Shown here: positions 1 through 64,000 of the stretch, piece after piece
Layout of the letters: the number at the start of each line of letters is the position of its first letter
Numbering within the stretch: the first letter of the stretch is position 1
DNA from: Salinirubellus salinus
Lineage (GTDB): Archaea; Halobacteriota; Halobacteria; Halobacteriales; Haloarculaceae
Reading direction: 5' to 3'
Assembly (NCBI RefSeq): GCF_025231485.1
Contig: NZ_CP104003.1
Span: 186,001 to 250,000, forward strand
Length of the DNA stretch: 64,000 nt
The notes under the pieces: generated by a model
Databases searched by the model: none
Seen by the model: the letters and a program-made list of their open reading frames with translations, nothing else
What the model was told of the DNA's origin: nothing
Made by a program: the position numbers and the translations under genes

Positions 1-85
1 CCTGTCCTGAGAAAAAGCGTCGCCGGGGACGTACACCGGGTCGAACGACCGAAACCCCCTTCCGGCCGTCTGCGGTACCCGTACC

Positions 86-1267
86 ATGCTCTCTATCGCG
101 CTGGCCGGCAAGCCCAACGCCGGCAAGTCGACCTTCTACAAGGCCGCGACGATGGCCGACGTGGACGTGGGGAACTACCCGTTCACCACCATCGACCCGA
201 ACCGCGGGGTGAGTCAGGCCCGCACCGAGTGTCCCTGTCTCGACCGCGAGGAACGGTGTGGCGACGAGCACTGCCACGACGGCAAGCGCTACGTCCCGGT
301 CGAGCTCATCGACGTGGCCGGTCTCGTCCCCGGCGCCCACGAGGGGCGTGGACTGGGCAACCAGTTCCTCGACGCGCTGACGAACGCCGACGTCATCCTG
401 AACGTCGTGGACGCCTCCGGGGGGACGAACGCGGAGGGCGAACCGGTCGAACTCGGCTCGTACGACCCGGTACAGGACGTGGACTTCGTCGAGGAGGAGA
501 TGGACCTCTGGCTGGCGAGCATCGTCGAGCGCAACTGGGAGAGTATCGGCCGCAAATCGAGGTCGCCGGAGTTCGACCTCGACGACGCGCTCGTGGACAT
601 GCTCACGGGGGTGGGGGCGACGGAGTACGACGTGGCGCTCGTCCTGCGCTCGATGGAGTACCCGGAGGACCCGTTCCAGTGGACAGACGAGCACAAGGAG
701 GAGCTCGCGCGGAAGATCCGCCAGCAGACGAAACCCATCGTCGTCGTCGCGAACAAGGCCGACGTGGCGCCGGCGGAGAACCTCGCGCGACTGCGCGAGG
801 CGGCCGACATCGTCGTCCCCTGCACGGCGGAGGGTGAACTCGCGCTCCGGCAGGCCGCGAACGCCGGCCTCGTCGACTACGACCCCGGCGACGAGACGTT
901 CGAGGTGACGGGCGACCTCAGCGACGCGCAGGCGAAGGGACTCGAACAGGTCCGCGGGGTGATGGACGAGTTCGGCGGGACGGGCGTGCAGACGGCGCTG
1001 AACACGGCCGTCTACGACCTGCTCGACCACGTCACCGCCTACCCGGTCCAGAACGAGGGGAGGTGGACCGACGGGGACGGGAACGTCCTGCCCGACGCCT
1101 TCCTGCTCCCGAGCGGGTCGACGCCGAAGGACCTCGCGTACGCCGTCCACTCGGACATCGGCGACGGCTACCTCCACGCGGTCGACGCGAAGGCCGGCCG
1201 GCGCGTGGGTGAGGACCACGAACTCGAGGAGGGCGACGTGGTGAAGATCGTCTCGACGGCGAGATGA
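86..1267 (+). CDS. Obg-family GTPase, YchF-like, with TGS domain (copy 1)
   Basis: A 393-residue cytosolic P-loop GTPase of the YchF/Obg group, whose members are linked to ribosome and stress functions. The P-loop GKPNAGKST lies at residues 8-16, the switch-I region YPFTTID at 31-37, DVAG (G3) at 76-79 and NKAD (G4) at 223-226. The C-terminal 80 residues look like a TGS domain. YchF proper carries NxxE at G4 and prefers ATP; NKxD here argues for GTP, so a label of redox-regulated ATPase would be doubtful. Between switch I and G3 sit Cys49, Cys51, Cys58 and Cys63 with two His, a possible metal or redox site. A related paralogue lies at 13716-14909. The next gene overlaps its stop in an ATGA. 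Confidence 0.9.
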   Translation: MLSIALAGKPNAGKSTFYKAATMADVDVGNYPFTTIDPNRGVSQARTECPCLDREERCGDEHCHDGKRYVPVELIDVAGLVPGAHEGRGLGNQFLDALTNADVILNVVDASGGTNAEGEPVELGSYDPVQDVDFVEEEMDLWLASIVERNWESIGRKSRSPEFDLDDALVDMLTGVGATEYDVALVLRSMEYPEDPFQWTDEHKEELARKIRQQTKPIVVVANKADVAPAENLARLREAADIVVPCTAEGELALRQAANAGLVDYDPGDETFEVTGDLSDAQAKGLEQVRGVMDEFGGTGVQTALNTAVYDLLDHVTAYPVQNEGRWTDGDGNVLPDAFLLPSGSTPKDLAYAVHSDIGDGYLHAVDAKAGRRVGEDHELEEGDVVKIVSTAR

Positions 1268-1479
1268 GCGGCGAGGAGGGGAGCGAGGGGGCCGACGCCG
1301 GCCGCGACCAGCGCGTCCGCCTCACGGTCGGCGGGTTCGTCGTGGCGGCGCTCCTCGGGCTCGTGCTCGAGGCGACGCTCCTCCCGCCCGAGCAACTACC
1401 CTTCGGCGTCCAGAGCCTCTTCATCGCGGTCGGCGCGGCCGCGGGGATGTGGCTCGTGGCGGGCGAACTGGAACGCTGA
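1264..1479 (+). CDS. small two-helix membrane protein
   Basis: A 71-residue protein of unknown function. The first 18 residues are charged and acidic and are followed by two hydrophobic segments (roughly residues 20-38 and 48-66), so it is probably a small inner-membrane protein. Its ATG overlaps the stop of the upstream GTPase (ATGA), which suggests translational coupling and one transcript. I recognise no family motif. Its stop is one base from the stop of the convergent gene at 1481-1906. Confidence 0.6.
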   Translation: MSGEEGSEGADAGRDQRVRLTVGGFVVAALLGLVLEATLLPPEQLPFGVQSLFIAVGAAAGMWLVAGELER

Positions 1480-1480
1480 G

Positions 1481-1906
1481 TCAGCGCCCACCTCGGCCGG
1501 CTTCGAAGCTCTGGCGGGCGTGGCCGAACGGCACGGCCAGTCCCCCGGCGAGGAGGCCGACGAACGGCGCGAGCAGGAGGACGCCGCCGGCCGCTGCGGG
1601 GTTCGCCCCAACCAGGCCGGTGAAGGCTCCGAGGACGGCTCCGGCGACGGCACCGGCAGTCCCACTCACGAACCCCGTTCCGAGTTCCGCGTCGTAGACA
1701 CGGTTGGTGAGGCCCGCGACTGGTCCCGCGACGAGGGCCGCGAACGCCGGGCCGATGAGAGTCAGGGCGGCCACCCCCACCGCGACCACCGCGCCGAAAC
1801 CGGCCGCAAGCAGGTCGAGCCGGGCCGTCGTGAGCGGTCCTTCCCTCCCGCCCGACCAGATGCGACGACCGACCGGCTCGTCGTTCGGGACGTTATCGGA
1901 CTTCAC
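1481..1906 (-). CDS. glycine/alanine-rich membrane protein, DUF5518-like
   Basis: A 141-residue predicted membrane protein. A charged N-terminus of about 28 residues is followed by three or four hydrophobic segments rich in Gly and Ala with repeated small-residue packing motifs. The pattern is like the haloarchaeal DUF5518 membrane proteins, but this is a resemblance, not a firm match. The start is a GTG at 1906; I saw no ATG alternative in frame. No function can be inferred from the neighbours. Confidence 0.55.
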   Translation of the reverse strand: MKSDNVPNDEPVGRRIWSGGREGPLTTARLDLLAAGFGAVVAVGVAALTLIGPAFAALVAGPVAGLTNRVYDAELGTGFVSGTAGAVAGAVLGAFTGLVGANPAAAGGVLLLAPFVGLLAGGLAVPFGHARQSFEAGRGGR

Positions 1907-1945
1907 GGCTGGACGTGTCGGCGGTCCTGTATGAGTCTTCGGGCG

Positions 1946-2860
1946 CTACCCGCCGAGCAGTCGGTCGGCCAGCACCACCTCGGTCCCCGCCAGCCCCACC
2001 GAGCAGAACAGCGTGACGTCGGCCGGGTCGCGTCCGAGCTCCGCCGACACCACGTCACCCAGTTCCACGAACCGCTCGGGCGCGAGGAAGGACGGGTCGC
2101 GGTAGTCCGCGTAGCCGTCGACCTGTGCGAGCGAGTCGGTGACGACGGCACTGGCACGGTCCGCGAGCGCGAGCGGCACCTCGTGAGCGCCCTCGAACTT
2201 CGGCCCGAGGGTGCAGACGTGGGTCCCGTCGCGCACCCAGTCCGGCTCGAAGACGGGCGACCGAGCGTCGGTGGCGACGTAGAGCACGTCCGACTCGCGG
2301 ACTACCGGTTCGGCCGACTCGTGGGCCTCGACGGGGACGCCGAGTTTCGCGGCCATCCGCTCGGCGAACGTCTCTCTGTGCTCACGGGTCGGCGAGAACA
2401 CCCGCGCCGAGTCGAACTCGCGGACCGCACAGGCGACGCGCGCGCCCATCCGGGCCTGCGGGCCGGTGCCGAGCACGCCCAGTACGGAGGCGTCGTCCCG
2501 CGCGAGGTGGTCGATGGCCACGCCGTTGAGGCCTGCCGTGCGGGCGACACCGAGGCGGTGGCCCTCGACGAGTCCGCGGAAGCGGCCGTTCTGGCCGTCC
2601 CAGACCGCGGTGAGCTGGGTGTGCCCCTCGCCGCTCCCGAGGGTCTCGTAGACGCGGAAGCCGATGGCCTCGGGGGTGGCCCCGCAGGTGAACACGAGGT
2701 CGCCCGGTGGCTCGTTCCCGCCAGCACCGACCGCCTCCACCGACCAGCGCGGTGGTGCCCGGAGTTCGCCAGTGGCGTGGAGCCTGACCGCCCGTTCCAT
2801 CGCGCCGACGACCTCGCTCGGCTCGAGGGCGGCCACGTCGTCGTCCGTGAGCAGTCGCAT
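1946..2860 (-). CDS. ornithine cyclodeaminase / mu-crystallin family protein
   Basis: A 304-residue cytosolic enzyme of the ornithine cyclodeaminase/mu-crystallin/archaeal alanine dehydrogenase family, which use NAD(P) to cyclise, reduce or oxidise amino and imino acids. The N-terminal substrate region is followed by a Rossmann domain with GVLGTGPQARMG near residues 127-138, the NAD(P)-binding turn typical of the family. Substrate cannot be decided from sequence; proline, alanine or an imine are all possible. An AT-rich TATA-like element (GTTTTGTC read on the minus strand) lies about 27 nt upstream, so the gene probably has its own promoter although it follows the prenyltransferase fusion by only 39 nt. 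Confidence 0.85.
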   Translation of the reverse strand: MRLLTDDDVAALEPSEVVGAMERAVRLHATGELRAPPRWSVEAVGAGGNEPPGDLVFTCGATPEAIGFRVYETLGSGEGHTQLTAVWDGQNGRFRGLVEGHRLGVARTAGLNGVAIDHLARDDASVLGVLGTGPQARMGARVACAVREFDSARVFSPTREHRETFAERMAAKLGVPVEAHESAEPVVRESDVLYVATDARSPVFEPDWVRDGTHVCTLGPKFEGAHEVPLALADRASAVVTDSLAQVDGYADYRDPSFLAPERFVELGDVVSAELGRDPADVTLFCSVGLAGTEVVLADRLLGG

Positions 2861-2899
2861 GGTGGGGAGTCGGCGGCGGCCGACAAAACTCCGGGCGTC

Positions 2900-4081
2900 C
2901 TACTCGCCTTCGCGGTCGACCTCGCGGTCCGCCCGCCGCAGGTTCTCGTGGACCCCGACGACGAACGCCGGGACGACGAGCATGAAGAGGTGCTCCTCCA
3001 GCGGGATGCCGAGGAGTTCGATGCCGGTGCGGAGCGGGATGGAGAACACGCCGACCTCGAGCGTGTACCAGTCCCAGAGGTACGCGACGGGATAGAGCAC
3101 GGCGACGGTCCGGGCGGCAGACCACCACGCCCGCGCCCGGTGGAGGAGGAGCGCCGCGGCGGTGCCGAACCCCACCTCCGTGACGAGGTAGGTGTACGGG
3201 CCGAACACGCCGATGTCGGGGAGCGACAGGCCCGCGAGCGGCTGGAACCAGACCGCCACGAGGAGGACGGCGAGGAAGACGTAGGCACCCCGGACCAGCA
3301 ACATCGTCGCGAGTCGAGGCGGGGCGCGGTAGGCGACGGCGGCGACGAGGCCGAACGCCACGGACGCGAGCGGCGCACTCGGCGGGAGCACTCCCTCGAC
3401 GGCCATCGCGAGGACGGCGAACATCCCGACGCCCATCAGGAGGTAGGCGAACGAGCGGGCCCGGGCGGGTCCGAGGACGACGGCGACGGTCCGCTTCTCG
3501 ATGGAGCGGTCGTACTCGTAGTCCTTCGAGTCGTCGATGACCTTCACGCCGGCGAGCGCGAGCAGGAACACGCCGGCGAGCGCGAGGACGAGCGGCGAGA
3601 GCGACCCCGCCTGCACGTAGTAGCCCCCGAGGAGCGCCAGCGCGATGCCGGCCGGGTAGCCGACCGTGGCCGTGACCGGGTTGGTGTCGAGCTGCGGAGC
3701 GTGGAGGTAGCCGATCAGCCACCCCGGCGCGACCAGCACCGCGGCGAAGGGGTCCGTCAGGGCGACGATGGCGGCGAGGACGACGACGAACCCGAACGTC
3801 GACCCGGCGAGTGCGAGGCGACAGCCACGGGCGGTCATCGGGTGGTCGTCGTCCTCGCCGCGGCGGTGGAAGTCGACGTAGCCGTCCTTGACGTGGGCGG
3901 TGTAGAGCCCGAAGAACACCGCGAGGAGGTGGCAGACCAGCAGGGTGGTGTCGAGCGACCCCGCCAGCACCGCGCCGAACGCGGAGGTCGCCAGCGGCGG
4001 CAACATGAACACCGGGTGGACCTGCGAGGCGAGCGCCCGGGTGCCGACCGCCAGACCGGGTCCCTCGCGTGCGATTGCCAT
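2900..4081 (-). CDS. UbiA prenyltransferase fused to a lycopene cyclase domain
   Basis: A 393-residue integral membrane protein with two domains. Residues 1-285 form a UbiA-type prenyltransferase with Asp66 and Asp70 in the first Asp motif and DDSKDYEYD at 183-191 as the second. Residues 293-380 match a single lycopene-cyclase repeat (the domain found once in each half of heterodimeric CrtY cyclases), with DWY at 337-339 and PLEE at 360-363. UbiA lycopene elongases build C50 carotenoids, so a combined elongase/cyclase is a reasonable inference, but substrate and activity are unproven. The ATG at 4081 is chosen because a CATAAACC element sits 27 nt before it; a longer open frame runs into the aminotransferase gene and is not credible. 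Confidence 0.85.
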   Translation of the reverse strand: MAIAREGPGLAVGTRALASQVHPVFMLPPLATSAFGAVLAGSLDTTLLVCHLLAVFFGLYTAHVKDGYVDFHRRGEDDDHPMTARGCRLALAGSTFGFVVVLAAIVALTDPFAAVLVAPGWLIGYLHAPQLDTNPVTATVGYPAGIALALLGGYYVQAGSLSPLVLALAGVFLLALAGVKVIDDSKDYEYDRSIEKRTVAVVLGPARARSFAYLLMGVGMFAVLAMAVEGVLPPSAPLASVAFGLVAAVAYRAPPRLATMLLVRGAYVFLAVLLVAVWFQPLAGLSLPDIGVFGPYTYLVTEVGFGTAAALLLHRARAWWSAARTVAVLYPVAYLWDWYTLEVGVFSIPLRTGIELLGIPLEEHLFMLVVPAFVVGVHENLRRADREVDREGE

Positions 4082-4104
4082 GCACGAGGATGTGTCTCCA
4101 GCGA

Positions 4105-4112
4105 CATAAACC
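4105..4112 (-). promoter_or_regulatory. TATA element of the UbiA/lycopene-cyclase gene
   Basis: An AT-rich island, GGTTTATG on the minus strand, centred 27 nt before the ATG at 4081. This is the spacing expected for a leaderless haloarchaeal transcript, and it separates the gene from the aminotransferase upstream. Confidence 0.55.
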
Positions 4113-4149
4113 GTACCCGGCCCGGGTCTCCCCGCCGCCACGAACCGTC

Positions 4150-5271
4150 CTACTGCAGGGCGTTCGTCGCGCCGCGCATCGCCTCCAGCGCCTCCTTCAG
4201 CGTCTCCACGTCGACGGCGTAGGAGATGCGGGCGTGGCCGGCCCCGTTCGCGCCGAACGCGTCGCCCGGCACCACCACCACACCGCGGTCGATGACCTCG
4301 TCCACCCACCCGTCCGGCACGCGGGGCATCGCGTAGAACGCCCCCTTCGGCGTCGGCACGTCGAGTCCCATGTCGGTGAGGCCGTCGAGCAACACGTCCC
4401 GGCGCTCGGCGAACGCGCCGACCATCTCGTCGACGACGTCCTGCGGTCCGGAGAGCGCGGCCTCCGCGGCGAACTGGGAGGGTGCGGCGGCACACGCCTG
4501 CGCGTACTGGTGGACCCGGAGCATCCGCTCGATGCGGCGGTTCGAGGCGGCGACCCACCCGAGTCGCCACCCGGTCATCGAGTAGGTCTTCGAGCAGGCG
4601 TTGACGACGACGACGTTGTCAGTCTCGGCGAACTGCATCGGCGAGTGGTGCGCCCCCTCGAAGACGATGCGCTCGTACACCTCGTCGGAGAGACAGACCA
4701 CGTCGTGCTCGTCGGCGATGCGGGCGAACTCGCGCATGTCGTCCTCGGACTGGACCGCCCCGGTCGGGTTCGCGGGCGAGCAGACGACGAACATCGCGGT
4801 GTCGTCGGTGATGGCCGCCTCGACGTCGGCGGGGTCCATCGTCAGGTCCTCGCGAAGGTCGACGGGGACGGGCGTCCCGCCAGCGAGGTGCGTCAGCGCC
4901 TCGTAGGAGACGAACCCGGGGTCCGGGATGAGCACCTCCTGTCCCGCGTCGACGTGGGCCTCGATGGCGACGTGGAGCGCCTCACTCCCGCCCGCCGTGG
5001 CGATGAGGTGCGCCGGGTCCACGTCGTAGCCGTTGTCGCGGGCCGTCTTCTCGGCGATGGCCTCTCGCAACTCGATGGTCCCCTTGTTCGACGTGTAGGC
5101 GTCCGTCGCGCCCGACTCGATGGCCTCGACGGCGGCGGTCCGGGCGTGTTCGGGCGTCGGGAAGTCCGGCTGGCCGAGCCCGAGGTTGATGGCGTCCTCG
5201 CCGGCGGCCTCGAACACCTTCCGGATGCCAGAGATGGAGACCTGTTCGACGCGACTGGAGAATCCGGTCAT
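4150..5271 (-). CDS. PLP-dependent aminotransferase, class I/II
   Basis: A 373-residue fold-type I aminotransferase of the aspartate aminotransferase superfamily. It transfers an amino group between an amino acid and a 2-oxoacid using pyridoxal phosphate. Visible landmarks are the NPTG motif at 168-171, DEVYE near 196-200, and the Schiff-base lysine in NACSKTYSMTGWR at Lys228. The length is normal for the family. Aspartate, aromatic or branched substrates cannot be separated from sequence alone. The gene faces the DUF429 gene across about 96 nt and is followed by the prenyltransferase fusion, which seems to have its own promoter. Confidence 0.92.
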   Translation of the reverse strand: MTGFSSRVEQVSISGIRKVFEAAGEDAINLGLGQPDFPTPEHARTAAVEAIESGATDAYTSNKGTIELREAIAEKTARDNGYDVDPAHLIATAGGSEALHVAIEAHVDAGQEVLIPDPGFVSYEALTHLAGGTPVPVDLREDLTMDPADVEAAITDDTAMFVVCSPANPTGAVQSEDDMREFARIADEHDVVCLSDEVYERIVFEGAHHSPMQFAETDNVVVVNACSKTYSMTGWRLGWVAASNRRIERMLRVHQYAQACAAAPSQFAAEAALSGPQDVVDEMVGAFAERRDVLLDGLTDMGLDVPTPKGAFYAMPRVPDGWVDEVIDRGVVVVPGDAFGANGAGHARISYAVDVETLKEALEAMRGATNALQ

Positions 5272-5367
5272 GTCCCCGACTCCGGCGGGGGCGCCGATAA
5301 CTGTTCAGGGTCACGCCCCGCCTGCCGCCGCCGGTAGGATTTCACACCCACCGCCCGAACCCCGACC

Positions 5368-6177
5368 GTGCAGGTCACCGGCGTCGACTTCAGTGGCTCC
5401 GCGGAACCGGGCGAGGACGTGTGGCTCACGACCGGCGAGTGGGACGGCCAGCGGCTACGGGTGACCGACGCCCGACCCGCGAGCGAGGCGTTCGACGCGA
5501 GCGGCCGTAGGGCCGTCCTCGCTGGCCTCCGCGCGTTCGTCCGTGAGGGGGACGTGACGGGACTGGACTTCTCGTTCGGGCTCCCCCGACCGGTCCTCCC
5601 CGAGTCGGTCGATTCGTGGGCCGCGAGCCTCGGGTGGGTCCGCGAGCGCGAGTACGCGGACGCGCTGGCCGCACAGGCCGACTGGAAGGACCGGGCCCGC
5701 GCGAGTGACGCCGACGGCGTGGAACTCAAGCGGGCCACCGACCGCCCCGTGGGGGCCTCCTCGCCGTACTCGTTCATCACGCGCTACCAGACGTTCCACG
5801 GGATGCGGGACGTGCTGGGGCCGCTCGTGAGGGACGGGGCGGTGTCGGTCCAGCCGATGGTCGACCGGGACGCCGACGCGACGCTCTGCGAGATATACCC
5901 CGCGGGCACCCTCCGCGACCTCGGCCTCCCGGACACGAAGTACAAGGACGACGCGAACTACCCCGACGGCCCCGAGAGGCGCGAGCGGATTCTCGACGGC
6001 CTCGTGGCGTGTGGCGTCGAGGTGCCCGACCCGATTCGAGAGCGACTGCTCGGGGACCCGGAGGGGGACGCGCTCGACAGTCTGGTGGCGACGGTGGCGA
6101 CGGCGTGGGCCGTGGACAGCGGGTTCGCTGTCGAGGAGGACCGCTACGACCCGGTTGAAGGGTACATCTACGTCTGA
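5368..6177 (+). CDS. DUF429 family protein
   Basis: A 269-residue protein of the DUF429 family, which is predicted to have an RNase H-like fold and is of unknown function. The N-terminal VTGVDFSG carries the conserved Asp, and GLDFSFGLPR near residue 70 repeats an Asp-Phe pattern. A later segment with LCEIYPAG and YKDD is typical of the family. The start is a GTG at 5368; no ATG lies nearby in frame. It stands alone on its strand between a divergent aminotransferase and an NmrA-like gene. Confidence 0.75.
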   Translation: MQVTGVDFSGSAEPGEDVWLTTGEWDGQRLRVTDARPASEAFDASGRRAVLAGLRAFVREGDVTGLDFSFGLPRPVLPESVDSWAASLGWVREREYADALAAQADWKDRARASDADGVELKRATDRPVGASSPYSFITRYQTFHGMRDVLGPLVRDGAVSVQPMVDRDADATLCEIYPAGTLRDLGLPDTKYKDDANYPDGPERRERILDGLVACGVEVPDPIRERLLGDPEGDALDSLVATVATAWAVDSGFAVEEDRYDPVEGYIYV

Positions 6178-6318
6178 GTCCGCCGGTCCCGGCCGGTGGC
6201 GTGTTCCCCTCGGCGTGTCGGCGGGTGTCCGTTCACACGTGCGACGGCGAACGTGCCGCAGTTAGCATGTGTCGTCGAGTGCTTATGCCGTCAGCCAGCC
6301 ATCGGAGCGTGTAGAGTC

Positions 6319-7194
6319 ATGAAGGTACTCGTAGCCGGTGCGACCGGTACACAGGGTGGTAGCGTCGTCGAACACCTCCTCTCGGGAGCGTACGGCGACT
6401 ACGACGTCTACGGACTGACCCGTGACGCCGACAGCGACGCGGCCCGCGCACTCGAGTCGCGCGGCGTGACTGTCCTCGAAGGAGACCTCACCGACGCGGC
6501 GCGGATGCGCGAGTGCTGTGAAGGGATGGACGCCGTCTTCTGCGTGACGACGTTCTTCGAGGCGGGCACAGACGCCGAGACGGCGCAGGGAATCACCCTC
6601 GTCGAGGCCGCGAAGGAAGCCGGTGTCGAGCGGTTCGTCTACTCCTCGGTCGGGAGCGCGGACGCGGCACCGTTGGCACACTTCGCGTCGAAGGCTCGCG
6701 TGGAGGAACGGATCGAGGAACTGGGGTTCGACTACACCGTCGTCCGGCCGGTGTACTTCATGCAGAACCTCGCGTCCTTCCAGGCCGAGGAGATCGCCGA
6801 CGGGACGGTGACGATCCCCATGTCGCCCGACACGCCGCTCGCGCTCCTCGACGCGACGGACATCGGCAAGACCGTCGCGATGGCGCTCGCCGACCCCGAG
6901 CGGTTCGTCGGCACGACGGTCGAACTCGCCGGCGACAACCGAACCCCAGCGGAGATCGCGGCCGCCCTCTCGGACGTCGTCGGCCACGACGTTGCGCACG
7001 TCCGCCCGGACATCGACGACTACCGGGCGATGGCCGGCGACGAGATGGCCGACATGTACGCCTGGTTCGAGGAGGGTGGCTACGGGGCGAACCCGATGGC
7101 CGACGCGGAGACCTACGGCATCGAACCGAACGACTTCGAGACGTTCCTCTCCGAGAGCGAGGCGTTCCGGTCGTCCCGGCCCGTCGCCAGCTGA
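6319..7194 (+). CDS. NmrA-like NAD(P)-binding protein
   Basis: A 291-residue atypical short-chain dehydrogenase of the NmrA/HSCARG type. These proteins bind NAD(P) in a Rossmann fold and act as redox sensors or as reductases. The N-terminal GATGTQGG (residues 7-14) is the dinucleotide motif. There is no canonical YxxxK catalytic pair in the usual place, which favours a sensor or an atypical oxidoreductase role. The ATG at 6319 is chosen over an upstream in-frame start because MKVLVAGATG is the normal N-terminus and a GCTTATG element lies about 35 nt before it. Confidence 0.85.
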   Translation: MKVLVAGATGTQGGSVVEHLLSGAYGDYDVYGLTRDADSDAARALESRGVTVLEGDLTDAARMRECCEGMDAVFCVTTFFEAGTDAETAQGITLVEAAKEAGVERFVYSSVGSADAAPLAHFASKARVEERIEELGFDYTVVRPVYFMQNLASFQAEEIADGTVTIPMSPDTPLALLDATDIGKTVAMALADPERFVGTTVELAGDNRTPAEIAAALSDVVGHDVAHVRPDIDDYRAMAGDEMADMYAWFEEGGYGANPMADAETYGIEPNDFETFLSESEAFRSSRPVAS

Positions 7195-7265
7195 GACCGG
7201 ACCCGCCGCGGTGACACCCACCGCACAACCGCACCCTTTTGCGCGTCGGCCCGCTTCTCCAACCA

Positions 7266-8993
7266 ATGACTGACCCCGCGAACCTCTCGGTCACCGTCGT
7301 CGACGGCTACGTCGACGAACCGGCGCACTTCGGGGTCCCGCCGTACATCTCCACCTACCCGCGCTACACCGCGGGGGCCATCGTCGACGCGGGCGTCCCC
7401 GAGGAACAGGTCCGGTACCTGACCATCGACGCGTTGCGCGAGGACCGGAACCTGTGGCGCCACGTCGACGAGGCCGACCTGATGGTCTACGTCGGCGGGA
7501 TGACCGTCCCCGGCAAGTACGTCGGTGGCACGCCCGCCGAACCCGACGAGGTGAAGGAACTCGCGTGGACCGCGAACGGGACGACGCTGCTGGGGGGTCC
7601 CATCCGGTTCGGCGTCGGCGAGCAGAACGAGGGCGCGAGCGACATGGAGCGAAAGGACCTCGACTACGACTTCGTCGCCAAGGGCGACGTCGAGGCCGCC
7701 GCCTACGACCTCGTCCACGGGGGCATGGAGGGGTTCGGCGACCGCGTCCGCTCGAACGAGGAGATCGACCGCTGGGGCGCGAAGGGGGCGTTCGTCGTCG
7801 AACAGCACCCGAACCACCCCGAGTACCTCATCGCGGAGATGGAGACCTCGCGGGGGTGTGCCTACCGGTGTTCGTTCTGTACGGAACCGCTGTACGGGAA
7901 CCCCGCGTTCCGCACGGCCGACTCGGTCGTCAAGGAGGTGGAGCACCTCTACGACCGCGGCCTGCGACACTTCCGCCTCGGCCGGCAGGCCGACATCCTC
8001 GCGTTCGGTGGGGACGGCGAGGCGCCGAACCCCGAGGCGCTGCGCGACCTGTACGGCGGTATCCGCGAGGTGGCCCCCGACCTCGGGACGCTCCACCTCG
8101 ACAACATGAACCCGGTCACGATAACGGAGTACCCCGAGGAGTCACGGGAGGGCATCCGCATCATCGCGGAACACAACACGCCCGGCGACACCGCCGCGTT
8201 CGGGCTGGAGTCGGCCGACCCCGTCGTCCAGGAACAGAACAACCTCCTCGTCACGGCCGAGGAGTGTCTGGAGGCGGTCCGCATCGTCAACGAGGAGGCC
8301 GGGTGGCGACCGGGCGAGGACCCCGGGAGCGGGCCGACGTTCGGTGACGACGCGGCGCCACGGCTCCCGAAGCTCCTGCCCGGCATCAACCTCGTCCACG
8401 GGCTCGCGGGCGAGCGACCCGAGACCTACGAGCACAACAAGCGGTTCCTCCAGTCGGTGCTGGACGAGGGGCTGATGCTCCGTCGGGTGAACATCCGGCA
8501 GGTGATGGCGTTCGCGGGCACGGAGATGGCCGAGACGGGCGCGGACGTCGCGAAGTCCCACAAGGAGCAGTTCAAGCCGTACAAGCGGGAGGTGCGTGAG
8601 ACCATCGACAACCCGATGCTGCAGCGGGTGGTCCCACCCGGGACGGTCCTCCCGGACGTCCACCTCGAGTACCACCAGGACGGCAAGACGTTCGGCCGGC
8701 AACTGGGGACCTACCCGCTGCTCGTCGGGATTCCGGAGGAACGCGAACTCGGACGGGCCATCGACGTGGCCGTGACGGGCCACGGCTACCGCTCGGTGAC
8801 CGGGGTCCCCCATCCCCTCGACGCGAACGAGGCGACAATGAAGGAACTACAGGCCATCCCCGGTATCGGCCGGCAGCGGGCGGGCGACATCGTGGTCGGG
8901 CGACCGTACGTCTCCCCGGCGGAGGTGCCGGGGGCCGCGGAGTTCTCGCTGGAGCGGTTCCTCTCGGTTCGACCCGCGGGGCGGGCCGACTGA
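7266..8993 (+). CDS. radical SAM protein with C-terminal helix-hairpin-helix
   Basis: A 575-residue iron-sulfur enzyme. Residues 1-180 resemble a cobalamin-binding-like N-terminal region, with no obvious cobalamin ligand motif. The radical SAM cluster motif SRGCAYRCSFC places Cys198, Cys202 and Cys205 (CX3CX2C). The C-terminus, near residues 530-560, contains ALQAIPGIGRQRA-like helix-hairpin-helix residues (LQAIPGIGRQRAGDIV), a nucleic-acid-binding element. This architecture recurs in archaeal radical SAM proteins of unknown substrate; a role on RNA or DNA is possible but not shown. The ATG at 7266 is chosen because the protein aligns from MTDPANL and upstream residues look non-coding. Confidence 0.85.
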   Translation: MTDPANLSVTVVDGYVDEPAHFGVPPYISTYPRYTAGAIVDAGVPEEQVRYLTIDALREDRNLWRHVDEADLMVYVGGMTVPGKYVGGTPAEPDEVKELAWTANGTTLLGGPIRFGVGEQNEGASDMERKDLDYDFVAKGDVEAAAYDLVHGGMEGFGDRVRSNEEIDRWGAKGAFVVEQHPNHPEYLIAEMETSRGCAYRCSFCTEPLYGNPAFRTADSVVKEVEHLYDRGLRHFRLGRQADILAFGGDGEAPNPEALRDLYGGIREVAPDLGTLHLDNMNPVTITEYPEESREGIRIIAEHNTPGDTAAFGLESADPVVQEQNNLLVTAEECLEAVRIVNEEAGWRPGEDPGSGPTFGDDAAPRLPKLLPGINLVHGLAGERPETYEHNKRFLQSVLDEGLMLRRVNIRQVMAFAGTEMAETGADVAKSHKEQFKPYKREVRETIDNPMLQRVVPPGTVLPDVHLEYHQDGKTFGRQLGTYPLLVGIPEERELGRAIDVAVTGHGYRSVTGVPHPLDANEATMKELQAIPGIGRQRAGDIVVGRPYVSPAEVPGAAEFSLERFLSVRPAGRAD

Positions 8994-9065
8994 GCGACTG
9001 CCCCGGCGGGGAAGTGATTTCCCGTCGACACGTTCGGTCCTCACTGGTGCCAGCTCGGGGCGGTA

Positions 9066-9141
9066 TTATCACGTCCGGTAACGTCATTCGCTCGATTTCG
9101 CGCCCCTGAGCGTTTGTCGAAGCAGGCGTTATCACGAACGG
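9066..9141. repeat. spaced direct repeat before the receiver fragment
   Basis: Two 13-nt copies of TTATCACGNNCGG occur at 9066-9078 (NN=TC) and 9129-9141 (NN=AA), 63 nt apart start to start. They lie just upstream of the strong TATA element at 9157-9168 and may be binding sites for a regulator. That is an inference from position. Confidence 0.45.
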
Positions 9142-9156
9142 AAGGCGCGCGAGCGT

Positions 9157-9168
9157 GGTATATATACC
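9157..9168 (+). promoter_or_regulatory. strong TATA box, palindromic
   Basis: GGTATATATACC is a perfect 12-nt palindrome and a near-ideal archaeal TATA element. Its centre is 30 nt before the ATG at 9193, which fits a leaderless start there rather than at the GTG at 9181. Confidence 0.75.
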
Positions 9169-9192
9169 GCCGCGAAAGCGGTGGTGAGGACG

Positions 9193-9432
9193 ATGCAGGC
9201 GAACGGGGTGGACGAACCGACGGTGCTGGTGGTCGACGACGGCCCGGGCGTGGCGGACACGTCCGCGCGCCGTCTCGAGGACGAGTACCGGGTCGGCGTG
9301 ACCTATAGCGGCGAGGACGCGCTCGACTACCTGCGTGCGTTCCCCGTCGACGTCGTGGTGCTCGAACGACGGGCGGCCGACTACCGCGCCTCCGACGATG
9401 GGGTCGTCGGGTCCTCAGCAGCCCACGAATAG
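9193..9432 (+). CDS. truncated response-regulator receiver domain
   Basis: A 79-residue protein that matches only the first half of a CheY-like receiver domain of the type found in haloarchaeal HalX regulators. The acidic pair Asp15-Asp16 in VLVVDDGPGVAD is present, but the expected phospho-acceptor Asp is Glu58 (VVVLERR). The domain stops soon after; the later beta strands, the conserved Thr/Ser and Lys, and any output domain are missing, and no continuation is visible in other frames. Glu at the acceptor site can mimic phosphorylation, but a decaying gene remnant is equally possible. The strong TATA box argues that it is transcribed. Confidence 0.55.
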   Translation: MQANGVDEPTVLVVDDGPGVADTSARRLEDEYRVGVTYSGEDALDYLRAFPVDVVVLERRAADYRASDDGVVGSSAAHE

Positions 9433-9603
9433 CCATCCGAACGAGTCGCCGATTCCTTCCGCGCCTTCCTCCGACCGGTCTCGAGGGACCGACCTCGGAG
9501 TGAACGGCACTCTCACACCGTCAGCGTGTCGAGACACTCCGCCGGCGACCACTGAAGTAGGGGGAAGGGAAGACACTTACTGGGCGACGACCACCCCTCG
9601 CCA

Positions 9604-11409
9604 ATGAGCGTCGAGGTGAGTGTCGTCCTCCCGGCCTACAACGAGGAGCGGACCATCGAGTCGACGGTCGGGACGACCCTCGAGACGCTGGCCGAGTTCC
9701 TCCCCGAGGGCTCGTACGAGGTCATCGTCGCCGAGGACGGCTGTGCGGACCGTACGCCCGAGATCGCCGACCGGCTCGCCGCCGAGGACGACCGGGTGCG
9801 GCACGTCCACAGCGACGAGCGACTGGGCCGCGGGGGGGCCCTCGAACGCGCGTTCGAGGCCGCACGTGGCGAGACGCTGGTCTACTTCGACACGGACCTC
9901 GCGACGGACATGCGACACCTCGAGGAGCTGGTCGAGTCCATCCGCTCGGGCGAGTACGACGTGGCAACCGGGTCGCGCTGGATGCCCGAGAACGTCGCCG
10001 ACCGGCCGGCCAAGCGCGGTATCCCCTCTCGCGGGTTCAACACGATGACCCGCCTGTTCCTCTCCTCCGAGCTGCGCGACCACCAGTGTGGGTTCAAGGC
10101 GTTCGACCGCGAGGCGCTGTTCCACATCCTCCCGGACGTGCAGGACGACCACTGGTTCTGGGACACGGAGGTGCTCGTGCGCGCCCAGCGCGAGGGCTAC
10201 CGGGTCAAGGAGTTCGCCGTCGACTGGGAGCCCAGGGGCGACACCAAGGTCGACCTCGTCCGCGACGTGCTGGGGATGGGGAGCCAGATACTCAGGACGT
10301 GGTGGGAGTTCTCCGTCCAGCCGCGCATCACCCGCCGGGTGACGCTCGCCGGTGGCACCCTCCTCGTCCTCGTCGCGCTGGCGCTGATGACCGTCTACCT
10401 CGACCCGACGGCCGTCCTCGAGGCGCTCGAAGGGGCCGACCCCACGCTCGTCGGCGTCGCCGCGCTGGTCTACCTCCTCTCGTGGCCGGTGCGTGGCGCC
10501 CGGTACCGCGACATCCTCGCCGAACTGGGCCACCGGGGGACCGTCGGCTTCCTCACGGGCGCCATCTTCATCTCGCAGACCGGGAACCTCGTGTTCCCCG
10601 CCAGAGCGGGTGACGCGGTCCGTGCCTACGTCGTGAAGGCCCGACGGTCGGTCCCCTACCCCTCGGGGTTCGCGTCGCTCGCCGTCGAGCGGGTGTTCGA
10701 CCTCCTGACCATCACGGCGCTCGGGGGCGCGACGCTCGTGGTGCTCTCGCTCTCGGGGTACGACTTCGGCGGCCTGCAGGCGCTCCCGCCGGAGTACCGA
10801 CAGAGCGGCCGGACCGCGCTGCAGGTGTCGGCGCTCGTCGCCGGCGTGGCCGTCACCGGCCTCGTGGCGCTCGTCCTGAGCGCCCGGACGGGCGACGGGA
10901 CCCGCGTCCGTCGTCTCGTCGGACGGCTCTCCGACGACTCCTACGCAGACTACGTCGCCAGCGTCATCGAGCGGTTCGTCGGCGACATGCAGGCGGTGGC
11001 GAGCGACCGGCGAGCGTTCGCCCGCGTCGGCGCCACCAGCCTCGCGGTCTGGACGCTGGACGTGATAACGGCGGCCGTCGTCTTCGCCGCGTTCGACGTG
11101 GGCCTCGCCCCGCTCGCCCTGCTCGGCATCTCCTTCTTCGCCGTCTCGGTCGGGAACCTCGCGAAGGTGCTCCCGCTCTCGCCGGGCGGTATCGGCCTCT
11201 ACGAGGGCGCGTTCACCCTCCTCGTCGTCGCGCTGACCGGCATCGCGTGGCCCGTCGCGCTGGCCGCGGCCATCGTCGACCACGCGGTGAAGAACCTCGT
11301 CACCGTCGTGGGTGGCGTCGCGTCGACGCTGGCGCTGAACGTCTCGCTGACGACGGCCGTGGAGGAAGCGAGTGAGGCGGAGGAGGACGTGGTGCGGAGC
11401 GACGACTGA
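9604..11409 (+). CDS. aglD: AglD-like glycosyltransferase fused to flippase-like membrane domain
   Basis: A 601-residue two-domain protein. Residues 1-240 form a GT2 glycosyltransferase (LPAYNEE at 9-15, a DxD-type FDTDLATD with Asp96 and Asp98) like dolichyl-phosphate sugar transferases. Residues 255-590 are a multi-span membrane domain of the UPF0104/LPG-synthase type, ending in a patch of acidic residues. Haloferax AglD has this arrangement and attaches the last hexose of the S-layer N-glycan to dolichol phosphate. The same role is likely here by family and architecture, although paralogues with this layout exist. It is the only N-glycosylation gene in the window. Confidence 0.8.
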   Translation: MSVEVSVVLPAYNEERTIESTVGTTLETLAEFLPEGSYEVIVAEDGCADRTPEIADRLAAEDDRVRHVHSDERLGRGGALERAFEAARGETLVYFDTDLATDMRHLEELVESIRSGEYDVATGSRWMPENVADRPAKRGIPSRGFNTMTRLFLSSELRDHQCGFKAFDREALFHILPDVQDDHWFWDTEVLVRAQREGYRVKEFAVDWEPRGDTKVDLVRDVLGMGSQILRTWWEFSVQPRITRRVTLAGGTLLVLVALALMTVYLDPTAVLEALEGADPTLVGVAALVYLLSWPVRGARYRDILAELGHRGTVGFLTGAIFISQTGNLVFPARAGDAVRAYVVKARRSVPYPSGFASLAVERVFDLLTITALGGATLVVLSLSGYDFGGLQALPPEYRQSGRTALQVSALVAGVAVTGLVALVLSARTGDGTRVRRLVGRLSDDSYADYVASVIERFVGDMQAVASDRRAFARVGATSLAVWTLDVITAAVVFAAFDVGLAPLALLGISFFAVSVGNLAKVLPLSPGGIGLYEGAFTLLVVALTGIAWPVALAAAIVDHAVKNLVTVVGGVASTLALNVSLTTAVEEASEAEEDVVRSDD

Positions 11410-11418
11410 GGTCCCGCG

Positions 11419-11952
11419 TCACCGGTAGTGGTCGGTCACGAACGGCCCGAGCGCCCCCGCCACGGCGTGGGCCAGCGCCGAGGTCCGGTCGCTCGCACCG
11501 CCGGTGAACACCCCCGCCGCACCCTCGCCGTGCTTGATGCCCGCCGTGCCGAGATACTCGTCGAGGACGGGGCCGAGTTCGCCGCCCTCCCGGACGGGGT
11601 CGGCGACGACGTCGGGGAGGACGAGCGACGGGCCGGTGCCGTACCCCCAGCGGTCCCCGTCGGTGACGGCGGCCCACATGACGAGCCACAGTCGGCCGTC
11701 GGTGCCCTCGAACGCCCCCTCGAGCGTCGCTACCCCGCCCTCGAGGCCGACGCCGTGAGTCGCGGCCGTGTCGCTCGCGTCGAGGGCCCGACGGGCGCGA
11801 TTCTCGGCACCCGCTCGGCAGGCTGCGTGCCCCCGTGGCTGGTCGCTCACGCCCGAGTCGACGCCGAACGCCAGCACCGTTGCATCCTCCGGCGCGGCCC
11901 GTTCCGTCGCCCGGCGCTTCACCGGGTTCTCGCTGCCGACGACCAGTTCCAT
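11419..11952 (-). CDS. DUF84 inosine/xanthosine triphosphatase
   Basis: A 177-residue protein of the DUF84/YjjX family, which hydrolyses non-canonical nucleoside triphosphates such as ITP and XTP to keep them out of nucleic acids. The N-terminal VVGSENPVKRRAT and the internal GVDSGVSDQPRG match the nucleotide-binding signatures of the family. The ATG at 11952 gives the normal N-terminus MELVVGS; a longer open frame upstream is non-coding. An ATTTAAATAT element lies about 50 nt upstream, so a short leader is likely. Confidence 0.85.
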   Translation of the reverse strand: MELVVGSENPVKRRATERAAPEDATVLAFGVDSGVSDQPRGHAACRAGAENRARRALDASDTAATHGVGLEGGVATLEGAFEGTDGRLWLVMWAAVTDGDRWGYGTGPSLVLPDVVADPVREGGELGPVLDEYLGTAGIKHGEGAAGVFTGGASDRTSALAHAVAGALGPFVTDHYR

Positions 11953-12000
11953 GCCCCGACGACTCGCGCCGTGGGATTGTCGGTTGCCCTCTGGCCGCGT

Positions 12001-12010
12001 ATTTAAATAT
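12001..12010 (-). promoter_or_regulatory. TATA-like ATTTAAATAT between DUF84 and tfb
   Basis: A ten-base AT-only run that contains the palindrome ATTTAAAT, conspicuous in this GC-rich DNA. It is about 53 nt before the DUF84 start at 11952 and about 160 nt before the tfb start, so it most likely drives the DUF84 gene with a short leader. Confidence 0.55.
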
Positions 12011-12130
12011 CGCCGTTGGTCGGCTCTCCACGGCCAGTACGGGCCGTCTGGCGCTGTCTCCTCTGAGCCTACCAATACGCTCAAATACGCACTCCGAGTA
12101 GTTAGAGTAGCGAACAGACGTCGGGCGCTC

Positions 12131-12141
12131 GGGGGGGGGGG
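12131..12141. repeat. G11 homopolymer upstream of tfb
   Basis: Eleven consecutive G residues lie 28-38 nt before the ATG of the TFB gene, exactly where a TATA element would be expected. Long G runs are prone to slippage, so length may vary between cells, or the count may be a sequencing error. Confidence 0.8.
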
Positions 12142-12168
12142 CTCGCTCGGCGACATCCGCCTTCACCG

Positions 12169-13128
12169 ATGAGCGAGAACGTACGCGAACGAGAGACCGA
12201 GCGAGAACAGGAACGGGACGACGAGCGCGTGGGGTGTCCCGAGTGTGGCGGCGACGTGGTGGCCGACGCAGAGCACGGTGAGACCGTGTGTCAGGACTGT
12301 GGCCTGGTGATCGAGGAGGACACCGTCGACCGCGGCCCGGAGTGGCGCGCGTTCGACGCCGGCGAGCGCGACCGGAAATCGCGGGTCGGCGCCCCGACGA
12401 CGAACATGATGCACGACAAGGGGCTGTCGACGAACATCGACTGGCGCGACAAGGACGCCTACGGCAACTCGCTGGGCTCCAGACAGCGCCAGAAGATGCA
12501 GCGGCTCCGCAAGTGGAACGAGCGGTTCCGCACCCGCGACTCGCGCGAGCGCAACCTCAAGCAGGCGCTCGGCGAGATCGACCGGATGGCCTCGGCGCTG
12601 GGGCTGCCCAAGAGCGTCCGCGAGACGGCCAGCGTCATCTACCGCCGCGCCCTGACCGAGAACCTCCTGCCGGGGCGCTCCATCGAGGGCGTGGCCACGA
12701 GCGCCGTCTACGCCGCCGCCCGACAGGCCGGCGTCCCCCGCTCGCTCGACGAGGTGGCGGGCGTCTCCCGTGTCGAGAAGAGCGAGATAGCCCGGACCTA
12801 CCGGTACGTCGTCCGCGAACTCGGTCTCGAGGTCGCGCCCGCCGACCCCGAGAGCTACGTCCCGCGGTTCGTCTCCGAACTCGGCCTGAGCGAGGAGGTG
12901 GACATCCGCGCCCGACAGTTGCTCGTGAACGCGAAGAAACAGGGCGTCCACAGCGGGAAGTCGCCGGTCGGACTGGCCGCGGCCGCGGTGTACGCCGCCG
13001 CGCTGCTGACGAACGAGCGGACCACCCAGTCGGCCGTGAGCGAGGTGGCCGACATCAGCGAGGTGACCATCCGGAACCGGTACCACGAGCTGCTGGAGGC
13101 CGAGCAGAACGCGAAAGGCGCGGCCTGA
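12169..13128 (+). CDS. tfb: transcription initiation factor TFB (copy 1)
   Basis: A 319-residue transcription factor B, the archaeal TFIIB homologue that bridges TBP at the promoter and RNA polymerase. A charged N-terminal tail precedes the zinc ribbon (Cys23, Cys26, Cys41, Cys44), then the B-finger/linker with [16 protein letters not shown], then two cyclin-like repeats (about 125-210 and 220-305) with a C-terminal helix-turn-helix ending in [10 protein letters not shown]. Haloarchaea carry several TFBs with distinct promoter sets; a second one is at 61188-62150. It carries MMHDKGLSTNIDW where the other has [13 protein letters not shown], so the linker differs. Confidence 0.95.
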   Translation: MSENVRERETEREQERDDERVGCPECGGDVVADAEHGETVCQDCGLVIEEDTVDRGPEWRAFDAGERDRKSRVGAPTTNMMHDKGLSTNIDWRDKDAYGNSLGSRQRQKMQRLRKWNERFRTRDSRERNLKQALGEIDRMASALGLPKSVRETASVIYRRALTENLLPGRSIEGVATSAVYAAARQAGVPRSLDEVAGVSRVEKSEIARTYRYVVRELGLEVAPADPESYVPRFVSELGLSEEVDIRARQLLVNAKKQGVHSGKSPVGLAAAAVYAAALLTNERTTQSAVSEVADISEVTIRNRYHELLEAEQNAKGAA

Positions 13129-13207
13129 ACACCCTCCCCTCCGCGCTGTTCTCGCCGCGTGACAACCACCTCTCCTCGTTAAGCCCCGTTCCGACCGACC
13201 AGTAGCC

Positions 13208-13639
13208 ATGACGACACGACTCGAACGGTACGGCACCGGGGGCGGTATCGCGTTCGGTGCGGGTGTCGGTGGCACGGCGGGTGCGCTCGCCGGCGTCGGG
13301 AGCGACTTCGGCGTGGTCGTCGCGTTCGGCGTCGTCGGTGGTCTCGTCACCGGTGGGCTCGTCGGCCGGTTCGCCGACGAGCGACGCGAGCGCGAGGACT
13401 GGGCGAGGACGACGCTCACCTACGCCGTCGGCGTCGGCATCGTCGGCGGCGTGCTCCTCGGCACGCTCACGGGGTGGATGGTCGGCGGGTCACTCCCCGT
13501 CGGTGCCGCCGTGGGTGGGGCCGCCGGCGTCGTCCTCGGCCTGATGCTCGGGACCAGCCTCGTCGCCGTCGCCCGGCGTGAGGAACCTCCGGGCGACGAC
13601 GCGACCACCCCGCCCGAGGGGCCGACCGGCAGCACGTAA
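13208..13639 (+). CDS. glycine-rich membrane protein
   Basis: A 143-residue protein with four hydrophobic, very Gly- and Val-rich segments (about residues 10-32, 35-55, 72-92 and 96-120) and short charged loops, so it is a predicted membrane protein. The C-terminus is a short acidic, Pro-rich tail. Glycine-zipper-like spacing (GxxxG repeats) is visible throughout. It is not a member of any family I recognise with confidence. A TCGTTAAG element about 30 nt before the ATG suggests its own promoter. Confidence 0.6.
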   Translation: MTTRLERYGTGGGIAFGAGVGGTAGALAGVGSDFGVVVAFGVVGGLVTGGLVGRFADERREREDWARTTLTYAVGVGIVGGVLLGTLTGWMVGGSLPVGAAVGGAAGVVLGLMLGTSLVAVARREEPPGDDATTPPEGPTGST

Positions 13640-13715
13640 TCCGTCCCCTGCCACCGGACCGCACGCGGGCACGCGTGTCGCAAGCCTTGAATCCGCTGGC
13701 CCGAACCTCGGACCA

Positions 13716-14909
13716 ATGAGTTATCGCATCGGTCTGGTGGGCAAGCCCTCCGTGGGCAAGTCCACGCTGTTCAACGCGGCGACGATGAACGACGTCCCCG
13801 AGGGGGCCTATCCCTTCACCACCATCGACCCCTCGGTGGGCGAGGCGTACGTCCGCGTGGAGTGTCCAGCCCCGGAGTTCGACCAGACCTGCACGCCCGA
13901 GACGGGCTTCTGTCGCCACGGGACGCGCTACGTCCCCGTCAAGCTCGTCGACGTGGCTGGCCTCATCCCCGGCGCCCACGAGGGGAAGGGCCTCGGGAAC
14001 CAGTTCCTCTCGGACCTGAACGAGACGGACGTGCTGGTCCACGTCGTCGACTTCTCCGGGACGACGGACATCGAGGGGGAGTCGACGGAGGGCCACGACC
14101 CACGCGAGGACATCGACTTCCTCGAACGCGAACTCGACCAGTGGTACCTCGGCATCCTCCGGAAGGCCGTCGAGAAGTACGAGGGGGCCTACGAGGGCGC
14201 CGAACCCGAGATCGAGGAGTACGTCGCCACGCAGATGGACGCGTTCGGCGTCTCGCCGGACCTCGCCAAGCAGGTGATACTCGCGCAGGGGCTCGACCTC
14301 GACCCGGCGACGTGGGAGGAGCAGGACGAGCTCGAACTCGCCCGCGAACTCCGCGTGCGGACCAAGCCGATGGTCGTGGCGGCGAACAAGATGGACCACC
14401 CCGCCGGCGCCGCGAACTGGGCCGAGATAACCGAGGACCCCGAGTACGACCACCTCACGTTCACGCCGGTGAGTGCGCACGCGGAGAAGGCGCTCAAGCA
14501 GGCAGACGAGGGAGGCGTCGTCGACTACGACCCCGGCGCGGACTCGTTCGAGATCGTGGGCGACCTCTCGGCCGAACAGGAGAAAGGGCTGGGCGCCATC
14601 GAGACGTTCGTCTCGGAGTTCGGCGGCACGGGCGTCCAGACGGCGCTCGAGACGGCGCTGTTCGACGTGCTCGGTGTGGTCCCCGTCTTCCCCGGCAGCG
14701 CGAAGGGCGTCGTCACGGACGAGGGGAAGGTGCTCCGTGACTGCTTCCTCCTGCCACCCGACGCGACGGTCGAGGACTTCGCGTACTTCCTCCACACAGA
14801 CATCGGCGACGGCCTGCTCCACGGCATCGACTGCCGGACCAAGCGGCAGGTCGGCGCCAGTCACGAACTGGAGGAGCGGGACGTGGTCGAACTGATTACG
14901 ACGGCCTGA
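13716..14909 (+). CDS. Obg-family GTPase, YchF-like, with TGS domain (copy 2)
   Basis: A 397-residue paralogue of the protein at 86-1267. The P-loop GKPSVGKST is at residues 9-17, YPFTTIDPS at 32-40, DVAG at 79-82 and NKMD at 224-227. The C-terminal TGS domain includes DCFLLPPDATVEDFAY. The Cys insertion is present but altered: Cys50, Cys59 and Cys66 with His68, so one Cys of the other copy is missing. As in that copy, NKxD points to GTP rather than ATP. The ATG at 13716 is chosen because it gives the normal MSYRIGLVGKP start. Confidence 0.92.
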   Translation: MSYRIGLVGKPSVGKSTLFNAATMNDVPEGAYPFTTIDPSVGEAYVRVECPAPEFDQTCTPETGFCRHGTRYVPVKLVDVAGLIPGAHEGKGLGNQFLSDLNETDVLVHVVDFSGTTDIEGESTEGHDPREDIDFLERELDQWYLGILRKAVEKYEGAYEGAEPEIEEYVATQMDAFGVSPDLAKQVILAQGLDLDPATWEEQDELELARELRVRTKPMVVAANKMDHPAGAANWAEITEDPEYDHLTFTPVSAHAEKALKQADEGGVVDYDPGADSFEIVGDLSAEQEKGLGAIETFVSEFGGTGVQTALETALFDVLGVVPVFPGSAKGVVTDEGKVLRDCFLLPPDATVEDFAYFLHTDIGDGLLHGIDCRTKRQVGASHELEERDVVELITTA

Positions 14910-14949
14910 GCGGCGGAGGTTTATCGCCCCCCGGCCCGACGCCCGGACG

Positions 14950-15261
14950 ATGAGCGACAGCGAGACCGTCTACGTCGCCGCACAGATCCAGGTCGAGGAC
15001 TGGGACACCTACCAGCGCGAGTACATCCCGAAGACGTTCGAGCGCATCACCGCGCACGACGGGGAGGTGCTCGTCGCCAGCGAGGAGGCCGAGGAACTCG
15101 AGGGGGAGTGGGACGGCAACTGGACCGTACTCATCGAGTTCCCGAGCGAGGACCACGCCTACGCGTTCATGCAGGACGAGGAGTACGTCGAGGTGATGAG
15201 TGCGCGCCACGAGGCGAGCGCGTGGAGCGACATCGCGATGCTGCCCAAGTTCGACGGCTGA
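14950..15261 (+). CDS. DUF1330-type small protein
   Basis: A 103-residue protein that resembles DUF1330, a dimeric alpha/beta-barrel (ferredoxin-like) fold. The pattern VAAQIQVEDWDTYQ at the N-terminus and FPSEDHAYAFM near residues 65-75 are the family landmarks. No catalytic role is established for the family. A GGTTTATC element sits about 28 nt before the ATG. It ends nine bases from the convergent gene at 15271. Confidence 0.75.
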   Translation: MSDSETVYVAAQIQVEDWDTYQREYIPKTFERITAHDGEVLVASEEAEELEGEWDGNWTVLIEFPSEDHAYAFMQDEEYVEVMSARHEASAWSDIAMLPKFDG

Positions 15262-15270
15262 GTCGGTCCG

Positions 15271-15765
15271 TCAGTCGAGGACCGCGTCGAGCCGTCCGCG
15301 CAGGTCGGCCATCTCCAGCCCCCACGCGTCGAGGTCGTAGGAGACGTCGAGCAACCGCCGCACGAGTTGTTCGTCCTCGTCGGCCACCGCGCGGGCCACG
15401 TCGCCGCGGAAACGGGCCTCGGCGGCCCGCTCGACGGCTTCCCGGTCCGCGATGCGGGTCGGCACGTCCATGATGTGCGGGAGGTCGGCCGCGCCCTCCG
15501 GGAGCGAGGGGAACGCCGAGGGGCCGGGCACCAGCAGTCGGTCGGGGTCGTCGTCGAGCGGTGAGTCCACGTCCCCCTCGGGGTCGTAGGCGACGAGGAC
15601 GTACCGCTGGAGAGCCAGCTCCACGACGGCCGGCCCCGGGGGCTCGGCCCCCTGCTTGTACGCCAGTTCCTCCAGTGCCCGGTCGAGCTCGTCGCGCGTG
15701 AGCGTGCCGAACAGGTCGACGACGCCCGCGAGGTCGTCCGGGTCGAGGTCCAGCGACTCGGTCAT
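15271..15765 (-). CDS. haloarchaeal hypothetical, DUF7109-like
   Basis: A 164-residue acidic soluble protein. The N-terminal half is helical, with LFGTLTRDELDRALEEL around residues 18-35 and a cross-reading helix-turn pattern. The C-terminal half contains EAVERAAEARFRGDVARA. It looks like the halobacterial DUF7109 family, of unknown function. The start codon ATG at 15765 overlaps the stop of the upstream glycosyltransferase (ATGA), so the two are translationally coupled and probably work together. Confidence 0.6.
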   Translation of the reverse strand: MTESLDLDPDDLAGVVDLFGTLTRDELDRALEELAYKQGAEPPGPAVVELALQRYVLVAYDPEGDVDSPLDDDPDRLLVPGPSAFPSLPEGAADLPHIMDVPTRIADREAVERAAEARFRGDVARAVADEDEQLVRRLLDVSYDLDAWGLEMADLRGRLDAVLD

Positions 15766-16859
15766 CGCGCGGCGGCCTCCTCGATGTCCGCCTCGACGGC
15801 CGCCCGTACCGCCGCGGGCGTTATCGGGGCCTCCTCCCACGCCGGGAGGCGGGTGTCCTCACCGGGGCGGCGAACGGCCTCGGCGTAGTTCTCGACCTGT
15901 TCGCGCTCGCTCGCCCGGTCGTACGTCAGCCCGTTGAACGCCGAGTCGGCGGCGTACTTGCGGACGAACTCGCTCGCCGTCTCGCGGTAGCGGTCGACCA
16001 GCGTGTCGTAGTCCGGCGAGACGCCACCCTCCTCGACGGCGCGGAACAGCGCCTCGCCCACCTCCTCGCTCATCGTCTCCAGCCCCTCCGGGCCGCCGAC
16101 GGCGCGGTGGTCGTGTTCGTGGATGCCGAGGTCGACCTGCGCGGAGCCGTCGGCCCCGACGGCGTGGAAGGCGTCGCCGAGGGTGCCGACCTCCAGCCCC
16201 CAGCCACGCTGGACCCGGAGCGAGCGGACCACGTCGCTCGTGGCGGCGAACTCGCCGGCCAGCGCGTAGCGGAACGCGGCGAGATAGTCGAGGATGTCGG
16301 CGTCGTGGGCCTCGGCGAGCGTGCGGACCATCGGGGTGTAGAACAGCCGGAACAGCCGGCCGTAGAGCCGGCGGTTCTCCACGCGGGCGTAGAAGCCCTT
16401 CGAGAAGCCGTAGCCGTGTTCGAGCGGGAACAGCAGACGGGGGACGTGTGCCCGCGAGTAGGTCTTGGCGTCGGCGTCGTGGACCGCGACGTACGGCGAC
16501 TCGGCGGCGAGGCCGAGCGCGAGCCACACGTCACGGCCCTTGCCGTGTGCGCCGTTCAGCCCGTGCTCCGCCAGCAGCGACTGCAGCCGGGGGCCGTCAC
16601 ACCAGCAGGTCTCCACGTCCAGCTCGAACGTCGAGAGCCAGCGGTCCACGTCTCCAACCGTGTCGGCATCGGCCTGCAGCGCCACCACGACCCGGCCGGG
16701 GGCGACGTCCTCCAGCGCGGTCAGCACGCGCTCGGCGGCGAGGCTGGCGTGTTCGCGCTGGGTCATCGGGACGACGACGGCCGCGTCCCCGACGGGTGCG
16801 TCGGGCACGGGGTCGGTGAAGGCGTGGAGCGTGGTCACGCGCTCCTGGACGTACTCCAT
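15762..16859 (-). CDS. glycosyltransferase, GT81/glucosyl-phosphoglycerate synthase-like
   Basis: A 365-residue cytosolic GT-A glycosyltransferase. Visible elements are the nucleotide-sugar region AVVVPMTQREH near residues 27-37, GKGRDVW near 107-113, the metal-binding VHDADAKTY near 125-133, and GFSKGFYARVENRRLYGRL. This order is like glucosyl-3-phosphoglycerate synthases (GT81), which make the precursor of glucosylglycerate, a compatible solute; that function would suit a halophile but is inferred. The start is an ATG at 16859. The gene overlaps the DUF7109-like gene by four bases. Confidence 0.75.
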   Translation of the reverse strand: MEYVQERVTTLHAFTDPVPDAPVGDAAVVVPMTQREHASLAAERVLTALEDVAPGRVVVALQADADTVGDVDRWLSTFELDVETCWCDGPRLQSLLAEHGLNGAHGKGRDVWLALGLAAESPYVAVHDADAKTYSRAHVPRLLFPLEHGYGFSKGFYARVENRRLYGRLFRLFYTPMVRTLAEAHDADILDYLAAFRYALAGEFAATSDVVRSLRVQRGWGLEVGTLGDAFHAVGADGSAQVDLGIHEHDHRAVGGPEGLETMSEEVGEALFRAVEEGGVSPDYDTLVDRYRETASEFVRKYAADSAFNGLTYDRASEREQVENYAEAVRRPGEDTRLPAWEEAPITPAAVRAAVEADIEEAAAR

Positions 16860-16883
16860 CGACTCTAGGGAGGGCCGGTCGCC

Positions 16884-18101
16884 TCAAGTGGTTTCCCCTG
16901 CCGGCGAGGAATCCGCCTCGCCGGGGACCCGACCCGCCGGGAGGCGGCCGGTGAGGTGGAGCGCGACCATCGCCGCGAGGACGGCCCCCACGACGCCGAC
17001 GAGGCCGAGGAACACGGTGTCGAACGGGAGGCCCCCGGCGACGAGTCTACCGATGACGACGCTCCCGCCGGCCTGTACGATCATCGCCGAGGCGGAGTAG
17101 GCGGTGTACGCCGAGGCCCGGTGGTGGTCCGGGAGCGACGCCAGCAGGTAGGTATCGGCGACGGGGAACAGCATGTGGACGACGTAGCCCATCACCGCCG
17201 TCAGCGCGACGATGGGCCAGAACCCCCCGGTGAGCGTCAGCAGGAGCACACAACAGAGGAACCCGCCGACGACGCCCAGCAGGAGCGGGACGTTCGGGAA
17301 CCGGTCGGCGAGTCGGCCGGTGAGGAAGAACGCGGGGACCCCGGCGGCGAACAGGAGCGTCAGCAGGAGGTTCCCGGTCCCCGGTGCGATGCCCTTCACC
17401 TGGCTCAGGTAGCGGACGTAGAAGTTGAACAGGCCGGTCCAGAGGAAGCCGACTGTGCCGACGACCACGACGCCGGTGAGGACGATGCGCCACTGGGCGC
17501 GCGCGGCGCCGAGCAGGTCGCGGTCCTCGCTGCCCGCGTCGGGGAGGTCCGCACGCCGTGCCGCGCCGTAGATGGCGACGGTGGCGAACACGCCAGCGAC
17601 GGCCAGCAACCGGAAGGTGAGCCGCCAGTCACCGAGGACGAGGACGGCGACGACGAACAGTGGAGCGCCGACGGCCGCCAGTTGCGCGGCGGTGCCGTGG
17701 ATGCCCAGCGCCCGACCCACGCCCCCGGGGAACAGTTCCGAGACGAGCGGGTTCGCGGCGATGAAGTACACGCCGGAGGAGAGCCCGAGCAGGAACGCCC
17801 CGAGGGTGACGAGCGGGAGGGTGGGCGAGAACGAGGTGAAGACGGCCGCCCCGACCAGCAGGCCGCCGGAGCCGAGGACGACGTGGTGGCGGGGCACCTT
17901 CGTCAGCAGGTAGCCGGTGGGGACCCGTGGGAGTGCCGACCCGAACCACGCGGCGGTGGCGACGGCGCCGAGGGCGGCCTCGTCGACCTGGAAGTCGACC
18001 GCGATGGGGTCCAGCAGGGAGGCGAAGACGACCCGCGCGAAGTTGACGAGGAACACCATCGAACACAGCGAGAGGAACAGGCGACGGCGGGTGTCGGTCA
18101 C
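16884..18101 (-). CDS. MFS transporter
   Basis: A 405-residue major facilitator superfamily carrier with about twelve hydrophobic helices in two halves joined by a charged loop with RRADLPDAGSEDRD near residues 190-205. The N-terminal half has LARVVFASLLDPIAV and PRVPTGYLLTKVPRH, the usual loop 2-3 region. Substrate cannot be inferred. The start is a GTG at 18101. It is not obviously part of an operon; the neighbouring glycosyltransferase starts 25 nt downstream of its stop and could be co-transcribed. Confidence 0.85.
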   Translation of the reverse strand: MTDTRRRLFLSLCSMVFLVNFARVVFASLLDPIAVDFQVDEAALGAVATAAWFGSALPRVPTGYLLTKVPRHHVVLGSGGLLVGAAVFTSFSPTLPLVTLGAFLLGLSSGVYFIAANPLVSELFPGGVGRALGIHGTAAQLAAVGAPLFVVAVLVLGDWRLTFRLLAVAGVFATVAIYGAARRADLPDAGSEDRDLLGAARAQWRIVLTGVVVVGTVGFLWTGLFNFYVRYLSQVKGIAPGTGNLLLTLLFAAGVPAFFLTGRLADRFPNVPLLLGVVGGFLCCVLLLTLTGGFWPIVALTAVMGYVVHMLFPVADTYLLASLPDHHRASAYTAYSASAMIVQAGGSVVIGRLVAGGLPFDTVFLGLVGVVGAVLAAMVALHLTGRLPAGRVPGEADSSPAGETT

Positions 18102-18218
18102 GGTGGGCTTTCACGTGGGGACCGTTCAAGCGTTCCGGAACCACCGCTCGTCGTGTGTGAGTGACACGCTCGCCGGGGCCGACCGGCGCCGGCACTCCGG
18201 GCGCGAGGGGCCGCCGGG

Positions 18219-18227
18219 CTTTTTGTA
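18219..18227 (+). promoter_or_regulatory. TATA element of the zinc finger gene
   Basis: CTTTTTGTA stands out of GC-rich DNA with its centre 26 nt before the ATG at 18249, consistent with a leaderless transcript. Confidence 0.55.
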
Positions 18228-18248
18228 CCCGCTCCGTTAGAGACCGGT

Positions 18249-18419
18249 ATGGAATCAGTCCGCAAGGGTCTCCGCTCGAAGGCCATCACGAAGGACACCT
18301 ACGAGCGCCTGGAGTGTGCGGAGTGCAAGGAGCGGCTCAAGACCCGGAACGACCCGGACGAGGTCGGGTCGGTTCGGTTCTGCCCGGAGTGTGGCCGCGA
18401 GTGGAAACAGGTCGGCTGA
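18249..18419 (+). CDS. small zinc finger protein, HVO_0758-like
   Basis: A 56-residue protein too short for many gene finders. It has two CPxCG-like knuckles: CAEC near residues 23-26 and CPEC near 45-48, which together can hold one zinc ion. The sequence around KDTYERLEC and the closing GREWKQVG resembles the small zinc finger protein HVO_0758 of Haloferax volcanii, from a set of single-domain zinc finger proteins studied in haloarchaea. It has its own TATA element and no close partner gene. Function is unknown; nucleic acid or protein binding is plausible. Confidence 0.8.
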   Translation: MESVRKGLRSKAITKDTYERLECAECKERLKTRNDPDEVGSVRFCPECGREWKQVG

Positions 18420-18440
18420 CCCACGGCGCCGCAGTCGGTG

Positions 18441-18450
18441 ACTTTTCTTT
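18441..18450 (+). terminator. T-rich stretch, possible terminator of the zinc finger gene
   Basis: ACTTTTCTTT begins 22 nt after the stop of the zinc finger gene. Archaeal transcription often ends at T-rich tracts without a hairpin, so this is a candidate terminator; it could also contribute to the promoter of the next gene. Confidence 0.35.
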
Positions 18451-18511
18451 CACGCTGGCGGAGAGTGTCGTCGAGAGATAACTACTTGTTCAGCCAGCGG
18501 TAGGTGGGGAC

Positions 18512-20068
18512 GTGACAGACAGTAACACATTCTCGCGGCGCGACGTACTGAGAGGACTCGGCGTCGGCGGTGCGGCCCTGTTTGCCGGAGTCGACCCGGT
18601 GCTCGCGGCCGTCCAGCGGGACGCCCCGCACGGCGACGGCGACCACTCGGTGGCGGTGACCGACCCCGTCGAGGTCGAGTCGTTCGACGGGACGACCATC
18701 GTCGCCACGCTGTACGAACCGGACGTCTCGGACCCGCAGCCGGCGGTCCTGACCACGCACGGCTGGGGTGGGACCCGGGCGGACCGCGAACCGCTCGCGC
18801 GGTTCTACGCCAGCCACGGCTACGTCGTCCTCGCGTACGACTCGCGTGGCTTCGGCGCCTCGGGCGGGCAGGTGGACGTCGACGGCCCGAACGAGGTGGG
18901 CGACGCACAGGCGCTCCTGACGTGGCTCGCGGGGCGCGAGAACGTCGTCACAGACGGCGAGGACGACCCGCGCGTGGCGATGGACGGGTTCTCCTACGGT
19001 GGCGGTATCCAGCTCAACACCGCGGCCGAGGACGACCGCATCGACGCCTTGATTCCCCGATGGGCGTGGCACGACCTCGCGTACTCGAACGCGCCCAACG
19101 GCGTCCTCAAGAGCGGGTGGGCCGGCCCGCTGTTCGTCTCCGGCCGGCAGAACGGCGACCTCGACCCGCAGTTCCTCCAGCTGGCGGGGCCGGCGCTCCA
19201 GTCCGGCCAGCCGAGTGAGGAACTGCTGGCGTACTATCGCGAGCGCTCGCCCGTCTCGAAGATGGCCGACATCACGACGCCGACACTCACCATCTCCGGG
19301 TGGCACGACCGGCTGTTCTGGGTCAACGAGGCGCTGGCGAACTGGTCGGGCATCCGTGAGAACGACGTGGACAGCCGCCTGCTGCTGTACGACGGCGGCC
19401 ACGACTTCGAGGGCGCACCATCGACGCCGGTGCAGGAGGAGTACATCCAGGAGAGCGTGCTCGCGTGGCTCGACATCCACCTCCGGGACGGTGACGGGGC
19501 GAGCGACCTCCCGACCGTCAGCGTCTACCGCGAGGCCACGGACTCGTTCGAGTCGGCAGACACCTTCCCGCCCGAGGGGTTCGAGACCGAGACGTTCGCG
19601 CTGGGTGACACCGTCGACGCTGGCGACGCCCCCTACTTCCTGCTTGGCAACGGCACCGAGTACGCGAACCCGACGCTCTCGTTCGACTTCCCCGTCGAGA
19701 CCGAGACGGAGGTGGTGGGCGTCCCGCGGCTCACGCTCCCCACGTGGGGAGCGGGCGGGCAGGCGAACGTCTTCGCCGCCGTCCAGACGGTGGACACCGA
19801 CGGGAACGCCACCGTGCTGAAGGACCAGGTGGCGGCCGGGAGCGTGCAGAACGACGGCCCGCTGGAACTGGACCTCGTCGCGGTGGAGACCACGCTGCAG
19901 GCCGGCGAGACGCTCCGGGTGACCGTCGCGCTGCGCGACGGCGAACTCGTGGACGTGCCGGTGCCGGGCGTCGGGAGCGACCTGTTCGAGGAGAGCGAGA
20001 CCCCGGAGTACCTGTACGTCACGGCCGACGGGGACGCGACGCTGGAGGTACCGGTCCGGCGCGCCTGA
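18512..20068 (+). CDS. Tat-exported CocE/NonD (S15 peptidase-like) hydrolase
   Basis: A 518-residue secreted alpha/beta hydrolase. The N-terminus SRRDVLRGLG (twin Arg at 9-10) followed by a hydrophobic stretch is a Tat signal, the usual route in haloarchaea. The hydrolase core has DGFSYGGG with nucleophile Ser161, and GGHDFEGAP near residue 308 supplies a likely catalytic His. The last 150 residues form the beta-rich domain found in CocE and X-prolyl dipeptidyl-peptidases. Cocaine esterase-, amidase- or peptidase-type activity cannot be told apart. The start is a GTG at 18512. Its stop abuts the stop of the convergent reductase. Confidence 0.85.
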   Translation: MTDSNTFSRRDVLRGLGVGGAALFAGVDPVLAAVQRDAPHGDGDHSVAVTDPVEVESFDGTTIVATLYEPDVSDPQPAVLTTHGWGGTRADREPLARFYASHGYVVLAYDSRGFGASGGQVDVDGPNEVGDAQALLTWLAGRENVVTDGEDDPRVAMDGFSYGGGIQLNTAAEDDRIDALIPRWAWHDLAYSNAPNGVLKSGWAGPLFVSGRQNGDLDPQFLQLAGPALQSGQPSEELLAYYRERSPVSKMADITTPTLTISGWHDRLFWVNEALANWSGIRENDVDSRLLLYDGGHDFEGAPSTPVQEEYIQESVLAWLDIHLRDGDGASDLPTVSVYREATDSFESADTFPPEGFETETFALGDTVDAGDAPYFLLGNGTEYANPTLSFDFPVETETEVVGVPRLTLPTWGAGGQANVFAAVQTVDTDGNATVLKDQVAAGSVQNDGPLELDLVAVETTLQAGETLRVTVALRDGELVDVPVPGVGSDLFEESETPEYLYVTADGDATLEVPVRRA

Positions 20069-21154
20069 CTACTCGAACACCTCGTCGAACGCGCTCGCCC
20101 CGAGCGGCTCGAACGTTCCCGCGGCCACGTCCTCCCGGACGTGTTCCGGCCGGCCCATCCCCACGAGCGACGAGGTGATGCCCGGTCCCGAGCGGGCGAA
20201 GTTGATGGCCTTCTGCGCGAGCGTGTCCCCCTGTAGCCGGTCGGCCACGTCCGGCGGCATCTCGCTCGCCAGTCGGCCCTGGAGGATGGACGCGGAGGTG
20301 AACACGTTGAGGCCGGCGTCCTGCGCGAACCAGAGCGCCGACTGGGGGCCGTCAGCGCCGACGTGTGACTCGACGGTGAACGCGTCGGCCATCCCGACGT
20401 TGAACGGGAGCTGGACGGCCCGGAGGTGGGTCGCGGCGTTGTCGGCGCGCCTCGCGGCCGCCCGTGCCCGCCGGACCACCTCGGGCAGCGAGAGGTACTT
20501 CGGGTGGTCCTCGGGCACCCGGAACGCCTCCCACGAGGCCACGCCGTAGTGTCGGAGGGCACCCGCGGCCGCCCGCTTCTCCAGCACCGTGAACGTGTCC
20601 TCCAGCCGGTCGTAGACCGTCTCGCGGTCGAACCGCTCCAGTTGTGTCTCCGGGTTGTGGACGTAGTAGAGGTCGAGGGTGTCGACGCCGAGCGTCGCCA
20701 GCGACTCGTCGAGTTGTGCCGAGACGAACGCGGGCGCGATGCAGTTGCCCGTGACGATGTCGTCGTGCTCGGCGAGACCGGGGTCGACGTAGCGCTCGCG
20801 GACGTAGTCCGCCGGGTCGGCCGGCCGCTCGCCGTCGAACGCGACGAACCCCCCCTTCGAGCAGAGCAGGACGGCCTCGCGGTCGACCTCGCTCTCGCGG
20901 ATGGCCTCGCCCACGACCCGCTCGGAGCGGCCGTGGCGGTAGTTCCGAGCCGTGTCGAGGACGTTGACGCCCGACTCCAGCGCCTCGACGACGGCCTCGC
21001 GGTATCGGTCGTCGGCCGCGTCGGTGGCGTCGCCGAGGTAGGTGCCGACGCCGATGCTCGACACCGCGTTCCCGGCGAACCCCCGGAAGTAGGTGCGGGC
21101 GAAGCGGTCGCCGAAGCGGTCGCGGTAGTCCCAGGTCGCCTCCCTCGTCGCCAT
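20069..21154 (-). CDS. aldo/keto reductase
   Basis: A 361-residue aldo/keto reductase, a TIM-barrel NAD(P)H-dependent oxidoreductase. The catalytic tyrosine is in DTARNYRHGRSE (Asp near residue 66, Tyr near 71), with the lysine in LLCSKGGF and the histidine in YYVHNPE, the family tetrad. The C-terminal NFARSGPGITSSLVGM is the cofactor phosphate-binding region. The ATG at 21154 fits; a much longer frame upstream overlaps the FAD oxidoreductase and Hsp20 genes on other frames and is spurious. The substrate is unknown. Confidence 0.88.
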   Translation of the reverse strand: MATREATWDYRDRFGDRFARTYFRGFAGNAVSSIGVGTYLGDATDAADDRYREAVVEALESGVNVLDTARNYRHGRSERVVGEAIRESEVDREAVLLCSKGGFVAFDGERPADPADYVRERYVDPGLAEHDDIVTGNCIAPAFVSAQLDESLATLGVDTLDLYYVHNPETQLERFDRETVYDRLEDTFTVLEKRAAAGALRHYGVASWEAFRVPEDHPKYLSLPEVVRRARAAARRADNAATHLRAVQLPFNVGMADAFTVESHVGADGPQSALWFAQDAGLNVFTSASILQGRLASEMPPDVADRLQGDTLAQKAINFARSGPGITSSLVGMGRPEHVREDVAAGTFEPLGASAFDEVFE

Positions 21155-21238
21155 TCGGTGGGGGTTGGCGCGTCGCCGGCTAAAGGCTCCCGTTCCGCCA
21201 CCGGTGGTGACTAAGCCCACGGCGAGACAGGGGCCGGT

Positions 21239-22360
21239 ATGCGAGTCGCAGTCGTCGGCGCGGGTGCGGTGGGGGTCACCGCCGCACACGCGCTGGCCGA
21301 ACGGGACGCCGACGTGGTGCTGTTCGAGGCGGGCGCGGTGGCGAGCGGGTCGTCCGGGCGCGCGGCGGGGGTCTGTTACGATGCCTTCGCGGACCGCGTG
21401 GACGCCGAACTTGCCGACCGGTCGCTCGCCCGGTTCCGCGACCTGTCGGGCGCCGGCGGGTTCACGTTCACCGACTGCCCGTACGTCTGGCTGGCCCGCG
21501 AGGGTGACGAGCGGCACGCCCGCGCCATCCGCGAGGGCGTGGCACGGATGCGCGACCACGACCGGGCCGTCTCGCTCCTCGACGCCGCGGCCCTCGGCGA
21601 GCGGTTCCCCACGCTCGAAGCGGACGTCGCGGTCGCGGCCGTCGCCGAGGACGCCGGGTACGCCGACCCGGACGCGTACACGCGGGCGGTGGCGGGACTG
21701 GCCGAGCGGGCGGGCGTCGACCTCCGGACCCGTGTTCCCGCCGGCGTGCGCGAGGGGCCCCGCGTCGAGACCCACGAGAGGAGCGAGTCGTTCGACGCGG
21801 TCCTCGTCGCCGCGGGCGTGCACACGAGGCGCGTCGTCGAGTCGCTCGCGCCGCTCCCGGTCAAGCCCTACCGGGTGCAGGCGCTCACGACGACCGACGG
21901 GCCGGAGACGCCGATGCTGTACGACGCCACCGAGGGCTACTACTGCCGGCCGCACGGCGACGGCCTGCTGGTCGGGGACGGGACCGAGCCGGTGGAGCAG
22001 CACCCGGACGTCTGGGACCGTGAGGCCGACGACTGGTTCGTCGCGGCCTGCACGGGCTACGAGACGCGCGCGTTCGACGCGTCGTGGCCCGTCGAGCGGG
22101 CGTGGGCCGGCCTCTGCACCGCGACGCCGGACGGCCACCCGCTGGCGGGGGCGCTCCCCGGTGTCGACGGCGTCTTCGTCGCCACGGGCTGGCAGGGGCA
22201 CGGCTTCATGCGCGCGCCAGCCACGGGCGAGCGGCTGGCCGAGCAGGTGCTCGGTGGGAAGGGGATTCCGCCGTTCGACCCCGGTCGGTTCGACGGGGAC
22301 GAACCGTTCGAGATCGTCGAGGGGATGGCGGTCGAAGAACGGCTCTCGAAGGGGGAGTAG
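21239..22360 (+). CDS. FAD-dependent oxidoreductase (DAO family)
   Basis: A 373-residue flavoenzyme of the D-amino acid/glycine oxidase superfamily. The N-terminal VVGAGAVGVTAAHAL (GxGxxG) binds FAD, with Glu near residue 34 as the ribose ligand. The C-terminal region has VFVATGWQGHGFMRAPATGE, the second FAD-binding segment that typifies this family. An amine or imino acid substrate is likely from family knowledge, but none is visible. It is divergent from the aldo/keto reductase across about 84 nt. Confidence 0.87.
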   Translation: MRVAVVGAGAVGVTAAHALAERDADVVLFEAGAVASGSSGRAAGVCYDAFADRVDAELADRSLARFRDLSGAGGFTFTDCPYVWLAREGDERHARAIREGVARMRDHDRAVSLLDAAALGERFPTLEADVAVAAVAEDAGYADPDAYTRAVAGLAERAGVDLRTRVPAGVREGPRVETHERSESFDAVLVAAGVHTRRVVESLAPLPVKPYRVQALTTTDGPETPMLYDATEGYYCRPHGDGLLVGDGTEPVEQHPDVWDREADDWFVAACTGYETRAFDASWPVERAWAGLCTATPDGHPLAGALPGVDGVFVATGWQGHGFMRAPATGERLAEQVLGGKGIPPFDPGRFDGDEPFEIVEGMAVEERLSKGE

Positions 22361-22377
22361 CGTCGACGGGGCGTCGG

Positions 22378-22935
22378 TTACTCCTCGTCCTCGTCCCGGT
22401 CCTCGGGCGCGGCCGCGTCCGTCTCGTCGGTCTCGTCGGTCTCGTCGACGTCGGTCTCGTGGGTGTCGTCGCTCTCCTCGGCAGGGGTCGCCTCGCCGCC
22501 ACCGACCTCGACGTCCGTAGTGGTCTCGCCGACCTCGGTGTCGACCGTCTCGGAGGGTTCGACCTTCGGGAGTTCGACCCGGAGGGTGCCGTTGGCGGTG
22601 ACGGTGGCCGTCGCCCCCGCGGGGTCGACGCTCGCGCCGTCCGGGAGCGCCACCTCGCCGTCGAGGCTCATCCCGCGGCCGGGCAGGCGCATCTCGTAGT
22701 CGTCGTAGAACTCGCGGAAGCGGTCGATTCGGACGTTGAGGACGCCGTGCTCGAACCGGACCGCCACGTCCGGGGCCTCGACGCCCGGCGCGTCGAACAC
22801 CGCGAGGAACGACTCCTCGGACTCCAGCAGGTCGACCGGGAGCGGTTTGCGCTCCTGTACCCGCGCGGAGGCTCGACCGATGCCGTCCAGCACGGTGCTG
22901 CCGATGGACTCGCCGAGTTCGCGCAGTCGGCTCAT
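22378..22935 (-). CDS. Hsp20/alpha-crystallin family protein with acidic tail
   Basis: A 185-residue small heat-shock protein. The alpha-crystallin beta-sandwich runs from about residue 40 to 135, with the closing NGTLRVELPK. Holdase chaperone activity is the family role. The C-terminal 50 residues are a low-complexity acidic tail with repeats of TDE, encoded by a tandem GTCTCGTCG array, and are probably disordered. The ATG at 22935 overlaps the stop of the upstream zinc-ribbon gene, so the two are translationally coupled. Confidence 0.85.
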   Translation of the reverse strand: MSRLRELGESIGSTVLDGIGRASARVQERKPLPVDLLESEESFLAVFDAPGVEAPDVAVRFEHGVLNVRIDRFREFYDDYEMRLPGRGMSLDGEVALPDGASVDPAGATATVTANGTLRVELPKVEPSETVDTEVGETTTDVEVGGGEATPAEESDDTHETDVDETDETDETDAAAPEDRDEDEE

Positions 22936-23090
22936 ACGTGGATCTCCTCCAGCGAGTCGGCGCTCCCGCAGTAGGGGCAACTGAACGCCTCGACGCCCGT
23001 CCCGTCGGGCATGTCGTAGGTGTAGTGGAGTTCGAACATGTCGAGTGCACACTCCTGGTCTCGACAGACGACTTCCAGGGTCTTCGGCAT
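22932..23090 (-). CDS. zinc-ribbon small protein, DUF7559-like
   Basis: A 52-residue protein. Cys9 and Cys14 (CRDQEC) and Cys38 and Cys41 (CPYC) form one zinc ribbon; the region between is Tyr- and acid-rich. It resembles the haloarchaeal DUF7559 family, of unknown function. The ATG at 23090 was chosen because a GGATATTCATA element lies about 30 nt upstream and the N-terminus MPKTLEVVC is natural. Its stop overlaps the Hsp20 ATG in an ATGA. A role with the chaperone is an inference from that coupling. Confidence 0.75.
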   Translation of the reverse strand: MPKTLEVVCRDQECALDMFELHYTYDMPDGTGVEAFSCPYCGSADSLEEIHV

Positions 23091-23224
23091 ACCCCGGACT
23101 ACGCGGGCGTGGCGTATGAATATCCCGGCCTCGGTGCTCCCCGCCTGCACGACCGCGTGCCTTCGGGTGCCACACCGCCTCACCGTATGGATGGATTTTA
23201 GCCCCCGACGCCGGAACGACGGGT

Positions 23225-24529
23225 ATGGAAGACCGCACCTACACCGCGGACGCCGAGCCGGGCGACACCGTCACCGTCGCCGGCTGGGCCCACGAGATCC
23301 GCGACCTCGGGGGTATCGCGTTCCTCATCGTCCGGGACACCAGCGGGAAGATACAGGTCAAACTGGAGAAAGACGAGATGGACGAGGCGCTCGTCGAGAC
23401 GGGTCTCGGCGTCTCGCGCGAGTCCGTCATCACCGTCTCGGGTGACGTGAAGGAGGAGCCCCGCGCCCCGACCGGCGTCGAGATTGTCCCCGAGTCCATC
23501 GAGGTCGTCGCCGAGGCCGAGACGCAGCTCCCCCTCGACCCCTCCGGCAAGGTCGACGCCGAACTCCCGACCCGACTCGACAACCGGACCCTCGACCTCC
23601 GACGTGACGAGGCCAAGGCCATCTTCGAGATCCGCGCGGAGGTCCTTCGCGCCGCGCGCGAGGCGTTCCGCTCGGTCCACGCCACGGAGATCAACACGCC
23701 GAAGATCGTCGCCACGGGCACGGAGGGTGGCACGGAGCTGTTCCCCATCACCTACTTCGGCCGCGAGGCGTTCATGAACCAGTCCCCACAGCTGTTCAAG
23801 CAGCTGATGGTCGGCTCCGGGCTGGAGCGCGTCTTCGAGATCGGTCCCATCTTCCGCGCCGAGGAGCACAACACGCCCCGGCACCTGAACGAGGCGACCT
23901 CCATCGACTTCGAGTCCGCCTTCTTCGACCACACGGAGGCGATGGACGTCTGCGAGCACGTCGTCCGCTCGGCGTACGAGGCCGTCGCGGAGAACTGCGA
24001 GGCCCAGCTGGAGACGCTCGGCCTCGCCGACGAGTTCGAGGTGCCCGAAGACGAGTTCCCGCGCCTGACCTACGAGGAAGCCATCCAGCGCATCAACGCG
24101 ACGGGCGAACTCGACGAGCAGCTCGTCTGGGGCGACGACCTCCCCACCGAGGGCGAGCGCGCGCTCGGCGACGACGTCGGGAGCCACTACTTCATCACCG
24201 ACTGGCCCAGCGAGATCAAGCCGTTCTACATCAAGGACCACGACGACGACGAGCAGCTCTCGACCGGGTTCGACATGATGCACCCGCGGATGGAACTCGT
24301 CTCCGGCGGCCAGCGTGAGCACCGCTACGACCTGCTCATCGAGGGGTTCGAACAGCAGGGGCTCGACCCCGACCAGTTCGAGTACTACACGAAGATGTTC
24401 AAGTACGGGATGCCCCCGCACGCCGGCTGGGGCCTCGGTGGCGAGCGCCTCGTGATGACGATGCTCGACCTGCCGAACATCCGTGAGGCCGTTCTCTTCC
24501 CGCGAGACCGCCAGCGCCTGTCGCCGTAG
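23225..24529 (+). CDS. aspS: aspartyl-tRNA synthetase
   Basis: A 434-residue archaeal-type class IIb synthetase that charges tRNA-Asp. The N-terminal OB fold binds the anticodon ([16 protein letters not shown]), then the class II core carries motif 2 in [17 protein letters not shown] and motif 3 in [14 protein letters not shown] near the C-terminus. Whether it also charges tRNA-Asn cannot be decided from sequence. A GATTTTAG element about 30 nt before the ATG is the likely promoter. The stop at 24529 is followed by a second, synonymously different copy of its last eleven codons (see 24589-24621). Confidence 0.95.
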
Positions 24530-24542
24530 GCGACGGCGCTGG

Positions 24543-24564
24543 CCAGCGAGCGGGAGCTCGCTGG
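24543..24564. other. 22-nt perfect stem-loop after aspS
   Basis: The arms CCAGCGAGC and GCTCGCTGG pair perfectly around a GGGA loop. The element lies 14 nt after the aspS stop and inside the segment that separates the two copies of the aspS 3' end. It could end transcripts from aspS or pntB, which converge here. Confidence 0.7.
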
Positions 24565-24588
24565 ACGAGTGAATCGAGTCGAAGAGTG

Positions 24589-24621
24589 TTCCCGCGGGAC
24601 CGTCAGCGGCTGAGCCCGTAG
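24589..24621 (+). pseudogene. remnant: second copy of the aspS 3' end
   Basis: These 33 nt reproduce the last ten codons plus stop of aspS (24497-24529), reading [10 protein letters not shown] and stop in frame. Four codons differ and all four differences are synonymous (CGA/CGG, CGC/CGT, CGC/CGG, TCG/AGC). No similarity to aspS is visible upstream of the copy. The pattern fits a fossil left by recombination with, or insertion of, a diverged aspS end, not a recent tandem duplication. Confidence 0.8.
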
Positions 24622-24668
24622 GAAGCGAAGTCACCAGGAGCCGGCGATGCTCCCGCGTCCGTTCGCTC

Positions 24669-26111
24669 TCATCGGGTCTCCTTGTACTCCGTGACGAGCG
24701 CCTGCATCGCCTCCCGCGCATCGCCGAACAGCATGTACGTGTTGTCGTAGGTGAACAACGGGTTCGGAATCCCGGCGTAACCGGGGCTGAGACTGCGCTT
24801 GTTCACGACGACGGTCTGGGCCTCCCAGACGTGGAGCACCGGCATGCCGGCGATGGGACTGGACTGGTCCGAGAGCGCGGTCGGATTCACCACGTCGTTC
24901 GCCCCCGTGACGATGACGACGTCGGTCTGTGCGAACGTCGGGTTGACCGTCTCCAGTTCCTCCATCTGCTCGTAGGGGACGTTCGCCTCGGCGAGGAGGA
25001 CGTTCATGTGGCCGGGCATCCGGCCGGCCACCGGGTGGATGCCGAAGACCACCTCGACACCGCTCGCTTCGAGGAGCGTCGCGAGTTCCGCGACGGCGTG
25101 CTGGGCCTGCCCGACCGCCATCCCGTAACCGGGGACGACGACCACGCGTCGTGCGACGTTGAGCAGCATCGCCACCTCCTCGGGAGAGGTCGACATCACG
25201 TTCCCCTCGTAGATGTCGGGAGCGTCCTCGCCGGGGGCGCCAGTGCCGTACCCGCCGAAGAGGACGTTCGTGAGCGACCGGTTCATCGACTCGCACATGA
25301 CGACCGTGAGAATCAGGCCGGACGCGCCGACGAGCGTCCCGGCGACGATGAGGACGCTGTTGTCGAGCGCGAACCCGGTCGCCGCGGCGGCCAGCCCGGA
25401 GCAGGCGTTCAACAGCGCGATGACGACCGGCATGTCGGCCCCACCGATGGGGACGACCAGCAGGATGCCGAGGACGGACGCGGCCGCGACCAGCACCCAG
25501 TAGGACGGCACCCACGTCGCCGTCGCCAGCGCGCCCGGGAGGTCGATTCCGGTGACGAGCGCCCCGCCCGCGATGACCGCGACGGCGAGGAACGCGGCCT
25601 TCAGTGCGTCCTCGCCCGGGTACTTGAGGGGGTCCTCGACGTACCCCTGGAGTTTCCCGGCGGCGACGAGGCTCCCCCAGAACGTGACCCCGCCGACGAG
25701 TCCCGTGACGGCCGCAGCCGTCGTCGTCTCGACCGGGAGCGTCGCGGTCCCGGTGGGTCCGAGACGGGTGACGAGTTCCGCGCCGGCCACGAGCGCGGAC
25801 GCGCCACCGCCGAACCCGTTGAACAGCCCGACGAGCTGTGGCATGTCCGTGGTGTCGACGCTCGTCGCCAGCCAGGCCCCGAGCGCCGCCCCGACGAGGA
25901 GCCCGGCGAACAGGACCACTGGCGAGAGGATCTCGAACCAGAGGAGCGTGACGCCGACCGCGACGACCATCCCGGCCGCCGAGAGCAGGTTCCCCCGGCG
26001 CGCCGTCCGGGGGTGTGTCAGCGCCCGGAGCCCGAGGATGAACAGGACGGCAGCGACGAGGTACGCGAGTGAGAGTGTCGCCGGAGGAAGCCCGGCCGTG
26101 GAGCCCAGCAC
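24669..26111 (-). CDS. pntB: NAD(P) transhydrogenase beta subunit
   Basis: A 480-residue membrane subunit of the Re/Si-specific proton-translocating transhydrogenase, which uses the ion gradient to reduce NADP from NADH. The N-terminal 260 residues are about eight or nine hydrophobic helices (domain II). The C-terminal soluble NADP-binding domain III shows the family motifs GYGMAVGQAQHAV near 345-357 and VNKRSLSPGYAGIPNPLF near the C-terminus. The start is a GTG at 26111, three bases after the alpha-2 stop. Length is normal for the family. Confidence 0.95.
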   Translation of the reverse strand: MLGSTAGLPPATLSLAYLVAAVLFILGLRALTHPRTARRGNLLSAAGMVVAVGVTLLWFEILSPVVLFAGLLVGAALGAWLATSVDTTDMPQLVGLFNGFGGGASALVAGAELVTRLGPTGTATLPVETTTAAAVTGLVGGVTFWGSLVAAGKLQGYVEDPLKYPGEDALKAAFLAVAVIAGGALVTGIDLPGALATATWVPSYWVLVAAASVLGILLVVPIGGADMPVVIALLNACSGLAAAATGFALDNSVLIVAGTLVGASGLILTVVMCESMNRSLTNVLFGGYGTGAPGEDAPDIYEGNVMSTSPEEVAMLLNVARRVVVVPGYGMAVGQAQHAVAELATLLEASGVEVVFGIHPVAGRMPGHMNVLLAEANVPYEQMEELETVNPTFAQTDVVIVTGANDVVNPTALSDQSSPIAGMPVLHVWEAQTVVVNKRSLSPGYAGIPNPLFTYDNTYMLFGDAREAMQALVTEYKETR

Positions 26112-26114
26112 GGG

Positions 26115-26396
26115 TCAGTCCTCCCGCCCCCGGAAGCGCTCGAGCATCCGGTGGCTCACCAGATACCCACCGACGACGTTGGTGGTCGCCATCACGACCG
26201 CGAGGAACCCCAGCACCGTCGCGAGCGTCGAGTGTCCCGCTCCGGCGACCACCACCGCGCCGATGAGCGTGATGCCGGAGATGGCGTTCGTCCCCGAGAT
26301 GAGCGGCGTGTGGAGCGTGGCCGGAATCTTCGTGATCACCTCGTAACCCACGAACGCGGCGAGGACGAACAGCGTCAGGTTCTCGACGAACCCCAC
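26115..26396 (-). CDS. pntAB: NAD(P) transhydrogenase alpha-2 membrane subunit
   Basis: A 93-residue membrane subunit with three hydrophobic helices. It supplies the alpha-side transmembrane helices of the transhydrogenase. VGYEVITKIPATLHTPLISGTNAISG (family signature, residues about 17-43) is the loop between helices. The split of alpha into a soluble and a membrane polypeptide is the arrangement of the Rhodospirillum rubrum enzyme. The start is a GTG at 26396; the next gene, pntB, begins three bases after its stop. Confidence 0.92.
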   Translation of the reverse strand: MGFVENLTLFVLAAFVGYEVITKIPATLHTPLISGTNAISGITLIGAVVVAGAGHSTLATVLGFLAVVMATTNVVGGYLVSHRMLERFRGRED

Positions 26397-26415
26397 TCAC
26401 CACCACCTCCGCGTC

Positions 26416-27669
26416 TCAGGCATCGGACCCTCCATCGGTCGGCTCCGGGCCGGAACCGGCGGTACTGTCGGTGCTGTCGTCGCTGCCGACGCCGCCGGGG
26501 TCGTCGACACTGTGGGTTCCCGGAGCCGCGTCGGCCTCGTCGCGGCGGTTCGGGGCCCGGACCGTGCCGTCGTGGGTGAGGAGTGTGGCGTCGACGATCT
26601 CGTCGTCGATATCGACGTGGAGACTCCCGTCCCGGAGGAGGTGTTCGAGGAAGTTCGCGACGTTGTTCGCGAACAGTTGACTGGCCGTCCGGGGGACCGT
26701 GGCCGGGAGGTTCGTCGGTCCGAAGACGGTGACGTCGCCGTACTCGACGGTCTCGTCGGGACGCGTCGGCTCGCAGTTGCCGCCACCCGCGGCCGCGAGG
26801 TCGACGACGACGGAGCCGGCGGCCATCCCGTCGAGCATCGCCTCGGTCACGAGCGTCGGGGCGGGCCGGCCCGGGACCGCCGCCGAGGTGACGACGACGT
26901 CTGCCGCGCCGACGGCGTCGGTCATGGCCTCGCGCTGCTCGCGGTAGAACTCGGGGTCCTGCTCGCGGGCGTAGCCGCCCCCGGTGGCGGCCTCGGCCGT
27001 CTCGAGGTCGAGTTCCACGAACCCCGCACCGAGGCTCTCGACCTCTTCCTTGACGGCGGGTCTGACGTCGTAGGCCCGGACTCGCGCGCCGAGGCGCCTG
27101 GCGGTCGCGATCGCCTGCAGCCCCGCGACGCCCGCCCCGACGACGAACACGGACGCTGGCTGGATGGTCCCGGCCGCGGTCATCTGCATCGGGAAGAGCT
27201 TCGGGAGTGCGTCGGCCGCCACGACGACGGCCTTGTACCCCCCGAGACTCGCCATCGAGGTGAGCACGTCCATCGACTGAGCCCGCCCCGTCCGGGGGAG
27301 GAGTTCGAGGGCGAAGAGGGTGACCCGTCGGGCCGCGAGCGCCTCGAGCGTCGCGTCCTCGACGGCGTAGGGGCCGAGCATCCCGACGACAGTCCCGCCC
27401 TCACGGTACGGGTCCACCTCGCCGTCGGGTCGGGCACCGAGGCCACGGACCTGGAGGACGACGTCCGACCGCTCGAACACCGCTGCCCGGTCGTCGAGCA
27501 CCGTACAGCCGACGGCCGCGTACTCGTCGTCGCTCCAGTCGCTCCCGGTGCCCGCCCCCGTGGCCACCAGCACGTCGAGGCCACGCTCGACGAGCCGTCG
27601 GGCGACCGGTGGAACGAGCGCGACGCGGGTCTCGCCCACCACCGTCTCGCCCGGGACCCCGATCTTCAT
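26416..27669 (-). CDS. pntAA: NAD(P) transhydrogenase alpha-1 subunit
   Basis: A 417-residue soluble domain I subunit that binds NAD(H). The N-terminal IGVPGETVVGETRVALVP is the alanine dehydrogenase/PNT start, and FVVGAGVAGLQAIATARRLGA near residues 173-193 is the Rossmann motif. The last 45 residues form an acidic, Ser/Gly-rich tail that other family members lack and that is probably disordered. It lies 19 nt upstream of the alpha-2 gene. The gap to the SDR upstream is 55 nt with no TATA-like element, so the SDR and transhydrogenase genes may form one operon. Confidence 0.93.
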   Translation of the reverse strand: MKIGVPGETVVGETRVALVPPVARRLVERGLDVLVATGAGTGSDWSDDEYAAVGCTVLDDRAAVFERSDVVLQVRGLGARPDGEVDPYREGGTVVGMLGPYAVEDATLEALAARRVTLFALELLPRTGRAQSMDVLTSMASLGGYKAVVVAADALPKLFPMQMTAAGTIQPASVFVVGAGVAGLQAIATARRLGARVRAYDVRPAVKEEVESLGAGFVELDLETAEAATGGGYAREQDPEFYREQREAMTDAVGAADVVVTSAAVPGRPAPTLVTEAMLDGMAAGSVVVDLAAAGGGNCEPTRPDETVEYGDVTVFGPTNLPATVPRTASQLFANNVANFLEHLLRDGSLHVDIDDEIVDATLLTHDGTVRAPNRRDEADAAPGTHSVDDPGGVGSDDSTDSTAGSGPEPTDGGSDA

Positions 27670-27724
27670 CGGTCGTGTCGGGTGCGACCGGTGGCGCGTT
27701 CCCTGCGACCCTGTCGCGTCCCAC

Positions 27725-28501
27725 TCATCGCCAACTCGTCCACCCGCCGTCGACGACGAGCGACTCGCCGGTCACGTACGCCGCGAGGTCACTCGCGAGG
27801 AAGACCGCCGCGCCGGCGATGTCCTCGGGCTGGCCGTACCGGCCGAGGGGGACCAGCTGCGTGAACTGCTCGGCCTGCGCCGCGGTCGCTTCGGGGTCCG
27901 GCGATTCTCCCCCGATGGTCGTCTCGATCCCGCCGGGGTGGATTGCGTTGACCCGGATACCGTGCTCGCCCAGGGCGTGTGCGAGCGAGTAGGTCATCGT
28001 GGTCAACCCACCCTTGGACGTGGCGTACGTGGACCAGTTCCCGTTCCCGAACAGCCCCGCGACACTCGAGATGTTGATGATGGACCCACCCTCCCGGTCG
28101 AGGAGCCGTTCCGCGGCGACCTGGGCCCCGAAGTACGCGCCTTTCGTGTTGACGTCCAGCAGCTGCTGGTAGTCCTCTTCGGTCACCTCGAGGAAGCCCG
28201 TCATGTGCAAGATGCCGGCGTTGTTCACCCAGACGTCGAGGCCGCCGAACTCCTCGGCGGCATCCGCGGCCGCCACGAGGTCGTCGGTGTTCGTGACGTC
28301 GCAGTGCACGAACGTCGAGGCGGTGTCGGTCTCCTCCGCCAGCAGTTCGTGTGTCGGCCTTCCACCCTCCTTCGGCTCCTCGCGAACGTCCGCGACCACG
28401 ACCGCGGTCGCGCCGTGTTCCGCGAAGCCACGTGCGATTCCCCGCCCGATACCCGAACTACCACCCGTGACCACCGCGGTCTTTCCATCGAGGAGCGTCA
28501 T
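27725..28501 (-). CDS. short-chain dehydrogenase/reductase
   Basis: A 258-residue classical SDR. The cofactor motif TGGSSGIG is at residues 12-19, NNAG at 93-96, the catalytic Ser near 145, and Tyr159 and Lys163 (YATSK). The C-terminus LASDLAAYVTGESLVVDGGW is the usual SDR ending. It resembles glucose 1-dehydrogenase or 3-oxoacyl reductase-like members; substrate is open. It is on the strand of the transhydrogenase genes and 55 nt before pntAA, with an AT-rich CTTTTTATC element about 40 nt before its own start. It sits between a monooxygenase that uses NADPH and a transhydrogenase that makes it. Confidence 0.88.
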   Translation of the reverse strand: MTLLDGKTAVVTGGSSGIGRGIARGFAEHGATAVVVADVREEPKEGGRPTHELLAEETDTASTFVHCDVTNTDDLVAAADAAEEFGGLDVWVNNAGILHMTGFLEVTEEDYQQLLDVNTKGAYFGAQVAAERLLDREGGSIINISSVAGLFGNGNWSTYATSKGGLTTMTYSLAHALGEHGIRVNAIHPGGIETTIGGESPDPEATAAQAEQFTQLVPLGRYGQPEDIAGAAVFLASDLAAYVTGESLVVDGGWTSWR

Positions 28502-28660
28502 GTCTGATTCGACCAGTCCGAGAGATTCGTGTCATAACGATAAAAAGAGACGACGTGTCCCACGCGCTTGGAACGTCAACACGAAGAGACGTCTCGGCCG
28601 AGAGGCCCGGCCCCTCCGGCTCGGTCGCAGGGCCGTCGACACCTATCGCCGCTCGCGTGT

Positions 28661-30331
28661 CTAGTCCGCCGCCTCCGCCTGCTCCCGCCGCCCCAGCTCG
28701 AACCCGTCGTAGTCCTCGCGAGCCACGCGCTCGCAGATGCCGCGGTACATGTCCAGCCCGGCCGGGAACGGGGTGAAGATGGTCGGCTTGCCCGGGACGT
28801 TCGCCCCCCGGTACCACGACTCGGCCTCCGAGAACAGCATGTTCTCGGCCAGCATGTTCGTGTTCTGGACCCACTGCTCCTCCGAGTGTTCGGTCGCCTC
28901 GATGCGGTCGTAGCCGTGTTCGTCCAGGTAGCCGATGCAGTCGTCGATCCACTCGACGTGCTGTTCGATGGACATCGGCATGTTCGTCAGCACGCTGGGG
29001 CTCTGCGGGCCGGTGATGGTGAACAGGTTCGGGAAGCCGTGGATGCCCAGTCCGAGGTACGTCTTCGGGCCGTGCTGCCACTTCTCGGCCAGCGTCAGCC
29101 CGTCGCGCCCCTCGATGTCCATCGCGAGGAGCGCCCCGGTCATCGCGTCGAACCCGGTGGCGAAGACGACGACGTCGAGGTCGTACTCGGTGGCCGTCGT
29201 CCGGATGCCCGAGGGCGTGAACCGCTCGATGGGTTCGCCGTCGTCGCTCACGTCGACGAGGCTGACGTCGTCGCGGTTGTACGTCCCGTAGTAGTCGCCG
29301 TAGTCCATCGGTGGGCGCTTCGCGCCGTACGGGTGGTCGCTCGGGACGAGCTTCTCGGCCGTCTCGGGGTCGTCCACCTTCGCGCGTATCTTCTCGCGGA
29401 TGAACTCCGAGACCGTCTCGTTCACCTCGGCGTCGGTGAGGATGTGCTGGGGTTCGAACGCGTGGAGGAACCGGAACCCGCCCTGCTGCCAGCGGGCCTC
29501 GAGGACCTCGTGTATCTCCTCGTCGCTCAGGCGGCGCGAGTGGAGGTGGTCGACCTCGAACGGCATCCCGAGTCGCGAATCGCGGGCCCGCTCCCAGATA
29601 TCGTCGTAGTTCGCCTTGATGTCGGCGTACTCGTCGTCCTCGAGCGGTCGGTTCCGCGCGGGGACGGCGTAGTTCGGCGTCCGCTGGAAGACGGTGAGGT
29701 GCTCGGCCGTGCCACCTACCTCGGAGATGAACTGGATGCCGGTCGACCCGGTGCCGACGACGCCGACGCGCTTCCCCTCGAGATCGACGCCCCCATCGGG
29801 CCAGCGGGCCGTGTGGTACCCCTCGCCCTCGTAGGTCTCCAGCCCCGCGAAGTCGGGCTTCATCGGCTTCGAGAGACAGCCCACCGCGCTGACGAAGAAG
29901 CGCGTCGTGACGGTCTCACCGTCCGCGAGTTCGACCGTCCACGTGCCCGCGTCGTCGTCCCACGTCGCCCCCGCCACCTCCCGCTCGAACTCGACGTCCC
30001 GACGCAGGTCCAGTCGGTCCGCGGCGAAGTTCAGGTACTCCAGTATCTCCGGCTGTTCGGGGTAGCGCTCGGTCCACTCCCACTCCTCGTACAGGTCCTC
30101 GTCGAAGGAGTAGCAGTAGATGTGACTCTCGCTGTCACACCGAGCGCCGGGGTAGCGGTTCCAGTACCACGTCCCGCCGACCTCCTCGCCCTTCTCGAAC
30201 ACGCGGACCGAGAGGCCACGTTCGCGGAGCCTGTGCAGCATGTAGAGCCCGGAGAACCCCGCGCCGACGACGACGGCGTCAACGTCGACGTCGGTGGCTC
30301 CGCCGCTCGTGTGTGCGTCACTGTCGGACAC
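28661..30331 (-). CDS. flavin monooxygenase, Baeyer-Villiger type
   Basis: A 556-residue FAD- and NADPH-dependent monooxygenase. The FAD motif GAGFSG is at 23-28, GGTWYWNRYPG at 52-62, the class fingerprint YEGEGYHTARWP at 167-178 (a variant of FxGxxxHxxxWP), and the NADPH motif GTGSTG at 193-198. The order and spacing are those of Baeyer-Villiger monooxygenases, which turn ketones into esters or lactones, though heteroatom oxidation is possible. A GGTTTAAC element lies about 36 nt upstream of the ATG. It faces the DUF4188 gene across a 147-nt region that carries two palindromes. Confidence 0.88.
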   Translation of the reverse strand: MSDSDAHTSGGATDVDVDAVVVGAGFSGLYMLHRLRERGLSVRVFEKGEEVGGTWYWNRYPGARCDSESHIYCYSFDEDLYEEWEWTERYPEQPEILEYLNFAADRLDLRRDVEFEREVAGATWDDDAGTWTVELADGETVTTRFFVSAVGCLSKPMKPDFAGLETYEGEGYHTARWPDGGVDLEGKRVGVVGTGSTGIQFISEVGGTAEHLTVFQRTPNYAVPARNRPLEDDEYADIKANYDDIWERARDSRLGMPFEVDHLHSRRLSDEEIHEVLEARWQQGGFRFLHAFEPQHILTDAEVNETVSEFIREKIRAKVDDPETAEKLVPSDHPYGAKRPPMDYGDYYGTYNRDDVSLVDVSDDGEPIERFTPSGIRTTATEYDLDVVVFATGFDAMTGALLAMDIEGRDGLTLAEKWQHGPKTYLGLGIHGFPNLFTITGPQSPSVLTNMPMSIEQHVEWIDDCIGYLDEHGYDRIEATEHSEEQWVQNTNMLAENMLFSEAESWYRGANVPGKPTIFTPFPAGLDMYRGICERVAREDYDGFELGRREQAEAAD

Positions 30332-30432
30332 GGTCGCTCACTGGGCGTAGATTTCCCCACCCGCGGTTAAACCTGATGCCGTGCTGAACAGGGTGTCTCT
30401 CGAACAGGCTGGACAGCCCCTCCCGGAGCTGG

Positions 30433-30448
30433 CTGAGTGAATACTCAG
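30433..30448. promoter_or_regulatory. operator-like palindrome 1
   Basis: CTGAGT and ACTCAG form a perfect inverted repeat around GAAT. It shares the CTGAGT/ACTCAG arms with the palindrome at 30460-30475, and their centres are 27 nt apart. The TATA-like ATTTAT at 30449-30454 lies between the two. Confidence 0.75.
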
Positions 30449-30454
30449 ATTTAT
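30449..30454 (+). promoter_or_regulatory. TATA element of the DUF4188 gene
   Basis: ATTTAT, centred about 28 nt before the ATG at 30479, fits a leaderless start. It is flanked on both sides by the palindromes. Confidence 0.6.
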
Positions 30455-30459
30455 GCCGG

Positions 30460-30475
30460 CTGAGTGCTCACTCAG
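30460..30475. promoter_or_regulatory. operator-like palindrome 2
   Basis: CTGAGTG and CACTCAG form a perfect 7-nt inverted repeat around CT, immediately upstream of the DUF4188 ATG. With palindrome 1 it brackets the TATA element, the layout of a repressor site. The arm sequence is of the kind used by TetR-type dimers, and a TetR gene lies 0.9 kb away. Confidence 0.75.
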
Positions 30476-30478
30476 TCC

Positions 30479-30985
30479 ATGGGAGAGAACGACGACCGCG
30501 TGTCCGCGGCCCGCGACGAGGGCTTCGGCGTCTTCCTCGTCGGGATGCGCATCGACCGGCTGCGGGCGGTTCGCGGGGGGCTCCCCGTCGCCGCCGCGGC
30601 CCCGCGGATGGTGCGCGAGCAGGCGCCAGCGGGGTTGCTCGGGAGCCGGTACCTCCGCGACGGGTGGCAGGGCCCGACCATCGTCCAGTACTGGGCGTCC
30701 TTCGAGGCGCTGGAGCGGTACGTCGCCGCGCCCGGCACGGAACACCGACGCCGGTGGCAGCGGTTCGACGCACGGGCCGCCGAGAGCGACGCCATCGGCA
30801 TCTGGCACGAGACGTCCCTCGTCGAGTCCTACGAGACGGTGTACCGGCATGTGCCGCCCCACGGCCTCGGGGCGGCGGGGAGCGAACTCGTCCCGGCGGA
30901 CGCCGAGCGTGAGACCGCGGCCGGCCGACTCGGCCGCGACCCCGACGGTGCGCCGTTCACTCCCGACGGGGAGGTGTCGGGATGA
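30479..30985 (+). CDS. DUF4188 family protein
   Basis: A 168-residue soluble protein of the DUF4188 family, which has an alpha/beta ferredoxin-like (dimeric barrel) fold related to aldoxime dehydratase-like proteins. The N-terminal FGVFLVGMRIDRLR, IVQYWASFEALERY near residue 60, and GIWHETSLVESYETVY near 105 are the family landmarks. No activity is established. The ATG at 30479 is chosen by the TATA position and because the upstream residues are part of the operator DNA. It shares an ATGA overlap with the SHOCT gene. Confidence 0.82.
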   Translation: MGENDDRVSAARDEGFGVFLVGMRIDRLRAVRGGLPVAAAAPRMVREQAPAGLLGSRYLRDGWQGPTIVQYWASFEALERYVAAPGTEHRRRWQRFDARAAESDAIGIWHETSLVESYETVYRHVPPHGLGAAGSELVPADAERETAAGRLGRDPDGAPFTPDGEVSG

Positions 30986-31419
30986 ACCACCACGAGTCCG
31001 GCTGTCGGGAGCCGCCGACCCCCCTCGTCGGCGTCGTCGCGGGCGGCGTGACGCTCCTCGTGCTGGCGACGGCCTTCTCGCTGCACGCGCTCGACGTGTC
31101 GTGGGCGTGGGTGGTCTACCCGCTCGGGTTCGGCGGCGTCCTGCCGCTGGCGATGGGCGTGGCCGCCCGGGCCCGACGCGAGGAGGAGTCACGCCCGACG
31201 AGGCGGTCACCCGACGGGCACCACGGCGACACGCCGTCGGCGGCACTCGACGACCTCCGGCTGCGCTACGCGCGTGGCGAACTGGACGAGGCGGCGTTCG
31301 AGCGACGGCTCGAGCGCCTGCTGGCGTCGGAGGCGTCCGAAGGAGTGCCAGACCGCTACGACGAGGCGTACTCGGCAGGCGGCGAGACCCCCTCGGCCAG
31401 CACCACGCGGTCGAGGTAG
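30982..31419 (+). CDS. SHOCT domain membrane protein
   Basis: A 145-residue protein. Two hydrophobic helices (about 15-35 and 38-58) are followed by a charged linker and then a C-terminal SHOCT motif with LDDLRLRYARGELDEAAFE near 90-108. SHOCT domains are short oligomerisation elements. The ATG overlaps the DUF4188 stop, so the pair is coupled. The 3' end overlaps the convergent TetR gene by 64 bp, so the two genes share coding DNA on opposite strands. Confidence 0.7.
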   Translation: MNHHESGCREPPTPLVGVVAGGVTLLVLATAFSLHALDVSWAWVVYPLGFGGVLPLAMGVAARARREEESRPTRRSPDGHHGDTPSAALDDLRLRYARGELDEAAFERRLERLLASEASEGVPDRYDEAYSAGGETPSASTTRSR

Positions 31420-32000
31420 TCGAACAGCCGTTCCCTGACCCCTTCGCCCACGTCCCGCATCCCGAGTGCCTTCTCCGCGCCCGCGGTGCCGTCCGTCGTC
31501 GTCAGCAGGTACGCCGCGGTGGCCTCGGGGTCGACGTCGCGGAACACGCCGGCCTCGACGCCCTCCCGGAGCACGTCGGCGAGGTCGGTCAACACCGCCC
31601 GCTCGTAGGCGGTGAGTCGCTCGCGGAACCGTTCGTTGTGTCGGGCGTGCGCGAGCAACTCCATCACGGCGACGGCGATGCCGGTGTCCACCTCGTCCTC
31701 CGGGTCGCCGAGCAGGCGGTCGCAGGCGGCGTAGAGCCGTGTCACGGGGTCGGCGTCGGCGAGTTCGGCGAGGCGACGGGCGATGCGGTCCGTGGCGAAC
31801 TCGAGGAACGCGATGACGAGGGCCTCCTTGGTGTCGTAGTGGTAGAAGAAGAACGCCTCGCTCTTCTCGGACTCGGCGGCCACCTTCTTGGTGGTGAGGC
31901 CGGCGTAGCCGTGGCGGGCCAGCGCCCGCATCACCGCCTGGACGGCCTCCTCGCGGGCCGCGGGTGGCACCTCCGAGACGCCGTCGGCGTCGTCGCTCAT
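31356..32000 (-). CDS. TetR/AcrR family transcriptional regulator
   Basis: A 214-residue repressor-type regulator. The N-terminal helix-turn-helix is GYAGLTTKKVAAESEKSEAF followed by FFYHYDTKEALV near 38-70, the typical TetR DNA-binding domain. The rest is an all-helical ligand/dimerisation domain. TetR proteins often regulate neighbouring genes; the palindromes at 30433-30475 are the best candidate target. I saw no copy of that palindrome before its own start. The ATG at 32000 gives the normal N-terminus; the longer frame runs into the next gene. Confidence 0.87.
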   Translation of the reverse strand: MSDDADGVSEVPPAAREEAVQAVMRALARHGYAGLTTKKVAAESEKSEAFFFYHYDTKEALVIAFLEFATDRIARRLAELADADPVTRLYAACDRLLGDPEDEVDTGIAVAVMELLAHARHNERFRERLTAYERAVLTDLADVLREGVEAGVFRDVDPEATAAYLLTTTDGTAGAEKALGMRDVGEGVRERLFDYLDRVVLAEGVSPPAEYASS

Positions 32001-32099
32001 ACCCGGCGTAGGCCGACCGGTGGGATACGGTTTTCCCCCGACGCGCTCTCGCGTTCGTGACAGCGAGAAGGCTATACGCTCCGGACGCCTCCCGGTAGC

Positions 32100-32519
32100 A
32101 TGGTTCACAGCACGACCCGCGAGTTCACGGAGGGTCTCGTCGCCACCTGCCGGACCGCGCTGGGTGACACCCTCCGCAGCGTCGTCCACTTCACCCCCGA
32201 CGGGTACGGGGTGCTCTACCTCCGGTCGGACCTCGGGGCCGACCCGCACGACGCCCACGAGGCCAAGCGCGCGCTCGTCGAGAACGAGCGACTCGGCTTC
32301 GACTCCCGTGAGACGTACAGCGACCTGCAGGAGGCGCCCGGCGTCGACGGGTCGCTCGGGGAGTACCTGTTCACCGTCCGCGCGTTCACCGACGGCTACC
32401 TCGCGCGGGTCCTGTACGGCGACCACGGCGTCCTCGTCACCACGGACTCGATGGACATCGACGCGTTCGAGGAGTTCGCCGTCGCCGCCCAGCGGACCCT
32501 CGAGGACCTCGCCGACTGA
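32100..32519 (+). CDS. haloarchaeal hypothetical, DUF7522-like
   Basis: A 139-residue soluble protein. The central SVVHFTPDGYGVLYLRSDLG and the C-terminal VLYGDHGVLVTTDSMDIDAFEEFA give a pattern of mixed alpha/beta structure. It resembles the haloarchaeal DUF7522 family, of unknown function. A GCTATACGC element lies about 18-24 nt upstream, so the promoter is probably its own. It is convergent with the globin-coupled transducer. Confidence 0.6.
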   Translation: MVHSTTREFTEGLVATCRTALGDTLRSVVHFTPDGYGVLYLRSDLGADPHDAHEAKRALVENERLGFDSRETYSDLQEAPGVDGSLGEYLFTVRAFTDGYLARVLYGDHGVLVTTDSMDIDAFEEFAVAAQRTLEDLAD

Positions 32520-32549
32520 CTCCCGACCGGCGGTCTCCCGCCGACGGCG

Positions 32550-34133
32550 TCACTCCTCGGTCAGTCGGGCGACCACACGGGTCACCTCGTCGAGCATCGC
32601 GGTCTGCTCCTCCGTCGCGGCGGCGATGTCGTCGACCTCGGTGGAGACGGCGGTCGCCCCCTCGACGGCGTCCTCGACGAGCGAGGCCACCTCCTCGGTG
32701 GAGGCGGCCTGCTCCTCGGTGGCGTCGGCCACCTCGCGGATGCCACGCGAGGTCTCCTCGACCGCCTCGGCGATGTCGTCCAGCGACGCCATCGCATCCT
32801 CGACGCGCTCGATACCGTGGTCGACCTGTTCCTCGGTCTCGTCCAGGCTCGCGACGGTCTCCGTCGCGTCCGCCCGGATGTCCTCGACGAGCTGTTCGAT
32901 CTGGCCGGCCTGTCGCTGTGACTCCTCGGCGAGGCTCTTGACCTCGTCGGCGACGACGGCGAACCCCTGTCCCGCGTCGCCCGCGCGAGCGGCCTCGATG
33001 CTGGCGTTGAGCGCCAGCAGGTTCGTCTGCTCGGCGATGCGGTTGATGACCTCGACCACCTCGTCGACCTCGGCGATGCGCTCTTGCAGGCTGGAGAAGT
33101 CGTCGGCCATCTCCGTGGCCGCCTCGTCGATGTCGCCCATCACCTCGCGGGCCGTCTCGGCGGACTCGCGGCCCTCGTCGGCGGTCTCGGCGGCCTGTGC
33201 GCTCCGGCCGTTCACCTCGTCGGCCGTCGAGGCGATCTCCTCGATGGTGGCGCTCATGTTCGACACCTCGCCCGCGACGTTCTCCATCGACTCGCGCTGG
33301 CGCTCGGCGACGCCGGATATCTCCTGGGCGCTCGTCGAGACTCCCTCGGCCGCGTTCTGGAGTTCCTCGACCGGCTCGAGCACGTCCGACTCCACCTCCC
33401 GGGTGAGGTGCTCGCGCTGGTCCATCTCCGCTTGCATCTGCTCGGCGTAGGAGTGGATGTAGGTGTCCATCGCCACCTGCTGGTCGAGGTTCATCAGTTT
33501 CACCACGGACAGGAGGCGCTCGACGGTGGCGTCGACGGCCGCCTCCACCTCGCCGGCCTGCGGTGCCGTCTCGGGCGAGACGGGTCCGTCAGGTCGGTCG
33601 GCCGGGCCGCCGGCGTGCGTGGGTGCCTCGTCCACCCCACCGTCCGTGGCCGGGCCGCTCCCGCGGGCGTACTCGGCCTTCACGTCGCTGGCGACGGCAT
33701 CGAACAGACCCCGGTAGTAGACGGCGTAGGCGCCGAGGTAGATCTTCGGGCCCAGTCCCAGCAGGTCGTGGAGCTTGCCGATTCGGGCGCGGCGGGCGAA
33801 GTAGTCGGTGCCGTACGTGCCTCGACCGAGGTCCTTCAGGTACTGCCGCTGGTCGCGCTTGAGCGCCTCGACCGGCTTGTCGGACTTGTTCAGGATGGCG
33901 ACCGTCTCGGAGTGGGCCTGCAGGTGGTCGTAGAACTCCTCGACGAGGTCGTCGGCGACGGTCTCGAACGACGGTAGCATCGACTCCAGCCGTGCCTCGT
34001 CGGCCGCGTCGAAACCGGTGAACGACTTGCGCCACGCGATCTCCTCGCCGTCGATACCGATGGCGGAACTCAACTCTCCGCCGTCGACCCCCTGTCTGAC
34101 GGCGGCGGTTATCTTCGGGTCCCCTGACGACAT
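32550..34133 (-). CDS. globin-coupled chemotaxis transducer (HemAT-type)
   Basis: A 527-residue aerotaxis transducer. Residues 30-165 are a protoglobin/sensor globin with the proximal His122 in [12 protein letters not shown], which binds heme and so O2. A linker with acidic residues follows, then a long helical methyl-accepting domain with the signalling hairpin around [20 protein letters not shown] and [16 protein letters not shown]. There are no transmembrane segments, as in the soluble HemAT of Halobacterium. The gene is divergent from the CoA pair. Chemotaxis partners are not in the window. Confidence 0.93.
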
Positions 34134-34277
34134 ACCCGAACCAACGGAGTCCCCAACTTAAGGTAGCGGGCCCAGTTATCACCGCCGATAGTCGACCACC
34201 CGCCGGGGGCGCAGCGTGTGGTGGCTCCACGGCCGAACCCGAGGGGTTTACCCGGGCGAGCGCCGAGGTGACGAGCG

Positions 34278-35135
34278 ATGGACGAAGCGACGGCGTTCGT
34301 ACCCGGCCACGTCACCGCGTTCTTCAGCGCCCACCGGGACGACGACCCGACGAAGGCCGGCTCGCGTGGGGGTGGACTCGCGCTCTCGGACGGCGTCCGC
34401 GTGACCGTCTCGCGGGCGGACGAGCGCGGCGACGCGGGCGCCGACGCCGACCCCGGGCTCTACCTCGACGACGACGCCATCGAGATGGACTCCGTCGCCC
34501 GCGTGCTCCAGGCGCTGCGGGTCGAGAACGCCCGCATCGAGGCGACGACACCGCTCCCGCTCGGCTCCGGGTTCGGGGTCAGCGGTGCGACGGCGCTCGG
34601 CACCGCGCTCGCGGCGGGGCAGGTGTACGAGCGGCCGCTCTCGGAGGCCGAACTCGTCACTATCGCCCACGGCGCGGAGGTGCAGGCCGGGACCGGCCTC
34701 GGCGACGTGGTCGCACAGGCCCGCGGCGGCGTCCCGCTCCGCCTCGAACCGGGCGCGCCCGCCCACGGCCGGATGGACGCCATCCCGAGCGGCCCGCGGC
34801 GGGTGGAGTACCTCGCACTCGGCCAGCTCTCGACCGAGGCGGTCCTCTCGGGCGACACCGACCAGCTCTCGGCGGCCGGCGAACGGGCGGTGTCGACCGT
34901 GGCCGGCGAGCCGACGATGGGGACCTTCATGGAGGCCGCTCGGCGGTTCGCCCGCGAGGCCGGCCTGCTGACCGACGAACTCCGCGCGGTCGTGACCGAC
35001 GTGAGCGACGCCGGCGGCGACGCCTCGATGGCGATGCTCGGTGAGACGGTGTTCGCGCTCGACACCGGCCTCTCGGACGCGGGCTACGACCCGGCCGTCT
35101 GCGAGGTCCACCGCGCCGGCGCGGTGCTGGAGTGA
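34278..35135 (+). CDS. pantoate kinase
   Basis: A 285-residue GHMP-superfamily kinase that phosphorylates pantoate in the archaeal CoA pathway. The N-terminal FVPGHVTAFFSAHRDDDPTKAGSRGGG and the phosphate loop LGSGFGVSGATALGTALA near 95-112 are characteristic. It replaces the bacterial pantothenate kinase order of steps. A GGTTTACC element lies about 28 nt before the ATG. The next gene downstream on the same strand encodes the following enzyme, 51 nt away, and the two probably share a transcript. Confidence 0.93.
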   Translation: MDEATAFVPGHVTAFFSAHRDDDPTKAGSRGGGLALSDGVRVTVSRADERGDAGADADPGLYLDDDAIEMDSVARVLQALRVENARIEATTPLPLGSGFGVSGATALGTALAAGQVYERPLSEAELVTIAHGAEVQAGTGLGDVVAQARGGVPLRLEPGAPAHGRMDAIPSGPRRVEYLALGQLSTEAVLSGDTDQLSAAGERAVSTVAGEPTMGTFMEAARRFAREAGLLTDELRAVVTDVSDAGGDASMAMLGETVFALDTGLSDAGYDPAVCEVHRAGAVLE

Positions 35136-35186
35136 CTCCGCGGCGAAGAGGAGAGAGTTTTCACGAGCGGGTCGCACACTCCCGCT

Positions 35187-35936
35187 ATGACCGACGTGGA
35201 GGTACCGGAGTCACACCCCCGGTACGAGTCACTCCTGACGCGCCACCGCATCGAGGAGGGCGTCGAGAAGGGTATCACCTCGAAGCAGGGACTCATCGCG
35301 CAGGGCCGCGGCGAGGCGTTCGACTACCTGCTGGGTGAGCGGACCATCCCGAGCGCCCGCGAGGCCGAACGCGTGGCCGCCGCCTACCTCCTGCTGGCCG
35401 AGCACCCGGTGCTCTCGGTCAACGGGAACGTCGCGGCACTCTGCCCCGGCGAGATGGTCGAACTCGCCGAGGCGTCCGGGGCGGCCCTCGAGGTGAACCT
35501 GTTCAACCGGACGCCCGAGCGGATGCAGGCCATCGTGGACCACCTGCGCGAACACGGCGCCGAGGAGGTGCTGGGACTGACGGCCGACGGGCGTATCCCG
35601 AACCTCGACCACGAGCGCGCGAAGGTGGACCGCGAGGGCATCGGGACGGCCGACGTGGTGCTCGTCCCGCTGGAGGACGGCGACCGGGCCGAGGCGCTCG
35701 CGGCGATGGGGAAGACGGAACTCGTCGTCGACCTGAACCCGATGAGTCGCTCCGCGCGGTCGGCGACGGTCCCCATCGTGGACAACATCGTCCGGGCGGT
35801 GCCGAACGTCACCGAGTCGGTGCGGGAGCTGCGCGACGCGTCTCGTCAGGAACTGGAGGCCATCGTCGAGGCGTTCGACCGTGAGGCGGCGCTGGCGGCG
35901 GCCGAACGGGCGATTCGAGAGGGCGGCGAGGAGTAG
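35187..35936 (+). CDS. 4-phosphopantoate-beta-alanine ligase
   Basis: A 249-residue archaeal phosphopantothenate synthetase that joins 4-phosphopantoate with beta-alanine using ATP. HPRYESLLTRHRIEEGVEKG at the N-terminus, NGNVAALCPGEMV near residue 77 and LNPMSRSARSATVPIVDNI near 177-195 are family hallmarks. With pantoate kinase it completes the archaeal route to 4'-phosphopantothenate. The beta-alanine could come from the MfnA-type decarboxylase at 47089-48141. The short gap after pantoate kinase indicates an operon. Confidence 0.93.
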   Translation: MTDVEVPESHPRYESLLTRHRIEEGVEKGITSKQGLIAQGRGEAFDYLLGERTIPSAREAERVAAAYLLLAEHPVLSVNGNVAALCPGEMVELAEASGAALEVNLFNRTPERMQAIVDHLREHGAEEVLGLTADGRIPNLDHERAKVDREGIGTADVVLVPLEDGDRAEALAAMGKTELVVDLNPMSRSARSATVPIVDNIVRAVPNVTESVRELRDASRQELEAIVEAFDREAALAAAERAIREGGEE

Positions 35937-35942
35937 TGGCCG

Positions 35943-36722
35943 TCAGGTGAGGAACGCGTCCAGCCCGCGCGCCGGGTAGCCGACGACGTGGTCGACGCCC
36001 GCCTCGCGGAGCGCCTCGACCTGTTCTGCGACCGACCCGACGCTCCCGACGAGCGCGTAGTCGCGTACGGCCGCCGAGAGCACCTCGCGTGCTCGTCCCG
36101 TCGCCGTCGCGTCCGTGGCTGCACCCTCGGGGAGCGCCCGGCGGACGGGGCCGCGACGGGCAGCGTAGGCCCCCACGGCGTCGAGGATGGCGTCCTCGTC
36201 CTCGGCGAGAACCGTGGGTGCGTAGACGGCGACGCCGCCGTCGAACCCGGCCGCGCGGAGCGCCCGGACCTCGCGTTCGGTCGACCGCGAGAGCAGTTCG
36301 TACTGGACGCCGCCGGCGGCCAGCGCCACCCGTTCGACGCCCTCCGTGCCGACCCACGCGTCGGGGACGGCCTCGCGGGCGGCACCGAGCCGGGGGGCGA
36401 CGGCCCGCTCGCGTTCCGCGTCGGTCAGGTAGGCCGGGTGGCCGGCGACGAGGACCCGCTGGGCGGCTGGGGGGACCCGCGAGACGAGCGAGTCGTCTCC
36501 GAGCGGGTCGAACCCGTCGGCCCGGACCGGCGTCGTGACGTACAGGTCGACGCGCTCGGCGAGTCGCCGGAGCGTCCGCTCGCTCGGCAGGTGCTCGCGC
36601 CCCTCGTAGTCGACGGCGACCCGGTCGACGGGCAGGTCGACCGCGCGCGAGACGTCACACTCGGCGGGTTTCAGTGCGACCGTGTCGATTCCGGCACGTC
36701 CCAGCGTCCCCTCGGTCAGCAT
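35943..36722 (-). CDS. luciferase-like TIM-barrel protein, DUF7388-like
   Basis: A 259-residue protein of unknown function. The C-terminal YALVGSVGSVAEQVEALREAG resembles the end of F420-dependent luciferase-like monooxygenases, and the sequence alternates strands and helices as a TIM barrel would. The N-terminal catalytic region of that family is not clearly preserved. It may belong to the haloarchaeal DUF7388 family. Its stop is six bases from that of the CoA ligase, so the two are convergent. Confidence 0.55.
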   Translation of the reverse strand: MLTEGTLGRAGIDTVALKPAECDVSRAVDLPVDRVAVDYEGREHLPSERTLRRLAERVDLYVTTPVRADGFDPLGDDSLVSRVPPAAQRVLVAGHPAYLTDAERERAVAPRLGAAREAVPDAWVGTEGVERVALAAGGVQYELLSRSTEREVRALRAAGFDGGVAVYAPTVLAEDEDAILDAVGAYAARRGPVRRALPEGAATDATATGRAREVLSAAVRDYALVGSVGSVAEQVEALREAGVDHVVGYPARGLDAFLT

Positions 36723-36791
36723 CTGGTCGGAGTGGGTGTCTCGGGCGTATGGGGCTGTCGTTTCGGGCGAGTGTGGCCGCCCCCGGACGTG

Positions 36792-37379
36792 CTACTCCCG
36801 CTCGGCCGCGACCGGGTCTGCGCGGTAGCCGAGGGTCCGCGCCACTGGAGCCAGCGCCCCGAACACCAGTCTCTGGACGCGGAGCGGCGGGCTGGCGAGA
36901 TGGAGGAGGTCGTAGCCGTAGGCGTCGTACAGCGCGGCCACCTGAAGCAGGGAGGGGGAACCGTCGGCCCGGAGTTCACCCCGCTCTCCGAGCGCAGCCA
37001 AGTCACGGAGGAACGCCTCGGTGCGCAACCCCGGCTCGAGCCGCACGGTGAGGTGGAGCTCCGTCGTCTCGGGGTTCCGCCACGTGTGAGGGGTCCCGGC
37101 CGGGACGGTCACCGTCTCCCCTGCGGTGTGTGTCGTCGGTTCGCCGTCCCGGACGAGCTCGAGCGTGCCGCCCTCGACGGTGAACGTCTCGTCCTGCCGG
37201 GGATGGACGTGCTCGGCGAGAGGTACCATCTCCGGGACGGCCCAGATGTCGAGTTCCAGCGGGTCGGTCGCGGGGTCGTCGGGCGGTGTGTGGAACAGGG
37301 CCCGTTCGCCGGTCACGGGGTTCTCCACGTATGCCGGCTCTGTCGGGTCGATACCGGGAGGTGTCTCGTGGACGGCCAT
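36792..37379 (-). CDS. cupin domain protein (left of a divergent pair)
   Basis: A 195-residue protein with one cupin barrel (about residues 35-120) carrying the metal motif HVHPRQDETFTVEGG and the second motif GTPHTWRN. A helical C-terminal extension of about 60 residues follows. It is an unassigned cupin; sugar, quercetinase-like or regulatory roles are possible. It shares its architecture and the SPP-to-GYR C-terminal pattern with the divergent cupin at 37513-38052, which suggests an old duplication. Its TATA-like CAACAATTG lies about 27 nt upstream. Confidence 0.8.
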   Translation of the reverse strand: MAVHETPPGIDPTEPAYVENPVTGERALFHTPPDDPATDPLELDIWAVPEMVPLAEHVHPRQDETFTVEGGTLELVRDGEPTTHTAGETVTVPAGTPHTWRNPETTELHLTVRLEPGLRTEAFLRDLAALGERGELRADGSPSLLQVAALYDAYGYDLLHLASPPLRVQRLVFGALAPVARTLGYRADPVAAERE

Positions 37380-37396
37380 ACCGGACGTGGGTGGCG

Positions 37397-37489
37397 AACA
37401 AGCAATTGTTGCCGGGTTTGTCGGGGGCGACCGGCGACGAAATCAACCCGAAAACCGTTCGGTCGCACCGAGCTTCCTAACAAATATTG
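37397..37489. promoter_or_regulatory. shared promoter region of two divergent cupins
   Basis: The 133-nt gap holds two AT-rich islands. AACAA/TTGTT arms at 37397-37410 sit 27 nt before the left gene, and CAAATATTG at 37481-37489 sits 28 nt before the right gene. The related runs ATTGTTGCCGGG and AATATTGCCGG recur, so the two genes may respond to the same factor. Confidence 0.5.
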
Positions 37490-37512
37490 CCGGTTATTCC
37501 GTACCATCTCGT

Positions 37513-38052
37513 ATGCCGACAGCAGCCGAGGCGGGCGAGCGGAGCCGTGTCCTCGACTTCGAGGGGTTCCCCGGCCGGTGGGAGATACTCGAGACGGGCG
37601 AGGAGACCGACGGTGAGCGGTTCACGACACGGATGGAACTGGAGGAGCGGTCGGAACTCCCCGTCCACGCGCACCCACACGCCGAGGAACACTACGAGGT
37701 GGTCGCCGGCGAACTCGAGGTACAGGTCGGCGACGAGTGGTCGACGCTGACCGCGGGCGAGCGAGCAGTGGTCCCGCCGGACACGCCACACACGTTCCGG
37801 AACGAGACGGACGCGGTGGTACTGAACGTCCACAGCCCCGCCCTGCGCTTCGAGGAGTTCTTCCGGGGCTTCCACCGACTCAAGATCGGGCGGGGGGTCG
37901 AGATGCCGCCGCGGGGGCCGAAGCCGGCGGTGCTGCTCGCGATGCTCCTCGTGGAACACGAGGACGAACAGGTCGTCGTCAGTCCACCACAATGGGTGTT
38001 CCGCGTGCTGGCGAGGGTCGGGTCCCTGATCGGGTACCGGCTCCCGGAGTGA
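37513..38052 (+). CDS. cupin domain protein (right of a divergent pair)
   Basis: A 179-residue cupin with HAHPHAEEHYEVVAGELEV near 60-78 (metal motif) and PPDTPHTFRN near 95-104. As in the left gene, the barrel is followed by a C-terminal helical extension ending in a GYR motif. The ATG at 37513 fits the TATA spacing. It could be a paralogue of 36792-37379; function is unknown. Confidence 0.78.
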   Translation: MPTAAEAGERSRVLDFEGFPGRWEILETGEETDGERFTTRMELEERSELPVHAHPHAEEHYEVVAGELEVQVGDEWSTLTAGERAVVPPDTPHTFRNETDAVVLNVHSPALRFEEFFRGFHRLKIGRGVEMPPRGPKPAVLLAMLLVEHEDEQVVVSPPQWVFRVLARVGSLIGYRLPE

Positions 38053-38073
38053 GCCGGCGACCGCCCCGCCGCC

Positions 38074-39030
38074 TCAATCGAGACCCAGCGCCGGCAGGAG
38101 GTCCGCGACGAACGCCCACGCCAGCAACTGCGCGACCGCCATCACCACCATCGCGGCGACGGTGGGGAACGGCCGTTCGTCGCGGGTGAACGTCGCCACG
38201 CCCCAGACGGCGAACGGGACGGCGGCCAGCGAGGCGGCCGTCACGACCGGCGGGAGGACCGGCCCGGTCAGCGCGGCGAGCGAGGCGAAGGCGGCCACGA
38301 CGGCGGCGAGGTGGACCCCGCGGAGCCGACGGGGGGGCCACCGCGTCGGGAGCGTGAACTTCCCGGTGGCCGCGTCGACCTCGCGGTCGGGCCACTGCGT
38401 CGCGAGGAGGTTCGCGAACACCAGCAGGGTGAACGGGACGACGGCGAGACAGACCACGAGCGAAGGGGGCGCGAGGACGGTCGCGCCGTAGTGTGGCAGG
38501 AGGAGCCCGCCGAGCAGGGCGTTGTCCACCTCCCCGAGGCCGCGGCGCGAGAGCGCTACCGGCGGGAGCGAGTAGGCCCACCCGAGCAGGGCGATGGCCG
38601 CGAGGAACAGGAACGCGCCGGGCGACAGCCACCCGACGAGCACGAGGCCGAGCGAGAGGAGCGCACCGACCACGCCGGCGGTGAGCGTGGCGGTCCAGGC
38701 GACCGAGCGTGGGACCGTGTCGGCCGCACCCGACCCGCCGGAGAACGGCGTCCGCGAGCCGCGCTCGGAGGTGAGGCGGTCGGTCTCGTAGTCGGCGAAC
38801 TCGTTGGCGAAGTGGACGCTGGCGGCGACCGGCAGGAGCGCGAGCAGGCCGACCAGGACGGCTCGTGGGTCGAGCGTCGTGCCCGAGCCGACGGCGATGG
38901 CGACGCCGAGCGCGTAGACGGCGACTATCAGGAGGAGCTGCGAGGGCCGGGCCATCTGCCAGACCGCCAGCGCCGCCTCGGCGGCGGTCGGTGCGTCGCG
39001 TCGGTCCCCCGGTCGCTCGGTGCCGGTCAC
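38074..39030 (-). CDS. UbiA-family prenyltransferase
   Basis: A 318-residue integral membrane prenyltransferase with about eight hydrophobic helices. The first Asp motif is NEFADYETDR (Asn76, Asp80, Asp84) and the second includes DREVDAATGK. It resembles MenA-type enzymes, which attach a polyprenyl chain to a naphthoate for menaquinone, but the aromatic acceptor cannot be read from sequence. The GTG at 39030 is chosen because it follows the upstream stop by 8 nt; an internal ATG (MARPSQL, residue 27) is an alternative. It probably follows the phosphoribosyltransferase in one transcript. Confidence 0.83.
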   Translation of the reverse strand: MTGTERPGDRRDAPTAAEAALAVWQMARPSQLLLIVAVYALGVAIAVGSGTTLDPRAVLVGLLALLPVAASVHFANEFADYETDRLTSERGSRTPFSGGSGAADTVPRSVAWTATLTAGVVGALLSLGLVLVGWLSPGAFLFLAAIALLGWAYSLPPVALSRRGLGEVDNALLGGLLLPHYGATVLAPPSLVVCLAVVPFTLLVFANLLATQWPDREVDAATGKFTLPTRWPPRRLRGVHLAAVVAAFASLAALTGPVLPPVVTAASLAAVPFAVWGVATFTRDERPFPTVAAMVVMAVAQLLAWAFVADLLPALGLD

Positions 39031-39037
39031 TCGCCGC

Positions 39038-39739
39038 TCACGCCTCGCCGTCGGCCAGGCGCCAGCCCTCGTCGACCCGGTCGACGACCTCACGGCGCTC
39101 CATCTCGGTCAGCACCTCGTCGAGTCGGCCGGGCTGGGCGATCTCCATCTCCATCCGCTCGACGCGGTGGTACTCCGAGAGGAGGTGGCGGATGCCGTCC
39201 GCGTCGTACGGGCCGTCGCCGTCCTTCTCCATCACGCCCGATATCAGGTCGACCATGTCCTCGATGAAGTTCCACGGGTAGACGACCCACGTCCACTCCT
39301 CGAGTCGCTCGCCGACGAAGTCGGGGTGGAACTCGCTGGTGCCGAGTAGCTGCAAGGTGGCGGTCCGGACCTCGCCGGCGTTCCGCTCCTCGACGTACTC
39401 GTCGGCGCGGCGGATGGAGCCGCCGGTGTCGGCGATGTCGTCGATGACGAGGACGTCCTTGCCCTCGACGCTCCCCTTGGGCATCGGGTAGCGCACCGTC
39501 GGCTCGCCCGACTTCTGGGCCGTACCGACGTAGTGTTCCATCTTCAGGCTCGTCAGGTCGTCCAGTCCGAGGAAGTCACAGATACACCGGCCGGCGAACC
39601 AGCCCCCACGGGCGAGCGCGACGACCACGTCCGGTTCGAACTCCGCCTCTTTCACGTCCTCCGAGACCTCCCGACAGAGGTCGTAGATGTAGTCCCAGTT
39701 CGTGATGGTGCACTTGAACTCCTCGGGCAGGTCGCTCAT
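39038..39739 (-). CDS. phosphoribosyltransferase
   Basis: A 233-residue type I phosphoribosyltransferase. The PRPP-binding loop VLVIDDIADTGGS is near residues 96-108. The N-terminal part (EPDVVVALARGG) is the pyrophosphate loop. The last 60 residues, after the catalytic domain, have a winged-helix-like pattern, so it may also bind DNA or act as a regulator. Substrate (purine, xanthine or hypoxanthine) is not decided. A CTTAACC element about 26 nt upstream suggests leaderless transcription. Confidence 0.88.
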   Translation of the reverse strand: MSDLPEEFKCTITNWDYIYDLCREVSEDVKEAEFEPDVVVALARGGWFAGRCICDFLGLDDLTSLKMEHYVGTAQKSGEPTVRYPMPKGSVEGKDVLVIDDIADTGGSIRRADEYVEERNAGEVRTATLQLLGTSEFHPDFVGERLEEWTWVVYPWNFIEDMVDLISGVMEKDGDGPYDADGIRHLLSEYHRVERMEMEIAQPGRLDEVLTEMERREVVDRVDEGWRLADGEA

Positions 39740-39825
39740 GTGCGGCGGGACGTATCGCCCGAGGTTAAGTGGTGTGTCTCGCCGTGAGCGGCCGAACTAT
39801 GCCGGCGGGAGTCCTCGCCGTCGGC

Positions 39826-40296
39826 ATGGACGGACTCGACCTCCCCGAGCGGTTCGCCGACTTCGACCACGCCAGCCACACCCGGCGGGCCATCGACCTC
39901 GCCCGCGAGGCCCGCGACCGGGGCGACGACGCCTACGGCTCGGTGCTCGTCCGCGACGACCGAATCGTGGCCGAGGCGCGCAACGCCGTCGTCACCGACG
40001 ACGACCTCCGGGCGCACCCGGAACTGGAACTCGCCCGGCGCGCGGTCCGAGAGTTCACCCCCGAGGAGCGAGTGGAGACGGTGCTGTACACCTCGACGGA
40101 GCCGTGTCCGATGTGTGCGGGCGGCATCTACCACGCTGGGCTGGCGGCGGTGGTCTACAGCGTCTCGGCCGAGCGGGCGGGCCAACTCGGGACGGACCTG
40201 GTGGTGCCGTCGCGCGACGTGTTCGCGGGCGGGGCGCGTGACGTCGCGGTCGCCGGCCCGGTGTGTGCCGAGGCGGGCGAGGCGCTCCACGAGTGA
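39826..40296 (+). CDS. CMP/nucleoside deaminase-like zinc enzyme
   Basis: A 156-residue cytidine deaminase-fold protein. The zinc motif is HPE (His64, Glu66) and PCPMC (Cys94, Cys97). The family usually has HAE, so Pro65 is a variation. The role may be deamination of a nucleoside, guanine or a riboflavin-pathway intermediate. Start choice is uncertain: ATG at 39826 gives the normal N-terminus, while ATG at 39799 adds nine residues and better fits the TATA-like GTTAAG upstream. It is divergent from the phosphoribosyltransferase. Confidence 0.78.
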   Translation: MDGLDLPERFADFDHASHTRRAIDLAREARDRGDDAYGSVLVRDDRIVAEARNAVVTDDDLRAHPELELARRAVREFTPEERVETVLYTSTEPCPMCAGGIYHAGLAAVVYSVSAERAGQLGTDLVVPSRDVFAGGARDVAVAGPVCAEAGEALHE

Positions 40297-40366
40297 CCGT
40301 GCCGCCGCCAGAATTGTTCGTCACCTGAATAAACGCTTAGGAGCGTGTGTCACGTACGCGTCCCAC

Positions 40367-40609
40367 ATGGTTGGGTTCTACGCCGGGTCCGACGGGAGCT
40401 ACTACACCGAGTGGGAGGTCGCCCTGCGGATGGAGTCTGGCGACTGGGAGCCCTGCATGTGGGACACCGAGACGGGCTGGGAACTCGTCGAGGGCGACGG
40501 CGGTCTCGTCTGGCTCGTCCCCGTCGAGGCCTCGGACCTCCCCGCCTGGGTCGAGGTCAGGGAGACGCCCGAGGGGCCGGGCGACGAGGTCGTCGACACG
40601 CGTGGCTGA
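40367..40609 (+). CDS. small Trp-rich protein of unknown function
   Basis: An 80-residue acidic protein with six Trp (EWEV, DWEP, MWDT, GWEL, VWLV, AWVE). The regular spacing suggests a beta-rich or small adapter fold, but I recognise no family. An ATAAAC island lies about 37 nt upstream and CTTAGG about 28 nt upstream of the ATG. Nothing in the neighbourhood suggests a role. Confidence 0.6.
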   Translation: MVGFYAGSDGSYYTEWEVALRMESGDWEPCMWDTETGWELVEGDGGLVWLVPVEASDLPAWVEVRETPEGPGDEVVDTRG

Positions 40610-40672
40610 CCGGACGCGCCCCGGGCGGCAGGAACCGACCGGCCTTTTGTGATGGCCACAGTAGGCGGCGCC

Positions 40673-42076
40673 ATGACCGACGAGTCCCCACCCGACGCTC
40701 CCCGACGCCGGGCGGTGCTGGCGACGCTGGCCGGCGGTCTCGGCGTCTCGCTGGCCGGGTGTTCCAGCGGTCCCTCCTCCCCGACCCCCTCGGCCACCCC
40801 GCGGCCGACCGACCCGTCGACCGACTCCCCGACGGACGACGGGACCCCGACGGGCACCGACGTGCCGGTCGAGCGCCTCCGCACGCTGGGTGCGAGCGTC
40901 TACCACCTCTACGCCGTCGGCGCGTTCGAGGACGCTCGCCGCTACTACGCCGACCGTTTCGACGCCGACCTCGACACCGAGGAACTCCGCGGCGGCTGGG
41001 ACGCGTGGACGGCCACCGCCGGCCGGTTCGAGGGCGTCGCCGGCACCGTCCACCGTACGCAGGAGGGGTTCGACGTGGTGAAGGTCGTCGGCGCGTTCCA
41101 GACCGGCCTCGTCGCCATCGACTTCGTCTTCGGTGGGAACGCCGACGTGGTCGGCCTGTTCCACAGCAACCCGAACACGGGTGAGTACGCGCCGCCGGGC
41201 TACGCCGCGAGCGAGGCGGTCGTCGAGTCCGGGGTGGCGCTCTCCGAGGCGTCCTGCGGCCTCCCGGCGGTGCTGACGACGCCGAGCGACTCGGGGAGCG
41301 GGACCGTCCCCGGCGTCGTCCTCGTCGGCGACGACGGCCCCCGGGACCGGAACGGCGCGGTCGGACCGAACCGCCCCCTGCAGGACCTCGCGTGGGGACT
41401 GGCCGACCGCGGCGTGGCGAGTCTCCGCTACGACTCGCGCGCACTCTCCTGCGACTCGCTCGCCCCCGAGGCGACGACGCTCGACGCCCTCGTCGAGGAC
41501 GCCACCGTCGCCGTCGAGCGACTTCGCTCGCTCGACGGCGTGGGACCGGTCGCCGTCCTCGGGCACGGCCTCGGCGGGTGGATCGCCCCCCGCGTCGCGG
41601 CCGCGGCGACCGTCGACGGCGTGGCCGTCCTTGCGGCGCCCGGCCGACCGCTCACGACGACGCGCCCCGAGGCCGCCCAGCGCGTCGCCGAGGTCGACGG
41701 GACCGTCGAGGACACCGAGCAGCGGTGGGTCGACCACGTCACGAGCGAGGCCGACCGGGTCGGGGACCTCGCGGCCGACGAGACGGCGCTCGGCGCGACC
41801 GGCGCGTTCTGGGCGAGCGTGGCCGACTACGACCCGGTCGCGGAGACGAGCGGCCTCTCGGTGCCGACCCACCTCCTGTTCGGCGGCCGTGACTTCGAGG
41901 TGCCCGAGGCCGACCGGCAGCGGTGGACCGAGGCGGGCGCGGTACAGGTCGTGGACGCCGCGAACCACCTGCTCCAGACCGGTGAGGGACCGGCCACGCC
42001 GGGTGAGTACGCGATCCCGAACACGGTGGCGGAGGCCGTCGTCACCGACGTGGCCGAGTTCGTGACCGGCCTGTAG
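40673..42076 (+). CDS. lipoprotein with alpha/beta-hydrolase fold, nucleophile replaced
   Basis: A 467-residue protein. The N-terminus has a twin-Arg-like RRRAVL and a lipobox LAGC with Cys30, so it is probably a Tat-exported lipoprotein with a Ser/Thr/Pro-rich spacer. Residues 70-170 look like a DUF3887 domain. The hydrolase domain has LGHGLGG at 296-302, where the nucleophile Ser of GxSxG is Gly299. The acid (GGRDFEV) and His (ANHLL) remain. It is probably a non-catalytic ligand binder, or the substitution is an error; AGC to GGC is one base. ATG at 40673 fits a CTTTTGTG element 27 nt upstream. Confidence 0.78.
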   Translation: MTDESPPDAPRRRAVLATLAGGLGVSLAGCSSGPSSPTPSATPRPTDPSTDSPTDDGTPTGTDVPVERLRTLGASVYHLYAVGAFEDARRYYADRFDADLDTEELRGGWDAWTATAGRFEGVAGTVHRTQEGFDVVKVVGAFQTGLVAIDFVFGGNADVVGLFHSNPNTGEYAPPGYAASEAVVESGVALSEASCGLPAVLTTPSDSGSGTVPGVVLVGDDGPRDRNGAVGPNRPLQDLAWGLADRGVASLRYDSRALSCDSLAPEATTLDALVEDATVAVERLRSLDGVGPVAVLGHGLGGWIAPRVAAAATVDGVAVLAAPGRPLTTTRPEAAQRVAEVDGTVEDTEQRWVDHVTSEADRVGDLAADETALGATGAFWASVADYDPVAETSGLSVPTHLLFGGRDFEVPEADRQRWTEAGAVQVVDAANHLLQTGEGPATPGEYAIPNTVAEAVVTDVAEFVTGL

Positions 42077-42134
42077 TCACGTCGCGACTGCCCGTCGCGC
42101 CAACCTTCATACGCACCGCCCCCGACGCCAGTCC

Positions 42135-43058
42135 ATGGACCAGCGACGCGCCTGTCTGGTGGACGCGTTCACGACGGAACCGCTGACCGGGAACGCCGCG
42201 GGGGTCGTCCCCGACGCCGCCGGCCTGAACGACTCGCAACTGCAGGCCGTCGCCGCGGAACTCGGCGCCAGCGAGACGGCGTTCCTCGCCCCGAGCGACG
42301 ACCCCGAGGCCGACCGGCGGGTCCGCTACTTCACGCCCACGCAGGAGGTCGACCTCTGCGGGCACGCCACGATAGCGAGCCACGCCCTGCTGGCCGAGGA
42401 CGGCATCCTCGACCCCGGTGAGCACACGCTGGAGACGAACGTCGGGGTCCTCGACGTCGAGGTGACCGAGGACGGGCTCGTCTGGATGACCCAGCGCCCC
42501 GCCGAGGTCGAGGAGATCGACGAGATGGACCTCGCGTACACGACGGTCGCCGAGGCGCTGGACGTGGACCCCGCCGCACTGACCGACATCGGCGCGGACC
42601 TCCCGCTGGCGCGGGCCTCGACCGGCCTCCCCTTCCTCGTCGTCCCGGTGAACTTCCTCGAACACCTCGGGAAGATGGACCCCGACCCCGCGAAGGTCGA
42701 GGCGCTGACCGACGAGTTCGACGCGACGGGCGTCTACGCGTTCACGTTCGACACGCTCGAGGCCGAGTCGACGCTCCACGGGCGGATGTTCGCCCCCGGT
42801 GCGGGCGTCCCCGAGGACCCGGTGACCGGGACGGCGTCGGGCGCCGTCGCCGCGTACCTCGACCGGTTCGGGGCCATCGACACCGACGAGATGCAGTTCG
42901 AGCAGGGCGAGTTCGTCGACCGCGGGGGCCGCGTCCACGTGCAGGTGCCGGCCGCTCCCACCGTCGACGGGGTGCGGGTCGGGGGCCGGGCGGTCACCTC
43001 GCTGGACGGGAGCCTGCTGGTCCCGGACCACGAGGAGGAGGAGATACTGGAGGTCTGA
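42135..43058 (+). CDS. PhzF family isomerase
   Basis: A 307-residue PhzF-like protein with the diaminopimelate-epimerase fold. The N-terminal VDAFTTEPLTGNAAGVV and the central FAPGAGVPEDPVTGTASGAVAAYL motif are the family landmarks. Members isomerise or epimerise small metabolites; only a few have known substrates. A TTCATACG element lies about 28 nt before the ATG, so the gene has its own promoter, with 58 nt to the gene before it. Confidence 0.9.
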   Translation: MDQRRACLVDAFTTEPLTGNAAGVVPDAAGLNDSQLQAVAAELGASETAFLAPSDDPEADRRVRYFTPTQEVDLCGHATIASHALLAEDGILDPGEHTLETNVGVLDVEVTEDGLVWMTQRPAEVEEIDEMDLAYTTVAEALDVDPAALTDIGADLPLARASTGLPFLVVPVNFLEHLGKMDPDPAKVEALTDEFDATGVYAFTFDTLEAESTLHGRMFAPGAGVPEDPVTGTASGAVAAYLDRFGAIDTDEMQFEQGEFVDRGGRVHVQVPAAPTVDGVRVGGRAVTSLDGSLLVPDHEEEEILEV

Positions 43059-43109
43059 GCGTCCACTGGCTGTCACGTCCGGGGCAGGGAACCTCGCCTT
43101 CGGAACCTT

Positions 43110-43117
43110 CTTTATCG
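43110..43117 (+). promoter_or_regulatory. TATA element of ppsA
   Basis: CTTTATCG is centred 28 nt before the ATG at 43142, which fits leaderless initiation. Confidence 0.55.
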
Positions 43118-43141
43118 CTGTCCCGGTTCGTTGTTCCAACG

Positions 43142-45415
43142 ATGGCAGTACTCTGGCTGGAGGACATACGGTCCGAGGATATCGACTCGGTCGGGGGGAA
43201 GGGGGCCTCCCTCGGCGAGATGACCGCGGCCGGCCTGCCGGTCCCTCCGGCGTTCGTCGTCACCGCGGGGACCTACCGCGCGTTCATCGAGGACACGGGT
43301 ATCGACGAGGAACTGTTCGCGGCCGTCGACGTCGACACGGAGGACTCGACGGCGCTCGCGGAGGCCGAGGCGCGGGCGAAGGAACTCATCCTCGGCACCG
43401 AGACCCCCGACGAACTGCGCGAGGAGATTCTCGCGTCCTACGAGGAACTCGGTGGCGACGAGGAGGCGTTCGTCGCGGTGCGCTCCTCGGCCACCGCGGA
43501 GGACCTGCCCGACGCCTCGTTCGCCGGCCAGCAGGAGACGTTCCTCAACGTCACGGGCGAGGACCTCGTCGACCGCGTCAAGCGATGCTGGGCCTCGCTG
43601 TTCACGAAGCGGGCCATCTACTACCGCAACGAGAAGGGGTTCGACCACGAGAAGGTCGACATCGCCGTCGTCGTCCAGCAGATGGTCGACGCCGAGAAGT
43701 CCGGCGTGATGTTCACCTCGCACCCGTCGACCGGCGAGGCGCGCATCATCATCGAGGCGGCGTGGGGCCTCGGCGAGGCCGTCGTGAGCGGGTCGGTGTC
43801 GCCCGACAACTACGTCGTCGACCGACGCACCGGTGAGATCATCGACGAGACCACCGCCGAGAAGAAGGTGATGATGGTCCGCGACGAGGAGTCCGGGTCG
43901 ACGGTCACCCTCGACGTGCCCGAGGACAGGCGGGGCGAGCGCGTCCTCACGGACGAGGAGATCGCCACGCTCGTCGAACTCGGTGAGACGGCCGAGGCAC
44001 ACTACGACGAACCGCAGGACGTGGAGTGGGCGCTCGTCGACGGCGAGGTGTTCATGCTCCAGTCCCGGCCCATCACGACCATCAGCGAGAGCGCGGGTGC
44101 CGCCGCCAGTCCGGACGGTGCCGGCGAGACCAGCGAGGGTGGGATGTTGCTGAAGGGACTCGGGGCCTCCCCCGGCATCGCGTCGGGACCGGTCCGGGTG
44201 GTCCGCAAGCTCGACCAGCTCGACAAGGTCGGCAAGGGTGACATCATCGTCACCGAGATGACGACGCCGGACATGGTGCCGGCGATGAAGCGCGCGGCCG
44301 GCATCGTCACCGACGAGGGGGGGATGACCTCCCACGCGGCCATCGTCTCGCGTGAACTCGGCGTCCCGGCGGTCGTCGGCTCGGGCAACGCCACCGAACT
44401 CCTCGGCGACGGCCAGGTCGTCACCATCGACGGCGACAAGGGGAGCGTCTCGGAGGGCGAGACGAAGACGGAGACCGCGGACGACGGCGACCGTCACGAG
44501 GACATCCGCCCGCAGAACCCCGTCAAGCCGATGACGGCGACGGAGGTGAAGGTGAACGTCTCCATCCCCGAAGCGGCCCACCGTGCGGCCCAGACGGGGG
44601 CCGACGGGGTCGGTCTCCTCCGGATGGAGCACATGATCCTCTCGACGGGCCAGACCCCCGAGCAGTACGTCGAGAACCACGGCGAGGACGCATACGTCGA
44701 CGAGATCGTCCGTGGCGTGCGCGAGGTGGCCGACGAGTTCTACCCCCGGCCCGTCCGGGTCCGCACCCTCGACGCCCCGACCGACGAGTTCCGACAGCTG
44801 GAGGGCGGCGAGAACGAACCCCACGAGCACAACCCGATGCTGGGCTACCGTGGCATCCGGCGCTCGCTCGACCGCCCCGACGTGTTCGCCCACGAACTGG
44901 AGGCGTTCCGTCGCCTGTTCGAGATGGGTTACGACAACGTCGAGGTGATGTTCCCGCTCGTCAACGACGCCGAGGACGTGATCCGCGCCCGGAACCTGAT
45001 GGAGGACGCCGGCATCGACCCCGAGAAGCGCACGTGGGGCGTGATGGTCGAGACGCCCGCGTCCGCGCTCGCCATCGAGGGGATGGCCGAGGCCGGCATC
45101 GACTTCGCCTCGTTCGGGACGAACGACCTCACGCAGTACACGCTCGCGGTCGACCGGAACAACGAGAACGTCGCCGACCGGTTCGACGAACTCCACCCCG
45201 CCGTGCTCGAACTCATCGGCAAGGTCATCCAGACGTGTCGCGAGCACGACGTGAACACGAGCATCTGCGGGCAGGCCGGCTCGAAACCCGAGATGGTCCG
45301 CTTCCTCGTCAACGAGGGTATCTCCTCCATCTCCGCGAACATCGACGCGGTACGGGACGTGCAACACGAGGTCAAGCGCGTCGAGCAGAAACTGCTGCTG
45401 GACTCGGTGCGGTAA
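43142..45415 (+). CDS. ppsA: phosphoenolpyruvate synthase
   Basis: A 757-residue pyruvate, water dikinase that makes PEP from pyruvate and ATP for gluconeogenesis. The N-terminal ATP-grasp domain runs to about 330. The swivelling phosphohistidine domain has GGMTSHAAIVSREL with His398. The C-terminal TIM barrel has FGTNDLTQYTL near 660 and the conserved Cys near 690 in SICGQAGS. Length is in the family range. The ATG at 43142 is fixed by a TATA element 28 nt upstream. Confidence 0.95.
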   Translation: MAVLWLEDIRSEDIDSVGGKGASLGEMTAAGLPVPPAFVVTAGTYRAFIEDTGIDEELFAAVDVDTEDSTALAEAEARAKELILGTETPDELREEILASYEELGGDEEAFVAVRSSATAEDLPDASFAGQQETFLNVTGEDLVDRVKRCWASLFTKRAIYYRNEKGFDHEKVDIAVVVQQMVDAEKSGVMFTSHPSTGEARIIIEAAWGLGEAVVSGSVSPDNYVVDRRTGEIIDETTAEKKVMMVRDEESGSTVTLDVPEDRRGERVLTDEEIATLVELGETAEAHYDEPQDVEWALVDGEVFMLQSRPITTISESAGAAASPDGAGETSEGGMLLKGLGASPGIASGPVRVVRKLDQLDKVGKGDIIVTEMTTPDMVPAMKRAAGIVTDEGGMTSHAAIVSRELGVPAVVGSGNATELLGDGQVVTIDGDKGSVSEGETKTETADDGDRHEDIRPQNPVKPMTATEVKVNVSIPEAAHRAAQTGADGVGLLRMEHMILSTGQTPEQYVENHGEDAYVDEIVRGVREVADEFYPRPVRVRTLDAPTDEFRQLEGGENEPHEHNPMLGYRGIRRSLDRPDVFAHELEAFRRLFEMGYDNVEVMFPLVNDAEDVIRARNLMEDAGIDPEKRTWGVMVETPASALAIEGMAEAGIDFASFGTNDLTQYTLAVDRNNENVADRFDELHPAVLELIGKVIQTCREHDVNTSICGQAGSKPEMVRFLVNEGISSISANIDAVRDVQHEVKRVEQKLLLDSVR

Positions 45416-45427
45416 TCGGCGCGGGTC

Positions 45428-46051
45428 TCAGTTTCCTTCCCGAAGCAGTTCCGGCACCGTCACGAGCGACTCGACCGTGTAGTCCGGCTCCTTCACCGGC
45501 ACCTCGTCGTCCTGTTCGACCCACACCGTCTCGATGCCGAGCGCGTCAGCGACGAACAAGTCCTCGTCGTACTCGTCGCTGACCATCACGACGCGGTCGC
45601 CGTCGTCGAGCCCCTCCAGACACCGTAGATAGCCGCGTGGATGTGGCTTCGCGCGCCCCACGTCGCTGGAGACGACGAGTTCGGCGAAACAGTCGCGGAT
45701 AGCGTGGTCCTCCAGTACCGCCTCCACCCACGGCAGGGCCATGTTGCCGTGGACGTACAGTTCGTGGTCGGCCGCCAGTTCCTCGATGGCCGCGACGTGC
45801 GTCTCGGGCACCTCGGGCGAGCGCCACGTCCGCTCGACGTACTCGCGGCAGGCCGCCCGATCGGCTCCGGTGAGCGTCGAGAGCAGGTCGAGGTAGCCCG
45901 CCTCGGTCGTGACGAAGCCGTCGCGGAACGCGAAGTAGGCGATCCAGCCGGGGTAGGGGTCGACCTCGGAGTCGACGCCGAGCAGGTCCGCGTGGTCGCG
46001 TTCGTCGCCGTGGAACGCGAGGACGCCGCCGTAGTCGAGGAGGATACGCAT
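45428..46051 (-). CDS. HAD-family hydrolase
   Basis: A 207-residue HAD phosphatase-like protein. Motif I is LLDYGGVL with the nucleophile Asp near residue 5, where the second Asp of DxD is Gly; this DxG variant occurs in some HADs. Later motifs include SSDVGRAKPHPRGY (motif III Lys) and VMVSDEYDEDL (motif IV). Substrate is unknown; a small phosphate ester is plausible. The ATG at 46051 gives the natural MRILLDYGG. Confidence 0.82.
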   Translation of the reverse strand: MRILLDYGGVLAFHGDERDHADLLGVDSEVDPYPGWIAYFAFRDGFVTTEAGYLDLLSTLTGADRAACREYVERTWRSPEVPETHVAAIEELAADHELYVHGNMALPWVEAVLEDHAIRDCFAELVVSSDVGRAKPHPRGYLRCLEGLDDGDRVVMVSDEYDEDLFVADALGIETVWVEQDDEVPVKEPDYTVESLVTVPELLREGN

Positions 46052-46195
46052 TGGACCGGCACTGAGACCACTGGAGCGATAACCGTTCGGGACCGTGGTC
46101 GGGCCGCCCCCGCAGCCCCGACTCGTCCCGGCCGCAGCCAGATTCGCCCGACGCCATACCACCTAACATTTACCGCGCCACCACGACGCCCGAGT

Positions 46196-47020
46196 ATGCG
46201 AAAGGTCCCTGTCGTCCTGCTCGCCGTGTGTCTCGTCCTCTCGGGGTGTAGCTTCCTCGGGGGGACGGGCACTCCCACCGCGGGACCGAATCCGGGGCCC
46301 GGCACCGACACCGGGACCCCCGTCGACGGGCAGGTCGACCCACCGGGCATCGAGAACGGGCGACTGACCGACCTGAACGTCCTGCTGGACGCACACGAGA
46401 CGGCACTGCTGGAGACGGGGTTCGAGGCAGACCTCAGGGCCAACGCCACGAACTCCTTCGAGGGTGAGGTGTACGAGTCCCGCCAGCGCCAGCAGACCAT
46501 CGTCGAACCCGGTGCGACGGAGTACCGCTTCCGGACCACGTCGGTGGGCGACGGGTTCGTCGCGAACAACTGGGGCAACGAGTCCACGACGGTCATCCGG
46601 GCGCGCATCGGGAACACGACGCGCTACCAGGTCGAGGACGCGACCGCCGACCGCCTGCTCACGACCCGGCCCGTGCTCGAGAACTACCTGAACGCCACCG
46701 AGATGACGGTCGTCGAGCGTGGCACGATTCGGGACGGCCAGCAGGTCGTCCGGCTCGAGAACGAGGGGACACCCTACGTCGACGAACTGGAGCGAGGGGT
46801 CGTCCCGCGCAACGCCAGCGACCTGCGCAACTGGACGGTGACCGCGGTGGTCGACGACCGGGGCCGGGTGCTCCAGTTCCGGGCGACGGGCGAGTACACG
46901 CTGCAGGAACAGGCGGGGGAACTCGACATCCGGTTCTCGGTGCTCCGGACCGACGAACCGAGCGTCGAGCGGCCCGAGTGGGTCGGCGAGGCGCTCGAAC
47001 GGGCCGCCGAGCAGTCCTGA
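46196..47020 (+). CDS. lipoprotein, DUF7537-like
   Basis: A 274-residue putative lipoprotein. The signal peptide MRKVPVVLLAVCLVLSGC ends in a lipobox with Cys18, followed by a Gly/Pro/Thr-rich linker to about residue 55 and then a single beta-rich domain similar to LolA/LppX-type carriers. Many halobacterial genomes have it as DUF7537. No substrate is known. An ACATTTAC element lies about 28 nt upstream of the ATG, which supports this start. Confidence 0.75.
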   Translation: MRKVPVVLLAVCLVLSGCSFLGGTGTPTAGPNPGPGTDTGTPVDGQVDPPGIENGRLTDLNVLLDAHETALLETGFEADLRANATNSFEGEVYESRQRQQTIVEPGATEYRFRTTSVGDGFVANNWGNESTTVIRARIGNTTRYQVEDATADRLLTTRPVLENYLNATEMTVVERGTIRDGQQVVRLENEGTPYVDELERGVVPRNASDLRNWTVTAVVDDRGRVLQFRATGEYTLQEQAGELDIRFSVLRTDEPSVERPEWVGEALERAAEQS

Positions 47021-47055
47021 GCCCGCGGGCGGTCGGTGGCGCCGCGACTACACAA

Positions 47056-47064
47056 CTTATAAAT
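47056..47064 (+). promoter_or_regulatory. TATA box of the MfnA-type gene
   Basis: CTTATAAAT, one of the best TATA matches in the window, is centred 29 nt before the ATG at 47089, with leaderless spacing. Confidence 0.7.
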
Positions 47065-47088
47065 CAGGCGCGCCGTACTCGTGATTAG

Positions 47089-48141
47089 ATGCAGCGGGCC
47101 CAGCCGCAGGACTTCTCGCGCGTGCTCTCCTCGATGTGTACGGAACCACATCCGGTCGCCCGTGAGGCTGCCGAGCGGTTCCTCGCCACGAACCCCGGCG
47201 ACCCCGGCACGTACGAGACGGTCGCCAAACTGGAGCGGAAAGCCGTCGCGCTCCTCGGCGAGGTGACGGGCCTCGACGACGCCCCCGGCTACGTCACCTC
47301 CGGCGGCACGGAGGCGAACATCCAGGCGGTCCGCATCGCGCGCAACCGCGCGGACACCCGCACGCCCAACGTCGTCGTCCCGCAGAGTGCGCACTTCTCG
47401 TTCTGGAAGGCCGCCGACGTGCTGGGCGTCGAGCTTCGCACGGCGCCGCTCGAGGGGTACGAGGCGAACCTCGAGGCCGTGCAGGAGCTCGTCGACGAGG
47501 ACACCGTGATGGTGCTCGGCGTCGCCGGCACCACCGAGTACGGCCGCGTCGACGACATCCCCGCGCTCGTCGACATCGCCGACGAGGTGGACGCCCTGAC
47601 GCACGTCGACGCCGCGTGGGGTGGGTTCGTCCTGCCGTTCACGGACCACGACTGGGACTTCGCCGACGCCGACATCGACACGATGACCATCGACCCGCAC
47701 AAGATGGGGCAGGCGGCGGTGCCCGCCGGCGGCCTCCTCGCTCGCGGGCCCGAACTGCTGGACGAACTCGCCATCGACACCCCCTACCTCGAGAGCCACT
47801 CGCAGGTCACCCTGACCGGGACGCGGTCGGGCGCGGGCGTGGCGAGCGCCGCGGCCGTGATGGCGGAACTCTGGCCCGCGGGCTACCGCGAGCAGTACGA
47901 GACCTCGCGGTCGAACGCGCGGTGGCTCGCCGACGCGCTCGCGGCGCGCGACGTGGGGTACGTCGAACCGGACCTCCCCATCGTCGCCATCGACCTCGCG
48001 CACGACGCCATCGACGACCTCCGCGAGTTCGGCTGGCGCGTCTCACGCACCGAGGCCGGCGAGGCCCGCGTCGTGATGATGCCCCACGTCACGCGGTCGA
48101 TGCTGGAGGAGTTCGTGGCGGACGTCGAGCGGGTCGTCTGA
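47089..48141 (+). CDS. mfnA: MfnA-type aspartate/tyrosine decarboxylase
   Basis: A 350-residue group II PLP-dependent decarboxylase. [10 protein letters not shown] is at 71-80, HVDAAWGG at 172-179 and the PLP lysine in DPHKMG at Lys205. Archaeal MfnA proteins decarboxylate tyrosine (methanofuran) or aspartate; since haloarchaea do not make methanofuran, the aspartate reaction that gives beta-alanine for CoA is the likely one. That would feed the ligase at 35187-35936. A strong CTTATAAAT element 28 nt upstream fixes the start. Confidence 0.92.
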
Positions 48142-48196
48142 ATCGAGCGTCGTGTATCCCAACAGGCTTACCTCACCTGCAGCGCTAGCGTCGCTC

Positions 48197-48781
48197 GTGC
48201 CCGACGCGGCCCTGCTCACCGCACTGACCCTCCCCGCGCCAGTCGTGCCGCTCGACTTCCACGCGGGTGCGTTCCGTGCGCTGGAGGCTGCCGTCAAGAC
48301 CGCGACCGGCCCGCTCGGTCTCGGACTCATCTTCGTCTACTCCTTCCTCATCGCGTTCGTCCTGCCCTTGCCCAGCGAGGTGGTCCTGCTCGCGCCGCTC
48401 GAACTCGGGTTGCCGTACGAGGCGAAGCTCGCGCTCATCATGCTCGTCTCGGGCGCGGGCAAGGCCGCAGGCAGCGTGTTCGCGTTCGCCATCGGCCAGG
48501 AGGCCAAACAGTCCGGGCCCATCATCCGCCTGCTCCGTCGCTCGCGGTTCGACGTCATCGCGTGGTCGGAGAGACAGACCGTCGACCTCGCCCGGAAGTA
48601 CGGCTACGCCGGGCTGGCGCTGGCGCTCTGCGTGCCGGGGTTCCCGGACACGCTCTCGATCTACGCGTTCGCCGTCCTCGAGGAGGACTACCTGAAGTTC
48701 GCGCTCGCCACGTTCCTCGGGAGCGTCGGCCGCCTCCTGTTCACGGTGGCCGTGTTCGGCGGCGCCGCGGCCGTCATCTGA
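48197..48781 (+). CDS. VTT/DedA-like membrane protein
   Basis: A 194-residue membrane protein with four or five hydrophobic segments and the VTT/SNARE-associated pattern FVLPLPSEVVLLAPLELGLP near residues 53-72 and GYAGLALALCVPGFPDT near 136-152. The family transports small molecules or flips lipids. The GTG at 48197 is chosen because a GCTTACC element lies about 30 nt upstream; a GTG at 48152 would add 15 residues. The palindrome at 48895 follows it. Confidence 0.75.
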   Translation: MPDAALLTALTLPAPVVPLDFHAGAFRALEAAVKTATGPLGLGLIFVYSFLIAFVLPLPSEVVLLAPLELGLPYEAKLALIMLVSGAGKAAGSVFAFAIGQEAKQSGPIIRLLRRSRFDVIAWSERQTVDLARKYGYAGLALALCVPGFPDTLSIYAFAVLEEDYLKFALATFLGSVGRLLFTVAVFGGAAAVI

Positions 48782-48894
48782 GGGCGGACCGTGGACGCCC
48801 GTTCACGACGCGCCGGCACGTCTCGGCCCCACTGGTCCCGTCTCCACCGCCCGTGGGTGGAATCACCGTCGCTGCGGTCCCCCAGTCTCCCCCC

Positions 48895-48918
48895 GGCGAG
48901 CGCCGACTGGCGCTCGCC
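48895..48918. promoter_or_regulatory. 24-nt perfect palindrome before the LiaF-like gene
   Basis: GGCGAGCGCC and GGCGCTCGCC pair perfectly around GACT. It ends 38 nt before the ATG at 48957, just upstream of the AT-rich GATATC that may be the TATA element. It could be an operator for the LiaF-like gene or a terminator for the VTT gene. Confidence 0.65.
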
Positions 48919-48956
48919 AACCACGATATCTTCGCCTGCACCGACGTAGCCCCAGT

Positions 48957-49652
48957 ATGAACTACCGTCGGCTGTCCAGTCAGGCCGTCCTCGGGGCGGT
49001 CCTCGTCCTCGTCGGTGTGGCACTGCTCCTCCAGACGACCAACCTCTACGACGTGGGACCGCTGCTCCGCTACGTCCCGTCGCTGTTCGTCCTCGTCGGC
49101 GCGTACGCGCTCGTCGCGAGCGGCTTCCGTAACCTCGTCGGGCCGGTGCTGGTCATCGTCGTCGCCAGCGCGTGGCAGGCCGTGACGCTCGGGTTCGTCG
49201 ACGGTGCGACCCTGCTCGACTTCTGGCCGGTCCTGATCATCCTGTTCGGCCTCTCGCTCGCGCTGGGACGGGTCAGACCCCGCCCCGCGGGTACCGAGAG
49301 CGACCGCGTGAGCGGGTTCGCCCTGTTCGGCGGCGTCGAGCGCCGTGCCCTCTCGAAGCAGTTCCGCGAGGCCGACCTGACCGCCCTCTTCGGCGGTACG
49401 ACGCTCGACCTGCGGGACGTGGAGCGCCAGCCCGGTGCCGACCCCATACGGGTGAGCGCGATGGCGATGTTCGGGGCGGTCGAGATCATCGCGCCCCGCG
49501 AGTGGAACGTGCAGATGGACGTCCTCCCCATCTTCGGCGCGGCCGAGGACTCACGGCTCCGCACCGAGCGTGACCACGAGGGCGAGTCCGACACGGTCGA
49601 CCTCGTGGTCGACGGGTTCGTCGCGTTCGGCGGCGTCGAAGTGAAGGACTGA
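48957..49652 (+). CDS. LiaF-like membrane protein
   Basis: A 231-residue protein with four hydrophobic segments in the N-terminal 110 residues (about 8-28, 35-57, 60-75, 80-102) and a C-terminal beta-rich domain with FGGVERR, FGGTTLDL, FGAVEIIAP and FGGVEV repeats. This is the architecture of LiaF/VraT-type cell-envelope stress proteins (DUF2154-like C-terminus). In Firmicutes LiaF inhibits a two-component sensor; a role here is unknown and no kinase lies next to it. A GATATC element and the palindrome at 48895 lie upstream. Confidence 0.8.
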   Translation: MNYRRLSSQAVLGAVLVLVGVALLLQTTNLYDVGPLLRYVPSLFVLVGAYALVASGFRNLVGPVLVIVVASAWQAVTLGFVDGATLLDFWPVLIILFGLSLALGRVRPRPAGTESDRVSGFALFGGVERRALSKQFREADLTALFGGTTLDLRDVERQPGADPIRVSAMAMFGAVEIIAPREWNVQMDVLPIFGAAEDSRLRTERDHEGESDTVDLVVDGFVAFGGVEVKD

Positions 49653-49707
49653 GGCCGAGCGACACGGCACCGCGGTGTTTTTGACGACGGGGTGGCTACG
49701 GTGCGAC

Positions 49708-49749
49708 GTGCTTCGATGGCTCGCGGACCGCGGGATGCGCCCCTGCTGA
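49708..49749 (+). other. possible 13-codon leader ORF
   Basis: A GTG-started frame of 13 codons and stop encodes MLRWLADRGMRPC. A GTGTTTTTG element lies 27-30 nt before it, which is leaderless spacing. It ends 149 nt before metG. It might be a leader peptide, the 5' remnant of a gene, or chance; there is no homology to support it. Confidence 0.25.
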
Positions 49750-49861
49750 GCCACCGCCGTCGGTGGACCGGCCCGGGGCGACCGTGCCCCCCGGCCCTCG
49801 CAGGGTCGGACCCGCCGCGAACCCGACGCGACTTCTCCCAGTCCCCCGAACGACGCGGACC

Positions 49862-49880
49862 GGCGGGTTTTACGCCCGCC
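49862..49880 (+). promoter_or_regulatory. metG TATA element within a small hairpin
   Basis: TTTTA, about 28 nt before the metG ATG at 49899, is flanked by GGCGGG (49862-49867) and CCCGCC (49875-49880), a perfect inverted repeat. The TATA position fits leaderless initiation. Confidence 0.5.
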
Positions 49881-49898
49881 ACATTCGACACGACACAC

Positions 49899-52019
49899 AT
49901 GAGCCACGACGAGTTCCCGACCGACCGCCCCGCGGTGGTGACCTGTGGGCTGCCGTACGCGAACGGCGACCTGCACGTCGGCCACCTGCGTGGGTACGTC
50001 GGTGCCGACACGCTGAATCGCGCCCTGCGGAAGGTGGGCCAGCAGACCGCGTACGTCTGCGGCTCGGACATGCACGGCACCCCCATCGCCGTCAACGCCG
50101 CGAAGGAGGGCGTCTCTCCCGAGGAGTTCGCCCTCTCGTACCACGAGCAGTACGAGGAGACGTTCCCCCGCTTCAACGTCGAGTTCGACAACTACGGCCA
50201 CACGCACGACGAGACGAACACGGAGACGACGACGTCCATCGTCCGGGCGCTGGAGGACAGTGGCTACGTCTACGAGAAGGAGATCATGGTCGGCTACGAC
50301 CCCGAGGCCGACCAGTACCTCCCGGACCGCTACGTCGAGGGGACCTGCCCCTACTGCGGGGAGAAGGCCCGCGGCGACGAGTGCGACGAGGGCTGTGGCC
50401 GGCACCTCGAACCCGGTGAGGTCGAGGACCCCGTCTCGGTGCTGACCGGCAACCCCGCGGAGTACCGCGAGCGCGAGCACCGGTTCTTCCGCGTCTCGGA
50501 ACTCCAGACGTACCTGCAGGGGTTCATCGACCGGCTGGAGGGGACCTCGAACGCGCGGAACCAGCCCCGCGAGTGGATCGAGGGCGAACTCCGCGACTGG
50601 TGTATCACCCGCGACATGGACTGGGGCATCGACTACCCGGGTGACGAACAGGACGACCTCGTCCTCTACGTCTGGGTGGACGCCCCCATCGAGTACATCT
50701 CCTCGACGAAGCAGTACTCCGAGCGCGTCGGTGCCGACGAGTACGACTGGGCGGAGGTCTGGCGCCCGCCCGAGGACGAGCGTTCGACGCCCGACTCGGC
50801 GGGCGGCGGCGGCGAGGTCGTCCACGTCATCGGCCGCGACATCATCCAGCACCACACCGTGTTCTGGCCGGCGATGCTCCACGCCGCGGGCTACACCGAA
50901 CCGCGGGCCGTGGCCGCGACGGGGTTCATCACCATCGACGGGAAGGGGCTCTCGACCTCCCGGAACCGTGCCATCTGGGCGCGCGAGTACCTCGACGAGG
51001 GGTTCCACCCCGACCTCCTGCGGTTCTACCTCACCACGAACGGCGGCCTCCAGCAGGACGTCGACTTCTCGTGGTCGAAGTTCCAGGAGCGCGTCAACAA
51101 CGAACTCGTGGGCACGCTCGGGAACTTCCTCTACCGCTCGCTCCTGTTCGCCCAGCGCGAGTACGGCGGGACGCCGGACGTCGACGTCTCGGCCCGCGTG
51201 GAGGAACGCATCGAGGCGGCCGTCGCCGACTTCCGCGCCGGTGTCAACGACTACTCCGTCCGGCAGGTCGGGAACAGCGCGGTCGCACTCGCCCGCTTCG
51301 GGAACGAGTACATCCAGAACCAGGAGCCGTGGAACCTCACCGACGAGGACCCGGAGCAGGCCGCACAGGTCATCCGCGACTGCGTCCAGCTCGCCAAGGC
51401 CGTCGTCGTCCTGTTCGAACCCATCGCGCCCGGGAAGGCCGAGGAGCTGTGGGCCGTCTTCGGCGGCGACGACCGACCCGTGCGGGACGTGACGCTCGAC
51501 GCCGCGCTCGAGGCGCCCGCGGCCGAGTTCGAGGCGCCCACCGAGCCGTTCGAGAAGGTCGAGGACGACCGCGTCGAGGAACTCACCGAGAAACTCGAGG
51601 CGCGTATCGAGGAGGCAACGAGCGACGAGGACGACGCGGACGAAAGCGAAACCGACGAGGGGGAGGCCCCCGAGGCCGGTGACATGGAACCCCTGCTGGA
51701 AGAGCGCATCTCGTTCGACGAGTTCCAGGAACTGGACCTCCGCGTGGGTCGCATCGAGTCGGCCGAACCCATCGAGGGCGCGGACAAACTGCTGAAACTG
51801 ACGGTCGACATCGGCCACGAGGTCCGCCAGATCGTCGCCGGCCTCCGACAGCTCCACGACCACGAGGAGCTACCGGGGACGAAGGTGGTCGTCGTCGCCA
51901 ACCTCGAGAAGGCCGAACTGTTCGGCACGGAGTCGAACGGGATGGTCCTCGCGGCTGGCGAGGACGCCGACCTGCTGACGACGCACGGCGACAGCGAGCC
52001 GGGCACGAAGGTCCGGTAG
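49899..52019 (+). CDS. metG: methionyl-tRNA synthetase
   Basis: A 706-residue class I synthetase. The HIGH motif is HVGH at 26-29, the zinc-binding knuckles include CPYCGEKARGDECDEGCG near residues 149-166, and the KMSKS equivalent is KGLSTS, a variant. After an acidic linker of about 25 residues the C-terminal 110 residues form a tRNA-binding OB domain (FDEFQELDLRVGRIESAE onward) of the Trbp111/MetRS-beta kind, which increases tRNA affinity. The ATG at 49899 fits a TATA-like TTTTA 28 nt upstream. Confidence 0.95.
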   Translation: MSHDEFPTDRPAVVTCGLPYANGDLHVGHLRGYVGADTLNRALRKVGQQTAYVCGSDMHGTPIAVNAAKEGVSPEEFALSYHEQYEETFPRFNVEFDNYGHTHDETNTETTTSIVRALEDSGYVYEKEIMVGYDPEADQYLPDRYVEGTCPYCGEKARGDECDEGCGRHLEPGEVEDPVSVLTGNPAEYREREHRFFRVSELQTYLQGFIDRLEGTSNARNQPREWIEGELRDWCITRDMDWGIDYPGDEQDDLVLYVWVDAPIEYISSTKQYSERVGADEYDWAEVWRPPEDERSTPDSAGGGGEVVHVIGRDIIQHHTVFWPAMLHAAGYTEPRAVAATGFITIDGKGLSTSRNRAIWAREYLDEGFHPDLLRFYLTTNGGLQQDVDFSWSKFQERVNNELVGTLGNFLYRSLLFAQREYGGTPDVDVSARVEERIEAAVADFRAGVNDYSVRQVGNSAVALARFGNEYIQNQEPWNLTDEDPEQAAQVIRDCVQLAKAVVVLFEPIAPGKAEELWAVFGGDDRPVRDVTLDAALEAPAAEFEAPTEPFEKVEDDRVEELTEKLEARIEEATSDEDDADESETDEGEAPEAGDMEPLLEERISFDEFQELDLRVGRIESAEPIEGADKLLKLTVDIGHEVRQIVAGLRQLHDHEELPGTKVVVVANLEKAELFGTESNGMVLAAGEDADLLTTHGDSEPGTKVR

Positions 52020-52143
52020 GCGCTGGCGACACCTCCACTCTCAGCCCGGCTGGTGACTCACTCTACGCGTCGAGCCAGACGTCACGAGCGATACCACTCG
52101 GCGGTCGAGCGGACTGGGGATGGGGTCCGGTCCGGCCCCGGAC

Positions 52144-52653
52144 TCAGAGGAAGCCGAACGTCTTGCCGAGCCAGACGGCGAACTTCGCGGCCTCGACCTC
52201 GACGGTCTTGGTGACGGTCAGGCCGCTCACCTTGATGTTGCCGGCCTCGTACTGTTCGTTGAACTCTGCGGCCGGGTCCTCGGCCTCGACGATGGCGTCG
52301 AACGTCGACTCGCTCGTCCGGATGCGGATCGAAGGGTCGTCCGCACTCGTCGTGCCGTAGTCCGTTATCTCGCCGTCGTCGTCGGTGACGAAGCGGTAGG
52401 CCTCGCCGGTGTCCTTCTTCGCCACGGTGTCGCCCGAGCCGATGCGGACCTCGAGGGTCTCACCCGAGAACCGGTTGCGGGCGATGCTGGGCGCCTCGTC
52501 GACGTTGTCGTTGTACAGCGCCACCAGACTGTCGAGGTTCACCGTGTTCTCGCTGCTCTCGCCGTCCTGCGCGAGCGCCCCACCCGGCACGGCCGAGACG
52601 AGGAGCGCGAGCGCCATCCCCACTAGCAGGATTCGCTTCGCGGAAACTGTCAT
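52144..52653 (-). CDS. secreted protein with SCP2-like domain
   Basis: A 169-residue exported protein. The N-terminus MTVSAKRILLVGMALALLVSAVPGGALAQ is a Sec signal peptide (residues 1-29). The mature part has GETLEVRIG, DGEITDYGTTSADDPSIRIRTSE and ADDPSI repeats in a pattern like the hydrophobic-ligand SCP2 fold, but this is weak. A GATATACT element 27 nt upstream of the ATG at 52653 supports the start. The N-terminal start of longer frames is spurious. Confidence 0.6.
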   Translation of the reverse strand: MTVSAKRILLVGMALALLVSAVPGGALAQDGESSENTVNLDSLVALYNDNVDEAPSIARNRFSGETLEVRIGSGDTVAKKDTGEAYRFVTDDDGEITDYGTTSADDPSIRIRTSESTFDAIVEAEDPAAEFNEQYEAGNIKVSGLTVTKTVEVEAAKFAVWLGKTFGFL

Positions 52654-52759
52654 CTGGGCGTATCTCGTGTGGTAGCGAGTATATCTCTTGTGGCGGACTC
52701 TCCCGTCGAGTCGAACGAGCGGGCGGAAACGGTTTGTGTGCGCCGGCGCTACCTGTGGT

Positions 52760-53053
52760 ATGGAACGAGACGACTCCTCGACGGCGGGCTCGGCCTCCGA
52801 CGAACGGGCCGAGGAGGCCGACGGGTGGCAGTTCGGCGACCGGGACACGACGCCCGTGGAGACCGACTCCGCTTCCCCCTCCGATTCCGGCTTCGACGCC
52901 GAACCGGAGGCCGAGCGGCGCGGTTCGGTCGCCGGTGGCACCGACCGCCGACTCCCGGTCGAACCCGAACCCGTGAGCCTCGAGAGCGCGGTGTTCGTCC
53001 TCCTCGGCGTCGTCGTGACGCTGGCCGTCTTCGCCCAGTTCGTCGTCGGCTGA
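52760..53053 (+). CDS. acidic protein with C-terminal transmembrane helix
   Basis: A 97-residue protein. The first 70 residues are acidic and Ser/Asp/Glu-rich and probably disordered. The C-terminal segment LESAVFVLLGVVVTLAVFAQFVV is one membrane helix, so it may be tail-anchored. It resembles halobacterial DUF7312. A CGGTTTGTG element sits about 30 nt before the ATG. It precedes NfeD by 39 nt and may be in the same transcript. Confidence 0.6.
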   Translation: MERDDSSTAGSASDERAEEADGWQFGDRDTTPVETDSASPSDSGFDAEPEAERRGSVAGGTDRRLPVEPEPVSLESAVFVLLGVVVTLAVFAQFVVG

Positions 53054-53092
53054 GACCGAACCGTTACGGTGGGTCGCCGCCTACTGGGCGGT

Positions 53093-53686
53093 ATGGTCGA
53101 CGTACCGGGACTGGGGTTACCGCTCTCACTCGTGCTGTTGCTCGCGGGGACGGGACTCATCGTCGCCGAGGCGCTGGCTCCGGGCGCCCACTTCATCGTC
53201 ATCGGAGTGGCCCTCCTCGTGGCCGGGCTGGTCGGCGTGTTGCTCCCACCGGGACTCGGCGCGCTCTCCGTGTTCATCCTCGCCGCGGTGGTGTTGCTCG
53301 CGGGGGCCGTCTCGCTCTACGCCTACCGCGAGTTCGACTTCTACGGCGGCCGGGGGAGCGGACAGACCTCGGACTCCGAGGCGCTGCGCGGGAAGTCCGG
53401 CCGCGTGACCGAACGGGTCACGACGAGCGAGGGCGAGGTGAAACTCGAGGAGGGTGGCTTCAACCCGTACTACCGCGCCCGGACCACCTCCGGGAGCATC
53501 GAGGTGGGCGAGGAGGTCATCGTCGTGGACCCCGGCGGGGGGAACGTCGTCACCGTCGAGTCGCTGCACTCTGGTGAAGACCCCATCGACCGGGAGCTGG
53601 CGCGTGAGCGCCGGCGCACCGAGCGGGAGCGAGCGGCCGACGAGGACCGCGAGTCGAACACCGAGAGCGGGACGGAGACGGCGTGA
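53093..53686 (+). CDS. NfeD-like membrane protein
   Basis: A 197-residue NfeD family protein. Four hydrophobic helices (about 8-80) are followed by an OB-fold domain with the closing GEEVIVVDPGGGNVVTVE near 150-167. NfeD proteins pair with flotillin-like or protease partners in membrane quality control; no stomatin is next to it here. The ATG at 53093 gives a natural start. It overlaps the Nudix gene by four bases (GTGA). Confidence 0.82.
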   Translation: MVDVPGLGLPLSLVLLLAGTGLIVAEALAPGAHFIVIGVALLVAGLVGVLLPPGLGALSVFILAAVVLLAGAVSLYAYREFDFYGGRGSGQTSDSEALRGKSGRVTERVTTSEGEVKLEEGGFNPYYRARTTSGSIEVGEEVIVVDPGGGNVVTVESLHSGEDPIDRELARERRRTERERAADEDRESNTESGTETA

Positions 53687-54297
53687 CGGTAGACCGCCTC
53701 GACCTCTCGCGTCTCGCCGGCCACGACCCCGCGACGGTGTCCGACGAGGAGCGCGAGGCGGCCGTCCTCGCTCCGGTCCTCGACCGCGACGGCGTCGACC
53801 ACCTCCTGTTCATCCGGAAGGCCGACGACCGTTCCTCGCACGCCGGGCAGATGGGGTTCCCCGGCGGCGGCCGCGAACCGACGGACGCGGACCTGCGGGA
53901 GACGGCGCTCCGCGAGTGCCACGAGGAGGTCGGGATGCACCCGGCGGAGCCGACGGTCCGCGGCCGCATCGACGACATCCGGACCGTCTCGCGCTACTCG
54001 GTGCGTCCCTACGTCGGCCGCGCGCCGGACCGCGAGTACGTCCCGGACGGGGTCGAGGTGGCGGAGGTGGCCGTCCTCCCCGTCCCGGAACTCACCGACC
54101 GCGCGAACTACGACTCGGAGCGCCGTGACCACCCCCACTACGGCGACATCCGCCTGCACTACTTCCGGGTCGGCGGCCACGTCGTCTGGGGGGCCACCGC
54201 CCGGATGCTGGTGCAGTTGCTCGAGTTGACGAGCGACTGGGAGATGCCGGCGGAACCGGACCGGCACGTGGAACCGGACGCCGAGTTCCCGGTCTGA
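53683..54297 (+). CDS. Nudix hydrolase, CoA pyrophosphatase-like
   Basis: A 204-residue Nudix enzyme. HAGQMGFPGGGREP near 46-60 is the signature of the NudL/UPF0035 CoA diphosphatases, followed by the Nudix helix RECHEEVGM near 73-81. These cleave CoA and its derivatives to 3',5'-ADP and phosphopantetheine. The start is a GTG at 53683, overlapping the NfeD stop. Given the CoA genes elsewhere in the window, a CoA housekeeping role is plausible. Confidence 0.86.
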   Translation: MTVDRLDLSRLAGHDPATVSDEEREAAVLAPVLDRDGVDHLLFIRKADDRSSHAGQMGFPGGGREPTDADLRETALRECHEEVGMHPAEPTVRGRIDDIRTVSRYSVRPYVGRAPDREYVPDGVEVAEVAVLPVPELTDRANYDSERRDHPHYGDIRLHYFRVGGHVVWGATARMLVQLLELTSDWEMPAEPDRHVEPDAEFPV

Positions 54298-54350
54298 ACT
54301 CTCCACCGAGCGTGTCGCCGGGCACTTCTACCCGCTAGCCGACCGCGTGG

Positions 54351-54406
54351 AACAAAAGTGTCAATCAAGTGTATTCAATCTCTGAAAATACTCTCACGAT
54401 ACTATG
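54351..54406. promoter_or_regulatory. AT-rich region before the coiled-coil gene
   Basis: This segment is much richer in A and T than its surroundings, with TCAATC repeated at 54361 and 54375 and GAAAATACT as the best TATA candidate. It lies 40-95 nt before the ATG at 54445, so a short leader is likely. Confidence 0.4.
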
Positions 54407-54444
54407 TGTGTCTGGCCGTCACGTTGGGGTGAGGGGTGTCTCAC

Positions 54445-56067
54445 ATGACCGAGAACGAACACTCGAAGGGGGTAACGACGGTATCGGAAGACGGGGTGAG
54501 CGTGGAACGGACGCTCGTCGTGCGCGACGAGGGGGTAGTCGGGACGGTACGAGTCGACGCCGAGCGGCCCGAGCCGGTCGTGGTGACGGTGGTCGACCCG
54601 TTCCCGGCCGACCTCGCGGCCGAGGAGGCGGGGTTCCGGCGAGACGCCGCGCCGGAGGATGGGTCCGTGGACGGGGAGCGGGCGCGCATCCAGACCCTCG
54701 TCGAGGACGAACCGGTCGAGGTGTCCTACGGGGTCGCCCTGTCCGAACCGACCGACGGGGAGGCGTTCTCGGGGCCACGGGTGGAGGCGGTCGAGCCCGT
54801 GTCTGTCACCGGCCCCGAGGTCGCGGGCTCCGACACGGCGGACGGGGACTCCGGGCTGCTCTCCCGCGTCCAGCGACGACTGACCGGGTCGAACGCGGAC
54901 GACGGCTCGGCGTCGGCCCGGACCGACGGGCCGGCCCCGGCCTCGGCCGACGAGCGCGTGGTCGACGTGGTGGCCGAGGAGATGGCGGACGACGCCGCAG
55001 TCGAGGAGGCCGAAGCGGAGACGGCGGTCGAGCAGACGGGCGCAGAGCCGACGGCCGAGGCGGCTGCAGCAGACACGGTCGCCGAGCCAGCCGAAGCGGG
55101 AACGACGGTCGAGCAGGCAGGAACGGACGTGACGCCCGGACGTGACGGGGAGTGGGACGAGATGGCCGACGGTGACTGGCAGCCAGCAGAGGGAGGGGAG
55201 GCCCGGTCGAGCACGGAGTACGCGACGGGCGGCGAGGGTGATTCAGCGCAGATGGACCACGACGAGGCAGAGACGACGGACGGGAGTGACAGCACGGACC
55301 GAACGACGGCGGCTTCCGCGCCGCGGACCGCGGTGGCCGAGGACCAGCGACGGAGCGTCGAACTCCGGGTCGACCGGCTCAGTGCGCGCGTCGAGGAGTT
55401 CGCCGCCTACGCCGACGGGCTAGAGGCCCTCATCGACGAGCACGGGAGCGCGACGGAGTTCGTCGACCGCTTCGACGAGGCGGTGGGCGACCTCGACCGG
55501 CGGTTGTCGTCGCTCGACGATGCGGTCGACGCGCTGGACGAGGAGACCTCGGCCGAGATCGAGGACGTGGAGGCCTCCGTCCGGTCGCTCAAGCGGCGCA
55601 TCGGTGACGCGCGTGAGCGTATCCGCGAGGACCTCGAGCGCGTCGAGACGGACCTCGGCAGCGTCGAGGGGGACGTCGAGGTGGTGTCCGACCGCGTCGA
55701 CCGCGTCGAGGGACAGCTCGACACGCTCGATGCCGACCTCGGCCGAGTCGACGGGCGGGTGGACGACGTCGCCGCGACCGTGGAGTCGGAGACGGAGCGA
55801 CTCGACGGTCGCCTCGACTCGCTGGCCGAGGACGTCGAGTCGCTCCGTGCGACCGCCACCACGGTCGAGGACGACCTCGCGTCGGTGCGCGAGGAGGTGT
55901 CGACGATGCGGTCCGAGCAGGACGCGCTCCGCGAGGCGGTGGCCGAACTGCAGTCGTTCCGCACGTCCATGGCCGACGTATTCGCGGCCGACCTCGGGGC
56001 CGAGACCGGCAGCATCTCGGAGTCCGAGTCGGACCGCACGGACTCCGGCGACGCCTCCGCAGACTGA
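54445..56067 (+). CDS. long acidic coiled-coil protein
   Basis: A 540-residue protein of unknown function. Residues 1-115 are beta-rich with VERTLVVRDEGVVGTVRV near 15-32. Residues 130-290 are a disordered acidic, Ala/Thr/Glu region with imperfect repeats of the type TVEQAGTD. Residues 298-510 are an unbroken coiled coil with charged heptads, for example RVDRVEGQLDTLDADLG. A GTG at 54436 would add three residues. It may be a structural or scaffold protein; possibly it belongs to a DUF7310-like coiled-coil group, which I cannot confirm. Archaeal polymers or chromosome proteins are alternatives. Confidence 0.7.
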   Translation: MTENEHSKGVTTVSEDGVSVERTLVVRDEGVVGTVRVDAERPEPVVVTVVDPFPADLAAEEAGFRRDAAPEDGSVDGERARIQTLVEDEPVEVSYGVALSEPTDGEAFSGPRVEAVEPVSVTGPEVAGSDTADGDSGLLSRVQRRLTGSNADDGSASARTDGPAPASADERVVDVVAEEMADDAAVEEAEAETAVEQTGAEPTAEAAAADTVAEPAEAGTTVEQAGTDVTPGRDGEWDEMADGDWQPAEGGEARSSTEYATGGEGDSAQMDHDEAETTDGSDSTDRTTAASAPRTAVAEDQRRSVELRVDRLSARVEEFAAYADGLEALIDEHGSATEFVDRFDEAVGDLDRRLSSLDDAVDALDEETSAEIEDVEASVRSLKRRIGDARERIREDLERVETDLGSVEGDVEVVSDRVDRVEGQLDTLDADLGRVDGRVDDVAATVESETERLDGRLDSLAEDVESLRATATTVEDDLASVREEVSTMRSEQDALREAVAELQSFRTSMADVFAADLGAETGSISESESDRTDSGDASAD

Positions 56068-56144
56068 GGCGGTCGGTCCGAGCGGCCCGTCGCCGCCGGT
56101 GGCCCTTGGAAAACCTTTAGCCGCGGGACACGGAACGTCGGGCA

Positions 56145-56432
56145 ATGGCAGACGAGGAAGAAGACGAGGGGCCCGTCGTGGAACTGGGCGAGGGTGAACC
56201 CGTCGAGGGCGTCCCGCTCGAGCAGGCCACGGCACGACTCTACTACGGCATCGAGAAGAGCGAGGTCGAGCGCCGCGAGGGTGACACCGTCGTCCGGACG
56301 CCGGACGGCCCGCGACAGCTCGCGGACGTGATCGCCGAGGTGGAGGCGACGTACTTCGAGACGCGCCGCGACCTCGAGGCGGCCATCGAGGGCGTCGTCG
56401 GCACCGGTCCCGTCCCCACCGCAGACGAGTAG
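56145..56432 (+). CDS. small acidic protein, DUF5789-like
   Basis: A 95-residue acidic protein with a conserved-looking centre GEGEPVEGVPLEQATARLYYGIEKSEVERREGDT and a C-terminal FETRRDLEAAIEGVVG. It resembles the haloarchaeal DUF5789 family, of unknown function. The CCTTTAGC element about 27 nt upstream of the ATG fits leaderless initiation. The next gene begins five bases after its stop, so they are probably co-transcribed. Confidence 0.65.
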   Translation: MADEEEDEGPVVELGEGEPVEGVPLEQATARLYYGIEKSEVERREGDTVVRTPDGPRQLADVIAEVEATYFETRRDLEAAIEGVVGTGPVPTADE

Positions 56433-56436
56433 CGCC

Positions 56437-57111
56437 ATGGCGCCCGTGGCGGCACTCCGTCGCGGTCTCGCCCGCACCACGTGGGTCCAGCGGGCGCTCT
56501 TCTCGGGGTTCCTGCTCGCGCTGGTCTGGACCGAGTGGCACACCTCCGGCCTCGGCTCGCGCGTGGGCAAGGACCTGCTCGTCTACCTCGCGGCCCCGGC
56601 CGGGCTGGCGGCGCTCCACGGCAAGCACCTCGGCTGGCGTGTCGACCGGACCGCGCTCCGGAACACCCTGTTGCTCGCGCTGTTCGTCCTCCCGTTCTAC
56701 CTCGTGGGGTCGTCGCTCCCCTCGGTGCGCGAGTTCTACCCGATGTGGGGCGCGACGAAGGAGACGTACCTCGTCCACTCGGTCCAGCAGTTCCTCGTCG
56801 TCGTCGCCGCCGAGACGTACTACCGTGGCCTGCTCTGCGTGGGCGTGCGCGACATCGGCCGGAAGGCGGCGTTCATCAGCCCGGTCATCTACGCGTTCCA
56901 CCACCTCGGGAAGCCCCCCATCGAACTCGTCCTCTCGGGGCCGACCGACGTGCTGTTCGGCCTCGTCGACTACGAGTCGAACTCCATCCTGCCGAGCGTC
57001 GTCGCACACGGGCTCGGGCTGGCGCTGCTGGACTGGCTCGTGCTCCACGACCCCGTCATCCCCACGGAGACCGTGCTCTCGTGGCTCCGGTGGATTCCAC
57101 TGCCGCTCTGA
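56437..57111 (+). CDS. CPBP-like membrane protein, catalytic motif degenerate
   Basis: A 224-residue membrane protein with the fold of CPBP/Rce1 intramembrane proteases: at least six hydrophobic segments. The motif EExxxR appears as AETYYR (Ala125, Glu126, Arg130), so the first catalytic Glu is lost. His155/His156 in YAFHHLG matches motif 2. In motif 3 His191 is present but the Asn four residues later is Ala. Two key positions are altered, so it is probably not a protease, unless this family uses other residues. It follows a DUF5789-like gene by five bases. Confidence 0.75.
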   Translation: MAPVAALRRGLARTTWVQRALFSGFLLALVWTEWHTSGLGSRVGKDLLVYLAAPAGLAALHGKHLGWRVDRTALRNTLLLALFVLPFYLVGSSLPSVREFYPMWGATKETYLVHSVQQFLVVVAAETYYRGLLCVGVRDIGRKAAFISPVIYAFHHLGKPPIELVLSGPTDVLFGLVDYESNSILPSVVAHGLGLALLDWLVLHDPVIPTETVLSWLRWIPLPL

Positions 57112-57117
57112 CTCGGG

Positions 57118-58011
57118 TCAGTAGCCCCGGTCGAGTTTCGCCGTCTCGAACCCCTCCGTCAGCTCGTCCCAGCGGTCGGCCAGCTCCGCGGCGGTCCAGC
57201 GCCCGTCCTCGTTCGCCGTCGAGAGCGACCGCTCGCGCGTCGGGTCCGAGACGTACGCCACCTCCCCGCCCATGATGGCGAGCGTGCACCCGGTGACACC
57301 CTCGGCCGCGTCGCTGGCGAGGAAGACGGGTACCGCGGGCGCCATCTGTGGCCCCATCGTCTCCGGGTCCGCGCCGGCCATCCCCGGCAGGTCCTCGGTC
57401 ATCCGGGTGAGCGCCGTCGGCCACATCGCGTTGACACGGACGCCGTAGCCGTTCAGTTCCTGTGCGGCGGTCCGCATCAACCCCAGGACCCCCGCTTTCG
57501 CCGCCGAGTAGTTCGCCTGCCCGGCGTTCCCGACGGCGACGCCCGAGGAGACGCAGGTGAACGAGCGCTCGCAGTCTATCTCGTCGGCCTTCGCCCGCTG
57601 GCGCCAGTGGGCGCCCGCCGCCCGGACCAGCGAGAAGTGCCCCTTCAGGTGGACGTCGACGACGGTGTCCCAGTCGTCCTCGCTCATGTTGAACGACATC
57701 CGGTCGCGCAGCACGCCGGCGAAGTTCGCCACCGAGTCGACCCGGCCGAACTCCTCGTACGTCTCGGCGACGAGCGCCTCGGTGTACGCGAAGTCGGTCA
57801 CGTCGCCGAAGTGCGCGACGGCGTCGCCCCCCGCGTCCTCGATGCGGGTGACCGTCTCCTCGGCCGGTTCGCTGTCGCTCCCCTCGCCGGAGACGTCGAC
57901 GCCCAGGTCGTTCACGACCACCGTCGCCCCCTGTTCGGCCATCGCCACCGCCGTCTCCTCGCCGAGTCCGTGCCCCGCACCGCAGACGATACAGACCGTG
58001 TCCTCCAGCAT
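57118..58011 (-). CDS. SDR family oxidoreductase
   Basis: A 297-residue classical short-chain dehydrogenase. GAGHGLG at 11-17 is the cofactor motif, with Tyr168 and Lys172 (YSAAK) as catalytic residues. VVVNDLG at 31-37 and the shape of the C-terminus resemble the 3-hydroxyacyl-CoA dehydrogenase/MFE type. The C-terminal 60 residues are an extension beyond the core. Fatty-acyl or steroid-like substrates are possible; none is established. It is convergent with the CPBP-like gene. Confidence 0.86.
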   Translation of the reverse strand: MLEDTVCIVCGAGHGLGEETAVAMAEQGATVVVNDLGVDVSGEGSDSEPAEETVTRIEDAGGDAVAHFGDVTDFAYTEALVAETYEEFGRVDSVANFAGVLRDRMSFNMSEDDWDTVVDVHLKGHFSLVRAAGAHWRQRAKADEIDCERSFTCVSSGVAVGNAGQANYSAAKAGVLGLMRTAAQELNGYGVRVNAMWPTALTRMTEDLPGMAGADPETMGPQMAPAVPVFLASDAAEGVTGCTLAIMGGEVAYVSDPTRERSLSTANEDGRWTAAELADRWDELTEGFETAKLDRGY

Positions 58012-58137
58012 ACCCGTCCGTCGGGGAAGGCGGGCTTACGTCCGGGCGAAGCGGCAAGCACTGCGCCGCGACGGTCCAGCGTCGGGCCTGCCCACGCCGG
58101 CACGTAACTTATCCGTCGGCGACCCCTCCTGAGGGCG

Positions 58138-58641
58138 ATGACCCACCACGACTTCGACACGGCGTTCGTCGACGGGTTCGAGGGTGAACTCCCGGAGTCG
58201 CTCGACGAGGCGGCGGTAGAGCGGATGCGCGCGGTGGCGAAACTGCTCGACGAGCAGGTCGAGATACCGGGCACCGGGTTCCGGGTCGGCCTCGACCCGC
58301 TCGTGAGTGCCGTTCCGGGCGTGGGCAGCGCGGTCGGCGCCGTCGTCTCGCTCTACATCGTCGCCGAGGCGGCGTACCTCGGCGTCTCGTTCTCGACGGT
58401 GCTCCGGATGCTCGCCAACGTCGTCATCGACGCCGTCGGTGGTTCCATCCCCTACGTCGGGGTCCTCTTCGACGCGGTCTGGAAGACGAACAAGCGGAAC
58501 CTCCGACTCGCGCTGGAGGACCTCACGGAGGGGGTCGAGCACGAGACGACGGGCGTGGTCGAGGTCGGGGGGCACGAAGAGCACACGGAGGCGACGGAGG
58601 ACGAGGGGGACGACGGCCCGGTCGTCATCGAGGTCGAGTGA
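58138..58641 (+). CDS. DUF4112 membrane protein
   Basis: A 167-residue protein of the DUF4112 family. Residues 45-110 contain two hydrophobic segments with VGSAVGAVVSLYIVAEAAYL and SIPYVGVLFDAVWKTNKRNL, the family signature. The C-terminus is acidic. Function is unknown. An AACTTATC element about 28 nt before the ATG indicates its own promoter. It is divergent from the SDR across 126 nt. Confidence 0.83.
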   Translation: MTHHDFDTAFVDGFEGELPESLDEAAVERMRAVAKLLDEQVEIPGTGFRVGLDPLVSAVPGVGSAVGAVVSLYIVAEAAYLGVSFSTVLRMLANVVIDAVGGSIPYVGVLFDAVWKTNKRNLRLALEDLTEGVEHETTGVVEVGGHEEHTEATEDEGDDGPVVIEVE

Positions 58642-58721
58642 GCGGCGACCTCGGTCCGGAAGTGTGCCGCCCGTACCACTGGTGAGAACCTTTTTCGCTC
58701 GCAGACGCGCATCTCCACACG

Positions 58722-59171
58722 ATGTTGCCAGTCGACCCCAGCCAGCTCTCGAGCGAGGACATCGGCGAGAAACGAGCGACCCTCCACATGGACCACGCGG
58801 ACGCGGTCGAGCACGTCCGCGAGGCGTTCACGAGCGAGGGGTTCGGCATCGCCACGGAGTTCTCCCCGAGCGAGATGCTGAACGAGAAGATCGGCGCCGA
58901 CCGGGACCCCTACTTCGTCCTCGGGGCCTGTAACCCGAACATGGCCGACCGTGCGCTCGACGCGAGCGACAACCGAATCGGCGGGCTGTTCCCCTGCAAC
59001 GTCGTCGTCTGGGAGGAGGAACCGGGCGTCCAGACGGTCTACCACATCAGCATCATGAAGGCCGCCCGACTGCTCGGGATGGCACCCGACAGCGAGGAGA
59101 TGGCCGACATCGTCGCGGACACTGGGGAGCTGGTGGAGGCGGCGTGGGCGAAGCTGGATACGGCGGAGTAG
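58722..59171 (+). CDS. DUF302 family protein
   Basis: A 149-residue protein of the DUF302 family, with VEHVREAFTSEGFGIATEF near 27-45 and PCNVVVWEEEPG near 90-101. These are small alpha/beta proteins of unknown biochemical role; some are fused to redox domains. A CCTTTTTCG element about 30 nt before the ATG supports this start and leaderless transcription. Confidence 0.83.
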   Translation: MLPVDPSQLSSEDIGEKRATLHMDHADAVEHVREAFTSEGFGIATEFSPSEMLNEKIGADRDPYFVLGACNPNMADRALDASDNRIGGLFPCNVVVWEEEPGVQTVYHISIMKAARLLGMAPDSEEMADIVADTGELVEAAWAKLDTAE

Positions 59172-59186
59172 CGACCGAGCAGTCGG

Positions 59187-59408
59187 TCAGTCCCGCCGCC
59201 GCTCACGCTCCAGTTCCGTCTCCAACTCCTCGACGCGGCGTTCGAGTTCCTCCACGCGCTCGTCGGCCGAGCCACCGAACAGTCGCACGCCGCCGACGAC
59301 CGCCACCGCGAGCAGTACCAGCGGCGCGACGATCACCAGCCCGAACAGTATCAGGATGATCAGCAGTTCCGGGCCACCGGGGAGGCCGGGGAAGAGGGGG
59401 ACCAGCAT
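59187..59408 (-). CDS. tiny membrane protein with TatA-like N-terminus (1)
   Basis: A 73-residue protein. The N-terminal LPGGPELLIILILFG recalls haloarchaeal TatA starts, but a second hydrophobic stretch (about 25-45) and a charged coiled-coil (ELERRVEELETELERE) replace the TatA amphipathic helix. It pairs with the similar protein at 59458-59685. A CTTATCGCC element 27 nt upstream of the ATG at 59408 supports it. It may be a TatA-derived adapter or just a shared hydrophobic motif. Confidence 0.6.
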   Translation of the reverse strand: MLVPLFPGLPGGPELLIILILFGLVIVAPLVLLAVAVVGGVRLFGGSADERVEELERRVEELETELERERRRD

Positions 59409-59457
59409 AGCTCGACGTGTCACGATTACGGCGATAAGTCTGGCGACTCTCGAGGTC

Positions 59458-59685
59458 TCACTCCTCGCCGTCCTCGAGCGCCTCTACCTGCGCCTCGAGC
59501 CGGCCGACTTTCCGCTCGATGCGACCGAGCCGCTCGGCGACGCTCCCGCCCGAGCGGACGCGGAGGTAGAAGTAGCCGATACCGCCGACGAACCCGACGG
59601 CGACAGCGATGCTCGTGACGAGCGAGAGGGCGAGTATCACCAGTTCGGGGCCACCGGGGACGGTCTGGAGGGGGAAGGGGACCAT
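59458..59685 (-). CDS. tiny membrane protein with TatA-like N-terminus (2)
   Basis: A 75-residue protein, tandem to the one at 59187-59408. PGGPELVILALSL at residues 10-22 repeats the same N-terminal signature, followed by a second hydrophobic stretch (23-40) and a C-terminal coiled coil (RKVGRLEAQVEALEDG). A GCTTCTTGT element 27 nt upstream of the ATG at 59685 supports this start. The pair are probably ancient duplicates. Confidence 0.6.
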   Translation of the reverse strand: MVPFPLQTVPGGPELVILALSLVTSIAVAVGFVGGIGYFYLRVRSGGSVAERLGRIERKVGRLEAQVEALEDGEE

Positions 59686-59721
59686 ACCCCGACTGCTCGG
59701 ACGAGCGACAAGAAGCTTCCG

Positions 59722-60993
59722 TCAGCCCCCGAACTGTCCGAGGTTGGTCTGGACGCCCGCGACCATCTCCGACTTCCGGCGCAGGCGTGCCGGCGAGATG
59801 GGTAACTGCGGTTCGAGCGCTCCCACCGCGTCGTGGAACGTCTCGGCCACGCCGGCCTCACCCTCGAAGGCGTTCCGCACGGACTCGCGGATCTGCCAGA
59901 CGCCGACGGGTGCCCAGTAGGCGTCCGAGACCGTGCGGAGGACGAGCACCTTCGCCTGTCGGCCGCGGCGTTCGAGTTCCTCCAGCACCCCCAGCCGGGA
60001 GGCGTAGTAGGCCCCACTCGTCTCGTCGACGTATGCGGTGCGGCCGGTGTAGCTCTCGTAGTCCGACCCGACCCAGTACGGCCCGGACTCGTCGGGGTTC
60101 CAGATGCTCCCGGGGGCCTTCATCTCGACCAGTTCGAACTCCCAGTCGCCCGGCGCGAGGATGACCCAGTAGGTGTTGCCGACGTAGTCGTTGCGCCAGA
60201 CCTCCACCTCGTCGACGCTCGGCGCGTTCCGGATGCGTCCACGGAGGTACTGGCCGACGGTGTCGTCGACGGCCGTGATGGACCAGCGCGTGGGGACGAG
60301 TCGGCGCTCCTTCGCGCGCCCGAGCGCGCCCGCCGAGAGGATGCGCTTGATGTCGTAGACGTCGAATCCGCGCCGGTAGAGGTAGGCGATGGCGCCCTCC
60401 GCGCGCCAGTCGTCGTCGGAGAGCGTCTTCTCGACGGCGCGCGGGACGTGCGGATTCTCGGTGAGCTCGGCGTTCCGGGCCTTCACGCGGGGGCCGTTCG
60501 GCGCGCGCATCCCGGTCGCGTCGAGGGACTCGCTCACGTCGAGGTTCGGCCTGCCCGACAGGCCGATCTCCACGTCCACCGGTCGGTCGGCGATGGCCAC
60601 CTCGCGCTGGACGCCGACGAAGCCGTCCCACGTGTCGGCCACGTCGACGTCCGCGTAGCGAGTGGAGTTCAGGAGGCCGGTGCGCCGCTGGAACACGCCG
60701 TCGATGTCGACGCCCTGCGCGTACCAGTCGCCGCTGGTGGTGTACTCGTTGGGGTCGAACTCGCCCGCGACGGGCGAGAGCAGACCCGTCGCCACCTCGG
60801 GGTAGCCCGAGCGGCCGACGAAGATGGAGGGCGCGGTGGAGCCGAACAGCGAGTCACCCTGCACCGACTCCGCGAACCCGCTCTCCACGTCCTCGATGTA
60901 CTCCGTGATGGCGTAGGACTTCTCCTCGGCCAGCTGTCGGAGGTCGGCGGCCTCGTCGCGTTCGTACCCCTCGATGAACTCGTCCAGCCGCAT
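59722..60993 (-). CDS. nreA: Nre-family DNA repair protein
   Basis: A 423-residue NreA-like protein. Haloferax NreA works in repair of DNA-damaging agents in a pathway that involves PCNA. The core with TVSDAYWAPVGVWQIRE near 362-378 and NDYVGNTYWVILAP near 276-290 are family features. The last nine residues, QTNLGQFGG at 415-423, match a PCNA-interacting PIP-like motif (QxxLxxF). No zinc cysteines are visible at the N-terminus. A TTGAAAC element about 29 nt upstream is the likely promoter. Confidence 0.88.
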   Translation of the reverse strand: MRLDEFIEGYERDEAADLRQLAEEKSYAITEYIEDVESGFAESVQGDSLFGSTAPSIFVGRSGYPEVATGLLSPVAGEFDPNEYTTSGDWYAQGVDIDGVFQRRTGLLNSTRYADVDVADTWDGFVGVQREVAIADRPVDVEIGLSGRPNLDVSESLDATGMRAPNGPRVKARNAELTENPHVPRAVEKTLSDDDWRAEGAIAYLYRRGFDVYDIKRILSAGALGRAKERRLVPTRWSITAVDDTVGQYLRGRIRNAPSVDEVEVWRNDYVGNTYWVILAPGDWEFELVEMKAPGSIWNPDESGPYWVGSDYESYTGRTAYVDETSGAYYASRLGVLEELERRGRQAKVLVLRTVSDAYWAPVGVWQIRESVRNAFEGEAGVAETFHDAVGALEPQLPISPARLRRKSEMVAGVQTNLGQFGG

Positions 60994-61089
60994 CTACCGA
61001 GAGACGGGTCTCGCGGGGCTTGAAACGTTCGGCAGCGGGGTGGAAGTGAACGGACCGTCGTCGGATGGCGAACAGGTGGTCCCGGCAGC

Positions 61090-61130
61090 CGGCGGGACGG
61101 TGGACCACACGACAGCGACCCGTCCCGCCG
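61090..61130. other. inverted repeat with 11-bp stem
   Basis: GGCGGGACGG (61091-61100) and CCGTCCCGCC (61120-61129) are perfectly complementary, with one extra C-G pair, and a 19-nt loop. It lies between NreA and the 3' end of the second TFB gene (both read from the minus strand), so it may be a terminator or a structured RNA. Confidence 0.5.
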
Positions 61131-61187
61131 CGAGGGTCAGCGCACGGGGTGGCTGGCCCCGTCCCGGTACAAGAACCTTCGCGCCGG

Positions 61188-62150
61188 TCAGTGGATGCCC
61201 ATCGCTTCGATCTGCTCCTGGTAGCGGTTGCGGATGGTGACCTCCGTCACTTGCGCGACGTCGGCGACCTCGCGCTGGGTCTTCTTCTCGTTGCAGAGGA
61301 GCGAGGCGGCGTAGATGGCGGCGGCGGCGTAGCCCGTCGGGGACTTCCCGGAGAGCAGGCCCTTCTCGGCCGTCGTCGTGATTATCTCGTTGGCCTTGGA
61401 CTGGACCTCCTCGGAGAGTTCGAGTTCCGAGCAGAAGCGGGGGACGTACTTCTTCGGGTCGACCGGCTCCATCTCCAGGCCGAGTTCCTGCGAGATGTAG
61501 CGGTAGGTCCGGCCGATCTCCTTGCGCTCGACCCGTGAGACCTCGCTGATCTCCTCGAGCGAGCGCGGGATACCCTCCTTGCGGCAAGCGGCGTAGAGCG
61601 CGCTCGTGGCGACGCCCTCGATGGACCGGCCCCGGATGAGGTCGTCGCTGAGCGCCCGCCGGTAGATGACGGAGGCGACCTCGCGGACCGAGCGAGGCAC
61701 ACCGAGCGCCGAGGCCATCCGGTCGATCTCCGAGAGGGCGAACTGGAGGTTGCGTTCGCCGGCGTCCTTGGTGCGGATGCGCTCTTGCCACTTCCGGAGC
61801 CGGTGCATCTGCGAGCGTTTCTTCGAGGAGATGGAGCGGCCGTAGGCGTCCTTGTCCTTCCAGTCGATGGTCGTCGTCAGCCCCTTGTCGTGCATCGTCT
61901 GCGTGGTCGGCGCGCCCACGCGGGATTTGTTCTGGCGCTCGGAGTGGTTGAACGCCCGCCACTCAGGTCCGGGGTCGATCTGGTCCTCCTCGATGACCAG
62001 GCCACAGTCGTCACACACCAGTTCCCCGCGGTCCGCGTCTTTCACGATGGTCTCCGAAGCACACTCCGGACACGTCCGCGCCCCCTTCTCCTGCTCCCCC
62101 TCTGACTCGGTGTCGCGCTCGCGCTCCCGTTGACGGGTGGGCCGTGTCAT
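61188..62150 (-). CDS. tfb: transcription initiation factor TFB (copy 2)
   Basis: A 320-residue TFB. The zinc ribbon uses Cys27, Cys30, Cys46 and Cys49, the linker carries [16 protein letters not shown], and two cyclin repeats follow, ending in [13 protein letters not shown]. It differs from the copy at 12169-13128 mainly in the N-terminal tail, the linker and the C-terminus. The ATG at 62150 is chosen over a longer frame because GGTTTTTGTG lies about 32 nt upstream. A strong TTTAACTG-rich leader follows. Confidence 0.95.
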
Positions 62151-62177
62151 TACAGTTAAATAGTAGTTATCGGCAGA

Positions 62178-62187
62178 CACAAAAACC
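62178..62187 (-). promoter_or_regulatory. TATA element of the second tfb
   Basis: CACAAAAACC (GGTTTTTGTG on the minus strand) lies about 32 nt before the ATG at 62150. A second AT run, TATTTAAC, sits just upstream of the start and may be part of a short leader. Confidence 0.5.
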
Positions 62188-62280
62188 CTGCGTGGTAAAC
62201 CTTCTGGCCGACTCGGAACCGCCAGACGGCGACGCATTCTGACCGTTCAGGTGGCCGAACGTTCCGGTCCGCACCGGCAC

Positions 62281-62287
62281 GTTTAGG
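62281..62287 (+). promoter_or_regulatory. TATA element of rnhA
   Basis: GTTTAGG is centred about 28 nt before the ATG at 62313, with leaderless spacing. Confidence 0.5.
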
Positions 62288-62312
62288 TGGCGTTTCGCCC
62301 GACGTCAGACGA

Positions 62313-62912
62313 ATGCCGGTCGTCGAGTGTGACCCCGAGGAGGCCCGTGAACGACTGACCGAAGCCGGCGTCGAGGTCCGGGACGGCAACACCGACCACG
62401 AACTGTGGCGTGCCAGTCACGCCGGGTCGACACTCGTCGCCTACGACGGGAAGGTGGTCGTCCAGGGCGGCGACCCCCAGCGAGCGGTGGCGCTCCTCCG
62501 CGGCGGTGGTGGCCGCGCGCACGTCTACTTCGACGGCGCCTGCCGGGGGAACCCCGGTCCCGCCGCCGTGGGCTACGTCGTCGTCAGTGGAGACGGCATC
62601 GTCGCGGAGGGGGGCCGCCGCATCGGCCGCGCGACCAACAATCAGGCGGAGTACGAGGCCCTCGTCGCCGGGCTGGAGGCCGCGAGCGACGCCGGTTTCG
62701 ACGAGGTGGTGATCAGAGGTGACTCGCAACTGGTCGTCAAGCAGGTCCGCGGCGAGTGGAACACGAACGACCCGCAACTGCGTGAGCGGCGGGTCCGCGT
62801 CCACGAACTCCTGCGCGAGTTCGACGACTGGTCCATCGAACACGTCCCGCGCGAGATAAACGACCGGGCCGACGACCTCGCCAACGAGGCGCTCGACGGC
62901 GACCGAAACTGA
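62313..62912 (+). CDS. rnhA: ribonuclease HI
   Basis: A 199-residue RNase HI that removes RNA from RNA-DNA hybrids. The catalytic acids are Asp74 (FDGACRGNPG), Glu113 (NNQAEY), Asp137 (RGDSQL) and Asp187/188 (ADDLAN). The N-terminal 70 residues are an extension of the type seen in halobacterial RNase HI. A GTTTAGG element about 28 nt upstream fits leaderless initiation. It precedes a DUF7108-like gene by 35 nt and may be in an operon with it. Confidence 0.92.
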   Translation: MPVVECDPEEARERLTEAGVEVRDGNTDHELWRASHAGSTLVAYDGKVVVQGGDPQRAVALLRGGGGRAHVYFDGACRGNPGPAAVGYVVVSGDGIVAEGGRRIGRATNNQAEYEALVAGLEAASDAGFDEVVIRGDSQLVVKQVRGEWNTNDPQLRERRVRVHELLREFDDWSIEHVPREINDRADDLANEALDGDRN

Positions 62913-62947
62913 AGCATTCTTGCGGGACCGGCCCGTCCCTCCGAGCG

Positions 62948-63541
62948 ATGACGGCCGAGACGTCCCCGGACGCGGAATCGGACGACACCGACGCGGAGCC
63001 GCCGCTCCCCGACGACGTGGTCGACGAGGCCGAGCGGCTCACCCGACTCGCCCGGAACGCCGTCGACGACGCCGAGGCCGTGGCCTGCCGCGAGCGACGG
63101 GCGGCACTGCTGGCCGACCACGAGTACACCTCGCGCCTGCGCTCGGAGGACCACGGCGAGACGCTCGTGCTCCACCCCGAGGCGTGGGTCCGCGACGGGA
63201 ACGTCGACGCGACGCTCGTCGAGGACGTCTCGCGGGCCGTGGAGGTCCCCCTCGACGGCGTCGGTGACCCCGGCGAGTGGGAGGACGTGGAGGCGCACAA
63301 CCGCGCCGTCGCCGAACGGGTCACCGAGGAACACGGCGAGGTCCACGGCGCCACCGCCGAGGCGTTCGCGGACTTCATGGGCAACCACTACGCGCGCCCG
63401 GTCGAACAGGCCACGGAGTCGATGGTCCGGGAGTTCCGCGCGGAGTACTTCGTGCGCAACGCGTGGCCGACCGACGCACAGCGTGAGGTCGTTGCGGAGT
63501 CGGTCGAACTGACCGTCGAGACGGCACGCGACGAGCGCTGA
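62948..63541 (+). CDS. haloarchaeal hypothetical, DUF7108-like
   Basis: A 197-residue acidic helical protein. VDEAERLTRLARNAVDDAEA near 26-45 and FADFMGNHYARPVEQATE near 142-159 are the most structured parts. It lies 35 nt after RNase HI and is likely co-transcribed; halobacterial genomes often keep the pair together. No catalytic motif is visible. A role in nucleic-acid metabolism is an inference from position only. Confidence 0.65.
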   Translation: MTAETSPDAESDDTDAEPPLPDDVVDEAERLTRLARNAVDDAEAVACRERRAALLADHEYTSRLRSEDHGETLVLHPEAWVRDGNVDATLVEDVSRAVEVPLDGVGDPGEWEDVEAHNRAVAERVTEEHGEVHGATAEAFADFMGNHYARPVEQATESMVREFRAEYFVRNAWPTDAQREVVAESVELTVETARDER

Positions 63542-63628
63542 GTCGGGACCGCCGAGCCGAGCCCCTGGCGTGGCAGTCGCTCGGCGTGTGGCGTCCGAAG
63601 AATGGGTGCCCGGATACCGGATCCGTGT

Positions 63629-63988
63629 CTACTGGGTCGAGTCGACGAGTTCGTGGAGCGTCTCCGCGCGCCCCTCCTCCGTGACGAACTTCGAGAATAT
63701 CCACTCGAGCTGGCCGAGGACGGCGGCCTCGCCGTCGTCGGTCAGCGCGTACTGGTTCGTCCGCTTGTCGAGTTCGGACTTCTCGACCAGCCCCATCTCG
63801 ACGAGGTCGTCGAGGTTGGGGTAGAGCCGCCCGTGGTTCACTTCCTCCCCGTAGTACTCCTCGAGTTCGCGCTTGATGGCGAGCCCGTAGCGCGCCTCCT
63901 CGGCGAGGATGACGAGGATGTTCTGCTGAAACGCGGTAAGTTCGCGTGCGATGCCCGGTTCGACAGTGACTTTACGTGCCTCTGACAT
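63629..63988 (-). CDS. PadR-family transcriptional regulator
   Basis: A 119-residue winged-helix regulator of the PadR family. LTAFQQNILVILAEEARYGLAIKRELEEYYGEEVNHGRLYPNLDDLVEMGLVE contains the wing-helix core (about 17-72), with the classic YGLAI and YPNLDDL patterns. The C-terminus is an alpha-helical extension. PadR proteins repress genes for phenolic or xenobiotic responses and transporters; no target is evident inside the window. Its ATG is 12 nt from the window end, so upstream context is missing. Confidence 0.88.
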   Translation of the reverse strand: MSEARKVTVEPGIARELTAFQQNILVILAEEARYGLAIKRELEEYYGEEVNHGRLYPNLDDLVEMGLVEKSELDKRTNQYALTDDGEAAVLGQLEWIFSKFVTEEGRAETLHELVDSTQ

Positions 63989-64000
63989 GGATATCCAGAT

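What the first reader, a model, noticed from the sequence alone, without database searches (positions are those of the whole stretch)
30433..30475. Two perfect palindromes straddle the TATA box of the DUF4188 gene
CTGAGT/ACTCAG inverted repeats at 30433-30448 and 30460-30475 have centres 27 nt apart and bracket ATTTAT, in the gap shared with a Baeyer-Villiger-type monooxygenase. A TetR regulator is encoded 0.9 kb away. The layout is that of a repressor that blocks TBP/TFB binding.
Basis: partly seen in the sequence, partly recalled or inferred. Interest (0 to 1): 0.65.

Follow-up and report, generated by a model that had tools for sequence, protein, structure and literature searches.

The report
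Paired repressor sites around archaeal TATA box
Two matching palindromes hug the promoter of a small oxygenase-like gene in a salt-loving archaeon, and comparison with dozens of related genomes indicates that they are landing sites for the repressor encoded next door: an ordinary kind of gene switch, but one whose DNA code seems not to have been described for this family.

Summary
CTGAGTGAATACTCAG (30433-30448) and CTGAGTGCTCACTCAG (30460-30475), dyads 27 nt apart, flank ATTTAT and end 3 nt before the ATG (30479) of a PF13826/DUF4188 gene. They are the only exact copies in the 4.38-Mb genome. The DUF4188-SHOCT-TetR cassette recurs in four other genomes of two other genera with both sites, the TATA box and the 27-nt spacing kept, while DNA just upstream has diverged. 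A matrix built only from these five promoters was run on 29 loci chosen solely for a relative of this TetR: 24 carry sites (55 hits in 104 kb), against 1 of 54 control loci (1 hit in 241 kb). In these relatives sites lie either directly upstream of a target gene's TATA box or just before the TetR gene's own ATG; the window promoter combines both positions. Best reading: a local TetR repressor binds as two dimers, one over BRE/TATA and one over the start region, and blocks transcription until an unknown ligand releases it. Binding, repression and ligand are untested. The BVMO gene is probably not part of the switch. A well-supported new member of a known kind.

The parts
30433..30448 (.). Operator site 1, CTGAGTGAATACTCAG, abutting the TATA box on its upstream side (over the expected BRE)
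   Evidence: Exact inverted repeat; same position conserved in G027, G056, G413, G044; identical 16-mer upstream of the TATA box of a DUF2306 gene beside a TetR relative in L132
30449..30454 (+). TATA-box-like element ATTTAT
   Evidence: Sequence; TTTA(T/A) conserved in the five class-A promoters; start site inferred, not mapped
30460..30475 (.). Operator site 2, CTGAGTGCTCACTCAG, between the TATA box and the ATG
   Evidence: Exact inverted repeat; conserved in the five class-A promoters; TetR relatives elsewhere have a site at the same distance from their own ATG
30479..30985 (+). DUF4188 / PF13826 gene, probable main target
   Evidence: PF13826 2.1e-25; homologues in 53 of 392 genomes of the order
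30982..31419 (+). SHOCT-type gene, overlaps the end of DUF4188, probable operon partner
   Evidence: SHOCT 23.3 bits, below Pfam's cut-off of 27; neighbour of DUF4188 in all loci that also have the TetR
31356..32000 (-). TetR-family regulator, proposed repressor; convergent with and overlapping the SHOCT gene
   Evidence: TetR_N 29.5 bits and TetR_C_6 46.3 bits, above cut-off; 63-72% identical relatives beside the same genes in other genomes

Best explanation
The two palindromes are operators for the TetR-family protein encoded at 31356-32000. Two dimers bind, one over the BRE/TATA edge (site 1) and one over the stretch between TATA box and start (site 2), and together they keep TBP, TFB and RNA polymerase off the promoter of the DUF4188-SHOCT operon. 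A small ligand, plausibly a substrate or product related to the oxygenase-like protein, would release the repressor. Shown here: the sites, their uniqueness in the genome, their conservation with fixed geometry, and the co-occurrence of the motif with relatives of this TetR. Inferred: physical binding, repression rather than activation, the leaderless transcript, the operon, and ligand induction.
For: Only two exact copies in the genome, both here. Five genomes of three genera keep cassette, both sites, TATA box and 27-nt spacing; between genera sites are 69-88% identical, the 25 nt upstream 32-36%. A matrix from class-A sites finds hits in 24 of 29 loci fetched by TetR similarity alone, against 1 of 54 control loci. 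In those loci sites abut the target's TATA box or end a few nt before the TetR ATG. The HTH region is strongly conserved through the set. In haloarchaeal TrmB work, motifs downstream of the TATA box or over the BRE go with repression (PMC10817205).
Against: No binding or expression data. The TetR gene itself lacks a site in the window, unlike many relatives. Five of 29 TetR loci have no site above threshold (L113, L122, L133-L135). Site 1 is imperfect in the three g22 genomes (right half CACCTAG). FadRSa shows that an archaeal TetR bound near the start can leave TBP/TFB binding intact (PMC6449355).
Confidence: 0.82

Rival explanations
1. The TetR binds both sites but blocks a step after TBP/TFB binding (as FadRSa appears to do at its own promoter), or site 1 contributes to activation rather than occlusion.
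For: FadRSa bound just downstream of the start stimulates TBP/TFB binding (PMC6449355). Site 2 lies close to the inferred start. For TrmB, motifs upstream of the TATA box can activate (PMC10817205).
Against: Site 1 directly abuts the TATA box and covers the expected BRE, the position tied to repression for TrmB; in the TetR relatives the target-side site also abuts the TATA box.
Confidence: 0.13
2. The palindromes are operators for another regulator and the neighbouring TetR is unrelated to them.
For: No direct binding evidence links this TetR to the sites; haloarchaeal genomes carry other TetR proteins.
Against: Motif follows TetR relatives in loci chosen without reference to the motif, including loci with quite different target genes, DUF2306 and RPE65-type, and DUF4188 genes lacking this TetR lack the motif.
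Confidence: 0.04
3. The repeats are chance, or act as RNA hairpins.
For: Short inverted repeats are common in this DNA (56 of the 6-4-6 type in the window, Markov mean 46).
Against: Same-arm pairs did not arise in simulations; conservation across three genera with fixed geometry; both repeats lie upstream of the inferred start, so would not be transcribed from this promoter.
Confidence: 0.01

Closest known systems
FadRSa, TetR-family repressor of Sulfolobus acidocaldarius (PMC6449355)
   Same: Archaeal TetR protein, 16-bp dyad-symmetric operator, few genomic sites, local repressor of neighbouring genes
   Different: Most FadRSa sites are more than 130 bp from promoters and the one at its own gene is downstream of the start; different targets (fatty acid genes); no TATA-flanking pair reported in the passages read
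TrmB of haloarchaea (PMC10817205)
   Same: Position of the motif relative to BRE/TATA goes with the direction of regulation; repressed genes have motifs over the BRE
   Different: Unrelated protein family and motif; mostly an activator with a wider regulon
QacR-type TetR proteins (two dimers per operator; mentioned in PMC6449355)
   Same: More than one dimer per control region; the 20-bp elements of the relatives, CTGAGTGAGTNNTTACTCAG, have two overlapping registers of the core
   Different: In the window the two sites are separate, 27 nt between dyads, with the TATA box between them
PDB 3CRJ, listed as 'Transcription regulator'
   Same: Closest solved sequence to the TetR, E 6.4e-27 over residues 16-198
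   Different: Listed without function; no operator or ligand known to me

Membership tests
TetR/AcrR family repressor-operator system | N-terminal TetR helix-turn-helix domain | tested here: met
   PF00440 29.5 bits, cut-off 24
TetR/AcrR family repressor-operator system | C-terminal ligand/dimerisation domain | tested here: met
   PF13977 TetR_C_6 46.3 bits, cut-off 27
TetR/AcrR family repressor-operator system | Palindromic operator near its target or its own gene, associated with the regulator | tested here: met
   24 of 29 TetR-relative loci against 1 of 54 control loci; association only
TetR/AcrR family repressor-operator system | Protein binds the operator and a ligand releases it | not testable with these tools
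   Needs gel shift or footprint and a ligand screen
Archaeal promoter-occlusion repressor | Site overlaps BRE/TATA or the start region | tested here: met
   Positions -46 to -31 and -19 to -4 relative to the ATG; the start itself is inferred, not mapped
Archaeal promoter-occlusion repressor | Competition with TBP/TFB or polymerase, repression in vivo | not testable with these tools
   No experiment available
FadR-type or other named TetR subfamily (NCBIfam) | Score above the curated cut-off of a named TetR model | tested here: not met
   Best hits ScbR 32.5 of 150, BetI 31.2 of 201.3, FadR (Bacillus) 22.9 of 200 bits

The most novel reading that the evidence does not exclude
A haloarchaeal TetR subfamily with a shared TGAGTnnnnACTCA code has been rewired among targets (SHOCT/DUF4188, DUF2306, an RPE65-type carotenoid oxygenase) by placing sites at two fixed promoter positions, and in three genera both positions were combined on one promoter as a clamp around the TATA box. 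The common signal could be a lipophilic apocarotenoid- or terpenoid-like molecule.
Probability: 0.12. Interest if true: 0.65.

Novelty: new member of a known kind. Interest (0 to 1): 0.42.

Why it matters
Few archaeal TetR regulators have a known DNA code. This analysis gives a specific operator sequence, a natural contrast between one-site and two-site promoters, and relatives in Haloferax (L136, L137, with sites at both the TetR and the DUF2306 gene), a genus with tractable genetics. It would be a clean test of how a bacterial-type repressor blocks a TBP/TFB promoter, and a possible inducible switch for haloarchaea once the ligand is found.

Tried and rejected
The first DUF4188 homologue search used a wrong reading frame (30480) and found nothing; redone from 30479. 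A search of 392 genomes of the order for a strict double palindrome found only this genome with a convincing match: the g22 genomes have an imperfect site 1, and G027 was not in that sample. BVMO/SDR as co-regulated targets: rejected, because neither is near the cassette in the related loci and the BVMO's TATA-like element (30365-30372, minus strand, by eye) is about 60 nt from site 1. Exact single copies in G054 (L003) and G033 (L005), and the one-mismatch copy in the own genome (L093), have none of the cassette genes within the stretch held, so they look like chance. No structure prediction was run: it would not have changed the verdict on the DNA sites.

Full report
OBSERVATION. The second ends 3 nt before the ATG of the gene at 30479-30985, which matches PF13826 (DUF4188 / Monooxy_af470-like) at 2.1e-25. 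In the whole 4.38-Mb genome CTGAGTNNNNACTCAG occurs only at these two places, and loosening to two mismatches gives fewer matches than the reversed control (60 against 88). Same-arm palindrome pairs within 60 nt did not arise in 60 simulated windows.

SURROUNDINGS. Downstream are a small SHOCT-type gene (30982-31419) and, convergent, a TetR regulator (31356-32000, minus strand; TetR_N and TetR_C_6 above cut-off). Upstream and divergent are a flavin monooxygenase (BVMO-like, 28661-30331) and an SDR (27725-28501). If the transcript starts at or next to the ATG, as the TATA-to-ATG distance implies, site 1 covers about -46 to -31, including the expected BRE, and site 2 about -19 to -4.

CONSERVATION. 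The cassette DUF4188 > SHOCT > < TetR occurs in G027 and in G056, G413 and G044, two other genera of the same family. All keep two sites around a TTTA(T/A) box with dyads 27 nt apart, 3-4 nt before the ATG; in the three g22 genomes site 1 is imperfect. Between the three genera the sites are 69-88% identical and the 25 nt upstream 32-36%. BVMO and SDR were not found in these loci. In other genomes the order is SHOCT > DUF4188 with the TetR convergent, divergent or co-directional; these have a site such as CTGAGTGAGTGCTTACTCAGTAGTTTTAT, directly upstream of the TATA box of the first gene.

TEST OF THE TETR LINK. A 14-column symmetric matrix was built from class-A promoter sites only (window, G027, g22 genomes). 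It was applied to 29 loci fetched by similarity to the TetR protein alone. 24 of 29 loci have hits of 14 bits or more, 55 hits in 103,572 bp; 54 control loci (mostly DUF4188 genes without this TetR, plus pattern-match loci) have 1 hit in 241,200 bp. Cautions: many hits are overlapping registers of one 20-bp element, so hits outnumber distinct sites and the per-locus count is the safer figure; six of the 29 loci (L107, L108, L110, L123, L128, L130) are DUF4188 cassettes already looked at, and without them the count is 18 of 23; several loci come from close relatives of one genus (g65), so they are not independent events. The threshold of 14 was set after seeing the scan.

TWO POSITIONS. In the TetR-centred loci the sites either abut the TATA box of a target gene (a DUF2306 membrane protein in several, SHOCT-DUF4188 in others) or end a few nt before the TetR ATG. 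L112 has sites just before the TetR start and near the start of an RPE65-type gene. The window promoter carries both positions at once. Site 1 of the window is identical, all 16 bases, to the site upstream of the DUF2306 gene in L132. The HTH region is strongly conserved through the set. The TetR tree does not resolve whether the two-site promoter arose once.

MECHANISM. Most likely a local repressor with two dimers clamping the TATA box. Haloarchaeal TrmB work links motifs downstream of the TATA box, or over the BRE, to repression (PMC10817205). FadRSa warns that an archaeal TetR bound near the start can permit TBP/TFB binding and block later (PMC6449355). The window TetR gene shows no site of its own upstream, so it is probably not autoregulated through this motif. 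The ligand is unknown. The weak similarity of the DUF4188 protein to an aldoxime dehydratase (E 0.0012) and the family name hint at an oxygenase-like enzyme, nothing more.

KNOWN OR NEW. A TetR-operator pair is a known kind. Five text searches found no paper on this motif or regulator; they cover open-licence papers only, so absence is weak evidence. TetR relatives at about 52% identity lie on Haloferax plasmids, and in the two examined (H. gibbonsii, H. lucentense) the same two kinds of site are present. That the window is haloarchaeal rests on these relatives and on the group of genomes searched; no name was available.

VERDICT. Observation confirmed; interpretation supported by comparative sequence evidence, without experiment; the BVMO link is not supported.

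Noticed in passing
L014, L015, L016, L026, L031-L033, L036, L037, L040, L042, L043 (DUF4188 loci without this TetR): A different palindrome, CCAACATGTTGG or a close variant, lies roughly 40-150 nt upstream of the DUF4188 gene: perhaps the operator of another regulator that controls this gene in other families.
   Followed up: partly
G000:C1:2476280-2476747 (L039, L079): A second DUF4188 paralogue in the same genome, 44-46% identical, with no TGAGT-type palindrome in its upstream 150 nt.
   Followed up: partly
L091 / L123 (G339): The TetR relative is split over two reading frames, so probably frameshifted, while the operator upstream of SHOCT is intact.
   Followed up: no
L112 (G023): A TetR relative next to an RPE65-type carotenoid oxygenase gene, with high-scoring sites near both starts.
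   Followed up: partly
window 32100-32519; L062: A DUF7522 gene flanks the cassette in both the window and G027, but on opposite sides.
   Followed up: no
window 27725-30331: A BVMO-like monooxygenase and an SDR are divergent from the cassette here but were not found beside it in related genomes: possibly an unrelated insertion.
   Followed up: partly
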